NCBI RefSeq assembly: GCF_030944625.1
Contig: NZ_JAUSXY010000001.1
Coordinates: 3,224,001-3,288,000 of the forward strand
Direction of reading: 5' to 3'
Length of the DNA stretch: 64,000 nt
Source of the DNA: Arthrobacter sp. SLBN-112
GTDB taxonomy: Bacteria; Actinomycetota; Actinomycetes; Actinomycetales; Micrococcaceae
Positions 1-64,000 of the stretch are shown here, in pieces. Position numbers and translations under genes: made by a program. Position 1 is the stretch's first letter; every line of letters begins with the position of its first letter. A model generated the notes under the pieces. The model searched no databases and was not told where the DNA came from. It saw only the letters and a list, made by a program, of their open reading frames with translations.

Positions 1-90
1 GACCCGGAAAGCGTCAGCTTGGCGATCTACGCCTCCGAAGGGACTGCGACGGCTTCCTCACTGAAACTCACCACGCTGGCCGCACAATAG
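1..90 (+). CDS. C-terminal tail of a truncated upstream gene, possibly a glycosidase
   Basis: An open frame enters from the window edge in frame 1 and ends at TAG 88-90, giving 29 residues. The tail reads SVSLAIYASEGTATASS followed by LKLTTLAAQ. This alternating beta-strand pattern resembles the last strands of the C-terminal beta-sandwich of glycosidases such as GH32. The family call is a guess from a very short stretch, but the codon use is coding-like and a sugar locus follows directly. Confidence 0.35.
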   Translation, partial: DPESVSLAIYASEGTATASSLKLTTLAAQ

Positions 91-462
91 GCCGCCCCGA
101 CCCATGCTCGCGAGTTGCTGCGGAAAGTTGTAGCTACTCTGCCCCCGAAAGCGAGGTCATTTCCTGGAAATGTGACACAGGCAACCAATATGCCTCGTTT
201 TGAAATCCTGTGCGCACCTACACGAGCGCAGCTTGAGGGAAGGTAGTCCTTCTCGATCCAGTGGCTGCAATCAGTCGCGGGGACACGCAAATTAATTGGG
301 GGGCGTCTCGGAACACGGTGATTATCCACCCTGAAGAGGTACCTTTGTCTACAGTCCCTGACGCTATCGCCGCGACTCCGTCAAGCCGGACGTGTTGTGG
401 GTAATTCCCGCTTTGTAACAGCTTAGTGTTAAGTGCACAGGCTGTCGGGAAGGGAGCGATTG
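91..462. other. Non-coding leader of the first LacI gene
   Basis: No convincing gene was seen. An operator-like TTAAGTGCAC lies at 429-438, 24 bases before the LacI start. It is a degenerate version of the element TTAAGCGCAT found upstream of the second LacI gene, which suggests autoregulation. Confidence 0.5.
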
Positions 463-1533
463 ATGGTCAAGGGTCCGACGGTATATGACGTTGCGGAGCT
501 CGCGGGGGTTTCGATTGCGACGGTTTCCTTCACTTACTCTAAGCCTCACCGTGTCAGAGAGACGACGAGGAATTCGGTGCTGGCTGCCGCGCGCGAGTTG
601 GGGTATGTGCCCAGTGCCAGCGCCCGCGGGCTGGCCAAGGGCCGCACGGGAGCCCTCGGGCTCTTTTCCTTCGACTTTCTAAACCTCCTGCCGGAGGCGG
701 AGACAGACCGTACTGCGATTGGCGGTGCGCCTGATGATTTCCTGCAGTTCCCGATTTGGGTGGACGAGGTCCAGCGGGGTGTTGAACTGGAGTGCTTCAG
801 GCGTGGTTACGCGCTCATGATTGGTGGCGGCAACAAAGCGAGCGGTGAAAGAGCGGTGACCGACATCGCCGGCCGCGTCGACGGCCTGATCATTTTCCCC
901 AATACCATTCCGGCGGAGGTCGCCCGCCGGATATCGGCTCGGATTCCAGTCGTTGAACTCTCTGACCCATCCGGCGATAGCGGACTTCACCGTGTCACGA
1001 TAGACAATGCCTCCGGCATCCGGCAGCTGATGGAACACTTGATCGGCGTTCACAAGTTCCGCAAATTCATGTTCGTCAGCATCCCGAACGCCGAGACTGA
1101 GGTCAGGTACAACGCGTTTAGGTCTGCCCTGCACGCGCACGGACTGGACGCGCAGCCCCCGCTTGAGAGCTGGCCCGACTCCCGGGCGGTAACCGCTGAG
1201 CTGATCGCGGAGCTCCAGGACTCCGGTTCACTTCCCGACTGTTTCGTCTGTGCCAACGATCAGGAGGCCGTGGTGGTGTTGGAGAACCTCAAGGCAGCCG
1301 GAATCCGGGTCCCGAACCAGGTGGCTGTCACCGGTTACGACGGAATCCTGGCAGGGCGTTTGGTGAAGCCAACTTTAACCACCGTTCGCCAACCGATGGA
1401 ACTGATCGGGCGCACCGCCGTCGAAATCCTTGCAGACGCTTTGGCGGATCCCTTGGCATCCCCCGCACACAGGCAACTGCCGGTCAGCCTCGCCGTCCGC
1501 GAAAGCTGCGGCTGCTGCATAGATGGAGACTAA
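463..1533 (+). CDS. LacI-family transcriptional regulator, copy 1
   Basis: A 356-residue DNA-binding repressor of the LacI/GalR family, predicted to sense a sugar or glycoside. The N-terminal helix-turn-helix reads TVYDVAELAGVSIATVS, then the hinge GYVPSASARGLAKGRTG, then a periplasmic-binding-like effector domain that ends in the family motif VRESCGC. ATG 463 is preferred to the upstream GTG at 433 because AAGGGAG lies just before it and because it matches the start MVKGPTVYDVAE of the adjacent paralogue. It lies immediately upstream of a close paralogue (1745-2818) and about 1.4 kb before the sugar ABC genes. The inferred job is repression of the downstream transporter and cassette through the ATCTAAGCGCAT elements. 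Confidence 0.92.
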   Translation: MVKGPTVYDVAELAGVSIATVSFTYSKPHRVRETTRNSVLAAARELGYVPSASARGLAKGRTGALGLFSFDFLNLLPEAETDRTAIGGAPDDFLQFPIWVDEVQRGVELECFRRGYALMIGGGNKASGERAVTDIAGRVDGLIIFPNTIPAEVARRISARIPVVELSDPSGDSGLHRVTIDNASGIRQLMEHLIGVHKFRKFMFVSIPNAETEVRYNAFRSALHAHGLDAQPPLESWPDSRAVTAELIAELQDSGSLPDCFVCANDQEAVVVLENLKAAGIRVPNQVAVTGYDGILAGRLVKPTLTTVRQPMELIGRTAVEILADALADPLASPAHRQLPVSLAVRESCGCCIDGD

Positions 1534-1744
1534 CCGGGTACCGGGCGTACCAATTCTCCCTGTTCATCCCCTCCTGTAGCTGGAGAAATCGGGCCACAAG
1601 CGCTCTCACGTCGCTCTTATCAGGCAGCGCGCTGAGCGTGTGGGAGCACGAGTCTCAGTCAGTCCAGAAGCGCGGAGGAATCGGCTTCAATTCCTTCAGA
1701 GCCTATTGTTAAGCGCATAGTCTCTGGGGAAGGAAGCAATAACG
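1534..1744 (+). promoter_or_regulatory. Leader of LacI copy 2 with operator-like TTAAGCGCAT
   Basis: This 211-base gap between the LacI paralogues contains TTAAGCGCAT at 1709-1718, the core also found three times before the transporter gene (2858-2927). A strong GGAAGGA ribosome-binding site (about 1730-1736) precedes ATG 1745. The motif is seen; autoregulation is inferred. Confidence 0.55.
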
Positions 1745-2818
1745 ATGGTCAAGGGTCCGACGGTGTATGACGTTGCTGAGCAGGCGGGGGTTTCGATCGC
1801 CACAGTTTCGTTTGCTTTCACGCAGCCTCACCGCGTCAAGGAGTCGACTAGGAACTCGGTCCTGAATGCTGCACGAGCGCTGGGATACGTGCCCAGCGCC
1901 AGCGCCCGCGGGCTGGCCAAGGGCCGGACGGGTGCTCTTGGACTGTTTTCGTTCGACTACTTGAATCTGCTGCCCGAGGCAGGGGGCGACGGCGCGACCG
2001 CTGGCTCGGAGCCCGACGACGATTACCGGCTGTTTCCGATATGGGTGGACGAGGTTCAGCGCGGGGTGGAGTTGGAGTGCTTCAGCCGGGGATACGCGCT
2101 CATGATCGGTGGCGGCAACAAGGCAAGCAGTGAAAGGGCAGTGACCGACATCGCCGGCCGGGTGGACGGCCTGATCGTTTTTGCCCGCACCATTCCCACC
2201 GAGGTAAGCCGTCGGATCTCTGGCCGAGTCCCGGTCGTTGAACTTTCCGACCCATCCGGCGACAGCAGGCTCCACCACGTCACAATAGACAATGCCTCGG
2301 GCGTCCGGCAGTTGATGGAGCACCTGATCGGCGTTCACAGGTTCCGGAGATTCATGTTCGTCAGCATCCCCAACGCCGAGACAGAGGCCAGGTACAACGG
2401 GTTCAGGACTGCACTGAGCACGCACGGACTGCAGGTTTTGCAGCCTCTGGAGAGCCGTCCCGGCGGGAGTGCCGTGACTGCCGGGCTTGTCGCGGACCTG
2501 CTCGGCTCCGGCTCCCTCCCTGACTGCTTCGTCTGCGCCAACGACCAGGAAGCTTTGGTCGTCATGGAGACGCTCAAGGCCGCCGGGGTCCCGGTCCCGG
2601 GCCGGGTTGCGGTCACCGGTTTTGACGGTATCGTTGCGGGCCGACTTGCCCGGCCGTCCCTGACCACCATTCGCCAGCCGATGGAACTGATCGGACGCAC
2701 GGCGGTCGAAATCCTTGCAGACGCCCTGACGGACACCGCCACTGCCCCTGCACACAGGCAGCTGCCTGTCCGGCTCGCCGTGCGCGAAAGCTGCGGCTGC
2801 AGCACAGAGGAAAACTAA
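1745..2818 (+). CDS. LacI-family transcriptional regulator, copy 2
   Basis: A 357-residue paralogue of the preceding gene, closely similar along its whole length by eye. It has the helix-turn-helix TVYDVAEQAGVSIATVS, the same hinge with GLAKGRTG, and a C-terminal VRESCGC motif. Differences are concentrated in the 40 residues after the hinge and in scattered effector-domain positions. The recognition helices look nearly identical, so both proteins could bind the same operators while differing in ligand or forming mixed oligomers; that is inference. It is followed by a 166-base gap carrying the promoter and three operators of the sugar ABC operon. Confidence 0.92.
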   Translation: MVKGPTVYDVAEQAGVSIATVSFAFTQPHRVKESTRNSVLNAARALGYVPSASARGLAKGRTGALGLFSFDYLNLLPEAGGDGATAGSEPDDDYRLFPIWVDEVQRGVELECFSRGYALMIGGGNKASSERAVTDIAGRVDGLIVFARTIPTEVSRRISGRVPVVELSDPSGDSRLHHVTIDNASGVRQLMEHLIGVHRFRRFMFVSIPNAETEARYNGFRTALSTHGLQVLQPLESRPGGSAVTAGLVADLLGSGSLPDCFVCANDQEALVVMETLKAAGVPVPGRVAVTGFDGIVAGRLARPSLTTIRQPMELIGRTAVEILADALTDTATAPAHRQLPVRLAVRESCGCSTEEN

Positions 2819-2840
2819 CCCGCCGATTGCGGGAAAAGTG

Positions 2841-2927
2841 TTGTCAAAGTCACACTAATGCGCTTAGATTAACTCTCAGCCACCGATCTAAGCGCATTGA
2901 GGCTAACGATCAGCTATCTAAGCGCAT
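2841..2927 (+). promoter_or_regulatory. Sugar ABC operon promoter with three LacI-type operators
   Basis: A -35 box TTGTCA (2841-2846) and a -10-like TTAGAT (2864-2869) are 17 bases apart. The element ATGCGCTTAGAT (2858-2869) overlaps the -10. Its inverse ATCTAAGCGCAT recurs at 2886-2897 and 2916-2927, the last two exactly 30 bases apart, which is about three helical turns. This arrangement fits cooperative repression by the LacI paralogues just upstream. The motif copies are seen directly; the binding protein is inferred. Confidence 0.75.
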
Positions 2928-2984
2928 CAATCGGGGGACTTGTCTACTGTTGGCGCCTTGGGCGCCTGATTGAAGGGAACGAAC

Positions 2985-4274
2985 ATGATCCAGGCCCCCA
3001 CGGACACAGGTGTCCGGCTTAGGAAGGCGGCTGCCCTCGGGCTGGTTGCCGGGTTACTGCTGACAGGTTGCGGGCGCGGCGGCAGTGAAGCTTCCAAGAG
3101 CGAGGCGACCAGCAGGGCGATCTCGGCCGGGGCCGCCACCGGCACGATCAATCTCTGGGCACAGGGCGGGGAAGCAGACTTGCTTCCGGCGTTCGTGAAG
3201 GATTTCGAGGCGGAGAACCCTGGCGTGAAGGTCAATGTCACGGCGATTCCCTGGGATGCTGCGGTCAACAAGTACCAGGCAGCCATTGCCGGAGGTACTA
3301 CACCGGATATCGCCCAGATGGGCACGACGATGATGACTGACTTCGGTGACGCCTTCGATCCGAAGCCTGCCGAGATCGACACCTCAGGGTTCCTGCCCGC
3401 TTCGGTCAAATCGACGGAAGTCGGCGGTACAGCGGTGGGTGTCCCGTGGTACGTCGACACCCGTGTCTTCTTTTTCCGTAAGGATCTGGCGGAAAAAGCC
3501 GGCTATACCGAATTCCCCACTACCTGGCAGGGCCTGACTGACATGGCGAAAGCCCTGAAGGCCCAGCCAGGCGTAAAGGAACCCTTCCAGCTGCCGGTCA
3601 AGGACTTCCAAGGCATGCTTCCGTTCCTTTGGTCCAACGGCGCTGAATTCATCACCAAGGACAACTCCAAGTGGACCTTCGACACCCCTGAAATCGTCGA
3701 AGCGCTGAAGTATTACCAGAGCTTCTTTACTGATGGACTGGCCAACAAGACGCCCGAGACGGGGGCCGGCGCCGGTGAAGCGGCCTTTGTCAACGGCACC
3801 GCTCCGGTGCTGATCGCCGGACCGGGCCTTCTCGGGCAGATCAACAAGGCCGGCGGCCCCGGTTTCGAGGACAAGTACATGGTGGCGAAGATCCCCACGA
3901 AAGTTACCGGGACCTCCTTCATCGGCGGATCGAACCTGACGGTTTTCAAGGACGCCAAAAACCGGGACGGAGCCTGGAAGCTGGCTGAGTGGTTCTCCAA
4001 GCCCGAGGTGCAGGCCAAGTGGTACAAGCTCTCAGGAAGCCTGCCCGCAGTTGAGAGCACCTGGAAGGACCCCGTGCTGGCAGGCGACAAGAAACTCGCC
4101 GTGTTCGGTGAGCAGCTGAAGGACACCAACTTCCCGCCCACGATCTCCACCTGGACCGAGGTCGCCGGCGCAGCGGACTCCGAGCTGGAAAAGATCGTCA
4201 AGGCCGGGATGGACCCCGCAGAAGCGATGAAGGAGCTCCAGGCGACCGCGGACAAAATCGGGACCGGCAAGTAA
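2985..4274 (+). CDS. ABC sugar transporter substrate-binding lipoprotein
   Basis: A 429-residue extracytoplasmic solute-binding protein of family 1 (MalE/UgpB type). It delivers a sugar or glycoside to the two permeases encoded next. The N-terminus has a basic, hydrophobic lipoprotein signal ending in LLLTGC, so the Cys would be lipidated. The mature domain starts with TGTINLWAQGG and includes IPWDAAVNKYQAAIAGG and TTPDIAQMG, typical of the family. ATG 2985 is preferred over an in-frame TTG at 2970 because AAGGGA lies six bases upstream. It is first in an operon that continues through both permeases and the four catabolic genes. No ATPase is present, so a shared MsiK-type ATPase encoded elsewhere is expected. 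Confidence 0.92.
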   Translation: MIQAPTDTGVRLRKAAALGLVAGLLLTGCGRGGSEASKSEATSRAISAGAATGTINLWAQGGEADLLPAFVKDFEAENPGVKVNVTAIPWDAAVNKYQAAIAGGTTPDIAQMGTTMMTDFGDAFDPKPAEIDTSGFLPASVKSTEVGGTAVGVPWYVDTRVFFFRKDLAEKAGYTEFPTTWQGLTDMAKALKAQPGVKEPFQLPVKDFQGMLPFLWSNGAEFITKDNSKWTFDTPEIVEALKYYQSFFTDGLANKTPETGAGAGEAAFVNGTAPVLIAGPGLLGQINKAGGPGFEDKYMVAKIPTKVTGTSFIGGSNLTVFKDAKNRDGAWKLAEWFSKPEVQAKWYKLSGSLPAVESTWKDPVLAGDKKLAVFGEQLKDTNFPPTISTWTEVAGAADSELEKIVKAGMDPAEAMKELQATADKIGTGK

Positions 4275-4276
4275 TC

Positions 4277-5233
4277 ATGGTCACCACTGAAACCGGGCGG
4301 GCGGGCAGCATTCGGGCTGTCCGCCCGCCCAGGGCCCCCGAGCGTCGCGGCCCTGCCGCCAGACGCCGCCGGCAGTCTGTTATTGCCTGGCTGTTCGCCT
4401 TGCCGTTCGTCCTCATTTTCGGCTTCTTCATGCTGGTCCCGTTGTTTTCCTCCTTCGTGCTGTCCTTCACGGACTTCACCAGCAAGGACATCCGGAATCC
4501 CCTCGGCGTAGGGTTCGTCGGCCTGGACCAGTTCGCGGCGCTCTTCGGCAACCAGCAGTTCCTTCACTCGCTGCTGAACACCGGCTACTTCGTGATCGTC
4601 GGGATCCCGTTGACGATGGCCGCCGGCCTGGCCCTGGCAGTGGCGCTGAACAATGGCATCACCCGGTTCCGAAGCGCCTTCAGGGTCGGCTTCTATACCC
4701 CGGTCGTGACCAGCATCGTGGCTGTGGCCGTTGTGTGGAGGTTCATCCTTCAACCGGACGGGCTTCTGAACATCGTGTTGGGCTGGGTCGGCGTTGCCGG
4801 GCCGGACTGGCTGAACAGCACCGAATGGTCGATGCCGGCGATGATCATGATGGCTGTCTGGCGCAACATGGGCACGCTGATGATTATCTTCCTGGCCGGA
4901 CTGCAGAACGTTCCCGTGGACGTGCTGGAAGCGGCGCAGGTTGACGGTGCGAACGCGTGGCAGAGGTTTATCCGGATCACCCTGCCCATCCTGCGGCCCA
5001 CCTTGCTGTTGGGCGCGGTAATGCTCTCCGTAGGCTTCCTTCAGTTCTTCGAAGAACCCTTCGTGATGACCAAGGGCGGACCTCTGGATTCCACCCTGTC
5101 GGTGAGTTACTTCACCTTCAACCAGTTCGGATTCGGCAAATACGGGCTGGCGTCGGCCGCCAGTTACGTGCTGTTCGTGGCCATCGCGCTGCTGAGCCTG
5201 ATCCAATTCCGTGCCCTCCGCTCCAAAGACTGA
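4277..5233 (+). CDS. ABC sugar transporter permease, MalF type
   Basis: A 318-residue inner-membrane permease of the binding-protein-dependent sugar transport family. Six hydrophobic segments are visible, the first at about residues 36-60 after a basic tail. The ATPase-contacting EAA loop reads EAAQVDGANAWQRFIRITLP. It starts two bases after the binding-protein stop and is followed 12 bases later by the second permease, so the genes are co-transcribed and probably form a heterodimeric channel. Confidence 0.93.
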   Translation: MVTTETGRAGSIRAVRPPRAPERRGPAARRRRQSVIAWLFALPFVLIFGFFMLVPLFSSFVLSFTDFTSKDIRNPLGVGFVGLDQFAALFGNQQFLHSLLNTGYFVIVGIPLTMAAGLALAVALNNGITRFRSAFRVGFYTPVVTSIVAVAVVWRFILQPDGLLNIVLGWVGVAGPDWLNSTEWSMPAMIMMAVWRNMGTLMIIFLAGLQNVPVDVLEAAQVDGANAWQRFIRITLPILRPTLLLGAVMLSVGFLQFFEEPFVMTKGGPLDSTLSVSYFTFNQFGFGKYGLASAASYVLFVAIALLSLIQFRALRSKD

Positions 5234-5245
5234 AGCGAGTAGACA

Positions 5246-6139
5246 ATGATCGATACAAAAACCGCACCGCTGCGGGATCGCCCCAAGGCCCGGCCGTCCA
5301 CACCTCGCCCCAAGCTCTCCCCAAAGTGGGCAAAGCGGGGCTTGGTTTACGCCGCGCTTGTTCTCGCCGGAGCCGCGACGATTCTGCCCTTTGCCTGGAT
5401 GCTGCTCGGGTCCTTCAAAACCCAGGGGGAACTGCTGCGGCGCCCCGTGACCTGGTGGCCGCAGGACCCGACCCTGGATAACTACGTGCGCTGGTTCACT
5501 GAGCTGCACATCGACCGCTTCTTCATGAACAGCCTTCTCGTTGCAGTGTTTACAGTCCTGGGGAATCTGCTGTTCTGCTCGATGGTCGGGTACGCGCTGG
5601 CGAAAATGGACTTCGCCGGCAAGCGCGTCCTGTTCCTGGGCATCATGGTCACCCTCATGGTGCCCGGCGTGGTCACCTTCGTGCCACTGTTTGTGATGGT
5701 CAGCAAGCTGGGTCTGGTCAACACCTACCCGGCGCTGATCCTGCCCTTCCTGGTCTCGCCCCTGGGGGTCTTCCTGATGCGGCAGTTCATGATGGGGATA
5801 CCGGAGTCCCTGATCGAGGCAGCCAGAATCGACGGGGCCGGAGAGCTGCGGACATTCACCCGGATCGTCATGCCCCTGTGCGGGCCTCCGCTGGCAACCC
5901 TCGGGATCCTCACCTTCCTCGGCTCCTGGAACAACTTCCTCTGGCCACTTGTGGCCGCCCAAAGCGAAGAAAAATACACGCTGCCCGTCGCTTTGTCCCT
6001 GTACTCGACCGGCCAGAACGCAACAGACTACGGCCTGCTGCTGGCAGGTGCGGTGCTGGTCATCGCCCCAATCGTTGCCCTGTTCATAGCCCTGCAGCGC
6101 TTCTTCATCCAAGGCGTAGCGTCGACCGGCATCAAGTAG
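5246..6139 (+). CDS. ABC sugar transporter permease, MalG type
   Basis: A 297-residue permease that pairs with the preceding one. After a basic cytoplasmic tail it has about six membrane segments and the EAA loop EAARIDGAGELRTFTRIVMP, followed by the conserved GSWNNFLWPL of MalG-like proteins. The gap to the next gene is 49 bases with AAGGAA before the next ATG, so the catabolic cassette is likely in the same transcript. Confidence 0.93.
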   Translation: MIDTKTAPLRDRPKARPSTPRPKLSPKWAKRGLVYAALVLAGAATILPFAWMLLGSFKTQGELLRRPVTWWPQDPTLDNYVRWFTELHIDRFFMNSLLVAVFTVLGNLLFCSMVGYALAKMDFAGKRVLFLGIMVTLMVPGVVTFVPLFVMVSKLGLVNTYPALILPFLVSPLGVFLMRQFMMGIPESLIEAARIDGAGELRTFTRIVMPLCGPPLATLGILTFLGSWNNFLWPLVAAQSEEKYTLPVALSLYSTGQNATDYGLLLAGAVLVIAPIVALFIALQRFFIQGVASTGIK

Positions 6140-6188
6140 CCACCGCCAAGCAAACCTACCTGCCAGCCCCCTTTTACCAAGGAAACGA

Positions 6189-6932
6189 ATGCACTATTCC
6201 ATCCAGCTGTACACCCTGCGTGATGCAATGCAGGAAGACCTTCCCGGCACCATCAAGAGGGTTGCCGAGATCGGTTACACGCAGGTTGAACCCTACAACT
6301 TCGTCGCCACGGCCAAGGAGCTCGGCGCCGCTCTGAAGGAGAACGGCCTCACTGCCCCTTCCGGCCACGCCCCGCTGATGAGCCAGGACCAGGACGGGAT
6401 CTTCACCGCCGCCAAGGAACTGGGCATCAGCACGGTCATTGACCCCTACCTGCCCGCCGAGCACTGGCAGACAGCCGAAGACATCCAGGCCACCGCAGCC
6501 ACGCTCAACGCAGCCGCCAGGAAGGGCGCCGAGTACGGCATCCGCGTCGGCTACCACAACCACGCCTGGGAGCTGGAGTCCATCATCGACGGCCGCACCG
6601 CCCTGGAGTACTTCGAGTCCCTCCTGGACCCGGAACTGGTCCTGGAAGTGGACACCTACTGGGCCGCCGTCGGCGGCCAGGACCCCGTGGAGCTGCTCGC
6701 CCGCCTCGGTGACCGTGTGAAGTTCATCCACATCAAGGACGGCCCCGGCACTACGGACACCAAAGCCCAGCAGCCAGCCGGCCAAGGCAAAATCGCCGTG
6801 TGGGATGTCATCGGCGCCGCGAAGTCCCTGGAAGTGGGCGTCGTGGAGTTCGACGACTACGCCGGCGACATCTTCGAAGGCATCGCCCAGAGCCTCGCCT
6901 ACCTCCACCCAGCACAGGACATGAGCGCATGA
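6189..6932 (+). CDS. Sugar phosphate isomerase/epimerase-like TIM-barrel protein (cassette A, gene 1)
   Basis: A 247-residue member of the xylose-isomerase-like TIM-barrel superfamily (AP endonuclease 2 fold). Segments such as YSIQLYTLRDAM, YGIRVGYHNHAWELE, VLEVDTYWAAVGGQDP and VKFIHIKDG supply the usual metal-binding acidic and His positions. Members act as isomerases, epimerases or lyases on sugars and keto-sugars; the exact reaction cannot be read here. It is the first of four catabolic genes, and the next gene overlaps its stop as ATGA. A diverged copy lies at 47254-48000 on the other strand. Confidence 0.85.
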   Translation: MHYSIQLYTLRDAMQEDLPGTIKRVAEIGYTQVEPYNFVATAKELGAALKENGLTAPSGHAPLMSQDQDGIFTAAKELGISTVIDPYLPAEHWQTAEDIQATAATLNAAARKGAEYGIRVGYHNHAWELESIIDGRTALEYFESLLDPELVLEVDTYWAAVGGQDPVELLARLGDRVKFIHIKDGPGTTDTKAQQPAGQGKIAVWDVIGAAKSLEVGVVEFDDYAGDIFEGIAQSLAYLHPAQDMSA

Positions 6933-8065
6933 GCACCGCAACGCAACAGACCACCCCTTCCACCCGCCGGGGGCCGGTGGGCGTTGCCGTCATCGGCGCA
7001 GGTAACATCAGCAAGGCGTACCTGGACAACCTGACGGTGTTCCCGGACCTGAAGGTCCACGTCATCGCGGACTTGTTCGAGGAAGCCGCCCAGGCCCGAG
7101 CGAAGGAATACGGCATCCCCGGGTGGGGTGGCGTGGACGCGGCGCTGAACCATCCCGACGTCGAAATCATCGTCAACCTGACCATCCCGGCAGCGCACGT
7201 TGAGGTGGCCACCGCCGCCGTCAACGCGGGAAAGCACGTCTGGACCGAGAAGCCGTTCTCCCTGGACCGCGAATCCGGCCTGGCGCTGCTGAAAACGGCT
7301 GACGCCGCGGGCATTCGCCTGGGCTGCGCACCGGACACCTTCCTCGGCGCCGGCCTGCAGACGGCCCGCCGGATCATCGAACGCGGTGACATCGGCACCC
7401 CGTTGACGGCCCTGACCATGTTCCAGACACCGGGCCCGGAGTCCTGGCACCCGAACCCGGCCTTCCTCTTCGCCCACGGCGCGGGCCCCCTCTTCGACAT
7501 GGGCCCGTACTACATCACTGCCCTGGTCCAGACTTTCGGCTCGGTCCAGAAGGTCGCCGCCGTCGGGTCAAAAGCCAAGGACGTCCGCGTGGTCGGTTCC
7601 GGGCCCAAGGCCGGGGAGGAGTTCGCCGTCGAGGTCCCCACCCACGTCTCCGCGATGCTGCAGTTCGAGGGGGGTGCCTCGTCGCACAGCGTCTACAGCT
7701 TCGAGTCCCCGCGCATCCGGACGGGTTTCGTGGAGATCACCGGCACCGAGGGCACCCTGGAACTGCCTGACCCGAACTACTTCGACGGCGACCTCAAGCT
7801 CTGGCGCGCGGGAGCCGAAGAAGCGGAAACCATTCGCGCCACGGGACCGGCCAACGGCCGGGGCATGGGCGTGCTGGACATGGCCCGCTCCCTCCGCGCC
7901 GGTGTCCCGCACCGCGCCCAGGGAGCCCTCGCCTACCACGTTGTCGATACCCTGGTTTCCATTTCCGAGTCCGCCGAAACCCGCACCTTTGTAGGCGTTG
8001 ACAGCTCCGCCGTAACGTCCCAGGCCCTCCCCGAGGAATGGGATCCGACGGCCGCCACCCTCTAG
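6929..8065 (+). CDS. Gfo/Idh/MocA-family oxidoreductase (cassette A, gene 2)
   Basis: A 378-residue NAD(P)-dependent sugar dehydrogenase. The N-terminal Rossmann motif is VGVAVIGAGNIS, with the family signature TEKPFSL in the nucleotide-binding domain and a C-terminal alpha/beta substrate domain containing GPYYITALVQ. ATG 6929 overlaps the previous stop (ATGA), indicating translational coupling. With the next gene it would oxidise and re-reduce a sugar hydroxyl, as pairs of such enzymes do in inositol and 3-keto-glycoside pathways; this role is inferred. The copy at 46136-47257 has the same layout. Confidence 0.88.
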   Translation: MSTATQQTTPSTRRGPVGVAVIGAGNISKAYLDNLTVFPDLKVHVIADLFEEAAQARAKEYGIPGWGGVDAALNHPDVEIIVNLTIPAAHVEVATAAVNAGKHVWTEKPFSLDRESGLALLKTADAAGIRLGCAPDTFLGAGLQTARRIIERGDIGTPLTALTMFQTPGPESWHPNPAFLFAHGAGPLFDMGPYYITALVQTFGSVQKVAAVGSKAKDVRVVGSGPKAGEEFAVEVPTHVSAMLQFEGGASSHSVYSFESPRIRTGFVEITGTEGTLELPDPNYFDGDLKLWRAGAEEAETIRATGPANGRGMGVLDMARSLRAGVPHRAQGALAYHVVDTLVSISESAETRTFVGVDSSAVTSQALPEEWDPTAATL

Positions 8066-8074
8066 GAATCACTC

Positions 8075-9283
8075 ATGACGAACTCCGCACCTGCCCCCAC
8101 CAACCCCCAGAATGGCCACCCGGAATGCGAACCCCTCGGTGTTGCGGCCATCGGCTACGCGTTCATGGGCAAAGCCCATTCCAATGCGTGGCGGAACGTG
8201 GCCAGCTTCTTCGATGTTCCGGCCCTCGAGCAGAAAATGCTCGTGGGCCGGGACCCGGAACAGGTCGCCGAGGCCGCGGCCAGGTACGGGTGGGCCGAGT
8301 CGGCCACGGATTGGCGCCAGGTCCTGGAACGCGATGACATCCATATCGTGGACATCTGCGCTCCGGGCTGGATGCACTCCGAAATCGCCATCGCGGCGCT
8401 GGAAGCCGGAAAGCACGTCCTGGTGGAAAAGCCCCTCGCCAACACCATCGCCGAGGCGGAAGCGATGACCGAGGCCGCGCGTGCCGCCCGTGCGCGTGGC
8501 ATCCAGTCCATGATCGGATTCAACTACCGCCGCGTCCCGGCATTGGCCCTCGCGAAGGAGCTCATAGCGGAGGGACGCCTGGGCACCGTCCGGCACGTCC
8601 GGGCAGCCTATCTGCAGGACTGGCTCGCCGACGCCCAGGCCCCCATGACCTGGCGGCTGCGCAAGGAAACCGCCGGCTCCGGCGCCCTCGGGGACATCGC
8701 CTCCCACGCCATTGACCAGATCCAGTACCTCACCGGGGAAACTATCCTTGAGGCCTCCGGGGTGTTGAAGACGTTCGTCACCCAGCGGCCGGGCCCGGAC
8801 GGGCTGGAGGACGTCACCGTGGACGACGCCGCGTGGGCAACCTTCTGGCTTACTGGAGACATCGGCGCCTCCGTCGAAGCATCCCGCGTGGCGACCGGTC
8901 AGAAGAACAGCCTTCAGATAGAGATGTACGGCACCGACGGCGCGTTGACCTTCAACCTGGAGTCGCTGAATGAACTCAGGTTCCTGGACGCTACCCTGCC
9001 CGTTCGCGAGCAGGGCTTCCGCCGGATCCTGGTCAACGAACCCGAACACCCCTACCTCGAAGCGTGGTGGCCGCAAGGCCACATCATCGGCTGGGAACAC
9101 ACCTTCACCCACCAGATCCGCGACTTCCTGACGGCCGTCCGGAACGGAACCCAGCCTTCGCCGTCGTTCGAAGAAGGACTGAACGTCCAGCGCGTCCTGG
9201 ACGCGGTCGAAGGATCAGCCAAGAACAACAGTGCGCTCACCCCCGTTGACCACAAGTCTTTAGCCATGGTTGAAGGAGCCTGA
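8075..9283 (+). CDS. Gfo/Idh/MocA-family oxidoreductase (cassette A, gene 3)
   Basis: A 402-residue oxidoreductase with Rossmann motif GVAAIGYAFMGKAH, the EKP signature in VEKPLANT, and a substrate domain with MIGFNYRRVPAL and IASHAIDQIQYLTG. It is only distantly related to the preceding oxidoreductase, so the two probably act at different steps. It starts nine bases after the previous stop. About 490 bases of the gene (roughly 8570-9056) are almost identical, including silent positions, to the copy at 44940-46115, while both ends have diverged. Confidence 0.88.
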   Translation: MTNSAPAPTNPQNGHPECEPLGVAAIGYAFMGKAHSNAWRNVASFFDVPALEQKMLVGRDPEQVAEAAARYGWAESATDWRQVLERDDIHIVDICAPGWMHSEIAIAALEAGKHVLVEKPLANTIAEAEAMTEAARAARARGIQSMIGFNYRRVPALALAKELIAEGRLGTVRHVRAAYLQDWLADAQAPMTWRLRKETAGSGALGDIASHAIDQIQYLTGETILEASGVLKTFVTQRPGPDGLEDVTVDDAAWATFWLTGDIGASVEASRVATGQKNSLQIEMYGTDGALTFNLESLNELRFLDATLPVREQGFRRILVNEPEHPYLEAWWPQGHIIGWEHTFTHQIRDFLTAVRNGTQPSPSFEEGLNVQRVLDAVEGSAKNNSALTPVDHKSLAMVEGA

Positions 9284-9284
9284 C

Positions 9285-10316
9285 ATGCCCCGTCCGTTCA
9301 CCCTGTTCACCGGCCAGTGGGCCGACCTGCCCTTTGAAGAAGTCGCGCGCCTGGCCTCCGGCTGGGGATATGACGGACTGGAAATCGCCGTCTCCGGGGA
9401 CCACCTGGACGCCTGGCGCTGGGACGAACCCGGCTACGTCGACGCCAAACTCGAAATCCTGGACAAGTACAACCTCAAGGTCTGGGCCATCTCCAACCAC
9501 CTCACCGGCCAGGCCGTCTGCGATGACCCCATCGACTTCCGCCACCAGGCCATCGTCCGCTCCAAAGTCTGGGGCGACGGCGACCCCGAAGGCGTCCGCA
9601 CCCGCGCCGCCGAGGAAATGAAACACACCGCCCGCCTCGCCAAAGCCCTCGGCGTGGACACCGTCGTCGGCTTCACCGGCTCCGCCATCTGGCAATACGT
9701 CGCCATGTTCCCGCCCGTCCCCGAAAAAGTCATCGACGCCGGCTACCAGGACTTCGCCGACCGCTGGACCCCCATCCTGGACGTCTTCGACGAACAAGGC
9801 GTCCGCTTCGCGCACGAAGTCCACCCCTCCGAAATCGCCTACGACTACTGGACCACCCTCCGCACCCTCGAAGCCATCGGCCACCGCGAAGCATTCGGCC
9901 TGAACTGGGACCCCTCCCACATGATGTGGCAAGGCATCGACCCCGTCTCCTTCATCTGGGACTTCAAAGACCGGATCTACCACGTGGACTGCAAAGACAC
10001 CAAGCTCCGCCAAACCGGACGCAACACCGTCCTGGGCTCCCACCTGCCCTGGGGCGACCCCCGCCGCGGCTGGGACTTCGTCTCCGCCGGACGCGGCGAC
10101 GTCCCCTGGGAAACCTCCTTCCGCGCCCTCGCCGCCATCGGCTACAACGGCCCCATCAGCATCGAATGGGAAGACGCCGGCATGGACCGCCTCCACGGCG
10201 CCCCCGAAGCCCTCACCAACCTCAAAAAATACGACTACCCCGCCTCCCAAACCAGCTTCGACGCCGCCTTCAGCAGCACAGAGGGCACTAAGTGGCCCCT
10301 TGACCAGCGGGCTTAG
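9285..10316 (+). CDS. Sugar phosphate isomerase/epimerase-like TIM-barrel protein with altered C-terminus (cassette A, gene 4)
   Basis: A 343-residue TIM-barrel protein of the xylose-isomerase-like superfamily. Motifs include TLFTGQWADLPFEE, FAHEVHPSEIAYDY, FGLNWDPSHMMWQG and GPISIEWEDAGMD, which provide likely metal ligands. ATG 9285 has GGAG eight bases upstream and is preferred to the earlier in-frame TTG. It matches the copy at 43912-44913 to about 95 percent by eye up to AFSS. It then diverges: the intact copy ends in ND, whereas this one runs into an inserted IS110 and gains the tail TEGTKWPLDQRA. The core barrel is complete, so function may be retained. Confidence 0.87.
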   Translation: MPRPFTLFTGQWADLPFEEVARLASGWGYDGLEIAVSGDHLDAWRWDEPGYVDAKLEILDKYNLKVWAISNHLTGQAVCDDPIDFRHQAIVRSKVWGDGDPEGVRTRAAEEMKHTARLAKALGVDTVVGFTGSAIWQYVAMFPPVPEKVIDAGYQDFADRWTPILDVFDEQGVRFAHEVHPSEIAYDYWTTLRTLEAIGHREAFGLNWDPSHMMWQGIDPVSFIWDFKDRIYHVDCKDTKLRQTGRNTVLGSHLPWGDPRRGWDFVSAGRGDVPWETSFRALAAIGYNGPISIEWEDAGMDRLHGAPEALTNLKKYDYPASQTSFDAAFSSTEGTKWPLDQRA

Positions 10317-10725
10317 CTTCCGAGTTCTCAGCACACGCCGAAGCTCCCGCCACTGGATCATTGATCGTTGGGTAAGGACGTGCCGGCGTAGTTATCGACA
10401 AGGCCAACCGAATTGGAGCTGATCAAAGGGCACTGAATATGCCGGGGTTCTGGGTAGGAATCGACTCGGGCAAAAGAGCTCATCATTGCGTCGTGATCGA
10501 TCAGACAGGGACGGTGCTGCTCTCGAAACGCGTCGGGAACGACGAAAACGCGCTCCTCGAACTCATAGCCACGATCACGGAGATCGCGGATGAACGGGAG
10601 GTCTGTTGGTCCAAAATCAGCGTGGACCTGCGCGTCCTCACCGCCCGCCGCACTGATCTGATCTGATCTGATCTGCGACCGTGTCAGGTCGATCAACACG
10701 CTCCGGGCCACACCCGGATGCAGGC
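10279..10725 (+). mobile_element. Decayed IS110-family element
   Basis: The left boundary is placed at 10279, where the isomerase gene stops matching its copy at 43912. A non-coding leader of about 160 bases precedes a transposase remnant, the usual layout of IS110 elements. GGGCACT occurs near the left edge and again just before the transposase start. The right end is not recognisable; sequence unrelated to IS110 begins by about 10725, next to the phosphotransferase gene. Confidence 0.65.
10439..10666 (+). pseudogene. IS110 transposase remnant with internal deletion
   Basis: The N-terminus GFWVGIDSGKRAHHCVVID carries the first acidic residue of the DEDD (RuvC-like) catalytic core. After about 60 residues the frame jumps to DLRVLTARRTDLI, which in full IS110 transposases lies about 100 residues further on, so an internal deletion removed the remaining core acidic residues. 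Next comes a tandem CTGAT repeat (four units plus CTG, 10653-10675) that shifts the frame. Beyond it the other frame still reads DRVRSINTLRAT, the expected continuation. It is inactive. Confidence 0.75.
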
Positions 10726-10730
10726 CACTT

Positions 10731-11654
10731 TCACAAGAGCAGCGCCACGAGCTCTCCAAGTCGCCCGAACAGGTCGGGGAGTCCGCGCACACCGTTGCGT
10801 ACGGACTCGTGCGAGAGCGCGAGGTCAGGGCCGGTGCTCGTCTCGACGCCGGCGAGGCACCGGAGGATGTTCCACCTCGTGTGCCCCAACCAGCCGCCGA
10901 TCATAAAGACAAACCAGCTTGGACCTGGCGGCGGCAGCACTCCGCCTCCCGCGACATAGCCGTCGAGAACGGAGCGGAAAATGGCGGGCTCGATGTCCTC
11001 CAAGCCGGGTCCCTTTGCCAGGCTCAGCGCGGTCGAGCCGAGTTCGCTGGACAAATCGAGCATCCCCGAGAGCTCCCAGTCGAGCACCACCGGCCGCCCC
11101 TCTCGAGCGAGCAGATTCCACGGTTGGATGTCCCTGTGGGTCAGCACGACGGGGCCACGCCGTTCGCAGGTGTCGACGAAGTGGGCAATCGCGAGGAACG
11201 TCTCGACTTGAGAGGCAAGCTCACCGGCCCACGGCTGTCCGGTTGCCGTCGCCCGCGCGGCGAGCTCGGACCAGTCTTGTGACGTCGGGTCCTCGATCGA
11301 TACATTCGTCCATGCGACGTCGAGCGCATGGATGCGAGCGAGGATCTCGCCGACCTCAAACGCGTACGCTGCCGGCACCGGGGCTTCGGGCACCTTCTCG
11401 CCTTCGACCCATCGGTGAACGAGCGTATATTGGCTGGCCGAGATTGGCTCTGGCATCGGAATGCCGGCAGCGAAGGCTGCCCGCTCGAACCTGAACACGT
11501 CCTCGACGCGAGAGGTCCAGCGGCGGTCGACGAGGTTCAGCTCCTTTATTGCGAACGACCCCTGGTCGGTGTCGAGCCGGTACATCCGGTTGGCGAACCC
11601 GCCGTGCACGCGGATCATCGGCCCGATCGGGGCGCCGAGATGCGAAAGATTCAC
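10731..11654 (-). CDS. Aminoglycoside phosphotransferase (APH) family kinase-like protein
   Basis: A 307-residue protein of the APH/choline-kinase-like fold. The N-lobe has GGFANRMYRLDTDQGSFAIKE with the ATP-binding Lys. The catalytic loop is HRDIQPWNLL and the metal-binding Asp lies in VVLDWELSG. The family phosphorylates antibiotics or other small molecules; this member is not close enough to a known resistance enzyme to name a substrate. It lies alone between a decayed IS110 and an IS30, so transfer with these elements is plausible. It ends immediately beside the IS110 relic. Confidence 0.8.
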   Translation of the reverse strand: MNLSHLGAPIGPMIRVHGGFANRMYRLDTDQGSFAIKELNLVDRRWTSRVEDVFRFERAAFAAGIPMPEPISASQYTLVHRWVEGEKVPEAPVPAAYAFEVGEILARIHALDVAWTNVSIEDPTSQDWSELAARATATGQPWAGELASQVETFLAIAHFVDTCERRGPVVLTHRDIQPWNLLAREGRPVVLDWELSGMLDLSSELGSTALSLAKGPGLEDIEPAIFRSVLDGYVAGGGVLPPPGPSWFVFMIGGWLGHTRWNILRCLAGVETSTGPDLALSHESVRNGVRGLPDLFGRLGELVALLL

Positions 11655-11830
11655 CCACCCATTCTAGGAGCTGGCGCTTCATCGAGGCATCGGACATTCT
11701 CACAATGCATGCTGACGATCACCGGCAGGCCGAGGAACGGCCACAGCCCGACCACTTACCAAACACGACTCAGCCCAATGCGAGGTCTCGAAACCTCTGC
11801 GCGGCGAGTTCAGATGGTGAGTGCAACACC

Positions 11831-13050
11831 CTGAATTCTGTGGGGTGCCGTCGATGGGCAGGCCGTGGTCGCCGTTGAGTGTTCGTTTAGCGTTCTGGGA
11901 AGGGATGGATGCCGGGCTGGCGGTAGCCGTAGCGGCGCGGGCCGCGGGGGTGTCGCGTCCGACTGCGTACCGGTGGTTGAGCGACCATCAGAAGGTGTTG
12001 CCATCGCCGCTTCCGAATTTCAGTGTGCCCCGTGCAGGGCTGTTGTCGTTGCGTGAGCGGGAAGAGATCGGCTTCCAGCTTGCCCAGGGCCATGGAGTGC
12101 GTCGTATCGCCGCCTTCCTGGGCCGGGCTCCGTCGACAATCAGCCGGGAGATCGCGAGGAACCGCGTCAGTGACCGGTATTCGCCATCGCTCGCGCAGGA
12201 ACAGACGTGGGCCCGTGCCCGCAGGCCGAAGCCGCGAAAGCTGGACGGGATAGCGTTACGGGAACAGGTCACCACGATGCTCACCGACCGGTTCAGCCCG
12301 GAGCAAATCGCGGGCCGACTCAAGGTGGAGCATCCGGAGAATCCGGAGATGCAGGTGTCACACGAAACGATCTATCAGGCCCTGTACGTCCAGGGCCGCG
12401 GATCCTTGCGCCTGGAAGTTGCGACGGCGCTGCGGTCCGGCCGGGTGCGTCGGCGCCCGCAAAGGCCGGAAGGTCCTCGCCCGCAACGGTTCCAGGAGAT
12501 GGTGATGATCTCTGACCGGCCGGCCGAGGTCGAGGACCGCGCCGTTCCCGGCCATTGGGAAGGGGCTTAATCATCGGTTCAACGGCATCGAGATCCGCGA
12601 TCGGGACCCTTGTCGAACGCGCAACCGGATATGTGATGTTGCTGCATCTGCCAGAGGACCATACCGCCCGCACCGTCGCCGACGCCATGATCACCGCGAT
12701 GAATAGCCTGCCCGAGCAATTGCGCCGTTCGACGACCTGGGATCCAGGAGCGGAGATGTCCCGGCATCAGGAGATCACGATGGCGACCGGTATGCCGATC
12801 TATTTCTGCGACCCCCATTCGCCCTGGCAGCGCGGCACCAACGAAAACACCAACGGGCTCCTCCGCGAGTACTTCCCGAAAAGCACCGACCTGTCATTCC
12901 ACGGGCCCGGAATCCTCGAAAACGTCGCCGCGGAACTCAACCGCCGGCCACGGAAACGACACGGCTACCGAACGCCCGCAGAAGTCCTCGCCGAGCTAGT
13001 CTCGAACCCAGCTAACTAAGTCCGGTGTTGCAGGCACCACTGGAATTCGC
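11831..13050 (+). mobile_element. IS30-family insertion sequence, inactivated
   Basis: Imperfect terminal inverted repeats are visible: GAATTCTGTGGGGTGCC at 11833-11849, against the inverse of GGCACCACTGGAATTC at 13033-13048. They frame a single transposase gene on the plus strand. Exact ends and target duplications could not be fixed by eye. Confidence 0.65.
11854..13019 (+). pseudogene. IS30-family transposase with one-base frameshift
   Basis: The reading frame starts at ATG 11854 with an N-terminal helix-turn-helix (SVRLAFWEGMDAG, GVSRPTAYRWL) and a second one (GVRRIAAFLGRAPSTISREI). The family motif VSHETIYQALYVQG and the sequence GHWEG follow. The first catalytic Asp of the DDE core should follow as GD; instead a base is missing between 12565 and 12566, so the frame stops at 12570. 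The other frame continues with LIIGSTASRSAIGTLVERAT, TTWDPGAEM with the second Asp, and WQRGTNENTNGLLREYFPK with the Glu. The span is 1166 bases, one short of 389 codons. Confidence 0.88.
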
Positions 13051-13369
13051 CGCATCAGACTCGCGATTCGAGACAACCGGTCAGCAGGCGAGAGCCGGCC
13101 TGACTGCCACTTACACCCGCGGAGGGGCATCCGAAAGCGACTTGTAGGGGGGGGGGCTGGAGCCCCGGCATTCATCGGACCAACCACCCCAAATCGCAGT
13201 CACGTTGTGCTCCAAGAATCGACTTTTGAGTCAGCCGTGATCGAAAGGTTTTATGGCCCAACCAGGCATCAGACTCACGTCCTCACGGCCCCCGCATAAA
13301 GCAGACGTAAGTGTGGACAGTAATGATGAAATTGGCTGTGTCGCGGGGTGACTCTAAGTGTGGCTGACG

Positions 13370-13490
13370 CCCTGTGAGGGTTTGTCTTGACATTGATCTG
13401 TCCGCCGCGACACAACCCGCAGTAAACGCGGCGGCCAGGTGGACATGACCTTATAGGAGCCTGTTCCGAAGAGTCCCATTACTGTCTTGT
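13370..13490 (+). ncRNA. Candidate IS110 bridge RNA
   Basis: IS110 elements carry a structured RNA upstream of the transposase that pairs with target and donor DNA. Here CCGCCGCG (13402-13409) pairs with CGCGGCGG (13428-13435). It is flanked on the 5' side by TTGACATTG (13387-13395), close to the target TGGACATTG. On the 3' side lies GTGGACAT (13439-13446), complementary to the right half of the target. Next comes ATAGGAGC (13453-13460), identical to the right end at 14959-14966. CATTACTG (13477-13484) is the exact complement of CAGTAATG at the left junction (13318-13325). The order target loop then donor loop matches known bridge RNAs. RNA limits are approximate. Confidence 0.65.
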
Positions 13491-13558
13491 CTGCCCACCC
13501 GGCCGAAGCGTGCCCCTTTCTCATCGCATGCAACGGAAAGGCCAGGGCAGTTTTCATC

Positions 13559-14953
13559 ATGACAAACGAACAGCTGAAAGTCATCGCCGGGATCGACACC
13601 CACTCCGATACCCACCACGTCGCCCTCATCACCGACACCGGCCGGCACCTGGCCGACAGGGAATTCCTCACGGCGGGGTCCGGCTACCGGCGCATCATCG
13701 AGTTCATCGCGGAGTTCGGTCCGGTCCTTGCTGTCGGCGTGGAAGGGACCGGCAGCTACGGGGCAGAACTCTCCCGCGTACTCGTCCGCGAGGGCATTCA
13801 CGTCGTGGAGGTTATGCGCCCGAACCGGCAGGCCCGCCGGCTGCAGGGAAAATCCGACCCGCTCGACGCCTATCAGGCTGCCGAATCGGTATTGTCCGGC
13901 CGCGCCGGCGCCACCCCGAAATCCCGGGACGGAGCAGTGGAATCATTGCGGGTGCTGCGCGCCGAGCGCGCCACCGCAATGCGCGCCCGGGTCGCCGTGA
14001 TGGCCCAGGTCAAGGCCATCCTGGTGACCGCCCCGGAAACGATCCGCGCCAGGTACCGGGCCATGACCAGTCCCGCCTTGATGGCTGCACTGGAAAAGAC
14101 CCGGCCCTCAGGACCGGCCTCCGAGCCGCTGACCAGCACCGCGACCGTGCTCAAACGCCTCGCCGTCCGCTACCGGCACCTGCACCAGGAACTGGCACTG
14201 ATCGACGCCGAACTCGACGCCATCCTCGCCCTTCACGCACCGATGCTCCGCGATTTACAGGGCGTGGGCACCGACGTCGCCAGCCAGCTCCTCGTAACGG
14301 TGGGAGACAACCCCGAACGCGTGAACTCCGAAGCGAAGTTCGCAGCCCTGGTCGGCGTCGCCCCGGTCCCCGCATCATCGGGAAAGACCTCCCGGCATCG
14401 GCTCAGCCGCGGCGGCGACCGGCAGGCCAACAAAGCAATCCACCGCGTGGTGCTCGTGCGGATGAGGCACGACAGCAGGACCAGGGACTATGTGGCCAGA
14501 CGACGCCAAGAAGGCAAAAGCACCAAGGAAATCATGCGCTGCCTCAAACGCTACGTCGCCCGGGAAATCTACGGCCAACTCCTCCACCCATCCCCCGCCC
14601 CGGATACTGGAACCCTCCGGACAACACGTACCGCCAAACGGCTGACCCTTCAACAGGCCGCCGACGCCCTCCACGTCTGGCCCACCGCACTGTCCCGCCT
14701 CGAACGCGGACTCACCCACGACAACGACTTCCACCAACGCTACGAAACCTGGCTCAACTGCCAAACCCCGGCAACCATACACATGCCGGATCCCGGGTTT
14801 GGCCCGCATGCTGCCCGCCTGACCATGGCCGGTGCAAGCCCCGGGGTCAAGGGCGGCCGCAGGCCGTCGCGCAGCGATCGCAAAAGAGCGACCCTTGAGG
14901 CCGGAACTGCCGGCCGCGGTAACCTCCGCAGCGCGTGGCCGCGCGCCCGTTGA
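13559..14953 (+). CDS. IS110-family transposase (DEDD recombinase) with C-terminal HTH-like tail
   Basis: A 464-residue recombinase. The RuvC-like domain begins IAGIDTHSDTHHVALI (first Asp), followed by GVEGTGSYGAELSRVL (Glu) and GKSDPLDAYQAAESVL (Asp residues). A transposase_20 domain contains LQGVGTDVASQLLVTVGDNP, FAALVGVAPVPASSGKT and RQANKAIHRVV with the catalytic Ser region. After YGQLL, where many relatives end (about residue 345), an extension reads LTLQQAADALHVWPTALSRL, resembling an XRE-type helix-turn-helix. The frame is intact, so the element may be active. ATG 13559 is chosen because homology starts there. Confidence 0.88.
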   Translation: MTNEQLKVIAGIDTHSDTHHVALITDTGRHLADREFLTAGSGYRRIIEFIAEFGPVLAVGVEGTGSYGAELSRVLVREGIHVVEVMRPNRQARRLQGKSDPLDAYQAAESVLSGRAGATPKSRDGAVESLRVLRAERATAMRARVAVMAQVKAILVTAPETIRARYRAMTSPALMAALEKTRPSGPASEPLTSTATVLKRLAVRYRHLHQELALIDAELDAILALHAPMLRDLQGVGTDVASQLLVTVGDNPERVNSEAKFAALVGVAPVPASSGKTSRHRLSRGGDRQANKAIHRVVLVRMRHDSRTRDYVARRRQEGKSTKEIMRCLKRYVAREIYGQLLHPSPAPDTGTLRTTRTAKRLTLQQAADALHVWPTALSRLERGLTHDNDFHQRYETWLNCQTPATIHMPDPGFGPHAARLTMAGASPGVKGGRRPSRSDRKRATLEAGTAGRGNLRSAWPRAR

Positions 14954-15002
14954 CAACAATAGGAGCATCATTGTCCACACGCCCTTTCGGGGGCGTAAAG
15001 GA

Positions 15003-15206
15003 CTATCGGGGCACCAGATGTTCCGAAATCTGCGCGGCAGGGTCCAACAAATCGATAGTGCCCGCGGCGACTCCGACGACGAGGTCGAAGCCTTCATCCG
15101 TGGTGAAGCCATGCCGGTAACCGTTAATCCACAGCAACAGCACCATGAGCGTCCACGCCGTCCGTTTGTTGCCGTCAATGAGTGGAACCGGGCGACCGTA
15201 GCCCAA
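15003..15206 (-). pseudogene. Doc/Fic-type toxin pseudogene (3' part)
   Basis: The last 55 or so codons match the intact Doc at 31559-31927: DGNKRTAWTLMVLLLWINGY, then EGFDLVVGVAAG, ending HLVPR. The upstream codons read ATVARFH in another frame. Comparison with the intact gene shows a four-base deletion in the catalytic HPLVDGNKR motif (about 15178-15186). The N-terminal half and any antitoxin are missing. It lies just right of the IS110 element, whose arrival may have caused the loss. Confidence 0.75.
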
Positions 15207-15590
15207 GCCAGATAAGTGCTGTCGGGCGGATCAGTAGTAGAGATAGGCACTGGGTCTGGCCCCAGAGGTTCACGCTGTGGCTTTAGGACAAGGACGGCCA
15301 GAAGTTCATCGAGGCGTGCAAGGCCAGGCAACTGGGGACGCCAGTCTCGGTTGCATGGTGATGGACGACGGCCGGAAGCGACTGCACGTCGCGGCGGTGC
15401 AGGTCCGGAGATGCCGCCCGATGCCCTGTCGGATACAGCGGGCGGGGATGGCGCGAGAATAGTCGCGACAGTTGGCAAATACTCGCCTCTGCTAATCCGC
15501 GTCTGATCGGACGGACTTCTTCCTTGCCTAGAAGAAACTTGGAAGCCTTCCACTGGGCGGCACGAGAAATGAAGTTTCAACCCATGTATA
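15207..15590. other. Non-coding or decayed stretch
   Basis: Several short open frames occur on both strands but none has a recognisable domain, a good start or coding-like composition. It is probably remnant DNA between the doc pseudogene and the transporter gene. Confidence 0.4.
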
Positions 15591-15593
15591 GAC

Positions 15594-15634
15594 CCGCACG
15601 ACCCCTTCGGGTCATTGTCGAAGGGGCAGTGCGG
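15594..15634 (-). terminator. Hairpin terminator candidate after the MFS gene
   Basis: CCGCAC (15594-15599) and CCCCTTC (15602-15608) pair with GAAGGGG (15620-15626) and GTGCGG (15629-15634). This forms a long interrupted stem 13 bases after the minus-strand transporter stop. It lacks a strong U-tract, as is common in actinobacteria. Confidence 0.6.
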
Positions 15635-15646
15635 AACCGGGCCTAC

Positions 15647-16930
15647 TTAGGTCCGCGGCGGCGCGGTGAGGGGTGATTTCGCCAGGTGTGGTGACATCGG
15701 AATCCGCGTTTTGGCTGCTGTGATCCGTCCTAGCATGAGCACCAACACCAGAGCGATGATCACGGGCACGCACACTGCGAGAACGATGATGCTGGTATCG
15801 ACGCCGAGTCCGATGAGGACGCCGCCGAAGATCGGGCCGACAACCGATCCGAGTCGGCCCAGTGAAGCCGCCCACCCGATGCCGGCGGTGACCGTTGCTT
15901 GGGGGTACAGCGTCACGGCGACCGCCGCCTGGCCGATCATGCCGGCCTGAAGCCCGAGTCCGACGCCACCGAAGACCAGCAGCAGCAGCGCTTTGTCCGG
16001 GCCGAGGAATGCAGAGGTGACAAGGAAGACGATCGCTACCGCCGAGGTTCCAGCCAGGACGGACGTCATCCGGAATCGACGAGATCCGAGGATTAGTACG
16101 CAAGCACCGATGATGCTTCCTATGCCCAGCGCCGCCGACCCCAGCGGCGCGAGACCGGTACTGAAGCCGTAGCTGGTAAGCAGCGTAGGCAACCACGACG
16201 AGAACACGTAGAACACGGAAAAGATGAGGAACGAAAAAGCCCACAGGAGGAGGGTTCTGCTCCGCACGGAAGGATCGAACAGGCGTGCAACCGACGCATG
16301 GTGCTTGGCCTCGGCGGCGTCCATGAGCGCATTCGATACGCGGTTATCGGACAGTCCGAACCACAGAAACGGCAGAAGTACAGTAGAAGAAACAGCTCCA
16401 ATAATGAACACCCATTGCCAGCCGAACGCGGCCACGATACCGCTCCCGGCCAGCCCAGCGATGAGAGCCCCGAGCGAGATGCCCGTCATTACGGCTACCG
16501 CGATTGATTGACGCCAACGACGGGGATTGACTGCCGTCGCATGTGAGACAGCGGCGGGCAACACGGCACCCAGTCCCAGGCCGGTCACGAAACGGAGGAT
16601 CGTCAGCTCCATAATCGAACCGGACCATGCTGTCAGCAACGAACCCAGGGTGAACACCACGACCGCCGAGACAATGACGTTTCTAGTGCCCAACTTGGCC
16701 ACGAGTCGCCCCACGGCCAGATACCCCAGAGCGACCCCAGCACTGGTCAGTGCGAGGGCAGCAGTAAACTCCGAGGCTTGAACACCCCAGTCCTTGGCGA
16801 TCGCCGGTATGGACAAGCCCAACGCTACCGTGTCGTATCCATCGAGCACTACAGCGGCGCAGGCGAGACAAAGCACCCACCAGTTGGGTTTGGCGGCGTC
16901 CTGCTTTTGGGGGTCGCTCATTGTGTCCAT
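15647..16930 (-). CDS. MFS transporter, aromatic acid:H+ symporter (AAHS) type
   Basis: A 427-residue, 12-segment major facilitator protein. The first membrane segment carries DGYDTVALGLSIPAIA, whose D-GYD pattern marks the aromatic-acid/H+ symporter family (PcaK, BenK, MhbT). Other family motifs are GRLVAKLGTRN in loop 2-3 and LRFVTGLGLGAVLPAA in segment 4. ATG 16930 has AAGGA seven bases before it. It is divergent from the aromatic catabolic operon starting at 17347, so it probably imports the substrate or a related aromatic acid. Confidence 0.88.
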   Translation of the reverse strand: MDTMSDPQKQDAAKPNWWVLCLACAAVVLDGYDTVALGLSIPAIAKDWGVQASEFTAALALTSAGVALGYLAVGRLVAKLGTRNVIVSAVVVFTLGSLLTAWSGSIMELTILRFVTGLGLGAVLPAAVSHATAVNPRRWRQSIAVAVMTGISLGALIAGLAGSGIVAAFGWQWVFIIGAVSSTVLLPFLWFGLSDNRVSNALMDAAEAKHHASVARLFDPSVRSRTLLLWAFSFLIFSVFYVFSSWLPTLLTSYGFSTGLAPLGSAALGIGSIIGACVLILGSRRFRMTSVLAGTSAVAIVFLVTSAFLGPDKALLLLVFGGVGLGLQAGMIGQAAVAVTLYPQATVTAGIGWAASLGRLGSVVGPIFGGVLIGLGVDTSIIVLAVCVPVIIALVLVLMLGRITAAKTRIPMSPHLAKSPLTAPPRT

Positions 16931-17210
16931 TGGACATCCTTAAGGTTGTGATGGCTTCGAGTACAGCCTCGAAGCGGGGGCATGCCATCCGCCCTTGGAC
17001 GGTTCTCGGGTCCAGGCCGTAGACGAGGCCCAGGCGTGGGCGCCGGCTGCTAGGTCATGGCGGTTTCTCCGTTCACGCACGACACGTGCTCTCTTCCAGT
17101 CAACCCGGCCACCATGGGCGGGAAGCTGGCGAGGTGCTCAGGTGTGGTGAAGATCATGGCACTGTGTTAGTTCTATCTCCTTAGCCCTTAAAGATCAAGA
17201 CCCCACTGCC

Positions 17211-17240
17211 TTGACACAAAGTATCTTAGTACTGTTATAT
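17211..17240 (+). promoter_or_regulatory. Aromatic operon promoter with candidate MarR operator
   Basis: TTGACA (17211-17216) is followed after 16-18 bases by TGTTAT/TTATAT (17233-17240). Between and overlapping them lies the inverted repeat AGTATCTTAGTACT (17220-17233). A related repeat, AGTGCATCTTAGCACT, lies before the MarR gene at 29571-29586. Shared use by that MarR protein is inferred. Confidence 0.65.
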
Positions 17241-17346
17241 CTTGGACATGACCTAGTTCACATTCCGGTCGCTTCCGGAATAACGGGGACAGCCGCGAAC
17301 CAAGTCGGCGGCAACCTGAGTGACTAAAAAGATTGGTGGACCAAGG

Positions 17347-18909
17347 ATGACAAGGCAGAACAGCGCAGGCGTCGTGGAACGGCCTTCCGGAGCATATTCC
17401 GAAAGGTTTATCCCCTTGCGCAGCTTTGATCCCGGCATGGACACGCTGGATGAAATCTATGTCGGCGGGGTCTGGGCCCGGGGCGCGGGCGCACTGATCG
17501 AATCTGTCAATCCTGCAACTTCTGAGGTCTTCGCGACGCTCCACGGCGCCACCGTTGACGATGTTGACGTCGCGGTCTCGGCCGGTCTGGCGGCCGTCGA
17601 AGAGTCCGGATGGGCGCGTAAGCTGCCGCACGAACGTGCCGCTGTTTTACACAGGATCGGATCGGCTATCGAAGCCGATGCTGACCGCATCGCTGTTCTT
17701 CAAACCCAGGACACCGGCAAAACGCTCAAGGAGACCCGGGCGTTGGCCATGAGCGCCGCGGCCACGTTCCGTTTCACCGCAGCAGCCCTTGAGACCATGG
17801 AGGATGCGCTGACCCCGCCACGGGGTGACTACCTGAGCATCTCCACCTATGAACACATCGGTGTTGTGGCTGCCATTACGCCGTGGAATTCCCCTATTGC
17901 CAGTGACGCGCAAAAGGTTGCACCGGCCCTTGCCGCCGGCAACGCCGTCATCATCAAACCGCCGGTCTGGGCACCCTGGGTGTCACTGCTGCTGGCAAGG
18001 ATCTGTGACGAGGCTGGGCTGCCGTCGGGCTTGCTTTCAGTGCTTCCGGGCCCGGGAAGGACGGTCGGGGACGCTTTGGTACGGCACAGGGATGTGGGCA
18101 AGGTTTCCTTCACCGGCGGCACCTCGACCGGGCGGCAGCTGGGCCGCATCGCAGCCGAGAAAATCATGCCAATCACGCTGGAACTGGGCGGAAAATCACC
18201 AACCATCGTTTTTTCGGACGCCGACATTGAGCAAGCCGTTGCCGGGGTGCTTTACGGAATCTTTTCCTCCAGCGGTCAGAGCTGCATTGCCGGCTCGCGG
18301 GTATTCATCCAGCGGGCCATCTATGACACCGTGCTGGCACGCATAATCAAAGGAGCCAAAGCCCTGCGGGTGGGGCCAGGAACCGACCCGGGCACACAGG
18401 TGGCACCTCTTGTTGCCCACGCCCACAGGGACTCCGTTGAAAAAATGGTTGAAGATGCGCGGGCCGCCGGAGCACAAATCCTGTGCGGGGGCGCACGGCC
18501 CGCGGAGCCGGAGCTGCAGCAGGGCGCATACTACCTGCCCACCATCATTGCCGGCGTGGCCAACTCCGACCTGATTTGCCAGGAGGAGATCTTCGGTCCC
18601 GTGGCTGTGGTTCTTCCCTTTGACGATGAAACAGACCTGCTGGCCCAGGCTAACGACAGTGTGTTTGGTCTGGCCTGCGGCATCTGGACAGCGGACTATC
18701 GGCGTGCCTGGCGCATTGCGCGGGCGGTTGCTGCGGGCACCGTCTGGATCAACACGTACAAGCAATTCAGCATCGCCACCCCCTTCAGCGGAATCAAAGA
18801 AAGCGGTCTCGGCACCGAAAAAGGCCGGGACGGTATCCGCTCCTACATGCGCCAAAAGAGCATATACGTCGATCTTTCCGGCGCACCCTTGCCTTGGGCC
18901 GGCGCATGA
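17347..18909 (+). CDS. NAD(P)-dependent aldehyde dehydrogenase
   Basis: A 520-residue member of the aldehyde dehydrogenase superfamily. Catalytic residues are visible: Asn181 in ITPWNSP, Glu279 in LELGGKSP and Cys313 in SGQSCIAGSR. The cofactor loop FTGGTSTGRQ and the C-terminal FSGIKESGLGTEKG are also typical. It is about 20 residues longer at the N-terminus than most relatives. ATG 17347 is chosen, although a GTG at 17320 and the ATG at 17437 remain possible. As first gene of the meta-cleavage-like operon it would oxidise a ring-cleavage semialdehyde; pairing with a RidA protein recalls 2-aminomuconate pathways, which is inference. Confidence 0.9.
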   Translation: MTRQNSAGVVERPSGAYSERFIPLRSFDPGMDTLDEIYVGGVWARGAGALIESVNPATSEVFATLHGATVDDVDVAVSAGLAAVEESGWARKLPHERAAVLHRIGSAIEADADRIAVLQTQDTGKTLKETRALAMSAAATFRFTAAALETMEDALTPPRGDYLSISTYEHIGVVAAITPWNSPIASDAQKVAPALAAGNAVIIKPPVWAPWVSLLLARICDEAGLPSGLLSVLPGPGRTVGDALVRHRDVGKVSFTGGTSTGRQLGRIAAEKIMPITLELGGKSPTIVFSDADIEQAVAGVLYGIFSSSGQSCIAGSRVFIQRAIYDTVLARIIKGAKALRVGPGTDPGTQVAPLVAHAHRDSVEKMVEDARAAGAQILCGGARPAEPELQQGAYYLPTIIAGVANSDLICQEEIFGPVAVVLPFDDETDLLAQANDSVFGLACGIWTADYRRAWRIARAVAAGTVWINTYKQFSIATPFSGIKESGLGTEKGRDGIRSYMRQKSIYVDLSGAPLPWAGA

Positions 18910-19301
18910 AATCCGCAGCATATTCCAATCCATCCCCCACGAAAGGCAAGTCAGTGAGTGCTCACCCCTACAGTCCGGCGTACCAGGCCGGGGGTTTCGG
19001 CTTCGTGTCCGGGGCGTTGTCCGTTGATGAAAACTACGTCCCCGTCAGTGGCCGAACAGAGGCCATCGAGGCCGCTACAACCAGGCTCTCGGAACGGTTG
19101 GCGACCATCGGCATGTCGATGCAGGACATCGTCAAGACCACTTACTTCGTCACGGACCTGACCCTGCGCGAAGAGGCCAACAGCCACTATGAGCAGCTCT
19201 TCACCGCACCCCGGCCGGCCAGGACCTTCGTTGAAGTTTCTGCGCTGCCCTACGGTGCCACGGTGGAAATTGAAGCCATTGCCCACCGGGGCCAGGAGTG
19301 A
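18906..19301 (+). CDS. RidA (YjgF/YER057c/UK114) family protein
   Basis: A 131-residue RidA-family protein. Typical segments are HPYSPAYQAGGFGFVSGAL, MSMQDIVKTTYFVTDL and RPARTFVEVSALPYGATVEI. The conserved Arg that binds the imine or carboxylate is present in PARTFVEV. Members hydrolyse imines or enamines, and some are aminomuconate deaminases. ATG 18906 overlaps the preceding stop (ATGA) and gives the normal N-terminal length; GTG 18954 is an alternative. The next gene starts after three bases. Confidence 0.88.
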   Translation: MKSAAYSNPSPTKGKSVSAHPYSPAYQAGGFGFVSGALSVDENYVPVSGRTEAIEAATTRLSERLATIGMSMQDIVKTTYFVTDLTLREEANSHYEQLFTAPRPARTFVEVSALPYGATVEIEAIAHRGQE

Positions 19302-19304
19302 ACC

Positions 19305-20339
19305 ATGACTACCGTCACTTTGAACACACGGGGACCGGAAAACTCACCCCGGCAGAATCCCGCCACCGGCCAGGTAGCAACCGGGGACCCCACGGCACGG
19401 ACCCTGAGGGTCCAGCAAAAAAAGTTTGAATCAGACGGGGTAACCAGCGTTACCTTCGCTGACCCCTCCGGAGCACCTCTGCCCCAATGGCAGCCCGGTG
19501 CCCACCTGAGCCTTCACCTGCCCAACGGGCTCATACGCGAGTACTCGCTCTGCTCCGATCCACTGGATTCGACCAGCTGGACAGTAGCCGTGCTCCGGGC
19601 CCCCGACTCACGCGGCGGCAGCCAACACGTCCATGACGGCCTACCGGTGGGCGCGCTCATCACGGTAGAAGGCCCGCGTAATAACTTCGCGCTCGAAGAC
19701 GCAGGACGCTACGTCCTGGTAGCCGGCGGAATCGGCATCACCCCGATCATCTCCATGGCGCGCAAACTCCATGCAGCAGGCGCGGAGTGGTCACTGCTCT
19801 ACACCGGCCGGTCCCGCTCCAGCATGGCCTTTCTTCCCGAGATCGACACCCTGCACCAGGACCGGATCACCATCCACGCCGACGACGAAGCCAACGGCAG
19901 CTACCCTGACCTGGCCGCCGCTGTCGGAACACTGAGCCCGGATGCATTGGTTTACGCCTGCGGTCCGGAACCGCTGCTGAAAGCCGTTGCCGGGGCCATG
20001 CAGGACGAAGCGCAGCTTCGAATCGAGCGGTTCAAGGCACCGGAAAAAGTTGCTGTCCCGGTGGAGAGCGAATCAGCATTTGACGTGGTATGCAACAGCA
20101 CCGGCCAACGCATCCCCGTCGGGGCTGACGTATCCGTGCTTGATGCCCTCAACAACGCAGGCATCGACGTTCCCAGCTCCTGCGCTGAAGGAATCTGCGG
20201 TACCTGCGAAACACGCGTCATCAGCGGCGACGTGGAGCACCGTGACTTTCTCCTCACCCAGGCCGAGCAGGCCGCAAACAAATCCATGTTCGTATGCGTC
20301 TCGCGTTGCCGTTCGGCCGAACTGATTCTTGATCTCTAA
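19305..20339 (+). CDS. Oxygenase reductase with FMN/NAD domains and C-terminal [2Fe-2S] ferredoxin
   Basis: A 344-residue reductase of the phthalate-dioxygenase-reductase/VanB type, which passes electrons from NAD(P)H to a Rieske oxygenase. The flavin-binding motif is REYSLCSDP, the nucleotide-binding region is VLVAGGIGITPIISMAR, and YACGPEPLL follows. The C-terminal plant-type ferredoxin has CAEGICGTC plus a downstream Cys in MFVCVSR, giving the four cluster ligands. Its partner is most likely the Rieske subunit at 26366-27454 in the same operon. The N-terminal 30 residues are poorly conserved. Confidence 0.92.
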   Translation: MTTVTLNTRGPENSPRQNPATGQVATGDPTARTLRVQQKKFESDGVTSVTFADPSGAPLPQWQPGAHLSLHLPNGLIREYSLCSDPLDSTSWTVAVLRAPDSRGGSQHVHDGLPVGALITVEGPRNNFALEDAGRYVLVAGGIGITPIISMARKLHAAGAEWSLLYTGRSRSSMAFLPEIDTLHQDRITIHADDEANGSYPDLAAAVGTLSPDALVYACGPEPLLKAVAGAMQDEAQLRIERFKAPEKVAVPVESESAFDVVCNSTGQRIPVGADVSVLDALNNAGIDVPSSCAEGICGTCETRVISGDVEHRDFLLTQAEQAANKSMFVCVSRCRSAELILDL

Positions 20340-20366
20340 ACCATCGAAAAGTAAGAAGGTAGCCCC

Positions 20367-21362
20367 ATGAATTTCTTCGCAGCAGAGCCTGTCTGTAAAT
20401 TGCGAGCCCTTCGCTCGGTGTCCTTGAAGGTACCGGAAACGGCACGTGCCAAGGATTTTTACCACGAGGTCTGGGGCCTTTCTACCGTCGAGGAGGACAG
20501 CGACCGCTTCTGGCTCCGCGGAACCGGCTCCGAGCACCACATTCTAAAGCTGGAAAAGGGCCAGCAGAACGCGCTTGGGGGCGTCGCCTTCGCTCTCGCC
20601 ACGCCCCAGGAGGTGGACCAGGCAGCCCTTAAGCTCGCTGCTCTGGGTATTCCCCTCTTCCGTGAACCCGGACCCCTGGACGACGCTGCCGGCGGATACG
20701 GCCTGCAGTTGGTTGACCCCGAGGGAAGGCTCGTAGAGCTGTCCGCTGACGTTCACGCGGTCGTCAGTCAGGAGCCATCCGGGCGCCGGGCAATCCCTCG
20801 AAAAATTGCCCACGTCGTGCTGAATACGATCGACATTGACCGGGCTACCGCCTTCTACACGCAGGTCCTGGGCATGCGGGTCTCGGACTGGTCCGAGCAC
20901 CAGATGTCCTTCCTGCGGTGCAATTCTGAGCACCATGTCATCGCCTTCAACCAGGCCCCGTGGACAGCAGTCAACCACGTGGCCTACGAAATGCAGAGCA
21001 TCGACCACTTCATGCGCGGTATCGGGTCCCTCAAAATCCACGGTATCGCCCCCCAGTGGGGACCGGGACGCCACGGTCCCGGGGATAACACCTTCTCCTA
21101 CTTCACCGACCCTGCAGGCCTGGTTTGCGAGTACACCTCGGAAGTTGCGCAGGTTGATGAGGACAGCTGGCTGTGCCGTACATGGAAGCGGACCCCGGAA
21201 CTTTCGGACCAGTGGGGAACCGCCGGGCCGCCGACGGTCAACGTTCGCACTGCCATGGCCGGAATCCCCGATGACGGTTACCGCTCCCGCGTCGTCCCGG
21301 GCAGCGCGGACTACTTCACTGTTCCGTCGGCAGATGCGGTAAGTCATGCAGCTGCCCACTGA
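20367..21362 (+). CDS. Two-domain extradiol ring-cleavage dioxygenase (VOC superfamily)
   Basis: A 331-residue type I extradiol dioxygenase built from two VOC modules. The iron ligands in the C-terminal module are visible as His149 (KIAHVVLNT), His204 (NHVAYEM) and Glu255 (LVCEYTSE). A conserved His is in GRHGPGDN and the active-site loop is FTDPAG. It would cleave a catechol next to its hydroxyl groups to a yellow semialdehyde or keto acid. The stop overlaps the next start by 17 bases. The substrate is not identifiable from sequence, though ring activation by the co-encoded Rieske enzyme is the logical preceding step. Confidence 0.9.
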   Translation: MNFFAAEPVCKLRALRSVSLKVPETARAKDFYHEVWGLSTVEEDSDRFWLRGTGSEHHILKLEKGQQNALGGVAFALATPQEVDQAALKLAALGIPLFREPGPLDDAAGGYGLQLVDPEGRLVELSADVHAVVSQEPSGRRAIPRKIAHVVLNTIDIDRATAFYTQVLGMRVSDWSEHQMSFLRCNSEHHVIAFNQAPWTAVNHVAYEMQSIDHFMRGIGSLKIHGIAPQWGPGRHGPGDNTFSYFTDPAGLVCEYTSEVAQVDEDSWLCRTWKRTPELSDQWGTAGPPTVNVRTAMAGIPDDGYRSRVVPGSADYFTVPSADAVSHAAAH

Positions 21363-22161
21363 GGCAGCTCCCGCCACCGGAAGCTTGGGCAGCCGTATTT
21401 CCCTCCACGGCGTATCCCTGGTCGTCCGTGGTGAAGGAGCGCCTGTTTTCCTGATGCACGGCATCGGGGGTAACGCCTCATCCTGCGGGGCGCTGGCACA
21501 GCTTCTCAGTGAGGCCGGCTACCGTACGTTCTGCTGGGATGCCCCAGGGTACGGGGAGTCCGCGGATCCACCGGGTCCGGTCGACTATCCCGGGCTCGTC
21601 CGGCAGATTTTGGCTTCCCTCGCCCTTGGTCCCGCACACCTGATTGGGACCTCGTGGGGAGGAGTTATCGCCACCAAAGCGGCAGCGCAGGAACCGGGTG
21701 CTGTCCGCTCCCTGGTGCTGGCGGACAGCACCCGGGGCTCGGCCGTTACCGGTGAGTCGGTGGAACGGATGCTGGCTCGCGTCCCGGAATTGGCTGAACT
21801 GGGGCCAGAAGCGTTTGCCGACCGGCGCGCGTCCAGGCTGGTCTCGCCGGCAGCGGACGCTGCGAAAGCCGCGGCCGTCAGGTCCGGGATGGCCGAGGTC
21901 CGGTTGCCCGGTTACACAGCGGCAGCGGCCATGATGGCAGCTACCGACACATCGAATGTGCTGTCGTCCCTGCAGGTACCATCACTGGTTTTGGTCGGCG
22001 AAGACGATGTAGTCACCGGTGTGGCTGAATCCCGGATTCTCGCCAAATCCATAACAGACGCTTCTTTCAAGATCATTCCCCGTGCAGGCCATGCCGCAGT
22101 GCAGGAGAAGCCGGCAGAGATGGCGTCGTCGATTCTCGAGTTTTGGAAGAGGCTTTCATGA
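21346..22161 (+). CDS. Alpha/beta hydrolase, probable meta-cleavage product hydrolase
   Basis: A 271-residue alpha/beta hydrolase. The oxyanion-hole motif HGIGGNAS, nucleophile elbow GTSWGG, acid residue in LVGEDDVV and catalytic His in RAGHAAVQEKP complete the triad. Such enzymes hydrolyse C-C bonds of ring-cleavage products (BphD/XylF-like) or esters. Its overlap with the extradiol dioxygenase supports the first role. The next gene overlaps its stop as ATGA. Confidence 0.85.
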   Translation: MQLPTEAAPATGSLGSRISLHGVSLVVRGEGAPVFLMHGIGGNASSCGALAQLLSEAGYRTFCWDAPGYGESADPPGPVDYPGLVRQILASLALGPAHLIGTSWGGVIATKAAAQEPGAVRSLVLADSTRGSAVTGESVERMLARVPELAELGPEAFADRRASRLVSPAADAAKAAAVRSGMAEVRLPGYTAAAAMMAATDTSNVLSSLQVPSLVLVGEDDVVTGVAESRILAKSITDASFKIIPRAGHAAVQEKPAEMASSILEFWKRLS

Positions 22162-22901
22162 CACGGCTGATCGTAGTAACCGGCTCTGGACGTGGTCTGG
22201 GATTCAGTATCGCTGAACGGCTGGCAGCCGGAGGTGACCGCATTGTCATCGCTGAGAAAAACGCTGAACTCGCGGAAGGTGCAGCAGATAGGCTGCGCGA
22301 ACGCGGGTTTGATGCCACGGCAATCATCACCGATATCGCGGATAAGGACTCCGTTGCGGCTTTGGCCGATGCCGTCCGGGAACTAGGCGGGGCAGATGGC
22401 TTGGTCAACAATGCAGCTCTTGCCGACGGCGTTGGCGGGGACACCTTCTGGGACCTTGAAGAGGACTTCTTCCAGCGGGTCATGACGGTGAACACCTTCG
22501 GTACCTGGCTGGTGAGCAAGCACCTCTATCCGCAGCTGGCCCAAAAGCAGACGAGCGCCATCGTTAATGTCGCTTCCGACGCCGCGCTGTACGGTTCGCC
22601 GCGGCTGGTCCACTATGTCAGCTCCAAAGGCGCGGTCCTGGCAATGACCCGGACCATGGCCCGGGATGCGGGAGCAGCCGGGGTCCGTGTAAATGCCGTT
22701 TCCCCGGGCCTTACCAGAGTCGAGGCAACCGAGTCCGTACCGGCTTCCCGCTACCGGCTCTACGAAGAGACAAGGGTATTGGAAAGGGACCAGGTGCCCG
22801 AGGATGTCTCGAGCGTCGTCCAGTTCCTGCTCTCGGACGCGGCCGCGTTCATCACCGGTCAGAACATCATCGTTGACGGCGGCTTTGTCATGGGGCACTG
22901 A
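22158..22901 (+). CDS. Short-chain dehydrogenase/reductase (SDR)
   Basis: A 247-residue classical SDR. The cofactor motif is VTGSGRGLGFSIAE, NNAALADG replaces the usual NNAG, and the catalytic set is Ser in VNVASDAAL and Tyr/Lys in HYVSSKGAVL. ATG 22158 has GAGG upstream and overlaps the hydrolase stop. It could dehydrogenate a dihydrodiol or a side-chain alcohol in the pathway; the substrate is unknown. Confidence 0.88.
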   Translation: MTRLIVVTGSGRGLGFSIAERLAAGGDRIVIAEKNAELAEGAADRLRERGFDATAIITDIADKDSVAALADAVRELGGADGLVNNAALADGVGGDTFWDLEEDFFQRVMTVNTFGTWLVSKHLYPQLAQKQTSAIVNVASDAALYGSPRLVHYVSSKGAVLAMTRTMARDAGAAGVRVNAVSPGLTRVEATESVPASRYRLYEETRVLERDQVPEDVSSVVQFLLSDAAAFITGQNIIVDGGFVMGH

Positions 22902-22988
22902 GTCAGCTAACACCACCCACGACATCCCCCATTCCCGAAAAATACCCCAGGACGCCGGGTTCCGGCTGATGATCAAGGAGACCACCAG

Positions 22989-23777
22989 ATGGATCTGCAA
23001 TTAAAGGACCGCACCGTCGTTGTGACGGGAGCGAGTTCCGGCGTCGGCCTGGCTACCGCCCGTTACCTGCTTGCAGAAGGCGCAAAGGTAGCTGCCTGCG
23101 CCCGTGATGCCGGGCGCCTCGCGGCAGCTTTCGATCAGTTTGCGTGGGCTGACAAAAACTCCATCTACCTGGCCACCTGCGACGTGACCGACCGCAAAGC
23201 CACCGACGCGTTCGTTGCGGCGACCTTGGAAAGCTTCGGGGCTGTTGACGGGCTGGTGTGCAACGCCGGCCGCTCGCTCATGGCTACCTTGGATGAGACG
23301 TCCGACGAGCAGTTCCGCGAAGAATTCGACCTCAAGATTTTCGGGGTGTTGAACATCGTACGCTCGGCGCGGGCTGCCCTGGCCGCGTCGCCGCACGGCT
23401 CAGTGGTCAACGTCAATGCGATCCTGTCCCGCCAACCTGAGCTGCGCCTGGCCGCTACTTCAGCCGCGCGCGCCGGGTTGTTGAACCTGAGCCACTCATT
23501 GGCTGAAGATCTCGCCGCGGACGGTACCAGGGTCAACTCGGTGCTGCTTGGACTGGTCGATACCGGCCAGTGGCGCCGGCGATTCGAGCAGTCAGGCAGC
23601 GGCCTGGACTTCACGGAGTGGACCGCCGAGATCACCAAGGACCGGGGGGTAAAGCTGGGCCGCTTCGGCACAGCCGAAGAAGTCGCCTTCCACATTCTTA
23701 CCCTTCTGTCCCCGCTAAGCGGCTACACCACAGGAGCCACGATCGACGTCGGCGGCGGCGTTGGCCGCTATGTGTAA
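22989..23777 (+). CDS. SDR-fold protein lacking the catalytic Tyr and Lys
   Basis: A 262-residue SDR-fold protein with an intact cofactor motif VTGASSGVGLATARYL and the NAG motif in LVCNAGRSL. The catalytic YxxxK is replaced: the aligned segment reads AATSAARAGLLNLSHSL, with Thr for Tyr and Arg for Lys. It may be an unusual dehydrogenase, isomerase or binding protein. AAGGAG precedes the ATG after an 87-base gap. The gene has no frame damage and ends in the normal GATIDVGGG segment, so loss of function by decay is unlikely. Confidence 0.85.
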   Translation: MDLQLKDRTVVVTGASSGVGLATARYLLAEGAKVAACARDAGRLAAAFDQFAWADKNSIYLATCDVTDRKATDAFVAATLESFGAVDGLVCNAGRSLMATLDETSDEQFREEFDLKIFGVLNIVRSARAALAASPHGSVVNVNAILSRQPELRLAATSAARAGLLNLSHSLAEDLAADGTRVNSVLLGLVDTGQWRRRFEQSGSGLDFTEWTAEITKDRGVKLGRFGTAEEVAFHILTLLSPLSGYTTGATIDVGGGVGRYV

Positions 23778-23841
23778 GGCACCTGCCATCGGGCTCACGC
23801 TCAACGGCATACCCGGCCCTGATCTACGAAAGAGATATGAC

Positions 23842-25512
23842 ATGTCCATGGAACAAGGAACGAAAATGCCCCAAAACCCAACCGGCGGTGACATCCTCGT
23901 CCGGGTAATGCGCAGGCACGGCATTGACACCGCGTTCGGGGTGATCAGTATCCACAACCTTCCCCTCATCGAGGCCGTGGACCGGGAACTGAACTTCGTC
24001 GCCGTCCGCCACGAAGCCGCGGCAGTAAACGCGGCGGACGCCTACGCGCGCGCTTCGGGCAAGTTCGGCGTCGCCCTCACCAGCACCGGAACAGGCGCCG
24101 GCAACGCTGCCGGGTCCATGGTGGAGGCGCTGACCGCAGGCAGCCGCGTGCTGCACATCACCGGCCAAATCGACAGTGAATTCCTCGGAAGCAACCGCGG
24201 AGTGATCCACGAGGTCCCACGACAGCTGCAGATGCTTCACGCCGTATCGGGCTACGCACGGACCATCTTCAACGCCAAAGATGCCGAAGCAGATTTGGAA
24301 GAAGCCATTTCGCACCTGATGACCGCCCCCCATACACCGGCCAGCCTGGAATGGCCCATCGACCTGCAGTACCTGGCCCTGCCCGAGGAACAGCGCCCGG
24401 TGGACTCCCCCAGCCAGCCTGAAACCTCCATCGACGAGGAATCTGTGGCCAAGGCCGTTGAACTCCTCTCCCAGGCCAAGATGCCCCTCATCTGGGCAGG
24501 CGGGGGAGCCGCCGGTGCCGGTACAGCCCTGACTGAGCTGCTGCACCGCCTCGGCGCCGGGTTGCTGACCAGCAATTCCGGCAGAGGCGTTGTGCCTGAA
24601 GATGATGACCAGGTGATCGGCAACTTCGCTACCACCCCCGAGGCCGCGGCGCTCCTGGCGGACGCGGACGTGCTGCTCAGTGTTGGAACACACTTCCGTT
24701 CAAATGAAACAAAGCACTACTCCATGGCCCTGCCCGGCACGCACATCCAGCTAGACATCGATCCTGCAGCCATCGGCCGGGTCTACCCGGCCGATGTCGG
24801 GCTGGAAGGTGATTCCCGGGTCCTGCTCGAGCAGATCATCGCAAAACTTCCCGCCCCCGGCGTCGAGGCTGGCTGGACCGAGCGGGTACGCGCGACCCGG
24901 TGCAACGTCAGGGCAGCCCTGACCGAATACATCGGCGGGTACGCCGAAATCTGCGAAAGCCTTCGTCGGCGGCTTGATCGCGAATCAGTAATCGCCCGCG
25001 ACGTAACCATCCCCTCCAGCCAATGGGGCAACCGCCTGCTCGAAATCTACTCGCGGGAAACCAACATCTTCCCGCTCGGCGGTGGCATCGGCCAGGGACT
25101 TGCGATGGGCATCGGCGCCGCCTGCGCCCGGCCTGGGATCCCTACCGTCGTGATTGTCGGTGACGGCGGACTGGCGGTCCACCTCGGTGAGCTCGCCTCA
25201 CTTGGAGGCTCGGGCGCCTGGTGTGTAGTGCTGGTCTTCAACGACAGCGGCTACGGAGTCCTCCGGAACATGCAAAAGGCTAACGGCTTCGCCCAAGCTG
25301 GCGTGGATCTTTACACTCCGGACTTTGACCTGCTGGCCCAATCACTGCGCCTGCCGTTCTGGCGGGTCCGCGGCTCCGGACAATTTGATCAGGCACTGGC
25401 AGAAGCGTTGGCAGTCCGGGGACCGGCCGTCATCGAAATCGACGTCACAGCCCTGGACCCTGCGCCGGGACCGTTCGTGCCGCCGGTGCATATCCCCAGC
25501 CGGAACCACTAG
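23842..25512 (+). CDS. Thiamine-diphosphate-dependent enzyme (acetolactate synthase/decarboxylase superfamily)
   Basis: A 556-residue ThDP enzyme with the three usual domains. The N-terminal PYR domain has AVRHEAAAVNAADAYARASG with the cofactor-activating Glu. A central domain contains LIWAGGGAAGAG. The C-terminal PP domain has the metal/ThDP motif VGDGGLAVHLGELASL ending in VFND. Family members make or break C-C bonds next to a carbonyl (benzoylformate decarboxylase, acetolactate synthase, aldolase-type lyases). ATG 23842 is chosen because AAAGAG precedes it. In this operon it could process a 2-keto acid from ring cleavage, which is inference. Confidence 0.88.
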   Translation: MSMEQGTKMPQNPTGGDILVRVMRRHGIDTAFGVISIHNLPLIEAVDRELNFVAVRHEAAAVNAADAYARASGKFGVALTSTGTGAGNAAGSMVEALTAGSRVLHITGQIDSEFLGSNRGVIHEVPRQLQMLHAVSGYARTIFNAKDAEADLEEAISHLMTAPHTPASLEWPIDLQYLALPEEQRPVDSPSQPETSIDEESVAKAVELLSQAKMPLIWAGGGAAGAGTALTELLHRLGAGLLTSNSGRGVVPEDDDQVIGNFATTPEAAALLADADVLLSVGTHFRSNETKHYSMALPGTHIQLDIDPAAIGRVYPADVGLEGDSRVLLEQIIAKLPAPGVEAGWTERVRATRCNVRAALTEYIGGYAEICESLRRRLDRESVIARDVTIPSSQWGNRLLEIYSRETNIFPLGGGIGQGLAMGIGAACARPGIPTVVIVGDGGLAVHLGELASLGGSGAWCVVLVFNDSGYGVLRNMQKANGFAQAGVDLYTPDFDLLAQSLRLPFWRVRGSGQFDQALAEALAVRGPAVIEIDVTALDPAPGPFVPPVHIPSRNH

Positions 25513-25527
25513 AGGGACGAGGAAAAA

Positions 25528-26151
25528 ATGGCACTGACAGAACCACTGACTTTGGACAGCCCACCACCGGACACAGGGCAAGTCCGGCACCGTGTCGTCT
25601 GCCTTCACAACGGCACCGGAGCCATGGAATGGTACAGCCGGCAGGTCGCTGCCTACGATGCACAAACCTGGGAAAACTTCGACGGCGCCTTTCTCGGTGC
25701 CACCGTCACCGAAGACCAGCTTGAACAGTGGGTCTCAGGTGCTGCGGCAGCAGTCCAGGACGGCGGGGTCACTCCCGTGCACCTGGTGGCCTCCGGACGG
25801 GCCGCCTACGCCACCATCGTGCTCGCCGGCCGTTATCCCGAGCTGGTCAAGAGCCTGATTCTTGCAGACCCGGAGGTGGACACCTCCATCGAGGGCTATG
25901 CACATTCGCTCCGGCTCGTTCAGGCACCATCGCTGGTCATCGCCGCGGTGCCGCAGGCATACACCGACATTGCCGAGCCGCAAAGCATTGCCGGAGGAAT
26001 CGACAACGGCGTCTTCGTCATCATCGAAAACACCGCCGTCCCCGCACACCGAACACGGGCCGACTCTTTCAACGAGTGGGCCACATCATTCATGAACATC
26101 GCCGAAGGCCTACACACCTTCGCCGAACCAGAGGAGGACTTCCGTGCCTGA
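25528..26151 (+). CDS. Alpha/beta-hydrolase-like protein without a clear nucleophile
   Basis: A 207-residue protein that keeps the alpha/beta hydrolase outline. It reads RHRVVCLHNGTGAMEWY near the oxyanion position, VHLVASGRAAYATIVLAGRY at the elbow and LILADPEVDTS after it. The usual G-x-S-x-G elbow is degraded, and no catalytic His segment is evident at the C-terminus. It is shorter than normal hydrolases (about 270 residues). AGGGACGAGGAA precedes ATG 25528. It may be a non-enzymatic subunit or binding protein of the pathway. Confidence 0.7.
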   Translation: MALTEPLTLDSPPPDTGQVRHRVVCLHNGTGAMEWYSRQVAAYDAQTWENFDGAFLGATVTEDQLEQWVSGAAAAVQDGGVTPVHLVASGRAAYATIVLAGRYPELVKSLILADPEVDTSIEGYAHSLRLVQAPSLVIAAVPQAYTDIAEPQSIAGGIDNGVFVIIENTAVPAHRTRADSFNEWATSFMNIAEGLHTFAEPEEDFRA

Positions 26152-26362
26152 ACAGTACCTAGAACCGAATCAGGCCCTCACCAGGCCCGCAACTCCCTAC
26201 GAGAAGAAACTTGCCGGGGCACTGAGCGAGGTCTTCGGCGGCGGCACAAAAGATTTGCCAGGGGTGGTTACAGGTCTGAACAGTCTTGGTCTCAATGCTC
26301 CGGATGGCAAACCGTGGGACGAAGCCCGTTTCCGCGCCGAAATGCGACGACTGGGAGAATAA
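26144..26362 (+). CDS. Small helical protein found with Rieske oxygenase
   Basis: A 72-residue protein starting at GTG 26144, overlapping the previous stop. The sequence is largely helical, with PYEKKLAGALSEVFGGGTKD and the C-terminal DGKPWDEARFRAEMRRLGE. That second segment resembles the recombinase-type helix-turn-helix in which a short motif is followed by W-x-x-x-x-V/F. Its position three bases before the Rieske oxygenase suggests a role tied to that enzyme, but no function can be assigned. Confidence 0.65.
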   Translation: MPEQYLEPNQALTRPATPYEKKLAGALSEVFGGGTKDLPGVVTGLNSLGLNAPDGKPWDEARFRAEMRRLGE

Positions 26363-26365
26363 GAA

Positions 26366-27454
26366 ATGACAACTACAACGCAAACCGTTCGTCCGACCAC
26401 CTGGAAGAGCAAGACGAAAAACGTGGTCGGCGTCCGCCACGAAGTCGATGCCAAAGAACTGGCAGCCATGGGGCTGCGGGACCGCTGGTACCCCATCTAT
26501 CCCTCCCGCTTCGTCGGCGTTGGGGACATGGTCAAGGTTAGGCGCCTGGGCGTGGACTGGCTGCTGTTCCGCGACGCCACCGGACGCATCCGGATGCTCG
26601 AGGACCGCTGCCCCCACCGCAGTGCCCCCCTCTCCGTTGGTCAGCACCTCGGAGACCGTGTCGCCTGCAAATATCACGGAGTCCAGGTCGATGGAGACGG
26701 TATGGTAGTGTCCGTTCCCGGCATGCCCGGATGTGCCCTCGAGGGCCGAACGGTCACCACGTCGCTGGCAGTTGCTGAAGCAGCCGATACCATTTTCGCG
26801 TTCATGCCCCTGACAGCCGACTCTGAGGTAACGGAGTTCAAGCTGCCGGACCGCTTAGCCAATCCAGAGGTTTCCTGGTTCGCGAACTACGCGGAGTGGA
26901 AGGGGCCCTGGCGCTTCTACATGGACAACGTCCTGGATCCGATGCACGGTGCGTTCCTCCACCGCGACTCACATTCCATGTTCGGTGGAGACACCAGCGC
27001 CCGCTTCCGAATCCGCGAAACTGACCGAGGCTTCTTCTTTGAGAAGACGGACCAGCGCGGCGTGAACTTTGACTGGGTCGAATACTGCCGCGAGGCCATG
27101 GACTACGTCGATTTGGAAATCCCGTATGCCGAATCCGCAGGACCCGGCGGGACTTTCGGCATCGTCGGTATGGCCACTCCCATTGATGCAAACAACTCGG
27201 CCATTTTCCACTGGCGCACCCGCACCGTATCGGACTGGGAGCGCGACGTCTGGCGGTTCATGTACAAGACGACCCTTGAAGAAAAGCACTGGGCAGTCCT
27301 GGAACAGGACCGCGAAGTCCTCGAAGCACTTGCCGCCGATGCTGACAAAGACGAACACCTCTACCAGCACGACCTCGGCGTCGCGCGGATCAGGCGCGTC
27401 TACGAAGCCGACGCAGAAAAGCAGGCTGCCATCCTCAGGGGTGAAGGGCTGTAA
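26366..27454 (+). CDS. Rieske [2Fe-2S] aromatic ring-hydroxylating oxygenase, alpha subunit
   Basis: A 362-residue VanA/PobA-like oxygenase. The Rieske cluster ligands are Cys82/His84 (RCPHRSAP) and Cys101/His104 (CKYHGVQVDG). The mononuclear iron site follows as DNVLDPMHGAFLH with Asp191, His194 and His199. Enzymes of this class hydroxylate or demethylate aromatic acids using electrons from a VanB-type reductase, which is encoded at 19305-20339. It is the last gene of the operon. No beta subunit is present, fitting the homotrimeric class IA type. Confidence 0.92.
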   Translation: MTTTTQTVRPTTWKSKTKNVVGVRHEVDAKELAAMGLRDRWYPIYPSRFVGVGDMVKVRRLGVDWLLFRDATGRIRMLEDRCPHRSAPLSVGQHLGDRVACKYHGVQVDGDGMVVSVPGMPGCALEGRTVTTSLAVAEAADTIFAFMPLTADSEVTEFKLPDRLANPEVSWFANYAEWKGPWRFYMDNVLDPMHGAFLHRDSHSMFGGDTSARFRIRETDRGFFFEKTDQRGVNFDWVEYCREAMDYVDLEIPYAESAGPGGTFGIVGMATPIDANNSAIFHWRTRTVSDWERDVWRFMYKTTLEEKHWAVLEQDREVLEALAADADKDEHLYQHDLGVARIRRVYEADAEKQAAILRGEGL

Positions 27455-27971
27455 TCCACGACTCCCCGCTGCGGAAGTGATTCCTATGTTCAGTGGCGAG
27501 AAACCTTCGGCCGGATCAAATGAACTTGCCGAAGCCTGCCGGCATCTGCGATAAGGCGCTGGTCTGCAACGCCAGAGCGGGAACCTTCGGGCGACTTTCC
27601 GTGCCCCACCTGGTGAACGATAGCTGGCTCGTCGCAGATAGGCCAACGGTGGAAATCGAAACACAAAGGCGTTATCCGGGCTGCCCATCCGCGGGATCGT
27701 CGGCAGGTGCATTGATATACCGGGTGGTGGACATCACTATTCCAGTTCTAATCCTCCGAAAGTCGGACTGTCATCAGCAATCCGACTTTCGGAGGGAAAC
27801 GAAACTTCCTCCCCAAGGGCGGAACAGCGCGTGCAATCGTCGGTAATTCCTAGTGGTATTCGGCTGGGCACAAGCGCCATCGAGTGTGACGGGAACTCTT
27901 TTCTCGCTGCGCTTCGTGAACCCGTCTGCCACGAGAGGAAGCAATTACTCAATCAAGACTCGAAGGAAAAT
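27455..27971. other. Intergenic region with a long perfect inverted repeat
   Basis: No convincing coding sequence; one open frame of 117 codons on the plus strand lacks a domain and crosses the inverted repeat. The region separates the Rieske gene from the aspartate-dehydrogenase-like gene and includes AAGGA before ATG 27972. Confidence 0.5.
27753..27795. repeat. 15-base perfect inverted repeat
   Basis: CCTCCGAAAGTCGGA (27753-27767) is repeated exactly in inverted form at 27781-27795, around a 13-base loop. As RNA it is a very stable hairpin about 300 bases after the Rieske stop. No U-run follows. It could end the catabolic transcript, or act as an operator or element end. Confidence 0.7.
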
Positions 27972-28772
27972 ATGAAGTCAGCACACACCCGGCGGGTCGG
28001 AGTAATCGGCTACGGCGCCATCGGAGTACCGGTCGTTGCTGGGATTGCTTCGGGACACGTCGCAGGGGCTGCCCTGGAAGGTATCATTTCCCGCAGCCTG
28101 CTCACTAATGTTCCGGTGAAGCAGTTGGACCTGGCGGAGGCGCTGGAATGCTGCGATTTACTGATCGAATGTGCAGGACAGGAAGCACTCGTCGAGCACG
28201 CTGAAGATGTGCTGCGTGCAGGTGTTGACCTGCTCGTGACCTCTATTGGCGCCTTGGCAGATAGAGAATTCGCAAAGCAGCTCCACGCCGCCCGACCAGG
28301 CCGACTCTTCCTGACATCCGGCGCAATCGGCGGTCTTGACCTTTTGTCCTCCGGCGCCCGGGCGGAAGGCTATGACAAAGTCACGATTACGACGACGAAG
28401 CTGCCAGACTCCCTTGTCCAGCCCTGGATGAACGAGGCTTTGCTTGAGAAGATACGCAATGCTCGTGGGCCACTGGACGTTTATGAGGGATCGGCCGCTG
28501 ATGCCGCTCTGTTGTTCCCTAAGTCCCTAAACGCTGGCGCAGCCGTTGCCATCGCCGTGAACAACTGGGACGCTGTGACCGTCCGTGTGCGGGCAGACCC
28601 GGCAGCGGAACTGACCAGCCACGTCATTGAAGCCTCTGGAGACCTGGGAGAATACCGATTCGAAATCCGCAACAAGCCCTCTGAGGACAATCCCAGGACG
28701 AGCGGCATAGTGCCGTTCGCCGTACTACGATCCCTGGAATCCATTATCGGTAGCCGCGGCGGACTGATATGA
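27972..28772 (+). CDS. L-aspartate dehydrogenase-like oxidoreductase
   Basis: A 266-residue protein of the NadX/DUF108 family: an N-terminal Rossmann domain (RVGVIGYGAIGVPVV) and a C-terminal domain with SGAIGGLDLLSS, FPKSLNAGAAVAIAVNNWD and NPRTSGIVPFAVLRSLES. Family members reversibly convert amino acid and NAD to imino/keto acid; several catabolic clusters use them on non-aspartate substrates. ATG 27972 has AAGGA six bases upstream. It lies between the aromatic operon and the MarR gene; the RidA protein in the same locus could deal with the imine it forms, which is inference. Confidence 0.82.
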   Translation: MKSAHTRRVGVIGYGAIGVPVVAGIASGHVAGAALEGIISRSLLTNVPVKQLDLAEALECCDLLIECAGQEALVEHAEDVLRAGVDLLVTSIGALADREFAKQLHAARPGRLFLTSGAIGGLDLLSSGARAEGYDKVTITTTKLPDSLVQPWMNEALLEKIRNARGPLDVYEGSAADAALLFPKSLNAGAAVAIAVNNWDAVTVRVRADPAAELTSHVIEASGDLGEYRFEIRNKPSEDNPRTSGIVPFAVLRSLESIIGSRGGLI

Positions 28773-29001
28773 GTGCACTCCTCGAGCCACAGAGCGTCGC
28801 AAGGACCACAAGGACCTGTTCGATACATCCGGGGGTCCTTCCTTCCGGTCAGGAGTGTGCCAGGAACCCCGCAGGGTAAGAGCCAGTTACGCCGTGCGCC
28901 CTTGAACACTGTTCTTCGCGATGCTGTTCCCCTAGATCAGACCGGGTAGCCGGGAACGCCACCTACACAACCCAGGAATCGCGCGAAGAAGATGGAAGGT
29001 T

Positions 29002-29547
29002 TCAGGAGCCTTGGCCAACCGCTTCCGCCGCCTTGACATCAAACTCGACCACAGATGCCTCTGCCTTCTTGAGCAGCGCTGCGAGTTGTTCGAGCTCCGA
29101 TTCTGTCAGACCGCTCAACATCTGACGCTGCTTGTCCAAATGCCTTCCAAATGCCTCATCAATGACAGTCTTGCCATGAGCGGTCAACTGGGCGTAGACA
29201 ACGCGGCGGTCTTCGCGCGTCCGAACTCTCTCGATGAGGTTCTGCTCCTCCATCCTGTCCAACCGGAAAGTAATACCACCGGTCGTGAGCATGGAGGAGG
29301 TCGCCAGTTCCCCGGCAGTCTTCCGGTGCGGTGGGCCAGAGCGGCGCAAGTTGGCCAAGACGTCGAAGGACGCAAGTGTCAGTCCATATTCCTCAAAGTA
29401 GGAACTCTCGACCGCACGGACCTGACTCGCCAACCGCATGAGCCGTCCCAGGATACCAATGGAGCTCGCATCCAGGTCCGGCCGCTCGCGCAGCCAATCC
29501 GCCAGAATGAGATCAATAGCGTCAGCTTCAGTTGTGTCTTCGGGCAT
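29002..29547 (-). CDS. MarR-family transcriptional regulator
   Basis: A 181-residue winged-helix regulator. The core reads FDVLANLRRSG, LATSSMLTTGGITFRLDRME and the wing LIERVRTREDRRVVYAQLT, as in MarR regulators that sense phenolic compounds. It is divergent from the cupin gene. An inverted repeat lies 24 bases upstream of its start, and a related one overlaps the promoter at 17211-17240. It probably represses the aromatic operon and itself until a substrate binds. Confidence 0.9.
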   Translation of the reverse strand: MPEDTTEADAIDLILADWLRERPDLDASSIGILGRLMRLASQVRAVESSYFEEYGLTLASFDVLANLRRSGPPHRKTAGELATSSMLTTGGITFRLDRMEEQNLIERVRTREDRRVVYAQLTAHGKTVIDEAFGRHLDKQRQMLSGLTESELEQLAALLKKAEASVVEFDVKAAEAVGQGS

Positions 29548-29570
29548 GGCTCTGTCCTTTAGATGTCGTC

Positions 29571-29667
29571 AGTGCATCTTAGCACTGAGATTTTCTCGTA
29601 TCAATTAACTCAATTTAGTTCCACTCAGGGTCTTGTTACTTGAATGGATACCCCTTAGTGTTGAGAT
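29571..29667. promoter_or_regulatory. MarR-cupin divergent region with candidate operators
   Basis: AGTGCATCTTAGCACT (29571-29586) has perfect 5-base arms (AGTGC/GCACT). AGTGTTGAGAT (29657-29667) matches the inverse of the same element in 9 of 11 positions. Together with AGTATCTTAGTACT at 17220-17233 these are probable binding sites for the MarR protein, which would couple both promoters. Confidence 0.6.
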
Positions 29668-29747
29668 AGTTAGAGCTGAGGCACCCGCTCCTTAGCTTTG
29701 CTAGCAATTTCTTGGTTTACATCGCCACAGTTCGAGAGGGTTTAACA

Positions 29748-30266
29748 ATGAGCGAAACCGTAAGTGCACCGACAACAGATCTTGAAGAGCTCATCGATTC
29801 GTCTATCGCATCGCGTGAGAGCCGGGTCGTCGACTTTGACACTCTGAAGTTCCAAACGAAAATGGGGGATAAATTCCGGCGTGGCCAGGTCCGTTACATC
29901 GGTTCCGGAGCTACCGGAGACCACTCAGACGATAACAACATCCTCCAGGCCGAACACTTCACGTTCTCCAACATGGTTCTGCCGGCCGGGTGCGTAGGTC
30001 CGGAACATACGCACCCCGACGTTGAAGAGGTGTTCTTTGTCCTTGAGGGCCAGGTGGAGGTCAGCATCCACGATGTCGAGGACGGCACCAAGAAGGCCAG
30101 TCGTGTTTTAGGCTACCGCGACCTGATTCGTGTTCCTGCCGGTGTGCCCCGGAGCCTTCGCACTGTCAGCGGTGAAGATGCCCTCATTTGCGTGATCATC
30201 GGTGCAAAAAAGCCGGAGATTCCCTTCTACCCCCCGACCTCCGAGATGCACGGAGTTACTCGCTAG
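29748..30266 (+). CDS. Cupin-domain protein
   Basis: A 172-residue single-domain cupin. Motif 1 is GPEHTHPDVEEVFFVLEG with two His and a Glu as likely metal ligands; motif 2 is RDLIRVPAGVPRSLRTV, where the usual His is replaced by Arg or Ser. ATG 29748 has GAGAGGG upstream. It is transcribed divergently from the MarR gene under shared operators, so it likely serves the same pathway, either as a small dioxygenase/isomerase or as a sensor. Confidence 0.82.
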   Translation: MSETVSAPTTDLEELIDSSIASRESRVVDFDTLKFQTKMGDKFRRGQVRYIGSGATGDHSDDNNILQAEHFTFSNMVLPAGCVGPEHTHPDVEEVFFVLEGQVEVSIHDVEDGTKKASRVLGYRDLIRVPAGVPRSLRTVSGEDALICVIIGAKKPEIPFYPPTSEMHGVTR

Positions 30267-30596
30267 AGATGTGATACGAGAAGCGCGGGTACCAGCACAA
30301 GAGTTGATGCCCGCACTTCTTACTCCAGCTCCCAGTGAAACCATCGGCCAAGCCCTTTCCCAGCGCCAAGCGGTACAACCGCGGGTGCGCAATTGGCGCC
30401 TAGCGAAGGATGCGGGGAGCCAGTGACCGTCGCAGCGGAGATCCCTCAAGTCGTACGCAAGGACGGGCAAGCACATAAATCTGCAGGGCACATCACTGGT
30501 GATTCTTTTGTCAAACATGGCCTCTGACCGGCTTACCTCAGGCCTCACAACAAGGTGACCACCCTTCGGCGACCGTTCGATGCTCGGAACATACAA
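30267..30596. other. Intergenic region, nothing recognised
   Basis: No domain-bearing frame, inverted repeat or promoter stood out between the cupin gene and the small coding sequence at 30611. Confidence 0.4.
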
Positions 30597-30610
30597 CGGA
30601 GGCAGCAATC

Positions 30611-30772
30611 ATGAAACTCTTTTTCAGCATCCTGAATGCGCTGCTCAACGTCCCCGGAGGATCCAGCCGCCGGGATCACGATCGCGGGGCTCTTCCTCGC
30701 AATGCAGGGTTTCCGGCCGGCACCATCTCATCATCTTCCTGGGAGGGATGGTGGCATCATGAGTCGGATTGA
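30611..30772 (+). CDS. Short protein of 53 residues overlapping the DUF59 gene
   Basis: ATG 30611 is preceded by a strong GGAGG (30598-30602), and the frame ends at TGA 30770-30772. This overlaps the next start (ATG 30759) by 14 bases, an arrangement typical of translational coupling. The product begins MKLFFSILNALLNVPGG and is basic in the middle. No family was recognised. It could be a real small protein or a leader that opens the downstream start. Confidence 0.45.
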   Translation: MKLFFSILNALLNVPGGSSRRDHDRGALPRNAGFPAGTISSSSWEGWWHHESD

Positions 30773-31133
30773 AACATCCGAAAAGGAAGCTGGCCTGCTA
30801 ACAGCAGAGGACCTCGACAACAGGTCATTGTGGGACGTGGAACGGGCCCTAACTGACGTTTTTGACCCGGACCTCGGCGCCAACATCGTTGACCTTGGCC
30901 TGCTCTATAAATTGGAGTTTGGGAACGATCGCGCTGTCGTGATTTCCTTGATGCTTCCTTCACCGACTGCAACCTACCCCTTGAACACGTTCATCGAGGA
31001 GCACGTCGCGACTGTACTACAGGGAATATGTGGCACCTGGCGCTTGAAATGGATTGGAATACCATCCTGGGGGCCAGACCGTATCACCGAAAAGGGGCGC
31101 CAGCAGATGCGGTGCTTTGGTTCCAAACCTTGA
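30759..31133 (+). CDS. DUF59/MIP18-family metal-sulfur cluster assembly protein
   Basis: A 124-residue protein of the MIP18/DUF59 family (SufT, PaaD). The core DVERALTDVFDPDLGANIVD and LGLLYKLEF with acidic and Pro residues is characteristic. Catabolic-cluster members help assemble or insert Fe-S clusters into oxygenases, so it may serve the Rieske oxygenase and its reductase. The C-terminal half, IPSWGPDRITEKGRQQMRCF, is of the PaaD type. It starts inside the preceding short frame. Confidence 0.8.
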   Translation: MSRIETSEKEAGLLTAEDLDNRSLWDVERALTDVFDPDLGANIVDLGLLYKLEFGNDRAVVISLMLPSPTATYPLNTFIEEHVATVLQGICGTWRLKWIGIPSWGPDRITEKGRQQMRCFGSKP

Positions 31134-31558
31134 GCGGTGACATTCACACTTCCGGACCCTTTTCCTTTGGTTTTCGACCGAACGGGGCCCATTGCCGCTG
31201 GGTTGTGCTGCCCGACCAACCGGATAATTTGCGCCAAGCCAACGACGCAGGAGAACGTCAGGCTGGCAGTGGCTGGTGCTTCCCTATTCACATGTCAGAC
31301 TGAAACCATCGCCGACCTGACAGCAGGCCGGCGCCCAGGGAACGTCAACAGCAGGTCCGATTCCCCTTTTTCTGTCAGCGGCTCGTGAATTCGCGTGTCC
31401 AAACCTGACGCCCTGCGACACGGCAATGGCGGCGGGACATAAATACCGCTCCGCCGGCACGTTGCCCGGGCGAGCGATCTGCCTTCAAGTTTTCCCATTG
31501 CCATACCAGGAAGGTTCCCGCCCGTCCTTTTTTTCCCATGGTCCTGCTGCAGCGAGTG
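31134..31558. other. Intergenic region, nothing recognised
   Basis: Convergent space between the DUF59 gene and the doc toxin gene. Open frames here lack domains and good starts. Confidence 0.4.
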
Positions 31559-31927
31559 TTATCGCGGCAGCAGGTGCCGTGAGATCGACTCAGCCGCGGT
31601 CCTGAGATCAACGGAACCAGCTGCAACCCCGACAACGAGGTCGAATCCCTCATTTGTAGCGAAATCATGCCTGTATCCGTTAATCCACAACAACAAAACC
31701 ACGAGCGTCCACGCCGTACGCTTGTTGCCATCAACCAGGGGATGAAAGCGCGCCACCGACTCCAGCAACGCGGCACCCTTCAACGCCAACCCCGGGTACG
31801 CCTCGGAGCCCATGACCGTTGTCGCGGGCCGTGCCAACGCCGATGCCAGCAGGCCGACGTCCCGAATGTGGAAGCCGTACCGGTCAACAACCTGAAGCGC
31901 GTCCTCAATATCCAGATACGCGGTCAC
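31559..31927 (-). CDS. doc: Doc-type (Fic-fold) toxin of a toxin-antitoxin pair
   Basis: A 122-residue death-on-curing toxin. The Fic catalytic motif reads ARFHPLVDGNKRTAW, with the His and the GNKR anion loop intact. Known Doc toxins phosphorylate elongation factor EF-Tu and block translation. The GTG start at 31927 overlaps the antitoxin stop as GTGA. A damaged partial copy lies at 15003-15206. The intact pair would stabilise the replicon or island that carries it. Confidence 0.88.
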   Translation of the reverse strand: MTAYLDIEDALQVVDRYGFHIRDVGLLASALARPATTVMGSEAYPGLALKGAALLESVARFHPLVDGNKRTAWTLVVLLLWINGYRHDFATNEGFDLVVGVAAGSVDLRTAAESISRHLLPR

Positions 31928-32130
31928 GCGTCCTCGAGGCGCGTCAGCAATTCTGCGTCATGACTTATGACGAAATCCAATCCCGCGCTGATTTCACGGC
32001 GACGTGCGTGGCGCTGCAAAATCAGCTCAGCTCCCTGGAGCAGGAGGGCAGACTTGGACGTGTGTTCCTCGGCAGCGAGCTGCTCCAGCCGGCGATCGAG
32101 TTCTTCGGGTACACGCAGATTCATTGCCAT
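31924..32130 (-). CDS. Ribbon-helix-helix antitoxin partner of Doc
   Basis: A 68-residue CopG-like antitoxin. The DNA-binding N-terminus is MAMNLRVPEELDRRLEQLAA and the C-terminal tail (SAGLDFVISHDAELLTRLED) would wrap the toxin. It precedes and overlaps the toxin gene as expected. The classical P1 partner of Doc is Phd; here an RHH protein takes its place, a common actinobacterial arrangement. ATG 32130 is used because the operator lies immediately upstream. Confidence 0.85.
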   Translation of the reverse strand: MAMNLRVPEELDRRLEQLAAEEHTSKSALLLQGAELILQRHARRREISAGLDFVISHDAELLTRLEDA

Positions 32131-32135
32131 ACCTA

Positions 32136-32153
32136 ATGGTACCAAGATGGTAC
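32136..32153 (-). promoter_or_regulatory. Direct-repeat operator of the toxin-antitoxin operon
   Basis: ATGGTAC occurs at 32136-32142 and again at 32147-32153, an 11-base period, and GGTACC within it is palindromic. It starts six bases upstream of the antitoxin ATG. Tandem short repeats on one face of DNA are the usual target of RHH antitoxins, so autoregulation is likely. Confidence 0.65.
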
Positions 32154-32250
32154 TAGCCGTGGATGAACGATCCCTCCGGCCCGAAAGCCATTCCTCCCAG
32201 CGTCTCGGGGGCCTACCACCGCGGGCACCCCTCCAATAAAGCAGACATAA

Positions 32251-32269
32251 GTGTGGATATTGTCCACAC
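32251..32269. repeat. Palindromic repeat GTGTGGATATTGTCCACAC
   Basis: A near-perfect palindrome with one mismatch. Relatives are at 32735-32753 and, split by IS110, at 13311-13319/14971-14980. The left flank is shared with the split copy (ATAAAGCAGAC). Confidence 0.7.
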
Positions 32270-32734
32270 CCTCGTTGGCAGGACAAACAGGCCACCCGCC
32301 AGCTCTGATGCAGGCAGGGAGGCAGCAAGCAAGAAGGGTCCGCATAAAAATCGGCTAGGTCATGTTGTCCCTGCTCCCCAGGACCCTGAATAGGTGTTGG
32401 ACAACCACGCCCAACCAGACAGGACCGAAACGAGGAAGCACTCAGTCCCCATGACAGCAGGCGGAAGGCCCACCAGCCAGGGACTTGAACCCGCCACCCA
32501 CACACCTGAACAGGCCCCCTCGGCAGCCAGGCTAAAGCCCGCCACCCCGCTCGTCAAATGACGCGAACGCAAGCTTTGTCACACGTCAAAGCAAAATCGC
32601 CCCTGACGAGGGAATACGTCGTACCCGAGGTGGGACTCGAACTGTCTTCCCGGCCTTGAAAACACTGGGAGCCCGCGGAAACATGCGGAATACGAAGCAG
32701 TCCGACGGCTGTACCAGCCACTCTGAGGCTGAAA

Positions 32735-32753
32735 GTGTGGACATTGTCCACAC
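32735..32753. repeat. Palindromic repeat GTGTGGACATTGTCCACAC
   Basis: Perfect 8-base arms around ATT. It is identical to the target sequence reconstructed around the IS110 element at 13320-14970. Confidence 0.75.
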
Positions 32754-32819
32754 CCCATTTGCCCCCGGTATGGGTCACACACGCGAAGCCGGCGTGGCCG
32801 CCCCGGTATGCCTAAGGGA

Positions 32820-33023
32820 TTAAGTGGCTGGTGCCACAACGTCGTCCAACACTGACCTGTCGAAGAAACGGATCTCGCCCGTTGCCTCGAAGAACACCGG
32901 AACTACTGATGTACTCAAGTCTTTGGACGTTTCGTAGATTTCAGCCGCACTCCCGTGCTTCCTGGCAATTGTTCCAACCAGCTCGGTACCGCGAACCCGA
33001 ACAGTGCGATATTTGTGGCTCAT
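32820..33023 (-). CDS. Small hypothetical protein of 67 residues
   Basis: ATG 33023 has AAGGGG upstream (about 33029-33034). The product starts MSHKYRTVRVRGTELVGTIA and ends with GEIRFFDRSVLDDVVAPAT. The strand pattern is beta-rich with balanced charge and coding-like composition. No family was recognised. It may be a leftover of plasmid or integron cargo. Confidence 0.5.
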   Translation of the reverse strand: MSHKYRTVRVRGTELVGTIARKHGSAAEIYETSKDLSTSVVPVFFEATGEIRFFDRSVLDDVVAPAT

Positions 33024-34500
33024 CGTGACCCCTTCGTCGGATAGCGCACGCCCTACCCCTTGGAAGTCCCGCTTCGGCAGGTCGCCCGCCCCTATGGCGC
33101 CAACACCACTGTTGGGGCGGCCTCGGATCACTTCTCCCTAAACGCAGCGGAAGCATCGAGCTGCACTCGAGTCCCTGCAGACACTGGGAATCCGCGAAAA
33201 CGTGATCCGAGCCGATCCGATCCGAGACCAGTCGAAGCAGATCCAACGCTAAAAGCATCGACAGCGACCGCATCTTCCGCCGCAGTGGCTCCTGACGTCA
33301 AGGCGCTGAGGCCGTGAACGGCCACCGCCGTAAGGGAAGCCGTCGCGCGAACCATATCATCAAATTCTGCCTCTGCCGGAGCAGGAATACCTGCCGCGGT
33401 AATGGGCAGGCGGGACATCTACGAGGGTATCCACCCATGCATCCGCTTGCTCAAGTTAACGGGCGCCGATCACCGCGGGCACCGCCCCGAGCCGATTAGA
33501 GGTCAAACAACCCTCGTCCCGAAGCATGTTCGAACTCTGTGGCCGGCGGCGCCATAGCATGGGCTGGAAGAACGAAAGAGGCGCCCTGCGAACCGGATCA
33601 TTGCTGATGCCCGAAGTCATGCCGCTTCGTTCCTTCGCTTCGATAGACAAGTGGAAGTTCTATCGCTGCTTGTCATTCTGATATGCCCCATGATCGCTGG
33701 GCGGGTCCTCCGCGCAACCCGGGCGCTACCGCGCCGACCCCGAACAGAAAACTTCTGTTCCCACATCGTCGATGCAGTTCTCGGATGAAGTTTTCGCCCC
33801 GGCGCCGGTCCCCCAAGTTGCACTCCGGCCCCTCAACCCAGCGGGTGGTCCCTTACGAGAACGACGCACTGAACCAACAACCGCAGAAAACACAACAACG
33901 CGAAGGTGAAGGGAACTAAGGGATCATGGAAAAGCTCACGATCGAAACACCACTGGGATGACTGCGTTACGTCGCCGGAACCTGAATTTTTGAACCTGGA
34001 TCGCGTGCCGCTCTGGAGGTTCCTGCATCTAATGCATGTCTCCATAGCTCAAGGGTTGCAGTAAGCGGCGCCATTCCGGGTTTCGTCCCGAGGATGCTGG
34101 TGGATCCGGACGTTGGGCTGTTTGGGACGAAATCACCAACTCGCGCCCGTTGCCATCGTCGCCGAGACCTTCGCTACTCGCCTACGACCATCGACTATGC
34201 CATCGATTCGGCCGCTGCTTCGTAATCACACTCCATTCGGTGACTTGCGCCCTGCCACGGCGGCAGGAGCAGACAGAAAATGCGAGAGTGAACCGGCCAA
34301 CAGACTGGCCGCAGCCCGACATACCGACAGGTTTTCGGGCTGCTCGGTCAGGCGCGCCCGATTTCTCCGGGCTGCGGAGGGACATCACTCCAACCGCCCG
34401 CTGGGAATGGGTGCGCGGTGGATCAGTGCCACCAAGCCCCCAACCCGCAACCGGCGCGTCGAGATCGGTATCTCGAAGCTTCGATCCGGACGGCGACGGC
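33024..34500. other. Long region without recognisable genes
   Basis: Open frames on both strands lack domains and consistent codon use. A second copy of the motif with ACACTGGGA and CCGCG lies near 33180. The region appears to be decayed DNA. Confidence 0.45.
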
Positions 34501-34504
34501 CTTG

Positions 34505-34775
34505 TTTGCCCGGTTACGAAGCCCGAGCGTCCGTCGAGAAAGTAGGCGGCGGCTTGCACCACGTCCTCTGGGCTGCCCATACGCCTTACGAGGGTGCCCT
34601 CGATGATGGCCTTGGTTCGAGGTTCACAGCCGGGTTGGCTTTGCTGAATAGCTCTGTCGAAATTGCCCGGGACCGATCGCGTTGGCGGCCATCTTGCCTG
34701 CAGCGCTCGGCGATGACGGCGCCGACGCGCAATGAACCTCCCGTCACCAGACCACGTCGAGGCGCTTGCAATTGT
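34505..34775 (-). pseudogene. Decayed SDR gene, fused N- and C-terminal fragments
   Basis: Reading the minus strand, the first part gives RRGLVTGGSLRVGAVIAERC, a typical SDR cofactor motif. After a frame change the sequence gives ANAIGPGNFDRAIQQSQPG, then MGSPEDVVQAAAYFLDGRSG and FVTGQT, the C-terminal third of an SDR. The central 120 or so codons with the catalytic residues are deleted, so the gene is dead. The pattern is clear although each part is short. Confidence 0.65.
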
Positions 34776-34850
34776 TCGCTGAATAAGCGGTTCGTATCGG
34801 GTTAGCGGGGTGGTCAGCTGCCCTGGGAAGAGAGCGGCAGCGCTGGGCGC

Positions 34851-35687
34851 TCAGGTGCCTGGCAAGCGGACTTGACCGGCAAGGGTTCTCGCAGGTGGAT
34901 TCCGAGCATGCACATCGGCTCCAAGGTGGCGGCTGATGTCGCTGGAGGTTCTGAGTAGCTCGTCTTTGAGTTCATCGAGAAGCGCTTGCTTTGTGAAGCG
35001 GCTGCTCGCAACGGCAATATTGACTCCCGCGACTACCCGTCCATCGGCGTCGACGATGGGTGCGGCGATGGATCGCAGTCCTGCGGCCACTTCCTCGTCT
35101 TGTATGGCGAAGCCTTGCTCGCGGATTCCACCCATCTGGGCCTCGAACTCCGCAAGGGAACGGACCGCATTGGGGCCACCCCCCTCACTGAAGGATCTTT
35201 CGTTCAGAAGCTCCTGGCGTCTATCGGGCTCGAGCTGAGACAGCAACACTTTGCCGATGGAAGTTGAGGTTGCAGGCAGCGAAGAACCTGCTTCCAAATG
35301 CGCTGTGACAAGGTCATTGTTCCGGATCCGGATCAGATACAAGATCCGGTCCCCGGTCAGAATGCCAAGGTTGACTGTTTCGCCGACTCTGCGTGAGAGG
35401 TCCTTCAGCGGTCCTTCCGCCACGCCGACGAGTCCGGACGCGCGCAGGCTTGCGAAACCAAGTTGGAGCACTCCCACAGCCGGGAAGTAGCGCCCGTCCT
35501 TGTCTTTCTCCAGATAACCTTCGTGTTCGAGGGTCGAGACAACGCGGAACAGCGTTGCTGTCGGTATCTGAACCATTTCGACCAAGTCGGTCAACCGCTG
35601 TGGCCTGCCGGTGTCAGCGAGAATGCGCAACACACGCAGCCCACGTGCCAGCGCTTCCACTTGATATTTAGCCGTTGCCTCCGGCAT
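34851..35687 (-). CDS. IclR-family transcriptional regulator
   Basis: A 278-residue IclR-type regulator: N-terminal winged helix (ALARGLRVLRILADTGRPQR, LTDLVEMVQIPTATLFRVV, TLEHEGYLEKDKDGRYFP) and a GAF-like effector domain with RVGETVNLGILTG, STSIGKVLLSQL and GVNIAVASSRFT. ATG 35687 is chosen for its GGAGGC seven bases upstream; the frame extends 10 codons further. It is divergent from the SDR gene at 35848, with the palindrome TTTCGTACAACGAAA between them. Confidence 0.9.
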   Translation of the reverse strand: MPEATAKYQVEALARGLRVLRILADTGRPQRLTDLVEMVQIPTATLFRVVSTLEHEGYLEKDKDGRYFPAVGVLQLGFASLRASGLVGVAEGPLKDLSRRVGETVNLGILTGDRILYLIRIRNNDLVTAHLEAGSSLPATSTSIGKVLLSQLEPDRRQELLNERSFSEGGGPNAVRSLAEFEAQMGGIREQGFAIQDEEVAAGLRSIAAPIVDADGRVVAGVNIAVASSRFTKQALLDELKDELLRTSSDISRHLGADVHARNPPARTLAGQVRLPGT

Positions 35688-35801
35688 CGATTCGCCTCCA
35701 TCTCCTTTCTCCCTCACCGCCGGGGACAGGGCCGGACGTGGAGGAAACCATACAACTCCCGCACGTAACTGTAGACAGGATCGTATCTTCGGGCTAGCAT
35801 T

Positions 35802-35816
35802 TTTCGTACAACGAAA
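35802..35816. promoter_or_regulatory. Perfect palindrome, probable IclR operator
   Basis: TTTCGTACAACGAAA has 6-base arms around ACA, in the space between the IclR gene and the SDR gene. A weaker variant, TATCGCACAATGA, follows at about 35821. IclR operators are commonly such A/T-flanked palindromes. The regulator is inferred from position. Confidence 0.6.
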
Positions 35817-35847
35817 CTAATTATCGCACAATGAGAATGGAGATGCA

Positions 35848-36613
35848 ATGAGTCGTACTGAGTGGCTTGGCCTCGCTGGCAAGAAAGTGTTAGTGGCTGG
35901 CGCTGGCGGACTGGGGTCCGCCGTAGCCTCAGGGTTTGCAGAAGCTGCAGCCGACGTACTGGTGGTCGACCGGGACGAGGAACGGCTGGCAAAGCTAGCC
36001 GTGGAACCCGCATTTCAGGCCGCCGGAGGGCATACTCTTGCCGCGGACCTTACCCGCGGCAGGCAGCGGGACGGCCGTGGTGGAACACGCGCTGAAAGTC
36101 CTCGGCGGCCTGGACGTAGTAGTGCACAGCATTGGCATAAATGTCCGGCGGCCGGCAGTGGACTATGGAGAAGAGGACTGGCGGCGCATCGTGGACACCA
36201 ACCTGTCTACCGGGTTCCGCCTGGCGCAAGCAGCAGGCAGGCACATGCTTGGGCAGAAGAACGGCCGAATCATATTCTTTTCCTCAGTCTCGGGTCTGCT
36301 GGCTCATAAAGACCACGCCCCTTATGCTGCAACCAAGGGTGGAATCAACCAGCTCATGCGCGTGCTGGCTGCCGAGTGGGCGAGCCAGGGCATTACTGTC
36401 AACGCTGTGGCGCCGGGGTATGTTGAAACCCCGCTGACGGAGGCCTACCTGGACAAGCCCGGCGTCCGGGAGAATCTTGTCAGCCTCGTTCCGGCTGGCC
36501 GCTTGGGAACTCCAGACGAGGTGGTCGGGCCGGTCCTCTTTCTAGCCTCGCCCCACGCCTCATTTGTGACCGGGCACGTAATGTACATCGACGGCGGCCG
36601 TACCTTGGACTAA
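35848..36613 (+). pseudogene. SDR gene with a frameshift
   Basis: The first frame starts at ATG 35848 (GGAG upstream) with KKVLVAGAGGLGSAVASGFA, an SDR cofactor domain, up to GGHTLAADLT. Near 36045-36060 homology moves to another frame: VEHALKVLGGLDVVVHSIGI, FFSSVSGLLA, the catalytic pair in PYAATKGGINQLM, and YIDGGRTLD before the stop at 36613. The whole would be about 255 residues. Either the gene has lost function recently or the base sequence has an indel error, since both halves look otherwise sound. Confidence 0.8.
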
Positions 36614-36662
36614 GCCCCGTCCCCAGGAAACACGTTCAATTCAGAATTGCTTCGGAGGAACC

Positions 36663-36716
36663 ATGAGCCCAGAGAAACTCTCACAGGGGGCCTTGTCCAT
36701 GCCGGCGCAAATATAA
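36663..36716 (+). other. 17-codon open frame behind a strong ribosome-binding site
   Basis: GGAGGAACC leads into ATG 36663 and a frame that stops after 17 residues (MSPEKLSQGALSMPAQI). It probably marks the start of a gene that was deleted between the SDR and the CMD-family gene, or a leader peptide. Confidence 0.3.
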
Positions 36717-36788
36717 GCCCCTCAAGCGGAGCGGGTTCCGTGTGGCCGGTACCCGTTCCGTGTTTCCAACTCCAAGACTAGGAAGACT

Positions 36789-37364
36789 ATGTCTAAGCGG
36801 CACCGCAGCCTGACTAAGGACCAGCTTGATGCTGCCCAGAGGGAACTCTACGACAGTATTCTCAATGGTCCGCGCGGGGCCGTCAAACAGCTGTTTCCTC
36901 TGGCGGCACAAGACGGCTCGCTCAACGGTCCTTTTGGTGTCATGCTGCATGCGCCAGTCCTGGGCCACGCATTGCAGGACTTGGGCACGGCGATACGCTA
37001 CAAGTCCACGCTCAGCGGTCGAGTACGTGAGGTCAGCATCCTCAGGGTTGCAGCTGTAGAGGGAAGTGCGTTTGAATGGTTTGCCCATGAGCGGGTGGGC
37101 AAGGCAGTCGGTCTGACAGATGAGGAGCTGCTGGGGATCCGCGCCGGCAATTTTAAGTCGGCTGACGAATCGGAGCAGGCCGGGTTTGAGATGGTCGATG
37201 CCCTGCTGGTCAGTAGTGACGTCTCTGATGAAGAGTTCCATCGGATAGCAGGATTGATTGGCGTGCAGCAGATTTACGAACTCGTCGTCCTCGTTGGTTA
37301 TTATCGGACGCTGGCGCAGACTATGCGCGTCTTCGGAGTCGACGTGCCGCAGATCGACGACTGA
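36789..37364 (+). CDS. Carboxymuconolactone decarboxylase (CMD/AhpD-like) family protein
   Basis: A 191-residue all-helical CMD-family protein. The core reads LSGRVREVSILRVAAVEGSA, then FEWFAHERVGKAVG and LTDEELLGIRAG. The Cys pair of peroxidase-type AhpD members is absent, so a peroxidase role is unlikely; some CMD proteins are decarboxylases or hydrolases of lactones. It follows the frameshifted SDR gene on the same strand and may belong to the IclR-controlled unit. Confidence 0.8.
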   Translation: MSKRHRSLTKDQLDAAQRELYDSILNGPRGAVKQLFPLAAQDGSLNGPFGVMLHAPVLGHALQDLGTAIRYKSTLSGRVREVSILRVAAVEGSAFEWFAHERVGKAVGLTDEELLGIRAGNFKSADESEQAGFEMVDALLVSSDVSDEEFHRIAGLIGVQQIYELVVLVGYYRTLAQTMRVFGVDVPQIDD

Positions 37365-37776
37365 GTTGGGTGCTGTCCCGAAGCGCCGTGGGGGACGCGC
37401 TCGCCCAACTATGGATGACGCACCCTGAATGGACGGTCCCGGATGACCCGTCCGACTTCGGCCAGGCCCATAACGGACTTGTCTCCCTCAGATTCGCCTT
37501 CGTGGGTGCAAGCCTGAGGATCCGAGGCGCAACAGGCGCCCCCAAGAACTAGCCCTTCCCCTGCCGGCGATCTCGAATACTCCCTGCCCATCCTGACGCG
37601 GTCTGAGCGGCGCCGCCATACTGACCACCTCCCCGAGGCGGAGCATCCGTACCCAAAAATTAGCTATCCCTGGGTTCGCCCCGCCAGCATCGGGGAGGCA
37701 AGCCCCTCCCGTACACACGTTCTGCCTTTAAACCCCGATGAGAAGTGTTCACTTGCCTGCAACGGAGACTCCGCTG
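37365..37776. other. Intergenic, nothing recognised
   Basis: A 412-base stretch between the CMD gene and the PucR pseudogene. Short frames here carry no domain. Confidence 0.4.
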
Positions 37777-38414
37777 CTAGAGCCCCCGCAGCCGGTGCAG
37801 CAAGAGCACGACGTGCAGGGATGTCCTGGATTCGGCATCGTCGAGATCCGCCGCCAGCAGCTCCTTCAGTTTAACCAGCTGCGCGTACAGGGTAGGGCGG
37901 CTCAACTAGCCACTGCGGGCTATCGCCGCCGCGTTGTCCCCGGATTCGAGATACTTCCCGAGCAGTCCCAGCCGGTCGTCCTGGCCTCGAGCTTCCGCCG
38001 TCAGGACGGACGCCAGCTCCGATTCAACGAACTGCTCCATACGCGGGTCGTGGCGAAGCAGGCCCACGAGTCCCCGGAACTGAACATCCGTGGCGCGGTA
38101 GAACGACCTGCCGCCGTCGCGCAGAGTCGCCGCCGTCTCGGCAATTTGGGCCGTTTCGTCGATGCCCGCGGCAGCCTCGAGGAGGGAATCCGTGAGCCGA
38201 CCGACGCCGATGGTCCAGCCCGGCGCAGCCCCGGCCCACGCGCCCCGGAACGAAGCGCCTGCTCGGCATCGGCCCGGGCAAGGTACTGGAGCACCGCGTC
38301 CTGGAGCTGGCGTGCCGGCAGGCCCAAAATGATGCCCACCGAACCGGATCGGACGCTGGCCGTCAAGGCGGTCCTGGAGCCGGCCAAGAGGTCCGCGAGC
38401 TCTGCATACGGCAC
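37777..38414 (-). pseudogene. PucR/CdaR-type regulator pseudogene
   Basis: On the minus strand the central domain starts RYAELADLLAGSRTALTASV and runs to about 38230, then shifts frame to TIGVGRLTDSLLEAAAGIDE. The C-terminal helix-turn-helix is interrupted by an in-frame TAG between AARSG (37909) and LSRPTLYAQLVKLKELL, ending LHVVLLLHRLRGL at 37777. The N-terminal domain is missing. A frameshift plus a nonsense codon show it is dead. Confidence 0.7.
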
Positions 38415-38720
38415 GCATCGTCTTCATAGCCGACAAAGTCATGACCGGCTTCGGCCGCACCGGGACATGAATTGCCGTCGAGCACTTCGACGTCGTCCCG
38501 GACCGGCAGACCCGCGAGCCCCTGGCCCCCTATGGCGGTTCAAGCCCGGAAATGAACCAGCTGGTGGCGGCCTTCAAGTCCCGCAGGCTGCCCGTTACCT
38601 TTCACGAACTTCAACCGCATCCACGTCATTCCGCCGTGCAACACGAGCCTGGAAGTCACCCAAAATGGCCTGGACATTCTGAACTCCGTACTGGACATCG
38701 CGGAGGGTTTCGCCGCCTGA
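38415..38720 (+). pseudogene. Class III aminotransferase fragment
   Basis: The plus strand reads IADKVMTGFGRTGT (the D-x-V-x-x-G-x-G-R-x-G segment of class III aminotransferases), then a stop. After that come VEHFDVVPD, GGSSPEMNQLVAAFKSRRLP and, after a frame change, FTNFNRIHVIPPCNTSLEVT followed by QNGLDILNSVLDIAEGFAA. The PLP-binding Lys segment is missing. This is the eroded last third of a gene. Confidence 0.65.
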
Positions 38721-39295
38721 TGAATTGGGATATTCGGGCCGTCAAGTCCGAGGAGTACGCCTGTGGGTGAGCTTTCCAGATGATGTCCGACGCGGCTTCG
38801 CTTCTGACTTACCGGCCGGATTACTCGCTGATGTGACTTGCCGCCGAGGGCGGCTCCTTCCTTGAGCCCTTCGAACCGGCTCTCGGATATGAATTCGGGG
38901 TCGAGTCCGAACTAATTAGTCCGTTGCGGCCCTGCCGCCCGGAACTAGCTCAAGAGGGATGCGAACTCATCTGAAGACAGGCGACGGAATCGTCTGCTGT
39001 CCGCCGCCCCTTCACCGGGCAGGAGCTTCGAGCCTTCTTCGACCGGAGCGATGATGAAGTCGGCCACCCCATCGCCAACGGTCCGTAATCCGCGGCCGAG
39101 TGGCGTTCCCCCACCTCCCGTCCGAGGAACTTGGTCCTTCATCATGAACCTGCCGCTCAGGTCCATGCCGAGATCACCAGACCTGTCCAAGGCGTGGCCG
39201 GACCGGCTACTTGTTGCGGGGACTCGGTGACCGTCAAGTTGGGGAGTCGGCAATGCAGCCGGCTCATGATGCATGTCTTAGGTTCGGAGGGTCGG
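38721..39295. other. Decayed region, nothing firmly recognised
   Basis: Short conserved-looking pieces such as GSFLEPFEPALGYEFG on the plus strand hint at another gene remnant. No continuous frame exists. It ends at the acyl-CoA synthetase stop. Confidence 0.35.
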
Positions 39296-41107
39296 TTAGA
39301 CGGCTTGCGGCGGCGTCCTGTTGGTGTAGATCTGATCGATTTCGGTTTCGAATTGGCTGAGGACCATGGCCCGCTTGACGGACAGCTTAGGTGTGAGCTG
39401 ACCGGCGGCTTCAGTGAAGTCCATGGGAAGAATGAGGAATTTGCGGATGGATTCAGCCCGGGAGACGCGTAAGTTTCCCCCATCGATCGCACGCTGCACC
39501 TCCTCAGTCACCGCAGGATGCCTGGCTGCTTCGACCAGGCTGATCGTGGAATCCAGATCCTTGGACTTGAGCCAGGGAGTGAGCATGTCGCGGTCGAGGG
39601 TGACCAGTGCTGAAATGAAGGGCCGCTGGTCACCTACAACGACGACCTGACTTATGATGGGATTGGCTCTGATCGGGTCTTCCAGTACAGCCGGGGCGAC
39701 GTTCTTTCCACCCGCCGTGACGATCAGCTCTTTTTTTCTTCCGGTGATCGTGAGGTATCCCGCCGCGTCGAGGCAGCCGATGTCTCCAGTGCGGAACCAT
39801 CCGTCACTGAACGCGGCCGCAGTTGCGTCAGGGTCGTCCCAGTACTCCCGGAATTGACTCACACCTCTGATCTGGATTTCGCCGTCCTCGGCAATGCGGA
39901 CTGACACGCCCGGAAGGGCCGCTCCGACCGAGCCTATGGAGAAGCTGCCGGGCCTGTTTACCGATACGGGAGCGGTTGTCTCCGTCAGGCCGTAGCCTTC
40001 CAGAATCGTGAGTCCAAGACCTCGGTAGAAGTGGCCAAGGCGTTCGCCCAGCGGCGCAGACCCGGAGACTGCGTAACGAAGATTCGATCCGAGAGCCGCC
40101 CTGATCTTGTGCAGGACAAGCCTGTCGTACACAGCGAACCCGATCCGTAGCCGCAACGGAATCCGTCCTGCGTCAATTGCCTTCGAGTAGGCGATCGCTG
40201 TTTCGGCAGCCTTACGGAATACGCCCCCCTTGCCCGCGGCTTCGGCCTTTTGCTCGCTGGAGTTGTAAACCTTTTCAAAGATCCGGGGCACGGCAAGGAG
40301 AAAACTGGGTTGAAACGAGTTGAGCGTCAAAAGGAGTCTGGAAAGGTCCGGCTCGTGTGCTACTTTGACGCCGCCATGGACAGCGAGCACGGCAATGAAT
40401 CGGGCGAAGACGTGTGCCATGGGCATGAAAAGCGCAGTGGAACCCCCGGGCGCAAAGACTTCCGGAATTGCGGCCAGAGTGTTGCGGCAGAGCTCTACGA
40501 AGTTCCCGTGGGTCAATACGCAGCCCTTTGGATCGCCGCTGGTCCCCGAGGTGTAGATGATCGTTGCAATATCAGCCTCATTGGCGCGAGAGCGTCGACG
40601 TTCGAGCGCTACGTCACTGATCCGCTCACCGGCCCTTTTGAGGGATTCGAGGTCGCCGCCCTCGATTTGCCAGACCTGTGAGACGCCGGGAATCTCATTC
40701 TTTAGGGAATCAAATGCAATCCTGTGGTTTCTCGTTTCCACTATGAGCGCACAGGCCTGAGAGTTACGAAGGTTCCATCGCACCTGGTAGGGCGAGGAAG
40801 TTTCGTAAATTGGGACGATGCAGGCCCCGGACCACCAGACGGCGAAGTCAATGAGCGTCCATTCGTATCGTGTGCGCGACAGGAGCCCGATCTTGTCGCC
40901 TGGCTGGATACCGGCGGAGATAAGACCTTTGGCCAGTGCCTTGACTTCTTCCAGAAAGTCGCAGGCCCTGACGTTCGCCCAATCTCCGTCGATGTAACGG
41001 GAAAACAGCGAAGCATTCGGCGTCTGGGCAACACGCTCCAGCAGCAGATCGGTAATATTGGCCCCAGGGGTTTCCGCCACCAGGGGCCGTACCTCGGACT
41101 TGTGCAT
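39296..41107 (-). CDS. Long-chain acyl-CoA synthetase (AMP-forming ligase)
   Basis: A 603-residue adenylate-forming enzyme of the FACL (FadD15-like) group. The AMP-binding P-loop is IIYTSGTSGDPKGCVLTHGN, the second motif is LEGYGLTETTAPVS, and the hinge is DGWFRTGDIGCLD with TGRKKELIVTAGGKNVAP. The catalytic Lys lies near the end in AGQLTPKLSVKR. It would activate a fatty or aryl-alkanoic acid with CoA. ATG 41107 is chosen for AAGGAG nine bases upstream. A palindrome at 41301-41318 could control it. Confidence 0.9.
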   Translation of the reverse strand: MHKSEVRPLVAETPGANITDLLLERVAQTPNASLFSRYIDGDWANVRACDFLEEVKALAKGLISAGIQPGDKIGLLSRTRYEWTLIDFAVWWSGACIVPIYETSSPYQVRWNLRNSQACALIVETRNHRIAFDSLKNEIPGVSQVWQIEGGDLESLKRAGERISDVALERRRSRANEADIATIIYTSGTSGDPKGCVLTHGNFVELCRNTLAAIPEVFAPGGSTALFMPMAHVFARFIAVLAVHGGVKVAHEPDLSRLLLTLNSFQPSFLLAVPRIFEKVYNSSEQKAEAAGKGGVFRKAAETAIAYSKAIDAGRIPLRLRIGFAVYDRLVLHKIRAALGSNLRYAVSGSAPLGERLGHFYRGLGLTILEGYGLTETTAPVSVNRPGSFSIGSVGAALPGVSVRIAEDGEIQIRGVSQFREYWDDPDATAAAFSDGWFRTGDIGCLDAAGYLTITGRKKELIVTAGGKNVAPAVLEDPIRANPIISQVVVVGDQRPFISALVTLDRDMLTPWLKSKDLDSTISLVEAARHPAVTEEVQRAIDGGNLRVSRAESIRKFLILPMDFTEAAGQLTPKLSVKRAMVLSQFETEIDQIYTNRTPPQAV

Positions 41108-41571
41108 GGTTCTTTTCTCCTTCATGTCGTCGTGTTCCCGAATGGGGGCATTAGTTCGTGGCTGATTGCTGGCCTGGGACCCAATCCGATAGCACATGGA
41201 GATGGGCTCAGGGGCTGCAACGTCTAACGCCCACCGGCGTTACGGGCTCGGGTTAGCAGACACGCGGGTCGTAGAGTATTCAAGGTATGAAATAGGCTCG
41301 ACGCTTGAATTTAAGCGTAGGTGGGCCCATCGTCGAGGACTTCGGGGGCCTTCAACTCCATCGCGGCCGACTCGATGTGTTTGCCAGCACCAATTTCTCG
41401 CAGTTGGGTTGTTCTGACCCTGTGTGATGACATGACCAGCCGGCTCCCAGTGCTTCGGTGCGCTGCGAAACTCTCGCCCGGACCAGGGCAGGTCCGACGC
41501 CGTGCCTGCGGCGGTTCGGCAGCTGTGAAGGTGGTAGCGTTCGGCCGGGTGGCCAAAGAATGGTCACAGCC
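41108..41571. other. Intergenic region with palindrome
   Basis: This lies between the fused peptidase-regulator gene and the acyl-CoA synthetase gene, both on the minus strand. ACGCTTGAATTTAAGCGT (41301-41318) has perfect 6-base arms. No coding sequence was recognised. Confidence 0.5.
41301..41318. promoter_or_regulatory. Palindromic operator candidate before the acyl-CoA synthetase gene
   Basis: ACGCTT and AAGCGT flank GAATTT about 190 bases upstream of the ligase start. The nearest regulator is the TetR domain encoded just upstream, so it is a reasonable target site, but this is inference. Confidence 0.45.
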
Positions 41572-43671
41572 TCAGCATCCTGTGCCGACGATGGACGACG
41601 CATCCGGGTGGATCATGCGTGTCACCCAGCCGGTCGTTTCGGGAACCAATGCGAGGAGGTCCGGATGCGTTTGCTCGTCCAGCGCATCCGAGACTGTCTG
41701 GCGCATGGCGTAAACGGCGCTGAGGGTCGCCGCTTTGGAGACGTCGATTCCGTTGTGTGCGAGCTGATAAGCCAGCGTGTGGGCGAGGCCAGCGAGGGCT
41801 CGTCGGCGAATGCTTCTGGCCGGATAACCGAGTGTCTCCATCTCGACCTGGAATGCTCGCGCGGTGACGAGATCCCTCTGCAGCGCGTCGACGTAGTTTT
41901 CCACGAAGGCTGCGATGGTGTCGATCGCCCTGTCCTGCGGCTCGGCGGAAGCGGTCAGCTGGTCGGTTAGAACGTCGATGAACCGCTGGTATGCGGCGAA
42001 GATGCAGGCGTCTTTGTCCTCGTAGCAGACATAGAACGCGGTCTGCGATACTGACGCATCTTTGCATATCTCACGAATTCCGAAATCCCGATATCCCTTG
42101 GATGCGAGAAGTTCGGTCGCCGCGATCATCAAACGCTCCCTGTGAGCGTTTTCGATCAGGTCTCTTGCGATGCGGTGGCGTCCGTGCGGCAGTTCGGGCG
42201 GGACGGAGAAGAACACTCCGTCTGTGACCTTGCTGGGCACTCCCGCCGGTGTGCCACCCGCAGCACGGGTCTTCCTCGTGGCAGCGGCGATCGCCGTGGC
42301 TGACTGGTTCGCCGCACGGAGGTCGGAACCTTTCGTGCTCATCAGCGTGTCGAGCAGGGAACGTTGGGCTGCCGCCATGGCGGCAAGCGCCTGGCGGGGT
42401 ACCTTTTCGGCGGTGTCCTCGGGCGAGTGGTACCACGACGGGGCCAGCGTCACATTGTAACTCGGCACGTAAGGCGGAAGGTGGCTGATGGTGGACGCTG
42501 GTCCCAGGACGGGCTCAACTGGGACACCGAAGGCCGCCATGTGCTCCGTGATGTGGGAGCGCAGCAGCTCGTTCTCTGCGGCGATCACCCCGTGGGCGAC
42601 GGTGTTGCCGGGTGCTGCCTGATCGATGCCGGCGGCCATGTGGTCGAGCCAGTTGAACGCAACCGTTCGTGGAAGGAGGTCTTCCTCGTGCTTTTCCACG
42701 AAGTGGTACAGGTCGAAGTCGCCGGTGTCGTGGGCTCCGCTGGCGAGGAAGACCATCGTCTTGGCACGCTTCCCGACCGGCAGGGCCGCGTAGTGGCGCA
42801 TGAGTCCGAGGAGGACCGCATTGCCTGTCGCGTTGTCGACGGCACCGTCGAATGTGCTGTCGTAGTGTGCGGCCACGATGATGATTTCGTCTGTCAGGCC
42901 GGGCAGTACGCCGACGACGTCATCCACGATGGCGCGCAGCCGGTGCTCGCCGGGGCCGAGCGAACCACCGGTGACGACGAGCTCTTCTCCCTTGGGCACG
43001 TCGGTGAGGACGTTGCTGAGCTCGATCTCGAGCCCGGCTTTCGCCGTCTCCGCGAGGCGGTCGAAATCCGTTTGCCCGACAGTGAAGGCGGGAATGGCTC
43101 CGAGCTGCGCGGCCCCTTTGTGCGTGGGGAAGTTCTGTGCGAAGTGCATGAGCATTACGGCGTTGCCGGGCGCTCCGGCACGCCGGACGTACCCCGCTGC
43201 TCCCCTCTTGACGGCGGCGGCGTACAGGCCATGGTCGCGCACCGGACTGCCGTCGGTGGAGGAGAAGTTACCGATGTAGCTGACGTCGACGAGGAGGACC
43301 TTGCCGGTGATGTCGATGTTGGCCAGGTCCGGGCTTCCTGTTCGCGCGTCGATATAGACGGCTTTGCCTCTGACGGCTCCCGGTGCGGAGTACCAGATGG
43401 GGATGGAGTTTGCCTGCCACGGCACGTCGTCACCGGTCCCCAACGCGGGGTGACCGGTCAGCGACCATTCCTGTGGGTAGTAGAGATTGAAGGGCCAACT
43501 CTCGACCGTCGTGGCAAGGCCCTTGCGTTCAAACTGCTCCCTGAAGAACGAAGCTGTGCGTAGCGCGGCGGGCGATCCGTTCCTCCTCCACCCGAACCCG
43601 GTGATGGTGTGCACATCGGCCATGAGCGACTGCTCGCTGAGCGGATCATGTTCCTGCTTGTTGGTGTTCAT
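41572..43671 (-). CDS. M28-type zinc peptidase fused to a C-terminal TetR-family regulator
   Basis: A continuous 699-residue frame. Residues 1-445 form an M28/aminopeptidase-like unit with an inserted PA-type domain (about 100-220). The first zinc site reads VAAHYDSTFDGAVDNATG (His269, Asp279), the usual Glu-Glu position is SGAHDTGD, Asp343 lies in NWLDHMA and His415 in SWYHSPED. There is no signal peptide. A linker (about 450-500) leads to a TetR helix-turn-helix at 505-560 (RERLMIAATELLASKGYRDF, GIREICKDASVSQTAFYVCY) and a helical ligand domain to the end. No frameshift or start sits between the parts. It may be a regulator with a peptidase-derived sensor or a bifunctional protein. Confidence 0.85.
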   Translation of the reverse strand: MNTNKQEHDPLSEQSLMADVHTITGFGWRRNGSPAALRTASFFREQFERKGLATTVESWPFNLYYPQEWSLTGHPALGTGDDVPWQANSIPIWYSAPGAVRGKAVYIDARTGSPDLANIDITGKVLLVDVSYIGNFSSTDGSPVRDHGLYAAAVKRGAAGYVRRAGAPGNAVMLMHFAQNFPTHKGAAQLGAIPAFTVGQTDFDRLAETAKAGLEIELSNVLTDVPKGEELVVTGGSLGPGEHRLRAIVDDVVGVLPGLTDEIIIVAAHYDSTFDGAVDNATGNAVLLGLMRHYAALPVGKRAKTMVFLASGAHDTGDFDLYHFVEKHEEDLLPRTVAFNWLDHMAAGIDQAAPGNTVAHGVIAAENELLRSHITEHMAAFGVPVEPVLGPASTISHLPPYVPSYNVTLAPSWYHSPEDTAEKVPRQALAAMAAAQRSLLDTLMSTKGSDLRAANQSATAIAAATRKTRAAGGTPAGVPSKVTDGVFFSVPPELPHGRHRIARDLIENAHRERLMIAATELLASKGYRDFGIREICKDASVSQTAFYVCYEDKDACIFAAYQRFIDVLTDQLTASAEPQDRAIDTIAAFVENYVDALQRDLVTARAFQVEMETLGYPARSIRRRALAGLAHTLAYQLAHNGIDVSKAATLSAVYAMRQTVSDALDEQTHPDLLALVPETTGWVTRMIHPDASSIVGTGC

Positions 43672-43840
43672 CCTGTTTCCCTAACATCACGAGTTGTTGC
43701 GAGCCGATGACCGCGCCACCGCCGGGGAAGGGCGCGACCCGGAAGGCCTTGTCGGGCCATATCACAGCCATGCACGGGGGCATCAGCGAGATCCGTGTGG
43801 GCACCTCGCTGATGACGGCGTCAAGCACGGGTACAGACAT
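43646..43840 (-). CDS. Small protein of 64 residues overlapping the peptidase-TetR gene
   Basis: The frame from ATG 43840 begins MSVPVLDAVISEVPTRISLM and contains MAVIWPDKAFRVAPFPGGGA. Its last 26 bases overlap the start of the peptidase-TetR gene. A GAGG lies about 10 bases upstream. No family was recognised. It could be a coupled small protein or the leftover N-terminal piece of a larger gene lost when the cassette to its right was acquired. Confidence 0.4.
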   Translation of the reverse strand: MSVPVLDAVISEVPTRISLMPPCMAVIWPDKAFRVAPFPGGGAVIGSQQLVMLGKQDEHQQAGT

Positions 43841-43911
43841 CTCTATCCGTCCTCGAAGGGGGTGATGGTTAGCATTCAGATAAGAACAGCGGTTGTTACT
43901 CATATGATGCG

Positions 43912-44913
<1,002 letters not shown>

Positions 44914-44939
44914 GCAGGGCTCCTTGGAAGATAAGGGCG

Positions 44940-46115
44940 CTAGTGGCGCACGACGGTGAGGGTGCTTTTGTTGGCTGCGGATTCTTCTACGGCGTCCAGG
45001 ACGCGCTGGACGTTCAGTCCTTCTTCGAACGACGGCGAAGGCTGGGTTCCGTTCCGGATGGCCGTCAGGAAGTCGCGGATCTGGTGGGTGAAGGTGTGTT
45101 CCCAGCCGATCACATGGCCCTGGGGCCACCACGCGTCCAGGTAGGGGTGCTCGGGTTCGTTGACCAGGATCCGGCGGAAGCCCTGCTCGCGAACGGGCAG
45201 GGTAGCGTCCAGGAACCTGAGTTCATTCAGCGACTCCAGGTTGAAGGTCAACGCGCCGTCGGTGCCGTACATCTCTATCTGAAGGCTGTTCTTCTGACCG
45301 GTCGCCACGCGGGATGCTTCGACGGAGGCGCCGATGTCTCCAGTAAGCCAGAAGGTTGCCCACGCGGCGTCGTCCACGGTGACGTCCTCCAGCCCGTCCG
45401 GGCCCGGCCGCTGGGTGACGAACGTCTTCAACACCCCGGAGGCCTCAAGGATAGTTTCCCCGGTGAGGTACTGGATCTGGTCAATGGCGTGGGAGGCGAT
45501 GTCCCCGAGGGCGCCGGAGCCGGCGGTTTCCTTGCGCAGCCGCCAGCTCATGGGGGCCTGGGCGTCGGCGAGCCAGTCCTGCAGATAGGCTGCCCGGACG
45601 TGCCGGACGGTGCCCAGGCGTCCCTCGGCGATCAGTTCCCTGGCCAGGGCCAGCGCCGGGACACGGCGGTAGTTGAATCCGATCATGGACTGCACCCCCC
45701 AGGCGCGGGCCTTGGCGGCCGCGGCGGTCATGAGTTCGGCCTCGGCCAGGGTGTTGGCCAGCGGCTTCTCCACCAGCACGTGCTTGCCTGCCTCCAGCGC
45801 TGCGATGGCGATCTCGGCATGCATCCAGCCCGGCGCGCAGATGTCCACGATGTCGATGTCATCCCGGGTGATCACGGTGCGCCAATCCGTAACCGACTCG
45901 GCCCAGCCATATCTGGCGGCAGCCTCTGCCACGGCGCCGGCGTCCCGGCCCACCAGGACCTTCTGCTCGAAGGCCTGGACGTCGAAGAAGCTGGCCACGT
46001 TCCGCCATGCATTCGAGTGCGCCTTGCCCATGAAGGCGTAACCGATCGCGGCCACACCCAGCGGGCCCTGGCCCCGGGCAGGGGTGTGGTCGGGTGCGTG
46101 ACCGGGGATGGTCAT
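44940..46115 (-). CDS. Gfo/Idh/MocA-family oxidoreductase (cassette B, gene 3)
   Basis: A 391-residue counterpart of 8075-9283. The Rossmann motif GVAAIGYAFMGKAH and the EKP signature in VEKPLANT are present. A central stretch (about 45143-45630) is nearly identical in bases to the other copy, while the N-terminal third and the tail differ. The spacing of 26 bases to the next gene and 20 from the previous one fits one transcript. Confidence 0.88.
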   Translation of the reverse strand: MTIPGHAPDHTPARGQGPLGVAAIGYAFMGKAHSNAWRNVASFFDVQAFEQKVLVGRDAGAVAEAAARYGWAESVTDWRTVITRDDIDIVDICAPGWMHAEIAIAALEAGKHVLVEKPLANTLAEAELMTAAAAKARAWGVQSMIGFNYRRVPALALARELIAEGRLGTVRHVRAAYLQDWLADAQAPMSWRLRKETAGSGALGDIASHAIDQIQYLTGETILEASGVLKTFVTQRPGPDGLEDVTVDDAAWATFWLTGDIGASVEASRVATGQKNSLQIEMYGTDGALTFNLESLNELRFLDATLPVREQGFRRILVNEPEHPYLDAWWPQGHVIGWEHTFTHQIRDFLTAIRNGTQPSPSFEEGLNVQRVLDAVEESAANKSTLTVVRH

Positions 46116-46135
46116 GTTCTTGTTCCTCGCTGTTT

Positions 46136-47257
46136 CTAGAGAGTTGCGGTTTCCGGCGCCCAGTCCTCAGGGACGGCAGCCGAGACGGGTGCGTTGCTGG
46201 TGACATCCACGAACGAGCCCGATTCAATGGACTCGGCGATCGAGACCATGCTGTCCAGCACGTGGTAAGCGAGGTCGCCCGTGGCGCGGTGCGGGAGGCC
46301 GGCACGCAAGGCGCGGGCCATGTCCAGCACGCCCAGGCCGCGGCCGTTGGCGGGTCCGGTCGCCGGGATGAACTCCGGTTCTCCCACGCCCGGACGCCAC
46401 AGATTCAGCCCGCCGTCGAAATAGTTCGGGTCCGGCAGCGAAAGCGTAGCCTCCGAGCCGGTGATTTCCACGAACCCAGTCCGTCGGCGCGGGGACTCGA
46501 AGCTGAACACGCTGTGCGAGGACTGGCCGCCCTCGAACTGGAGCATCGCACTGACGTGCGTGGGCACCTCGACGGCGAACTCCTCCCCGGCCTTGGGGCC
46601 AGAACCAATGACGCGAGCCGCTTTCGCGCAAGAGCCGACGGCGGCCACCTTCCGGACCGAGCCGAAGGTCTGAACCAGGGCGGTGAGGTAGTACGGACCC
46701 ATGTCGAACAGGGGACCGGCGCCGTACTGAAACAGGAAGGCCGGGTTCGGGTGCCAGGACTCCGGGCCCGGGGTCTGGAACGTGGTCAAACCGGTCAACG
46801 GCGTGCCGATGTCACCGCGCTCAATAATGCGCCGCGCGGTCTGCAGGCCCGCACCAAGGAACGTGTCCGGGGCGGTGCCCAAACGGATACCAGCCGCGTA
46901 TGCCGCCTTGAGCAGGCCAAGCCCGGACTCGCGCTCCAGGGAGAAGGGCTTCTCGGTCCAGACGTGCTTGCCTGCGTTAACGGCGGCGGTGGCCACCTCT
47001 ACGTGCGCCGCGGGAATGGTCAGGTTAACGATGATTTCGACGTCGGGATGGTTCAGCGCCACCTCAGGCGCACCGAATTCCGGAATCCCGTATTCCTTGG
47101 CCCGTGCCGCGGCGGCCTCGACGAAGATGTCCGCGATCACCAGGACTTTAAGGTCGGGGAAGACCGTGAGGTTGTTCAGGTACTGCTTGCTGATGTTACC
47201 CGCGCCGATGACGGCGACGCCCACAGGGCCTTTGCGGTTTGATGGAGAGAAGCTCAT
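46136..47257 (-). CDS. Gfo/Idh/MocA-family oxidoreductase (cassette B, gene 2)
   Basis: A 373-residue counterpart of 6929-8065, clearly homologous but more diverged than gene 4. Motifs are VGVAVIGAGNISKQYL, TEKPFSLERESGLG and GPYYLTALVQTFGS. The start overlaps the stop of the isomerase gene before it (ATGA), exactly as in cassette A. It is predicted to be an NAD(P)-dependent dehydrogenase acting on a sugar or glycoside hydroxyl. Confidence 0.88.
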   Translation of the reverse strand: MSFSPSNRKGPVGVAVIGAGNISKQYLNNLTVFPDLKVLVIADIFVEAAAARAKEYGIPEFGAPEVALNHPDVEIIVNLTIPAAHVEVATAAVNAGKHVWTEKPFSLERESGLGLLKAAYAAGIRLGTAPDTFLGAGLQTARRIIERGDIGTPLTGLTTFQTPGPESWHPNPAFLFQYGAGPLFDMGPYYLTALVQTFGSVRKVAAVGSCAKAARVIGSGPKAGEEFAVEVPTHVSAMLQFEGGQSSHSVFSFESPRRRTGFVEITGSEATLSLPDPNYFDGGLNLWRPGVGEPEFIPATGPANGRGLGVLDMARALRAGLPHRATGDLAYHVLDSMVSIAESIESGSFVDVTSNAPVSAAVPEDWAPETATL

Positions 47258-48000
47258 GCCTTCGCTCCTGCCGACTGTGCATTGAGGAAAGCGAGGCTTT
47301 CGGCGATGCCCTCGAAGATGTCACCGGAGTAGTCATCGAACTCCACCACGCCAACTTCCAGGGACTTGGCAGCAGCCATGACATCCAGGACCGGGATGCT
47401 GCCCTGGCCTGCGGGGAGCTGGGCAGCCTTTTCGCGATTTATTGGTCCGTCCTTTATGTGGATGAGCTTAACCCGGCCACCCAGGCGCGCCACGAGCTCC
47501 GCGGGATCCTGGCCACCAACAGCAACCCAATAGGTGTCCACCTCCAGGACCACCTCCGGGGCCAGCAACCCCTCGAAATACTCCAATGCGGTCTTGCCCT
47601 CGATAGTGGACTCCAGCTCCCACGCATGGTTGTGGTAGCCCACTCGGATGCCATACTCGGCACCCTTCTTAGCAGCGGCGTTGAGCTTCTCCGCGGTCGC
47701 TCGGATGGTTTCGGCGTCCTGCCAGTGCTCGGCCGGGAGGAATGGGTCAATGACGGTGGCGATGCCCAGTTCCTTGGCAGCTGCGAAAATCTCGTCCTGA
47801 TCGGCAGAAAGCAGCGGTGCGTGGCCGGAAGGCGCAGTGAGCCCGTTCTCCTTCAGTGCGGCGCCGAGCTCCTTGGCCGTGGCCACGAAGTTGTACGGTT
47901 CAACCTGCGTGAAACCGATCTCAGCAACCTTCTTGATGGTCCCAGGCAGATCCTCCTGGATGGCGTCGCGGAGGGTGTACAGCTGGAGTGAATACGACAT
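47254..48000 (-). CDS. Sugar phosphate isomerase/epimerase-like TIM-barrel protein (cassette B, gene 1)
   Basis: A 248-residue counterpart of 6189-6932, with YSLQLYTLRDAIQEDLPGTI, YGIRVGYHNHAWELES and VKLIHIKDG. ATG 48000 has AAAGGAA upstream and is preferred over the longer in-frame extension, which would run through the promoter. It is first in the minus-strand cassette and divergent from the peptide-type ABC operon, with a matching operator in front of each. Confidence 0.86.
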   Translation of the reverse strand: MSYSLQLYTLRDAIQEDLPGTIKKVAEIGFTQVEPYNFVATAKELGAALKENGLTAPSGHAPLLSADQDEIFAAAKELGIATVIDPFLPAEHWQDAETIRATAEKLNAAAKKGAEYGIRVGYHNHAWELESTIEGKTALEYFEGLLAPEVVLEVDTYWVAVGGQDPAELVARLGGRVKLIHIKDGPINREKAAQLPAGQGSIPVLDVMAAAKSLEVGVVEFDDYSGDIFEGIAESLAFLNAQSAGAKA

Positions 48001-48088
48001 GGGTTCCTTTAGATAAATGCGCCCGTCGAAAACGGCGCAGCGGAGCGATGCGGTCCCGCGTTGCCGGAGGGATCTCTGCAAGCGGAAC

Positions 48089-48222
48089 CTATAGGAATAT
48101 TCCCATAGTAGATTCGAAATTGAGCTTGTCAATGGGCGCCACTGACCAATTGCCCGTCCGCCCGCGGGAAATGGTGCTTGACATCACATTCACCGGCGCT
48201 CACTATAGGACTATTCCCATAG
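48089..48222. promoter_or_regulatory. Divergent promoters sharing a palindromic operator
   Basis: CTATAGGAATATTCCCATAG (48089-48108) and CTATAGGACTATTCCCATAG (48203-48222) differ at one base. For the plus strand, TTGACA (48178-48183) stands 17-18 bases before the -10 region that the second copy overlaps. For the minus strand, TTGACA (48132 to 48127) stands the same distance before the first copy. One regulator therefore probably represses both operons; the PadR gene at 55377 is the nearest candidate. Confidence 0.75.
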
Positions 48223-48264
48223 CCCACCGGTGTATCTGTGCCGGAACATTCAAAGGAGAATGCA

Positions 48265-49806
48265 GTGCATTCACCCAAACGAACGACGGCCGCCCTTGCA
48301 GCCCTAACGGCCCTCGGCCTTCTGCTCTCAGCCTGCGGAAACGGTGGCCAATCGACTGGCGCGGCCAGTGCGGGAGGATCTTCAGGGACGCTGACAATCG
48401 CTGCCGTCTCGGACAACAATTCGTTCGATCCCGCAGCCCTGGAGATTGGCAACAAGGTCCACTACTGGATGCCGGTCTACGACACCTTGCTGGTCTTCGA
48501 CGAGAACGCAGAGTTGAAGCCAAATCTGGCTACTGCCTGGACGTATAACTCAGACAACACGGTGCTTAATCTCAAACTTCGTAGCGGGGTCAAGTTCACG
48601 GACGGCACGCCATTCGACGGCGCAGCAGTCAAGGCAAACTTGGAGCACCTGAAGGCCGGGAAGGGCCAGAACGCATACATGGCCGACTCCATCTCCAGCG
48701 TCGACGTCGTCAGCCCCACCGAAGTAAACCTCAACCTCACGGCGCCCGACCCCGGCCTGGTGTTCTACCTCGGCGTTGTCGGCGGCGCCATGGCCAGCCC
48801 TGCTGCAGAAACCTCCCCCGAGATCGCCACAACACCGGTCGGCAGTGGTCCCTACAAGCTGGACAAGAGCGCGACAACGCTCGGCAGCCAGTACACCTAC
48901 ACACGAAACCTCGACTACTGGAACAAGGATGCCTTCCCATACGACAAAATCGTCGTTAAGCCCATTTCTGACGCCACGGCACGGCTCAATGCCCTGAAAT
49001 CCGGTCAGGTTGATTCAGGCCTGATTGAAGCGAAGAGCGTCAAGGAGGCCGAGGCAAGCCGGCTCAACATCATCAACCCTCCGATTGACTGGCGAGGCCT
49101 GTTCATCGCCGACCGGGAAGGCAAGACTGTTCCGGCACTCGGCGACGTGCGCGTCCGGCGCGCAATCAACCTCGCCATTGATGGTGGCGCCCTTCTTAAG
49201 AGCCTCCAACTCGGCCAGGGTGAAGTGACCGATCAAATCTTCAACAAGAAGAGCCAGGCATACGTTTCCGACCTGGACAACAAATACCGTTTCGACGTCG
49301 ACGCCGCCAAGAAGCTGATGCAGGAAGCCGGCTATGCGGACGGTTTCGAGGTCCTGATGCCTGATTTGGCTGGCTTCCCGGATGTAACACCCATTCTCGA
49401 GCAGCAACTGAGCGCTATCAACATCAAGGTCAAGTGGCAGAAGGTTTCGGCGGACTCAACAATCTCCGCTTTGCTGTCAGGAAAGTTCCCGATGTTCTTC
49501 TTCTCACTGGGCAGCCAGTCAGCCTGGCAGGACATCCAGAAGGTGGCCCTGCCGACATCTCCCTGGAACCCCGCCAAGGTCAACAATGCGGAGCTGAACG
49601 CCCTCGTGCAGGCAGCCCGGGTTGCAAAGCCCGGTGACGAACAGAACAGAGCGATGCAGGCTGTCAACACCTGGCTGGTGGACAACGCCTGGTTCGCGCC
49701 CTTGTACCGCTCCAATATCATCATCGCTTCCAGCGTCAAAACGAATGTGACCCCCCAACCGTGGAACGCGGTCCCCTGGATCCGGAACTACCGGCCCGCT
49801 TCCTAA
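48265..49806 (+). CDS. ABC transporter substrate-binding lipoprotein, peptide/oligosaccharide (family 5) type
   Basis: A 513-residue family 5 extracellular solute-binding protein. The signal ends in the lipobox LLLSAC, followed by a Gly/Ser linker. Family features are FDPAALEIGNKVHYWMPVYD, LKLRSGVKFTDGTPFDGAAV and VGSGPYKLDK. GTG 48265 is chosen for AAGGAG six bases upstream. Such proteins bind peptides, nickel or, in many actinobacteria, oligosaccharides and glycosides. Control with the sugar cassette and operon membership with a sulfatase favour a sulfated or glycosidic ligand, which is inference. Confidence 0.9.
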   Translation: MHSPKRTTAALAALTALGLLLSACGNGGQSTGAASAGGSSGTLTIAAVSDNNSFDPAALEIGNKVHYWMPVYDTLLVFDENAELKPNLATAWTYNSDNTVLNLKLRSGVKFTDGTPFDGAAVKANLEHLKAGKGQNAYMADSISSVDVVSPTEVNLNLTAPDPGLVFYLGVVGGAMASPAAETSPEIATTPVGSGPYKLDKSATTLGSQYTYTRNLDYWNKDAFPYDKIVVKPISDATARLNALKSGQVDSGLIEAKSVKEAEASRLNIINPPIDWRGLFIADREGKTVPALGDVRVRRAINLAIDGGALLKSLQLGQGEVTDQIFNKKSQAYVSDLDNKYRFDVDAAKKLMQEAGYADGFEVLMPDLAGFPDVTPILEQQLSAINIKVKWQKVSADSTISALLSGKFPMFFFSLGSQSAWQDIQKVALPTSPWNPAKVNNAELNALVQAARVAKPGDEQNRAMQAVNTWLVDNAWFAPLYRSNIIIASSVKTNVTPQPWNAVPWIRNYRPAS

Positions 49807-49863
49807 ACCGACCAGGTGGTGGCCCGCATGAGCGGGGCACCACCACTTCCAGACGGTGAACCC

Positions 49864-50805
49864 ATGATCAATTTCCTGGCACGTCGCCTCCTCTCCGGCG
49901 TCGTCCTCATCCTCGTCATCACGACAATCACTTATGCACTCATCTACTCCAATGCCGCCAACGCCGCGCGCAACATCCTTGGCGAAAGTGCCACGGCAGC
50001 AGACGTCGCAGCTAAGGCCAAGGAACTGGGACTGGACCGCCCGCTCCACGTCCAGTATCTGGACTGGCTCAGCAACGCAATCCACGGCGATTTTGGCGTT
50101 TCCTGGTTCACCAACGAACCCGTCAGCAGCCTTCTAGCAAATCGGCTTCCGGTCACCTTGTCCATAGTCATCTTCGCCGTTCTGATGACAGCCTTCGTCA
50201 GTGCCGTCCTCGGCGTCACAGCTGCGGTCCGTGGCGGCTGGGTCGACCGGCTCCTGCAGGTGGTCAGCGTCATTGGCTTCTCCCTGCCGAACTTCTGGGT
50301 AGCACTGGTGCTCGTTGTCCTGCTCGCGGTAGTGGTGCCCATCTTCCCCGCCACCGGCTATGTCCCGGCCACAGAATCGCTGTCCGGTTGGTTCCTGGCA
50401 CTCATCCTCCCCGTGACTGCCCTAGTCCTGGGTGGCATTGCCTCAGCCGCACAGCAAATCCGCGGCGCGGTGATCGATGTGCTGGACATGGACTACGTCC
50501 GCACGCTGCGGGCCCGTGGATTGAGTTCCACCAGCGTGCTACTCAAGCACGTTCTGCGGAACGCCGCTCCGCCGGCATTGACCATCCTTTCCCTGCAGTT
50601 CATTGCGCTGCTGGGCGGAGCCGTCGTCATCGAACGGGTCTTCGCCATCCCCGGCATGGGCACCCTGACCATCAACTCGTCCTTGCAGGGCGACATCCCC
50701 GCCCTGATGGGCGTTGTGGTGGCCCTGGTGATCCTCGTCGTGATCGTCAACCTCGTCATCGACCTTGCCAATGGCTGGATCAACCCGAAAGCACGCCTCC
50801 AATGA
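49864..50805 (+). CDS. ABC transporter permease, DppB type
   Basis: A 313-residue permease beginning MINFLARRLLSGVVLILVIT, typical of DppB/OppB. The ATPase-contact region reads YVRTLRARGLSSTSVLLKHV and the C-terminus includes VIERVFAIPGMGTL. The stop overlaps the next start (ATGA). Confidence 0.92.
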   Translation: MINFLARRLLSGVVLILVITTITYALIYSNAANAARNILGESATAADVAAKAKELGLDRPLHVQYLDWLSNAIHGDFGVSWFTNEPVSSLLANRLPVTLSIVIFAVLMTAFVSAVLGVTAAVRGGWVDRLLQVVSVIGFSLPNFWVALVLVVLLAVVVPIFPATGYVPATESLSGWFLALILPVTALVLGGIASAAQQIRGAVIDVLDMDYVRTLRARGLSSTSVLLKHVLRNAAPPALTILSLQFIALLGGAVVIERVFAIPGMGTLTINSSLQGDIPALMGVVVALVILVVIVNLVIDLANGWINPKARLQ

Positions 50806-52613
50806 CCGAAGCAACCACAGCCCTCACGAGTGCCCCGCTGCCCGTAGCGCCCGGACGCGTCTCCATCACCCGGACAGTCCTTCGCAACCCGCTGGGACTG
50901 ACCGCACTCATCATCCTGACACTGATCATCCTGATCAGCGTCGTCGCTCCATCCTTCGCCCCCCACAGCCCGACGGAAGTGAAGATCGACAAGATCCTTG
51001 CACCGCCAAGTGCTGACTACGTGCTTGGGGGTGACGGCGCCGGACGGGATGTGTTCAGCCGCCTCATCTGGGCAGGTCAAAACACTTTGCTCGGGGCGTT
51101 GATCGCGGTATCGATCGCGTTGGTACTCGGCTCCCTCGCCGGGCTGGTCGCCGGGTACTTCGGCAGGGCCTTCGACGCCACGTCCAGCTGGGGCGCCAAT
51201 ATCCTGATGGCCCTGCCTCACATGATCGTTCTCCTCGCCCTCTACCAGACCTTGGGCGGATCGATGTATTCCACCATGGCAGTCTTCGGAGTCATGCTCT
51301 CACCGGGATTCTTCCGGCTAGTCCGCAACCAGGTCATCGCCGTCAAGAACGAACTGTACGTCGACGCTGCACGAGTTTCAGGGCTCAGTGACACCCGGAT
51401 CATCAGCCGGCACGTCCTGCGCGTTGTCCGCTCGCCCATCATCATCCAAACAGCGATCATTGCGGGTATCGCCATCATCATCCAGTCCGGCCTGGAATTC
51501 CTCGGCCTAGGAGATCCCGCAACGCCAACCTGGGGAGGGATACTGCAGAACGCGTTCAGCAACATCTACATCGACCCCCCCGGCATCCTTTGGCCCGGGT
51601 TGGTCATCGCCGCGACGGTGGCGTCCCTGGTCCTTTTGGGCAACGCTATCCGCGACGGGCTGCAAGGACCCCGCGCATCCGCTGCGCGCCCCCGCGCCCT
51701 GCCCCGGCACGGACATGGTCAATCCCGTACCCACAACACCGAACCGCTCAACACCGACTCCGGAAATGGTCCCCTTCTTCGCGTCCAGGACATCCAGGTC
51801 GGCTACGGCAGCACCGCGAACCCCCTCACCGTCGTCAGGGGGGTCAGTTTCGACGTAGCGGCCGGAGAGATTGTCGGAATTGTCGGTGAATCAGGCTCAG
51901 GCAAGACGCAAACCGCGTTTTCGATCCTGGGGCTCCTCCCCCGTGGCGGCAGAGTCCTCTCCGGATCGATCCAATTCCGGGGACGGGACATCACCTTCGC
52001 CCCCGAGAACGAAATGCAAAAGCTCCGAGGACGTGAGCTCTCCTACATCCCGCAGGAACCCATGAGCAACCTCGACCCGTCCTTCACCATCGGACACCAA
52101 CTGGTCGAACCCATGCAGGCGGTCCTCAAGATCTCCAAAGAGGAAGCCCGCAAGCGTTCGCTTGCGCTCCTGGAACGGGTCGGCATAGCGGACCCGGAAC
52201 GCACCTTCCGTTCCTACCCCCACGAAATCTCCGGCGGCATGGCTCAACGTGTGCTCATTGCCGGGGCAGTCTCCTGTGAGCCGAAACTCCTAATCGCTGA
52301 TGAACCCACCACGGCACTGGATGTGACAGTCCAGGCCGAAGTACTCGACCTGTTGCGGGACCTGCAGCGCGAAATGGGGATGGGCATCGTCCTGGTCACG
52401 CACAACTTCGGCGTCGTCGCCGACCTGTGCGACCGCGTCGTCGTTATGCAGAACGGACGAGTGGTGGAAACCAACGACGCGGAAACGCTGTTCTCCGCCC
52501 CCTCCGACCCCTACACCCAAGCCTTGCTCGCTGCCACCCTGGACGGTGCCCCGCCACGTCCACCCTTGGCTGTCACGGCCGCAGGGACGAGAAAAGGAAA
52601 CAACGATGTCTGA
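50802..52613 (+). CDS. Fused ABC permease (DppC type) and ATPase (DppD type)
   Basis: A 603-residue protein. Residues 1-285 are a DppC-like permease: NPLGLTALIILTLIILISVV, the motif DYVLGGDGAGRDVFSRLIWA, the coupling loop YVDAARVSGLSDTRIISRHV and FLGLGDPATPTWGG. After a hydrophilic linker (about 290-325), a DppD-like ATPase follows with Walker A GESGSGKTQT, signature HEISGGMAQRV, Walker B LLIADEPTTALD and switch VTHN. Dipeptide transporters normally encode these separately. The partner ATPase is the next gene. Confidence 0.9.
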   Translation: MTEATTALTSAPLPVAPGRVSITRTVLRNPLGLTALIILTLIILISVVAPSFAPHSPTEVKIDKILAPPSADYVLGGDGAGRDVFSRLIWAGQNTLLGALIAVSIALVLGSLAGLVAGYFGRAFDATSSWGANILMALPHMIVLLALYQTLGGSMYSTMAVFGVMLSPGFFRLVRNQVIAVKNELYVDAARVSGLSDTRIISRHVLRVVRSPIIIQTAIIAGIAIIIQSGLEFLGLGDPATPTWGGILQNAFSNIYIDPPGILWPGLVIAATVASLVLLGNAIRDGLQGPRASAARPRALPRHGHGQSRTHNTEPLNTDSGNGPLLRVQDIQVGYGSTANPLTVVRGVSFDVAAGEIVGIVGESGSGKTQTAFSILGLLPRGGRVLSGSIQFRGRDITFAPENEMQKLRGRELSYIPQEPMSNLDPSFTIGHQLVEPMQAVLKISKEEARKRSLALLERVGIADPERTFRSYPHEISGGMAQRVLIAGAVSCEPKLLIADEPTTALDVTVQAEVLDLLRDLQREMGMGIVLVTHNFGVVADLCDRVVVMQNGRVVETNDAETLFSAPSDPYTQALLAATLDGAPPRPPLAVTAAGTRKGNNDV

Positions 52614-53469
52614 GAGAGTTACATCTGCACCCCTCCTTGAAGCCAAAAACATCGTCGTCGAATTCCCCATGAAGGGGTTCCGCAAACCGCCGTTCCGGGT
52701 CCTTCACGGCGTCTCACTCGACATACTCCCCGGGGAAACTGTCGGACTTGTGGGAGAATCCGGATCGGGCAAAACAACAATCGGGCGGGCCATCCTTGGT
52801 TTGATCGAACCCGCCGCCGGCACCATCACTTTCGACGGGCAGGACATCACCAAACTGCACCGGAGGGAGCGGCGCAAACTCAGCGACTCTATCCAGGTCG
52901 TCTTCCAAGATCCCTACACATCCCTGAACCCTACGATGACCGTCGGAGACATCCTCAGTGAACCACTGCTGGTCAAAGCAGAGCTGAAAGGCTCCGCAAG
53001 GAACCGGATTCGAGAACTCCTTGACCAGGTGGGACTTCCTACTGGCGCCGTGGGTAAATTCCCCAGGGAGTTCTCCGGCGGTCAGCGGCAGCGGGTTGCG
53101 ATCGCTCGCGCGCTGGCACTTTCCCCCCGGCTCATTGTCTGCGACGAACCCGTCTCGGCCTTGGACCTCTCCACACAGGCCCGCGTCCTGGATCTCTTCA
53201 TCGAAATCCAAGAAAGGACCGGGGTGGCCTACCTCTTCGTGTCTCATGACCTTTCAGTGGTCCGTCACATCAGCCACCGGGTCGCCGTGATGTACAAGGG
53301 AAACATCGTCGAATACGGAGACGGAGACCAAGTCACTTCCGACCCGGTGCACCCCTACACACAAAAACTCCTGATGTCAGCGCCGGTGGCAAACCCGGTC
53401 CGACAGCGGGAACGCCGCCTTGAGCGGCAGATGATGCTGGCAGTTGCCGGCACGAAAGGACAGAACTGA
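52606..53469 (+). CDS. ABC transporter ATPase, DppF type
   Basis: A 287-residue ATPase: Walker A GESGSGKTTIG, signature FSGGQRQRVAIARAL, Walker B LIVCDEPVSALD, switch FVSHD, and the C-terminal DPVHPYTQKLL of the oligopeptide group. ATG 52606 overlaps the end of the fused permease-ATPase by eight bases. It forms the ATPase heterodimer with the fused protein. The sulfatase start overlaps its stop (TGATG). Confidence 0.92.
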   Translation: MSERVTSAPLLEAKNIVVEFPMKGFRKPPFRVLHGVSLDILPGETVGLVGESGSGKTTIGRAILGLIEPAAGTITFDGQDITKLHRRERRKLSDSIQVVFQDPYTSLNPTMTVGDILSEPLLVKAELKGSARNRIRELLDQVGLPTGAVGKFPREFSGGQRQRVAIARALALSPRLIVCDEPVSALDLSTQARVLDLFIEIQERTGVAYLFVSHDLSVVRHISHRVAVMYKGNIVEYGDGDQVTSDPVHPYTQKLLMSAPVANPVRQRERRLERQMMLAVAGTKGQN

Positions 53470-55241
53470 TGCGCGCCATCGTTGTCATGTTCGATAGCCT
53501 GAACCGGCGCATGCTGCCCCCTTACGGGGCCGAAGGCGTCCACGCCCCCAATTTTCAGCGATTGGCCCGCTCCACGGCCATGTTCAACAACTGTTACGCG
53601 GGCAGTATGCCGTGCATGCCAGCCAGACGGGAGATGCACACCGGGCGCCACAACTTCCTGCACAGGTCCTGGAGTCCGCTGGAACCGTTCGACGACTCGG
53701 TTCCCGAGATCCTGAAAGGACAAGGCGTCTACACCCATCTTGTCACCGACCACCAGCACTACTGGGAAGACGGCGGCGCTACCTACCACAACCGCTTTAG
53801 CACCTACGAGTTCTTCCGCGGCCAGGAAGGCGATGCCTGGAAGGGCCACGTCGCGCCTGCCACCGCACCGGCCACGCTGAATGCCGACAACCAGCTCACC
53901 AGACAGGACTGGATCAACCGCGAGTACCTCAAGGAGGAAACTGACCACCCACAGACCCGGACCTTTGACGCCGGACTTGAGTTCATGCAGACCAACGTCG
54001 ACCAGGACCGGTGGATGCTCCAGATCGAGTGCTTTGACCCGCACGAGCCGTTCTTCAGCTATGACAAGCATCGAAAGCAGTACGGTCTGGAAGATGCCGA
54101 GGGCCCCTACTTCGACTGGCCTTCATATCGTCGCGTCATCGAGGAGGACGACGTCGTCGACCGGGCACGCAACGAATACCTATCATTGCTCTCCATGTGC
54201 GACCGGTCGCTCGGACGGGTTATGGACTTCATGGACGAGCACGATATGTGGCAGGACACCCTCCTCATGGTCTGCACCGACCACGGTTTCCTTTTGGGTG
54301 AACACGGCTGGTGGGGCAAGAGCGTCCAACCTTGGTACGACGAGACCATCCACACCCCGCTGTTCATCTGGGACCCCCGCACCAACGTTTCCGGCCAGAC
54401 GCGGGAGAGTCTCGTGCAGACCATCGACTTCGGCCCTACTCTCCTTGAGTTCTTTGGGGTCGATCGGACGACCGATATGCAGGGCAAACCGCTGGTGTCT
54501 GTTATCGAAAGTGACGAGCCGGTACGGGAGGCGGCACTGTTCGGCATCTTCGGATCCCACGTAAATGTCACCGACGGGCGATACGTGTACATGCGGTCCT
54601 GCGCGACGCCTGCGAACACGCCACTCTTCGATTACACGCTTATGCCGATGCACATGCGAAGCCGGTTCAAGGTGGAGGAACTTCGCGAAGCCGTCCTGGT
54701 TGACGGTTTCTCCTTCACGAAGGGCGTCCCGCTGCTCCGCGTGCCAGGGTGGACCATGGGCAGCCCCTACGGTTTCGGGACCCTGCTCTTCGATCTTGAA
54801 TGGGACCCGCACCAGGAAAACCCCCTTAAGGACACCCAGCTGGAGCAACGTATGGCAACACTTCTCGTGGAACTCATGCGGGCAAATGAAGCTCCGGCGG
54901 AACAGTTCGTGCGCTTGGGGCTGCCAGGGACGGGTCCTGTGGGCGAAGAGCACTTGCTGATCGAACAGCACTGGCCACAGGTAGTGGCTTCCAAGGCGCC
55001 AGCAGCCCGCGTGCAAGATTTTCCAGCGGACGCGATTGTCGCTACCGTGCCGCTATCCGCGCTGCTCAAAAATCAGCACCAACGGGAGACTCTTGTGGCC
55101 GCGATGCCGGCGCTGGGGAACGGTGCGTCCCTCGCAATGTTCGCAACCCGCACCGTCGTGGAAGCAGCGGCCATGACCCCGAACCTACGGGTTGCAGAAA
55201 TCCTGAAGCTGGAATCTGCCCTCTCCCAAGCAGACAACTAA
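53469..55241 (+). CDS. Type I sulfatase (formylglycine-dependent)
   Basis: A 590-residue alkaline-phosphatase-superfamily sulfatase. The activation motif is SMPCMPARREMHTGR, with Cys49 in C-x-P-x-R; this Cys is oxidised to formylglycine by FGE. Metal ligands include Asp9 (VMFDSL) and Asp271/His272 (CTDHGFLLGEHG), with Lys284 nearby. There is no signal peptide, so it is cytosolic and acts after import. Its start overlaps the stop of the ABC ATPase, tying it to uptake of a sulfated compound. Phosphonate or phosphate ester hydrolysis is an alternative for this superfamily. Confidence 0.9.
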   Translation: MRAIVVMFDSLNRRMLPPYGAEGVHAPNFQRLARSTAMFNNCYAGSMPCMPARREMHTGRHNFLHRSWSPLEPFDDSVPEILKGQGVYTHLVTDHQHYWEDGGATYHNRFSTYEFFRGQEGDAWKGHVAPATAPATLNADNQLTRQDWINREYLKEETDHPQTRTFDAGLEFMQTNVDQDRWMLQIECFDPHEPFFSYDKHRKQYGLEDAEGPYFDWPSYRRVIEEDDVVDRARNEYLSLLSMCDRSLGRVMDFMDEHDMWQDTLLMVCTDHGFLLGEHGWWGKSVQPWYDETIHTPLFIWDPRTNVSGQTRESLVQTIDFGPTLLEFFGVDRTTDMQGKPLVSVIESDEPVREAALFGIFGSHVNVTDGRYVYMRSCATPANTPLFDYTLMPMHMRSRFKVEELREAVLVDGFSFTKGVPLLRVPGWTMGSPYGFGTLLFDLEWDPHQENPLKDTQLEQRMATLLVELMRANEAPAEQFVRLGLPGTGPVGEEHLLIEQHWPQVVASKAPAARVQDFPADAIVATVPLSALLKNQHQRETLVAAMPALGNGASLAMFATRTVVEAAAMTPNLRVAEILKLESALSQADN

Positions 55242-55376
55242 TGACGGGCTCACTGCTTGAGGCTGGGCCCCTTAATACCTGGCGCCGGCATTGGCAAAGC
55301 TGACGGTAAACTGGGTCGCCAGCACAGCTGGGTGGGCTGTCAAAGACCTCCGAAAGCTTGAGACAGGAGCCGTGAC

Positions 55377-55970
55377 ATGAAGTTTGAAGAAGTCCTTCTG
55401 GCCTTAATCGCGCGGGCGCCTTCCAGCGGATATGATCTAGGACGCTGGCTGGCCACTGAGGGGCAATTCATTCGTGCCAACGCCGACCAATCCCAGATCT
55501 ACAAGACCCTCAACCGTCTCCTGAAACAGGGCCTAATTGAGTTCACCATAGAGGAGCGCGACGGAGCTCCCGATGCAAAGGTCTACACCGTCACGCCCGC
55601 GGGAGGGCAACACCTCAGGGAGCAGACGGAGTCACAGTACGTACCTCCTGCTCGGTGGCAGGAGCCGGACTTCACCGCGCGGCTTAACTGCCTTGTTCCC
55701 CTGAACCCTCCTACTCTGATCCCGCTCATTGAGACAGAACTTGCATTTCGCCGTGATCAGGTCCGCCGATACCGGCACCGTGACCGTACCGTCCGGCTGG
55801 TGCCAGGAATCGTTCCACTGGATGCAGAGTTCGTGGCTGAACTGTCCGATGCCGTGCATAATCGCGGCGCCGCTGCATTGGACGCCTGGATTGAGTGGCT
55901 GGAACAACAGCATGAAAAGTGGACCGCCTACCTGGCTACCCAGGCTCAAGAAGGCGCTCGTGTGAGCTAG
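55377..55970 (+). CDS. PadR-family transcriptional regulator
   Basis: A 197-residue PadR-type regulator: N-terminal winged helix FEEVLLALIARAPSSGYDLG, IYKTLNRLLKQGLIEF and the wing KVYTVTPAGGQHL, then a Vir-type helical C-terminal domain. It follows the sulfatase after 135 bases on the same strand. It is the only regulator in this locus and so is the best candidate for binding the divergent operators at 48089-48222. Confidence 0.88.
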   Translation: MKFEEVLLALIARAPSSGYDLGRWLATEGQFIRANADQSQIYKTLNRLLKQGLIEFTIEERDGAPDAKVYTVTPAGGQHLREQTESQYVPPARWQEPDFTARLNCLVPLNPPTLIPLIETELAFRRDQVRRYRHRDRTVRLVPGIVPLDAEFVAELSDAVHNRGAAALDAWIEWLEQQHEKWTAYLATQAQEGARVS

Positions 55971-56066
55971 TCCCCACAGAAACAGCGTGAATCGCCTCAC
56001 CGCTTTAGGCCCGTGTGCTGAGGTTGATTCGTGACACAGGGCACAATTTGAAAGAAATTCCTCAGG

Positions 56067-56340
56067 GTGGAATCCGAAATTCCGCAGCCCACGACAGGTT
56101 GCTGTTCGTCTTCGCTGCCCGGGGCTCAACGCGTCACAGTGGACGCCGCGTTTCCTGCCCCAAAGGATCACCGTCCCGTTGTCCATAGGGACGTGGTGAT
56201 CCCAGCTGGATCCTTCCTCATGGGAGACAGTTTCGACGAGGGCTACCCCGGCGACGGTGAAGTACCCGCCCATAGGGTGTGCTGAGCGCCTTCCGGATGG
56301 ACACCACCGCTGTAACAAGGGACCAAATCCAATCGAACCG
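56067..56340 (+). pseudogene. Truncated formylglycine-generating enzyme (FGE) gene
   Basis: From GTG 56067 the frame reads PTTGCCSSSLPGAQ, then DVVIPAGSFLMGDSFDEGYP and GDGEVPAHRV, which is the start of the FGE-sulfatase domain. At about 56280 the frame shifts to LSAFRMDTTAVTRDQ, the next FGE segment, and the homology then stops near 56325. The catalytic Cys and calcium sites are gone. Its place behind the sulfatase gene suggests an original sulfatase-FGE pair; maturation must now depend on another FGE. Confidence 0.7.
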
Positions 56341-56359
56341 AACAAACGAAAAGGTCAGT

Positions 56360-57592
56360 ATGTCTACCAGTTTCCAGCTCCCAGAAGGCTTCCTCTGGGG
56401 CGCCTCGACCGCGGCCCATCAAATCGAGGGCATGAATGTCAACAGCGATTTTTGGGCCCACGAGCACAGCGGCCTACTCACGCAACGCTTTCGGGAAGTG
56501 AGCGGTGATACCTGCGACAGCTACCATCGCTGGCCTGAAGACATGGACCTTTTGGCGGGATTTGGCTTTACCGACTACAGGTTCAGCATCGAATGGGCGC
56601 GCGTTGAACCAGCGCCGGGCGAGTTTTCCAATGCCGAGATCGCCCACTACCGTCGCATGGTGGAGGGAGCCATTGAACGAGGGCTCCGCCCTCTGCTGAC
56701 GCTCCATCACTTTACCGTCCCCCGGTGGTTCGATGAGCAGGGCGGGTGGGAATCAGAGGAAGCCGTCGAACTCTTTGGGCGCTTCGTCGAGGCAGCAGCC
56801 CCCATTTTTGCCAGCAATGTTGACCATATTTGCACGATTAACGAACCCAATATGGTGGCACGGTTTGCCCCAGTCCGAAAGGCTGCTTTAGTGCGGAGTG
56901 ATTGGGAACAGTCCGGGACTGCCGGGTCCGACGAGGCCACCACTGTGGCCTTGATCAAAGCACACCGACGAGCCGTTGAAGTGATCAGGCGCCTCACACC
57001 TCACGTCAAGGTCGGGTGGTCGGTTGCAATAGCCAACTACCATGTCGTGCCAGGAGGGGAAGCGAAAGCGGCAGAGATGGCGTCCGACTCACGGGATGTC
57101 TTCGTCCTCGCCGCTGACGGTGATGACTGGATTGGTGTACAGGCCTACACCCGTGCGTTCGTCGGACCCGCCGGGCAACTGCCCGTCCCCGAAGGCGCAC
57201 AGAAGACGCTTACAGGCTGGGAGTACTACCCGCAGGCGCTCGGTGAATCCATTCGCACCGTCGCCCGCCTCGTGCCGGAAACCCCCATCATCGTGACCGA
57301 GAACGGCATCGCCGAAAGCGATGACACACGCAGAATCGCCTACACATCGGGTGCCCTCAAAGGGCTGCGGGATGCGATGGTCGACGGCATCGACGTCCGC
57401 GGCTACTACCACTGGAGCGCACTGGACAACTACGAATGGGGCAGCTTCGTTCCGACCTTTGGATTGATTGCCGTAGACAGGAAGACCTTCGTGCGCACGC
57501 CCAAGCCCTCCGCGGCATGGCTCGGCGCAGCTGGTCAGTCCCGGTCCATTGACCTGATCTCCCATGACGTGATGTCCGAAAGCATTGTCTAG
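56360..57592 (+). CDS. Family 1 glycoside hydrolase (beta-glucosidase type)
   Basis: A 410-residue GH1 enzyme. The N-terminus FQLPEGFLWGASTAAHQIEG is characteristic. The acid/base Glu162 is in TINEPN and the nucleophile Glu314 in IVTENGIAESDD. The segment YYHWSALDNYEWG forms the aglycone-side subsite. It hydrolyses beta-linked glycosides in the cytosol. ATG 56360 has AAAGG upstream. It is shorter than typical GH1 enzymes of about 450-470 residues. Confidence 0.92.
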   Translation: MSTSFQLPEGFLWGASTAAHQIEGMNVNSDFWAHEHSGLLTQRFREVSGDTCDSYHRWPEDMDLLAGFGFTDYRFSIEWARVEPAPGEFSNAEIAHYRRMVEGAIERGLRPLLTLHHFTVPRWFDEQGGWESEEAVELFGRFVEAAAPIFASNVDHICTINEPNMVARFAPVRKAALVRSDWEQSGTAGSDEATTVALIKAHRRAVEVIRRLTPHVKVGWSVAIANYHVVPGGEAKAAEMASDSRDVFVLAADGDDWIGVQAYTRAFVGPAGQLPVPEGAQKTLTGWEYYPQALGESIRTVARLVPETPIIVTENGIAESDDTRRIAYTSGALKGLRDAMVDGIDVRGYYHWSALDNYEWGSFVPTFGLIAVDRKTFVRTPKPSAAWLGAAGQSRSIDLISHDVMSESIV

Positions 57593-57910
57593 CTTCTCCC
57601 CTTCACCTGCATCTCCGCCGGTTCGCGGAGGGTGCGTCCAACAGGAGTGCGCCAAATAACCTCTCCCCGCTGCAAGCAACTCTTCATGACATCGTCGTCA
57701 GGCAATGCCGGCGGCACGACCGCTGTCGCCACAGCACAACCGTCGCACCCGTCCGCCCCTGAGGCGGAAGCTAAAGTTTAGCGCCGGCTCATTGCCTCCC
57801 GTCCTCCGGCAGGAAACCGTTCATTTGTTCCTTTGGCTTGGTTATTGCCAGGGCATTGTTTATACCGCTAGTACTTCCCAGCGTGACCGGGATGTTGATC
57901 ATGGCCTGCC
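57593..57910. other. Intergenic region with short hairpin
   Basis: CTCCGC (57613-57618) pairs with GCGGAG (57625-57630) just after the GH1 stop and could be a weak terminator. The remainder has no recognisable gene. Confidence 0.45.
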
Positions 57911-58150
57911 TTGCCGGCTTCCGACTCGGCTGTTACAGGCCTGCTGCCGACGAAGCAAGGGCCATCGACATGGGCTCCCGTATTCGTGCCGGTAAGGTTC
58001 GCGTCAACGTTTATGAGCGTCCTCGCCGGCAATTCACGCCAGAGTTGCTGGGGAACCAGCGGTATCGGCGGTCACGGTCCCCAGTACGGCGTCCGCTTCT
58101 TCACCGGCGACCGCGTGGTGGGTGTGGACAAGACAAACTTCCCGCTCTAA
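57911..58150 (+). pseudogene. Possible aldehyde dehydrogenase C-terminal remnant
   Basis: One frame reads DEARAIDMGSRIRAGKVRVN, like the aldehyde dehydrogenase segment before the last strand. After a shift another frame reads GTSGIGGHGPQYGVRFFTGD and RVVGVDKTNFPL before a stop, like the C-terminal end of such enzymes. The catalytic part is absent. The assignment is tentative. Confidence 0.4.
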
Positions 58151-58261
58151 AGGCCTCCGGCTCCAGCAAGCTAAAGGCAGCCCCGGCGGGGCTTCGAACA
58201 AAGAATCCGGAAACGCGACTCGTACCAAGAAGGGAGCTTCCTCCCGCCGACTCTCAAGAAT

Positions 58262-59265
58262 GTGAGCAAGTCGGGGGCGGTCAACACGCGAAGTCCTTCA
58301 ATGACACATACTTCAACGACAGATACGGGGCGTTCTTCAGCGCCGAGTTTCCTTGAGGGCGCTTCAGCAGCGATTCCGTCCTTCGGAAGCGACCCGGTTA
58401 ATTTCCGCTGGGAAATGCACGCGGACTCTGAAGTTGGCATGTATCTGCCCCGCACCCAGGCGCGTGTCCTTGAAGCACTCAGTGCTGGCGACCTCGAAGT
58501 AACCCTGGGAGGAGCAGCCTCGTCCGTGGTTGCGGTACTACGCGGCGAGACCACCCAGGCCCCCTTTGGGACCGGTCCAACTGTACTGCCCAGAGGTGAC
58601 ATGGACGCATTTCCCGTCGCAGAAAGACGGTAATGCCCTTTGCCTCGACGAATGGAGCGATGCGTGCCTGCGGTCATGCCCTTCATACAACCGGCTTGAT
58701 TGGCGCTGCGCGCTTGCTCTCGTCCGTACGTGCAGCCTGACCGGTGACGTCATCTTGATGTTCCAACCGAGGGAAGAAGGGGTGACGGGGGCCCGCATCA
58801 TGCTGAAGGAAGGTGTTCTAGTACGGCTGGCAGGCGGCCGGATGCTGTCTACGCTTGCATGTCCTTTCGGACATGCCGTCAGGCGTGTTCACGACCCGTG
58901 CTGGCTCGTACACGGCAGCCCTCGGAGATCTGTCCGTCAAGGTTAGCGGGGGTGGTGGGTGTCATTCGCGGCCCTACCAGGCTCTAGATCCCCTGCCGGT
59001 AGCTGCGGAAATGCTTGGTGCGCTTCAGAGATACATCACTAGGCGATTCAACGTTTTTGATCCCGTGGTCCTGTCCGCGGGCGGATTACATGGCGGTTCC
59101 GCCTCGAATGTCCTACCTGCTTCGGCGGAATTCAGGGCCAGTGTCAGGTCTTTCGACCCAAGTGCCGAAGCGCGGCTCGCACAGGAGCTGCCCGATCTAA
59201 TCCGGCAACTGGCGAGCACTCATCAGTTTACGACTGAGCCACGTTCAGCCCGATTACGCCGGTGA
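58262..59265 (+). pseudogene. Decayed M20-family amidohydrolase gene
   Basis: Homology runs through at least three frames. One gives GPTVLPRGDMDAFPVAE. Another gives MRACGHALHTTGLIGAARLL, where the family has M-H-A-C-G-H-D, so metal ligands are changed. Then follow GDVILMFQPREEGVTGARIM, HVLSDMPSGVFTTRAGSYTA, RPYQALDPLPVAAEMLGALQ and EFRASVRSFDPSAEARLAQE. The order matches hippurate or indole-acetyl-amino-acid hydrolases. It is clearly non-functional. Confidence 0.75.
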
Positions 59266-59838
59266 CCGTAAATCATCGCAGTGACGCCGAATTCTGGGGA
59301 AGGTAGCACGGACGTTTCGGAGAGCATCTGCTTGTACCGAGCCCGCCCCCTAGAACCCGCTCTGATGATTTCTCACGTGTCCTCGTGTAGGTACCCGCAG
59401 CGTACGGGCATCTCGGGCTGGGTTCTCCAGATATTGACCCAATGGAGTGGGCTCCAATGCACTCGCCCAGGCAGTGTTTGACGAAAGTATCCCCTTCGAC
59501 CAGGCACAATTTCTGGCAGGCGTAGCGCTTTGAAAGGTCCAGAAACTGGAGGCCGTGGGTTAGCCCTAGGCGCAGTTCGGAGGGTTTCCGGAGGGGCTGA
59601 CGCCTTAACTGCAGCAAGGGACCTCCAAGTACCGGTTGTCGTTGCCCTGAGTGAATGGCACACCAACCACTAAAAGGTTGGGTCACACCCCAACCTGACG
59701 ACCCCAAGAAGTCACTCTGCCCGTCGTAGGCAACGAGCCGGACTAACGGGTTGCCGACTTCTGGTACCTGAACAGCCGCTTCCGCCGGGCAGGTCAGCGA
59801 GATTGGTAGAAGCTTGACGCCGGAGTCGAAGTTTGAGC
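59266..59838. other. Region without a recognised gene
   Basis: A long minus-strand frame runs through here into the next gene, but it shows no domain and no start of its own. The stretch lies between the M20 pseudogene and the end of the GH3 operon. Confidence 0.4.
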
Positions 59839-60060
59839 CTATGAATATTGTTGGCGAATAAGGCCGAAGGGTACGGCCGGGTGTGCGCGGACGATATAAC
59901 GGCCCGGCCCCGTCCGGGTGATCATGATCCCCATCTGGTATCGGGTGGCGGCCTCCGTGACCGTTTCGGTGGCTTCGTTCAATGCCTGGTCGGCGTCCGA
60001 AGGTTGGTCGATGTTGACTTCGACCATGCCGGGTGTTTTGGGCATTGTGGTTCCCGTCAT
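59839..60060 (-). CDS. Small protein of 73 residues coupled to the GH3 gene
   Basis: The start ATG 60060 overlaps the GH3 stop as ATGA. The product contains VEVNIDQPSDADQALNEATE and ends MITRTGPGRYIVRAHPAVPF followed by GLIRQQYS, with a clear helix-then-strand pattern and coding-like codons. No function is known to me. Translational coupling to the beta-glucosidase suggests a joint role in glycoside use. Confidence 0.65.
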   Translation of the reverse strand: MTGTTMPKTPGMVEVNIDQPSDADQALNEATETVTEAATRYQMGIMITRTGPGRYIVRAHPAVPFGLIRQQYS

Positions 60061-62540
60061 GGTGCAAGGACCAAGGTCGTGGCTCCGGGGAGGTCGGTGA
60101 CAGAGAATCCGGCCTTGAGTTGGTAGTTGCCTGGTTCGTAGTTCCATCCGTTGTTCCAATAGGCCAAGTTTCGGGTGGGGAGGTTCAGGACTACGGAGAC
60201 GCTTTCCCCGGGGTCCGCCCAGACGGGCGTGGATGCGACGAGCCAGCGGATAGGACGGTCTACCGTGGAGTCCTTTTTTTCTGCATATATCTGTATGACT
60301 TGCTTGCCGGCGCGTCCGCCGGTGTTCCTCAGGCTGATCTGCAGGGGAACGGTGTCTCCGGCCGCAACAGGGTTTGCTGGTCCTTGCACACCGTCAAGGG
60401 ACCAGGTGGTGTAACCCAGCCCGTAACCGAAGTCGTAGGCGGGGGTAGCACCGGTTTTAAGCCAGGCCCGGTATCCGATGTGGATGCCTTCGGAGTAGTG
60501 GAGTTTTCCGTCTGCATCCGGGGTCGTGTTCAGGACCGGTATGCTGCCCTGGGTTGCCGCCCAGGTAGTGGGGAGCCGGCCGCCGGGTTCGGTCGTGCCG
60601 GTGAGGATGTCTGCCAGGGCGTTGCCGAATTCCTGGCCGCCAAAGTATCCGATCAAGGTCGCTGCGACTTCGTGGCGCCACGGCATGATGACGGGAGAGC
60701 CGGAATTAACGATCACAACGGTACGCGGGTTCGCCGCGGCGACGGCGTGGACCAGCCGGTCCTGCAGGCCGGGCAAGTCCAGGGTAGAGCGGTCGTAGCC
60801 TTCGGACTCCACGCGGGAGTTTGTTCCAACGACGACGACGGCGACGTCAGCTTCCCGGGCGGCCTTGGCTGCTTCGATGATCAGTGCTTCGGGATTGGTA
60901 TCGGCGGGTTCGGTGCCGACTGTGACACTCAGTGCGTTGTCGAGGGGGCCGGTCCAGTTTGAAGTGTCCAGTTCGACCAGGACATCCAATGCGATGCCGG
61001 CGGTAACGGGGATTTCCGCGGTTGATGACGCCGGGGCAAGGAAGGACTCGGCGATGTCTTTGCCGTCCACCTCAATGTTTGCTTCGTGGACCAGAGCGCC
61101 GTCGACGTGAATGCGTGTCCGGCCAACGGTAGCGGCTCCCAGGCGAATGGAGCCTGTTTCGTCCGGGGTGTAGATCATGTGAAGCCGGACCGTGGAGGAT
61201 TCACGGATTGGGGCGTCCCCGCCGAACCAGACCAGCGCGGTGGACCGGCGGTCCTCCGTGAAGAGTTCGGTCCCGTGGGCGTCGAGGAAGGCTACGCGCA
61301 GTCCGGGCGCGCCGGTGGCGGGGTTGGTCAGCTGGCTTAGGGGAATTTCAGCGACACCTTCCTGGACGATAGCACCGGTGCTGTAGCTGACGTTGTCCGC
61401 ACCGAACGCCGCCCGGATCCCGTCGAGCGGGGTGACGACCGTTTCCGGCAGCACTGTCGCAGACCCGCCGCCCTGGGTGCGGGCGTACCTGGCGTTGTGC
61501 CCGATCACCGCGATCTTGCCGGCGGCCGCCAGGTCAAGTGGCAGCACCCCGTCGTTCTTCACCATAACGGTCCCTGCGGCCGAGGCTTCCCGGGTGAAAG
61601 CCACTAAGTCTTCCCGGTCGACCGGTTCGGCGCTGACCGGTTCGAACCCGTCAAGGGCGCCGACCCGGGCTGCCAGCTGCAGGATCCGTAGCACCTTCCG
61701 GTCGATGCTCGCTTCTGCTACCTCTCCCGACCTGACCGCTGCGACGAGGGCTTCGCCCCAGGGGCCGTCGGGGCCCGGCATGACAAGGTCCTGGGAAGCG
61801 TTGGCGGAGTCGATGCCGCGCACGGCAGTCCAGTCGCTGATCACGACCCCGTCAAAGCCCCAGTCACTGTTTAGCGGGGTTTCGAGAAGGTCGTTCTCTG
61901 TGGCGGTGGTCCCGTTGATGGAGTTGTAGGCGCTCATGACCAGCCAGGCGCGCGATTCGACGACGGCTTTCTCGAAGGCCAGCAGGTAGAGCTCCCGCAG
62001 GGCACGTTCATCAACGAGGGCATCCACGGTGAACCGGTCGGTCTCCGAGTCGTTGGCGACGTAATGCTTCGGGGTGGCCCCGACACCGTTGCGCTGGACT
62101 CCTGCGACATAGGCTGCAGCCAGTTCCGCGGTGAGGACAGGGTCTTCGCTGAAAGCTTCGAAGTGGCGGCCTCCCAGGGGTGAGCGGTGGAGATTGATGG
62201 TCGGGCCGAGGACGACGTCGACGCCTTTACACCGCGCCTCAACTGCGGAGGCAGCCCCCAGGCGGCCGGCGATGGCGGGGTCCCAGCTGGAGCTGATGGC
62301 CGTCGCGGAGGGGAAATTGACGGATGGCTGGCGTTCGTCCCAGACCTCGCCGCGGACTCCGGTGGGACCGTCGGAGACCAGGATGCGGCGGAGCCCGATC
62401 TTTTCCATGGGCCAGGTCGTCCAGAAATCGCGGCCGGTCAGCAACTGAACCTTTTCTTCGAGCGTCAATTGGTGCAGGAGGCTCTGGAGGCGCGTATCCG
62501 TGGATGTTGGGGAGGTTTGCTGTGCGCTGAGTGTTGCCAT
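60057..62540 (-). CDS. Family 3 glycoside hydrolase (beta-glucosidase) with PA14 insertion
   Basis: An 827-residue GH3 enzyme. The (alpha/beta)8 domain has LVSDGPTGVRGE, the substrate-binding KHY at 158-160 and the nucleophile Asp236 in GVVISDWTAVRG. A PA14-like domain (about 395-530, IRESSTVRLHMIYTPDETGS) is inserted in the second domain, and a fibronectin-III-like end follows GYGLGYTTWSLDGVQ. There is no signal peptide. ATG 62540 fits the family start; a 63-codon upstream extension runs into the transporter gene and is unlikely. It is 56 bases behind the MFS gene, hence import followed by hydrolysis. Confidence 0.92.
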   Translation of the reverse strand: MATLSAQQTSPTSTDTRLQSLLHQLTLEEKVQLLTGRDFWTTWPMEKIGLRRILVSDGPTGVRGEVWDERQPSVNFPSATAISSSWDPAIAGRLGAASAVEARCKGVDVVLGPTINLHRSPLGGRHFEAFSEDPVLTAELAAAYVAGVQRNGVGATPKHYVANDSETDRFTVDALVDERALRELYLLAFEKAVVESRAWLVMSAYNSINGTTATENDLLETPLNSDWGFDGVVISDWTAVRGIDSANASQDLVMPGPDGPWGEALVAAVRSGEVAEASIDRKVLRILQLAARVGALDGFEPVSAEPVDREDLVAFTREASAAGTVMVKNDGVLPLDLAAAGKIAVIGHNARYARTQGGGSATVLPETVVTPLDGIRAAFGADNVSYSTGAIVQEGVAEIPLSQLTNPATGAPGLRVAFLDAHGTELFTEDRRSTALVWFGGDAPIRESSTVRLHMIYTPDETGSIRLGAATVGRTRIHVDGALVHEANIEVDGKDIAESFLAPASSTAEIPVTAGIALDVLVELDTSNWTGPLDNALSVTVGTEPADTNPEALIIEAAKAAREADVAVVVVGTNSRVESEGYDRSTLDLPGLQDRLVHAVAAANPRTVVIVNSGSPVIMPWRHEVAATLIGYFGGQEFGNALADILTGTTEPGGRLPTTWAATQGSIPVLNTTPDADGKLHYSEGIHIGYRAWLKTGATPAYDFGYGLGYTTWSLDGVQGPANPVAAGDTVPLQISLRNTGGRAGKQVIQIYAEKKDSTVDRPIRWLVASTPVWADPGESVSVVLNLPTRNLAYWNNGWNYEPGNYQLKAGFSVTDLPGATTLVLAP

Positions 62541-62596
62541 GGGATTGGTGGTACTTCCTACGTGTTGGTGGACGGGTCCGTATTGATGCAGCGCGC

Positions 62597-63958
62597 TCAG
62601 CCGAGGTGGAGTGCTTCCTGGCGGCGGTTTTCGAGGATGCCGCGCGCCCTCGCCACGTCCCGCGGATAGCAGGCGTAAAGGGCACTCAGCACTACGGCGT
62701 TGATCAGCATCAGGATCACGAGGGTCCACAGGAACACGGTCTGGATACCCAGGGTCGCCGCCAGTGCACCGGCGCCGAGGGAGAAGACTGCCCAGCCGAT
62801 TGTTTCGAAGACGGTCAGGAAGATCGCGAAGGCCTGGTTGCGCAGTTCCGGCACGACGACAGCGGCGACGATGGGGCGGTTCGCGGGCGGGTTCGCGCCT
62901 TGAGCGAAGCCCATCAAGGCCCAGAAGATGCCGTAAATGCCGATGTTGTCGTAGTGAAACTGTGTGGCGAAAAAGGCAACGACCGCGAACAGAATCTGGG
63001 CACCTTGCAGGTAGGCAACCCGACCGCGGTCCGGGAGGACCCGATCGAGCAGGGCCATCAGCCAGCCGCCTCCTGCGGTGCCGGCGAAGTAGCCAAGCCC
63101 GAAGGGCAGGAGCACAACGGCGGCTACCGCGTTGGTGAAGCCGCGCTCAACCACGAGGAACTGGATACCGAAGATCACTAAGAGCAGGTGGCCCGAAAGG
63201 AGTCGGGACAGCATCATCACCGAGAACGTTGGAACTCGGAACAGGGAGAGCACCGATCGGACGGTGACTTTCGGGGCGAGCGCGTCGCGGCCTGCCAGGT
63301 CGGCGAGCTGCTTCTCGGAGGCGCCCACGCCGGGGTCCTTGAGAAAGAACGCGACGAGCAGCCCTGCTGCGATGCAGATGCCGCCTATGGCCCACATCCC
63401 GTACCGCCAGCCGTCCGACAATCCCGTGAAGAGTGCGATAAGGGGACCGATGAAGGAGCTGATGAGGCTGATGAAGCCGTAGAAGTAGCCCGCGGCTTTG
63501 CCCCTTTGGCTGTCATCGAAGGAGTCGGCAATGATCGCATTTGCGATGGGGCTGCCGCCGATGATGGCGGCCGACATCAGGGTGTTGAAGATCAACAGCT
63601 GGACGAAGCCCTGAGAGAAGCCTGCCGCGATGCCGAAAGCACCGCCCACGAAGGTTGTGGCAATCAGGGTCTTGCGACGCCCGACTTTGCCGGCCAGCCA
63701 CGCCCAGGCCGGGCCAGCGGGAACGGCGACGAGCTTGCCCAGGGCGGCCAGGAGTCCGAGGTGGCTGCTTTGCAGTTTCAGCGCCGCGGCGATGGTTGGG
63801 AAGAGGGTCGTGCTGAGGCCCGCCTCGGTGTTATCAACAACAGTCACCCCGGTGAGCACCGCAAGGTTGCGCCACCGGTGCGGAACGTGGCGGGCCTGTG
63901 CGGAGCCTTCGACGGCTTGGTTCGCGGCGGCCGTGGCGGGGTTGTGATGGGTGGTCAT
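62597..63958 (-). CDS. MFS transporter, probable glycoside permease
   Basis: A 453-residue, 12-segment major facilitator protein. The loop 2-3 motif is GKVGRRKTLIATT, and long hydrophobic segments alternate with charged loops such as IIADSFDDSQRGKAAGYFYG. A conserved feature is NTEAGLSTTLFPTIAAAL in segment 1. The substrate cannot be read from sequence, but the following GH3 gene points to a beta-glucoside. The start is near the window edge, so the promoter lies in the last 42 bases or beyond. Confidence 0.88.
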   Translation of the reverse strand: MTTHHNPATAAANQAVEGSAQARHVPHRWRNLAVLTGVTVVDNTEAGLSTTLFPTIAAALKLQSSHLGLLAALGKLVAVPAGPAWAWLAGKVGRRKTLIATTFVGGAFGIAAGFSQGFVQLLIFNTLMSAAIIGGSPIANAIIADSFDDSQRGKAAGYFYGFISLISSFIGPLIALFTGLSDGWRYGMWAIGGICIAAGLLVAFFLKDPGVGASEKQLADLAGRDALAPKVTVRSVLSLFRVPTFSVMMLSRLLSGHLLLVIFGIQFLVVERGFTNAVAAVVLLPFGLGYFAGTAGGGWLMALLDRVLPDRGRVAYLQGAQILFAVVAFFATQFHYDNIGIYGIFWALMGFAQGANPPANRPIVAAVVVPELRNQAFAIFLTVFETIGWAVFSLGAGALAATLGIQTVFLWTLVILMLINAVVLSALYACYPRDVARARGILENRRQEALHLG

Positions 63959-64000
63959 GGACTGGATCCTGTCTACATTGTCAGGGCGAAAGGGTGACGT

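Follow-up and report, generated by a model that had tools for sequence, protein, structure and literature searches.

An IS110-group insertion sequence in an Arthrobacter-type chromosome, its predicted bridge RNA and its palindromic target

The window, the whole stretch of 64,000 nucleotides analysed here, contains an insertion sequence that splits a palindrome. This locus raises the question of how the element recognises such a site, and where exactly its ends lie. The initial annotation read it as an IS110 element with a bridge RNA in its leader, and the recombinase domains and a covarying two-loop leader uphold this reading. The sequence at 13319-14969 is an IS110-group insertion sequence of 1651 bp in an Arthrobacter-type chromosome. 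We assign a probability of about 0.93 to the reading in which it has an intact recombinase frame, a promoter at the circle junction and a two-loop bridge RNA that reads both the target and the element's own ends, with exchange 3' of a shared C.

The element, its ends and its relatives

13311..13318, plus strand: left half of the target, GTGTGGAC, from the sequence
13319..14969, plus strand: IS110-group insertion sequence, 1651 bp, ends from the split palindrome and relatives
13559..14953, plus strand: recombinase gene, 464 aa, intact frame
14970..14980, plus strand: right half of the target, ATTGTCCACAC, from the sequence

The target palindrome for the element is GTGTGGACATTGTCCACAC, and at the insertion it is split as GTGTGGACA-N-TGTCCACAC. 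The initial annotation had set the ends from this split palindrome, and the relatives agree. Among them the base preceding GTAAT follows the element (A or G), and the one following ...GCATC, which can be A, C or G, follows the target. What comes after the C is thus linked to the element at the left junction and to the target at the right; this places the exchange immediately 3' of that C and gives the extent listed above.

The recombinase contains PF01548, the RuvC-like DEDD domain, and PF02371, the Tnp domain with the serine, both above their cut-offs (72.9 and 71.7 bits). Its NCBIfam label is 'IS110 family RNA-guided transposase', and the two solved structures matching its sequence are those of IS621 and ISCro4. 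Residues D13, E62, D100, D103 and S274 align with IS621 active-site residues, in an N-terminal alignment that is weak (i-Evalue 0.3). The layout is that of the IS110 group, with a 240-base non-coding left end that holds the RNA and 16 bases beyond the stop codon at the right; in the IS1111 group the RNA is in a long right end. Insertion is site-specific, with no target duplication beyond the core, as seen from the palindromes split in relatives. The CT core dinucleotide of the IS621 subtype is absent, exchange being 3' of the C with a target ending in AC and a donor ending in TC. The host genome has a single copy of the element at E 0.001 or better.

The recombinase has a C-terminal extension in which residues 361-384 (14639-14710) give a weak HTH_31 match (22.8 bits, cut-off 27), and more distant relatives align only up to about residue 343. 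A GC-rich inverted repeat, GTCAAGGGCGGCC...CCCTTGAGGCC, lies at 14846-14915 within the 3' part of the frame. This repeat occurs in 11/84 of the relatives described below (8 of group A, 3 of group B) and has no second site in the 144 kb of host chromosome searched.

Genome contigs were scanned for relatives of the recombinase, and the best 80 of 91 loci were used. A match at E 1e-50 or better is present in at least 99 of 206 genomes of the genus, with 8 candidates scored per genome; the genus is here Arthrobacter in the broad sense. The 137 loci with an N-terminal match yielded 84 distinct rows, all at 54% identity or above, which were examined. Of these, 13 lacked a recognised left end and 7 a recognised RNA 3' end; with both sets removed, and identical leaders counted once, 54 leaders remained. 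Hand-written rules placed the 84 rows in target groups: group A, with the window palindrome or a variant, has 24 rows, group B has 13, groups C-I have 41 and 6 are unassigned. On a recombinase tree of 58 rows the nine target groups take 10 changes, the minimum possible being 8.

Within group A the left flank is present in 21/24 rows and the right flank in 18/24, and these are mostly GTGTGGACA and TGTCCACAC. Variants include GTGTGCACA, GTGTTGACA and TGTACACAC, and the single clear departure on the left is TTCCGTTGACA in L104. A palindromic target makes either orientation of insertion possible. Both senses of the palindrome are seen by eye among the left flanks, one in the window element and L089 and the other in L161 and L128, and both orientations seem to be used.

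Group-B insertions lie at the 3' foot of a different hairpin repeat family, for example CATACCCTC...GAGGGTATGACG, as read by eye in the left flanks of L096, L123, L168 and L169. The right-end motif usually lies about 1.2 kb from the recombinase start; it is 1.8-2.6 kb away in L111, L115, L145, L146, L150, L152, L157, L167 and others of groups C and F, and these relatives may carry extra cargo.

The leader RNA and its guides

13334..13505, plus strand: predicted bridge RNA, with a putative 5' end
13337..13346, plus strand: 5' strand of the target-loop stem, partner 13405-13414, covarying
13356..13364, plus strand: left target guide AAGTGTGGC, varies with the left flank in relatives
13387..13395, plus strand: right target guide TTGACATTG, complement of the right flank, varies with the right flank in relatives
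13396..13397, plus strand: putative target-loop handshake bases AT, complementary to donor positions 7-8, by analogy with IS621 as described in the sections of PMC11208158 drawn on here
13440..13445, plus strand: donor-loop stem, pairs with 13488-13493, five pairs kept in 54/54 sequences and one in 53/54
13453..13460, plus strand: left donor guide ATAGGAGC, same as 14959-14966
13477..13484, plus strand: right donor guide CATTACTG, complement of the left end
13485..13486, plus strand: donor-loop handshake bases TC, complementary to target positions 7-8

A scan of the window against Rfam at the gathering threshold matched no family, so a covariance model of our own had to be built. This model, R1, was made from relatives with other targets: groups A and B were set aside, and 22 of the remaining 27 leaders were used. 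Over 144 kb of host chromosome it finds the leader at 13319-13505 with 132.1 bits (E 3.4e-35), and the runner-up has 13.6 bits. The segment 13334-13505 folds at -71.2 kcal/mol (z -2.98), a value equally low in 1/200 shuffles.

The consensus of the 54 leaders has 31 pairs, 10 of which show two-sided changes, nine in the target-loop helix and one in its hairpin; the donor stem has none. Paired cells make up 97.7% against 88.7% in shuffles, and the covariation score is 0.313 against 0.157 +- 0.007, with slid structures reaching at most 0.063. Two of five structure measures lie near the shuffles, the observed value being reached in 16/500 and 40/500. The two target guides pair with each other when the RNA is folded alone, and the consensus keeps both open. 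The leader is a predicted two-loop RNA of the IS110 type, its loops matching target and donor.

The initial annotation had taken TTGACATTG and GTGGACAT as the two target guides and CA as the core. The segments it quoted are present letter for letter (TTGACATTG at 13387-13395, GTGGACAT at 13439-13446, ATAGGAGC at 13453-13460 and 14959-14966, CATTACTG at 13477-13484). The leader alignment confirms that the target loop precedes the donor loop, and the sequence match bears out both donor guides and the right end. TTGACATTG is indeed a guide; however, it belongs to the right half of the target and is read against the top strand, and the left guide AAGTGTGGC had been missed. Both TTGACATTG and GTGGACAT are palindrome-like, and the GTGGACA within the palindrome accounts for the guide-like look of GTGGACAT. 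Against a guide role, GTGGACAT is present in 13/13 group-B elements, which have other targets, in only 15/24 of group A and in 0/47 other rows, 42 of which carry GCGGACAT. Seven group-A elements with the window target have ATGGACAT or GTGGGCAT in its place, and it is paired within the donor stem, with TGTCTG. The base after the C also differs between the left and right junctions of relatives, which argues against CA and for exchange just 3' of the C. We give this assignment of guides and core almost no credence.

The target-dependent segments of the leader are instead the nine bases before TGACG, which vary with the left flank, and the nine before ATC, which vary with the complement of the right flank. 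Guides were extracted uniformly from the alignment, giving 45 distinct left pairs from 53/54 rows and 23 right pairs from 26/54. The left guide matches its site at 0.79 of positions against 0.42 +- 0.03 in shuffles, and the right guide at 0.81 against 0.59 +- 0.03; none of 20000 shuffles reaches either value, although the rows are kin and the shuffles overstate their independence. With these guides the insertion sites of relatives agree far beyond shuffles, whereas with GTGGACAT as a guide the agreement fails. The ends, the RNA structure and the joint change of guides and sites are established here by comparison of sequences.

The fit is not uniform. The left guide of group A has a register one base further out (7.11 of 8 matched, against 3.00 of 9 at the register of the other groups), and the middle base of the palindrome agrees with the guide in 5/14. 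The right guides of group B score only 4.88 of 7, and the lone group-F row among the counted guides matches 1 of 9, being out of register. The handshake bases of the donor loop fit target positions 7 and 8, both of them, in 47/53 rows, as GTC with a site ending in GAC, GTT with AAC and GTG with CAC.

Agreement of this kind could come from shared descent alone, if kin keep both leader and old site with no base pairing between them, and most target groups are indeed clades or grades on the recombinase tree. The agreement nevertheless persists between lineages and also within group A, where the left guide matches at 0.85 against 0.71 +- 0.03 in shuffles (4/20000 reach this). L104 has the guide ATCCGTTG and the site TTCCGTTG, and in L105 guide and site are both GTGTTG. 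Moreover, the guide changes in relatives fall exactly at IS621 guide positions. We regard descent alone as very improbable.

The leader is directly upstream of the recombinase gene and would share its transcript, so it could also be mainly an mRNA leader or an attenuator controlling that gene. This explains neither the target-dependent segments nor the copies of the element's own ends in the RNA, and we attach next to no weight to it as the main role. Such a role may be additional to that of the bridge RNA.

14950..14955, plus strand: -35 TTGACA in the right end
13322..13327, plus strand: -10-like AATGAT, 17 bases past the -35 in the circle, from the sequence

The two ends of the element, when joined, would form the promoter TTGACA-17-AATGAT, a promoter rebuilt at the circle junction being a trait of the IS110 group. 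Of 37 elements with both ends, TTGACA is exact in 29, TTGACG is present in 7 and CTGACA in 1; the spacer from TTGACA to AATnnT across the joined ends is 17 bases in 29/29. A simple scan of 13200-15050 in the inserted copy gave no promoter-like site. Absence from the inserted copy and predicted restoration at the joined ends agree with the IS621 description in the sections of PMC11208158 drawn on here.

In the mechanism we propose, the excised circle would join the right end (TTGACA) to the left end (AATGAT), and the 17-base spacer between them would create a promoter from which the bridge RNA (about 172 nt) is transcribed first, followed by the recombinase. The first loop of the RNA would read the target, AAGTGTGG against the left half-site and TGACATTG against the right half-site, and the second would read the element's own joined ends through ATAGGAGC and CATTACTG. 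The bases adjoining the right guides would fit the partner DNA after strand exchange, as a handshake, and the DEDD-plus-serine recombinase would join the DNAs just 3' of the shared C. Transcription, binding of the RNA by the protein, circle formation and cleavage are here modelled on IS621.

The target unit and its place in the chromosome

32251..32753, no strand assigned: unit bounded by the palindromes 32251-32269 and 32735-32753, the kind of site used by the element
3292503-3293005 and 3326399-3326900 of the host genome: other units with paired palindromes

An intact palindrome had been reported at 32735-32753; its letters are correct, and a second, with one mismatch, is at 32251-32269. These are two matches in the window where 0.04 are expected in shuffles. 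The exact palindrome occurs in 144/204 genomes of the genus, and a reversed control pattern occurs in one. At family level the palindrome or a T/A variant is found in 10/149 genomes, which are 7/8 of the genus of the host and 3 of one other genus. In the host genome the palindromes form three pairs, 483-484 bp apart. For the stretch between them, 184/204 genomes of the genus contain a relative at E 1e-10 or better, with 3 candidates scored per genome. The palindrome is repeated, as a REP-type element would be, but with 1-12 sites per genome in a single region (20 genomes).

The most conserved block of the unit is a tRNA-Leu 3' end at 32620-32642 on the minus strand; a second T-loop-like stretch is at 32480-32491. 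An intact tRNA-Leu(CAA) is present at 8/15 loci scanned, most of them chosen since their rows showed the tRNA. In the host genome this tRNA lies about 14 kb beyond the third unit, its 3' side facing the units. The unit could be a free-standing structured RNA, as in a consensus of 16 copies its minus strand gives the lower folding energy (-92.6 against -64.7 kcal/mol); against this, its most conserved block is a tRNA fragment. In 32100-32900 a permissive Rfam scan yielded two snoRNA-like matches at chance level, and a search of a plasmid collection with the unit gave no match.

Enzymes that might move the units were sought among their neighbours. Tyrosine integrases do not lie beside them in the host genome, whose two PF00589 matches are both more than 190 kb away. 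The 20 proteins near the three host units include no recombinase family, and none stood out by eye in the flanking frames of units in other genomes. A Fic/DOC-family gene at 31559-31927 (minus) adjoins the intact unit, a similar gene survives as a broken C-terminal piece at about 14990-15200 (minus), to the right of the insertion sequence, and DOC-like frames adjoin units at 11 loci among those examined.

In 20 genomes chosen among palindrome carriers (19 in one contig and one in two, with several sizes rounded and one estimated), 92/92 exact palindromes lie at 0.40-0.49 of the circle from dnaA. Terminus organisation is the function of matS sites, and the palindrome was considered as a matS-like site. 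This was rejected: the unit has a tRNA-Leu 3' end, and the palindromes lie to one side only, at 145-581 kb, of a 12-mer which we take to be dif-like, in the 8/20 genomes that have it. Copies of the element were mapped solely where dnaA was located, and L158, which has no recognised left end, was left out. Ten group-A copies in 6 genomes map at 0.39-0.48 of the circle, and the 19 from other groups, spread over 10 genomes, map at 0.00-0.48. Guide sequence is thereby linked to chromosomal location, palindrome-guided copies being near the terminus in 10/10 cases and the others within that range in 4/19 (p 0.0013 counted by copy and 0.016 by genome).

At the insertion site itself, the left flank (13067-13318) matches, at 85% over 253 columns, the sequence outside palindrome 1 of units elsewhere (L260), on its left. 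The right flank (14969-15198) matches, at 89% over 235 columns, the sequence outside palindrome 2 (L249), on its right. Between the two flanks there is no unit. The flanks are the two outer sides of a unit that is missing, so the insertion sequence stands in place of a whole unit, which was lost before or after insertion. The element may have entered one palindrome of a unit whose 484 bp were then lost, for example by recombination between two copies of the insertion sequence, as opposed to entering a lone palindrome. The match to both outer sides fits this course; no intermediate is seen, however, and a palindrome-to-palindrome deletion before insertion yields the same letters. We lean slightly away from the later loss. 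An apparently broken IS30-type transposase lies nearby at 11821-13019, in two overlapping frames (11821-12570 and 12555-13019).

We offer one tentative and rather unlikely explanation of the units. They might serve as attachment modules for genomic islands of a family as yet undescribed, which would accumulate downstream of tRNA-Leu(CAA) in Arthrobacter. The enzyme moving them would be something other than a tyrosine integrase encoded next to them, and this IS110 lineage would have programmed its bridge RNA to the palindromes that mark the modules. If so, two short guides would fix the chromosomal address of the element, which would travel with islands and break them.

Comparison with known RNA-guided elements

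Among the papers listed in a search of the open-access literature, with subscription journals mostly outside its scope, none dealt with this element or with the unit that it targets, as judged by titles and abstract openings.

Kocuria rhizophila is another actinobacterium. Its IS110 element ISKrh6 resembles the window element in that an upstream RNA region is assumed, and the part of PMC12500396 drawn on here leaves the ends and target of ISKrh6 undetermined.

The closest parallel is IS621, as described in sections of Durrant 2024 (PMC11208160) and Hiraizumi 2024 (PMC11208158). The two elements share protein domains, an RNA in the long left end with the target loop followed by the donor loop, a left guide read against the bottom strand and a right guide read against the top strand, a circle-junction promoter and handshake bases. 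IS621 has a CT core, whereas the window element exchanges at a shared C. Unlike the IS621 of these sections, the window element has a palindromic target that bounds a tRNA-linked unit, a left guide one base off the usual register, and a recombinase that exceeds 400 aa and matches an HTH weakly at its C-terminus.

The seekRNAs of ISEc21 and the IS1111 elements (Siddiquee 2024, PMC11187229, in part) are similar in that an RNA from a non-coding region picks the target, with natural reprogramming among relatives, and some elements of that system use REP or integron attC sites. In the IS1111 elements described there the RNA lies downstream of the gene, whereas in the window element it is upstream, and the targets are unrelated. 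IS4321 and IS5075, IS1111 elements at the ends of Tn21 (from passages in PMC11208160 and PMC11187229), likewise are guided insertion sequences that home on a recombination-related site of another mobile element. They differ from the window element in group and target, and the unit is only a putative attachment module of a mobile element.

Bridge RNAs of IS110 elements and their change together with targets are already published (PMC11208160; PMC11187229, both in part), and the element adds to this known class of RNA-guided IS110 elements. Its relatives, most of them from a single genus, make up a natural set of close kin; guides have been rewritten several times among them, and the sites can be read. 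The programming rules of bridge RNAs, such as register, tolerated mismatches and handshake bases, are directly testable in such a set.
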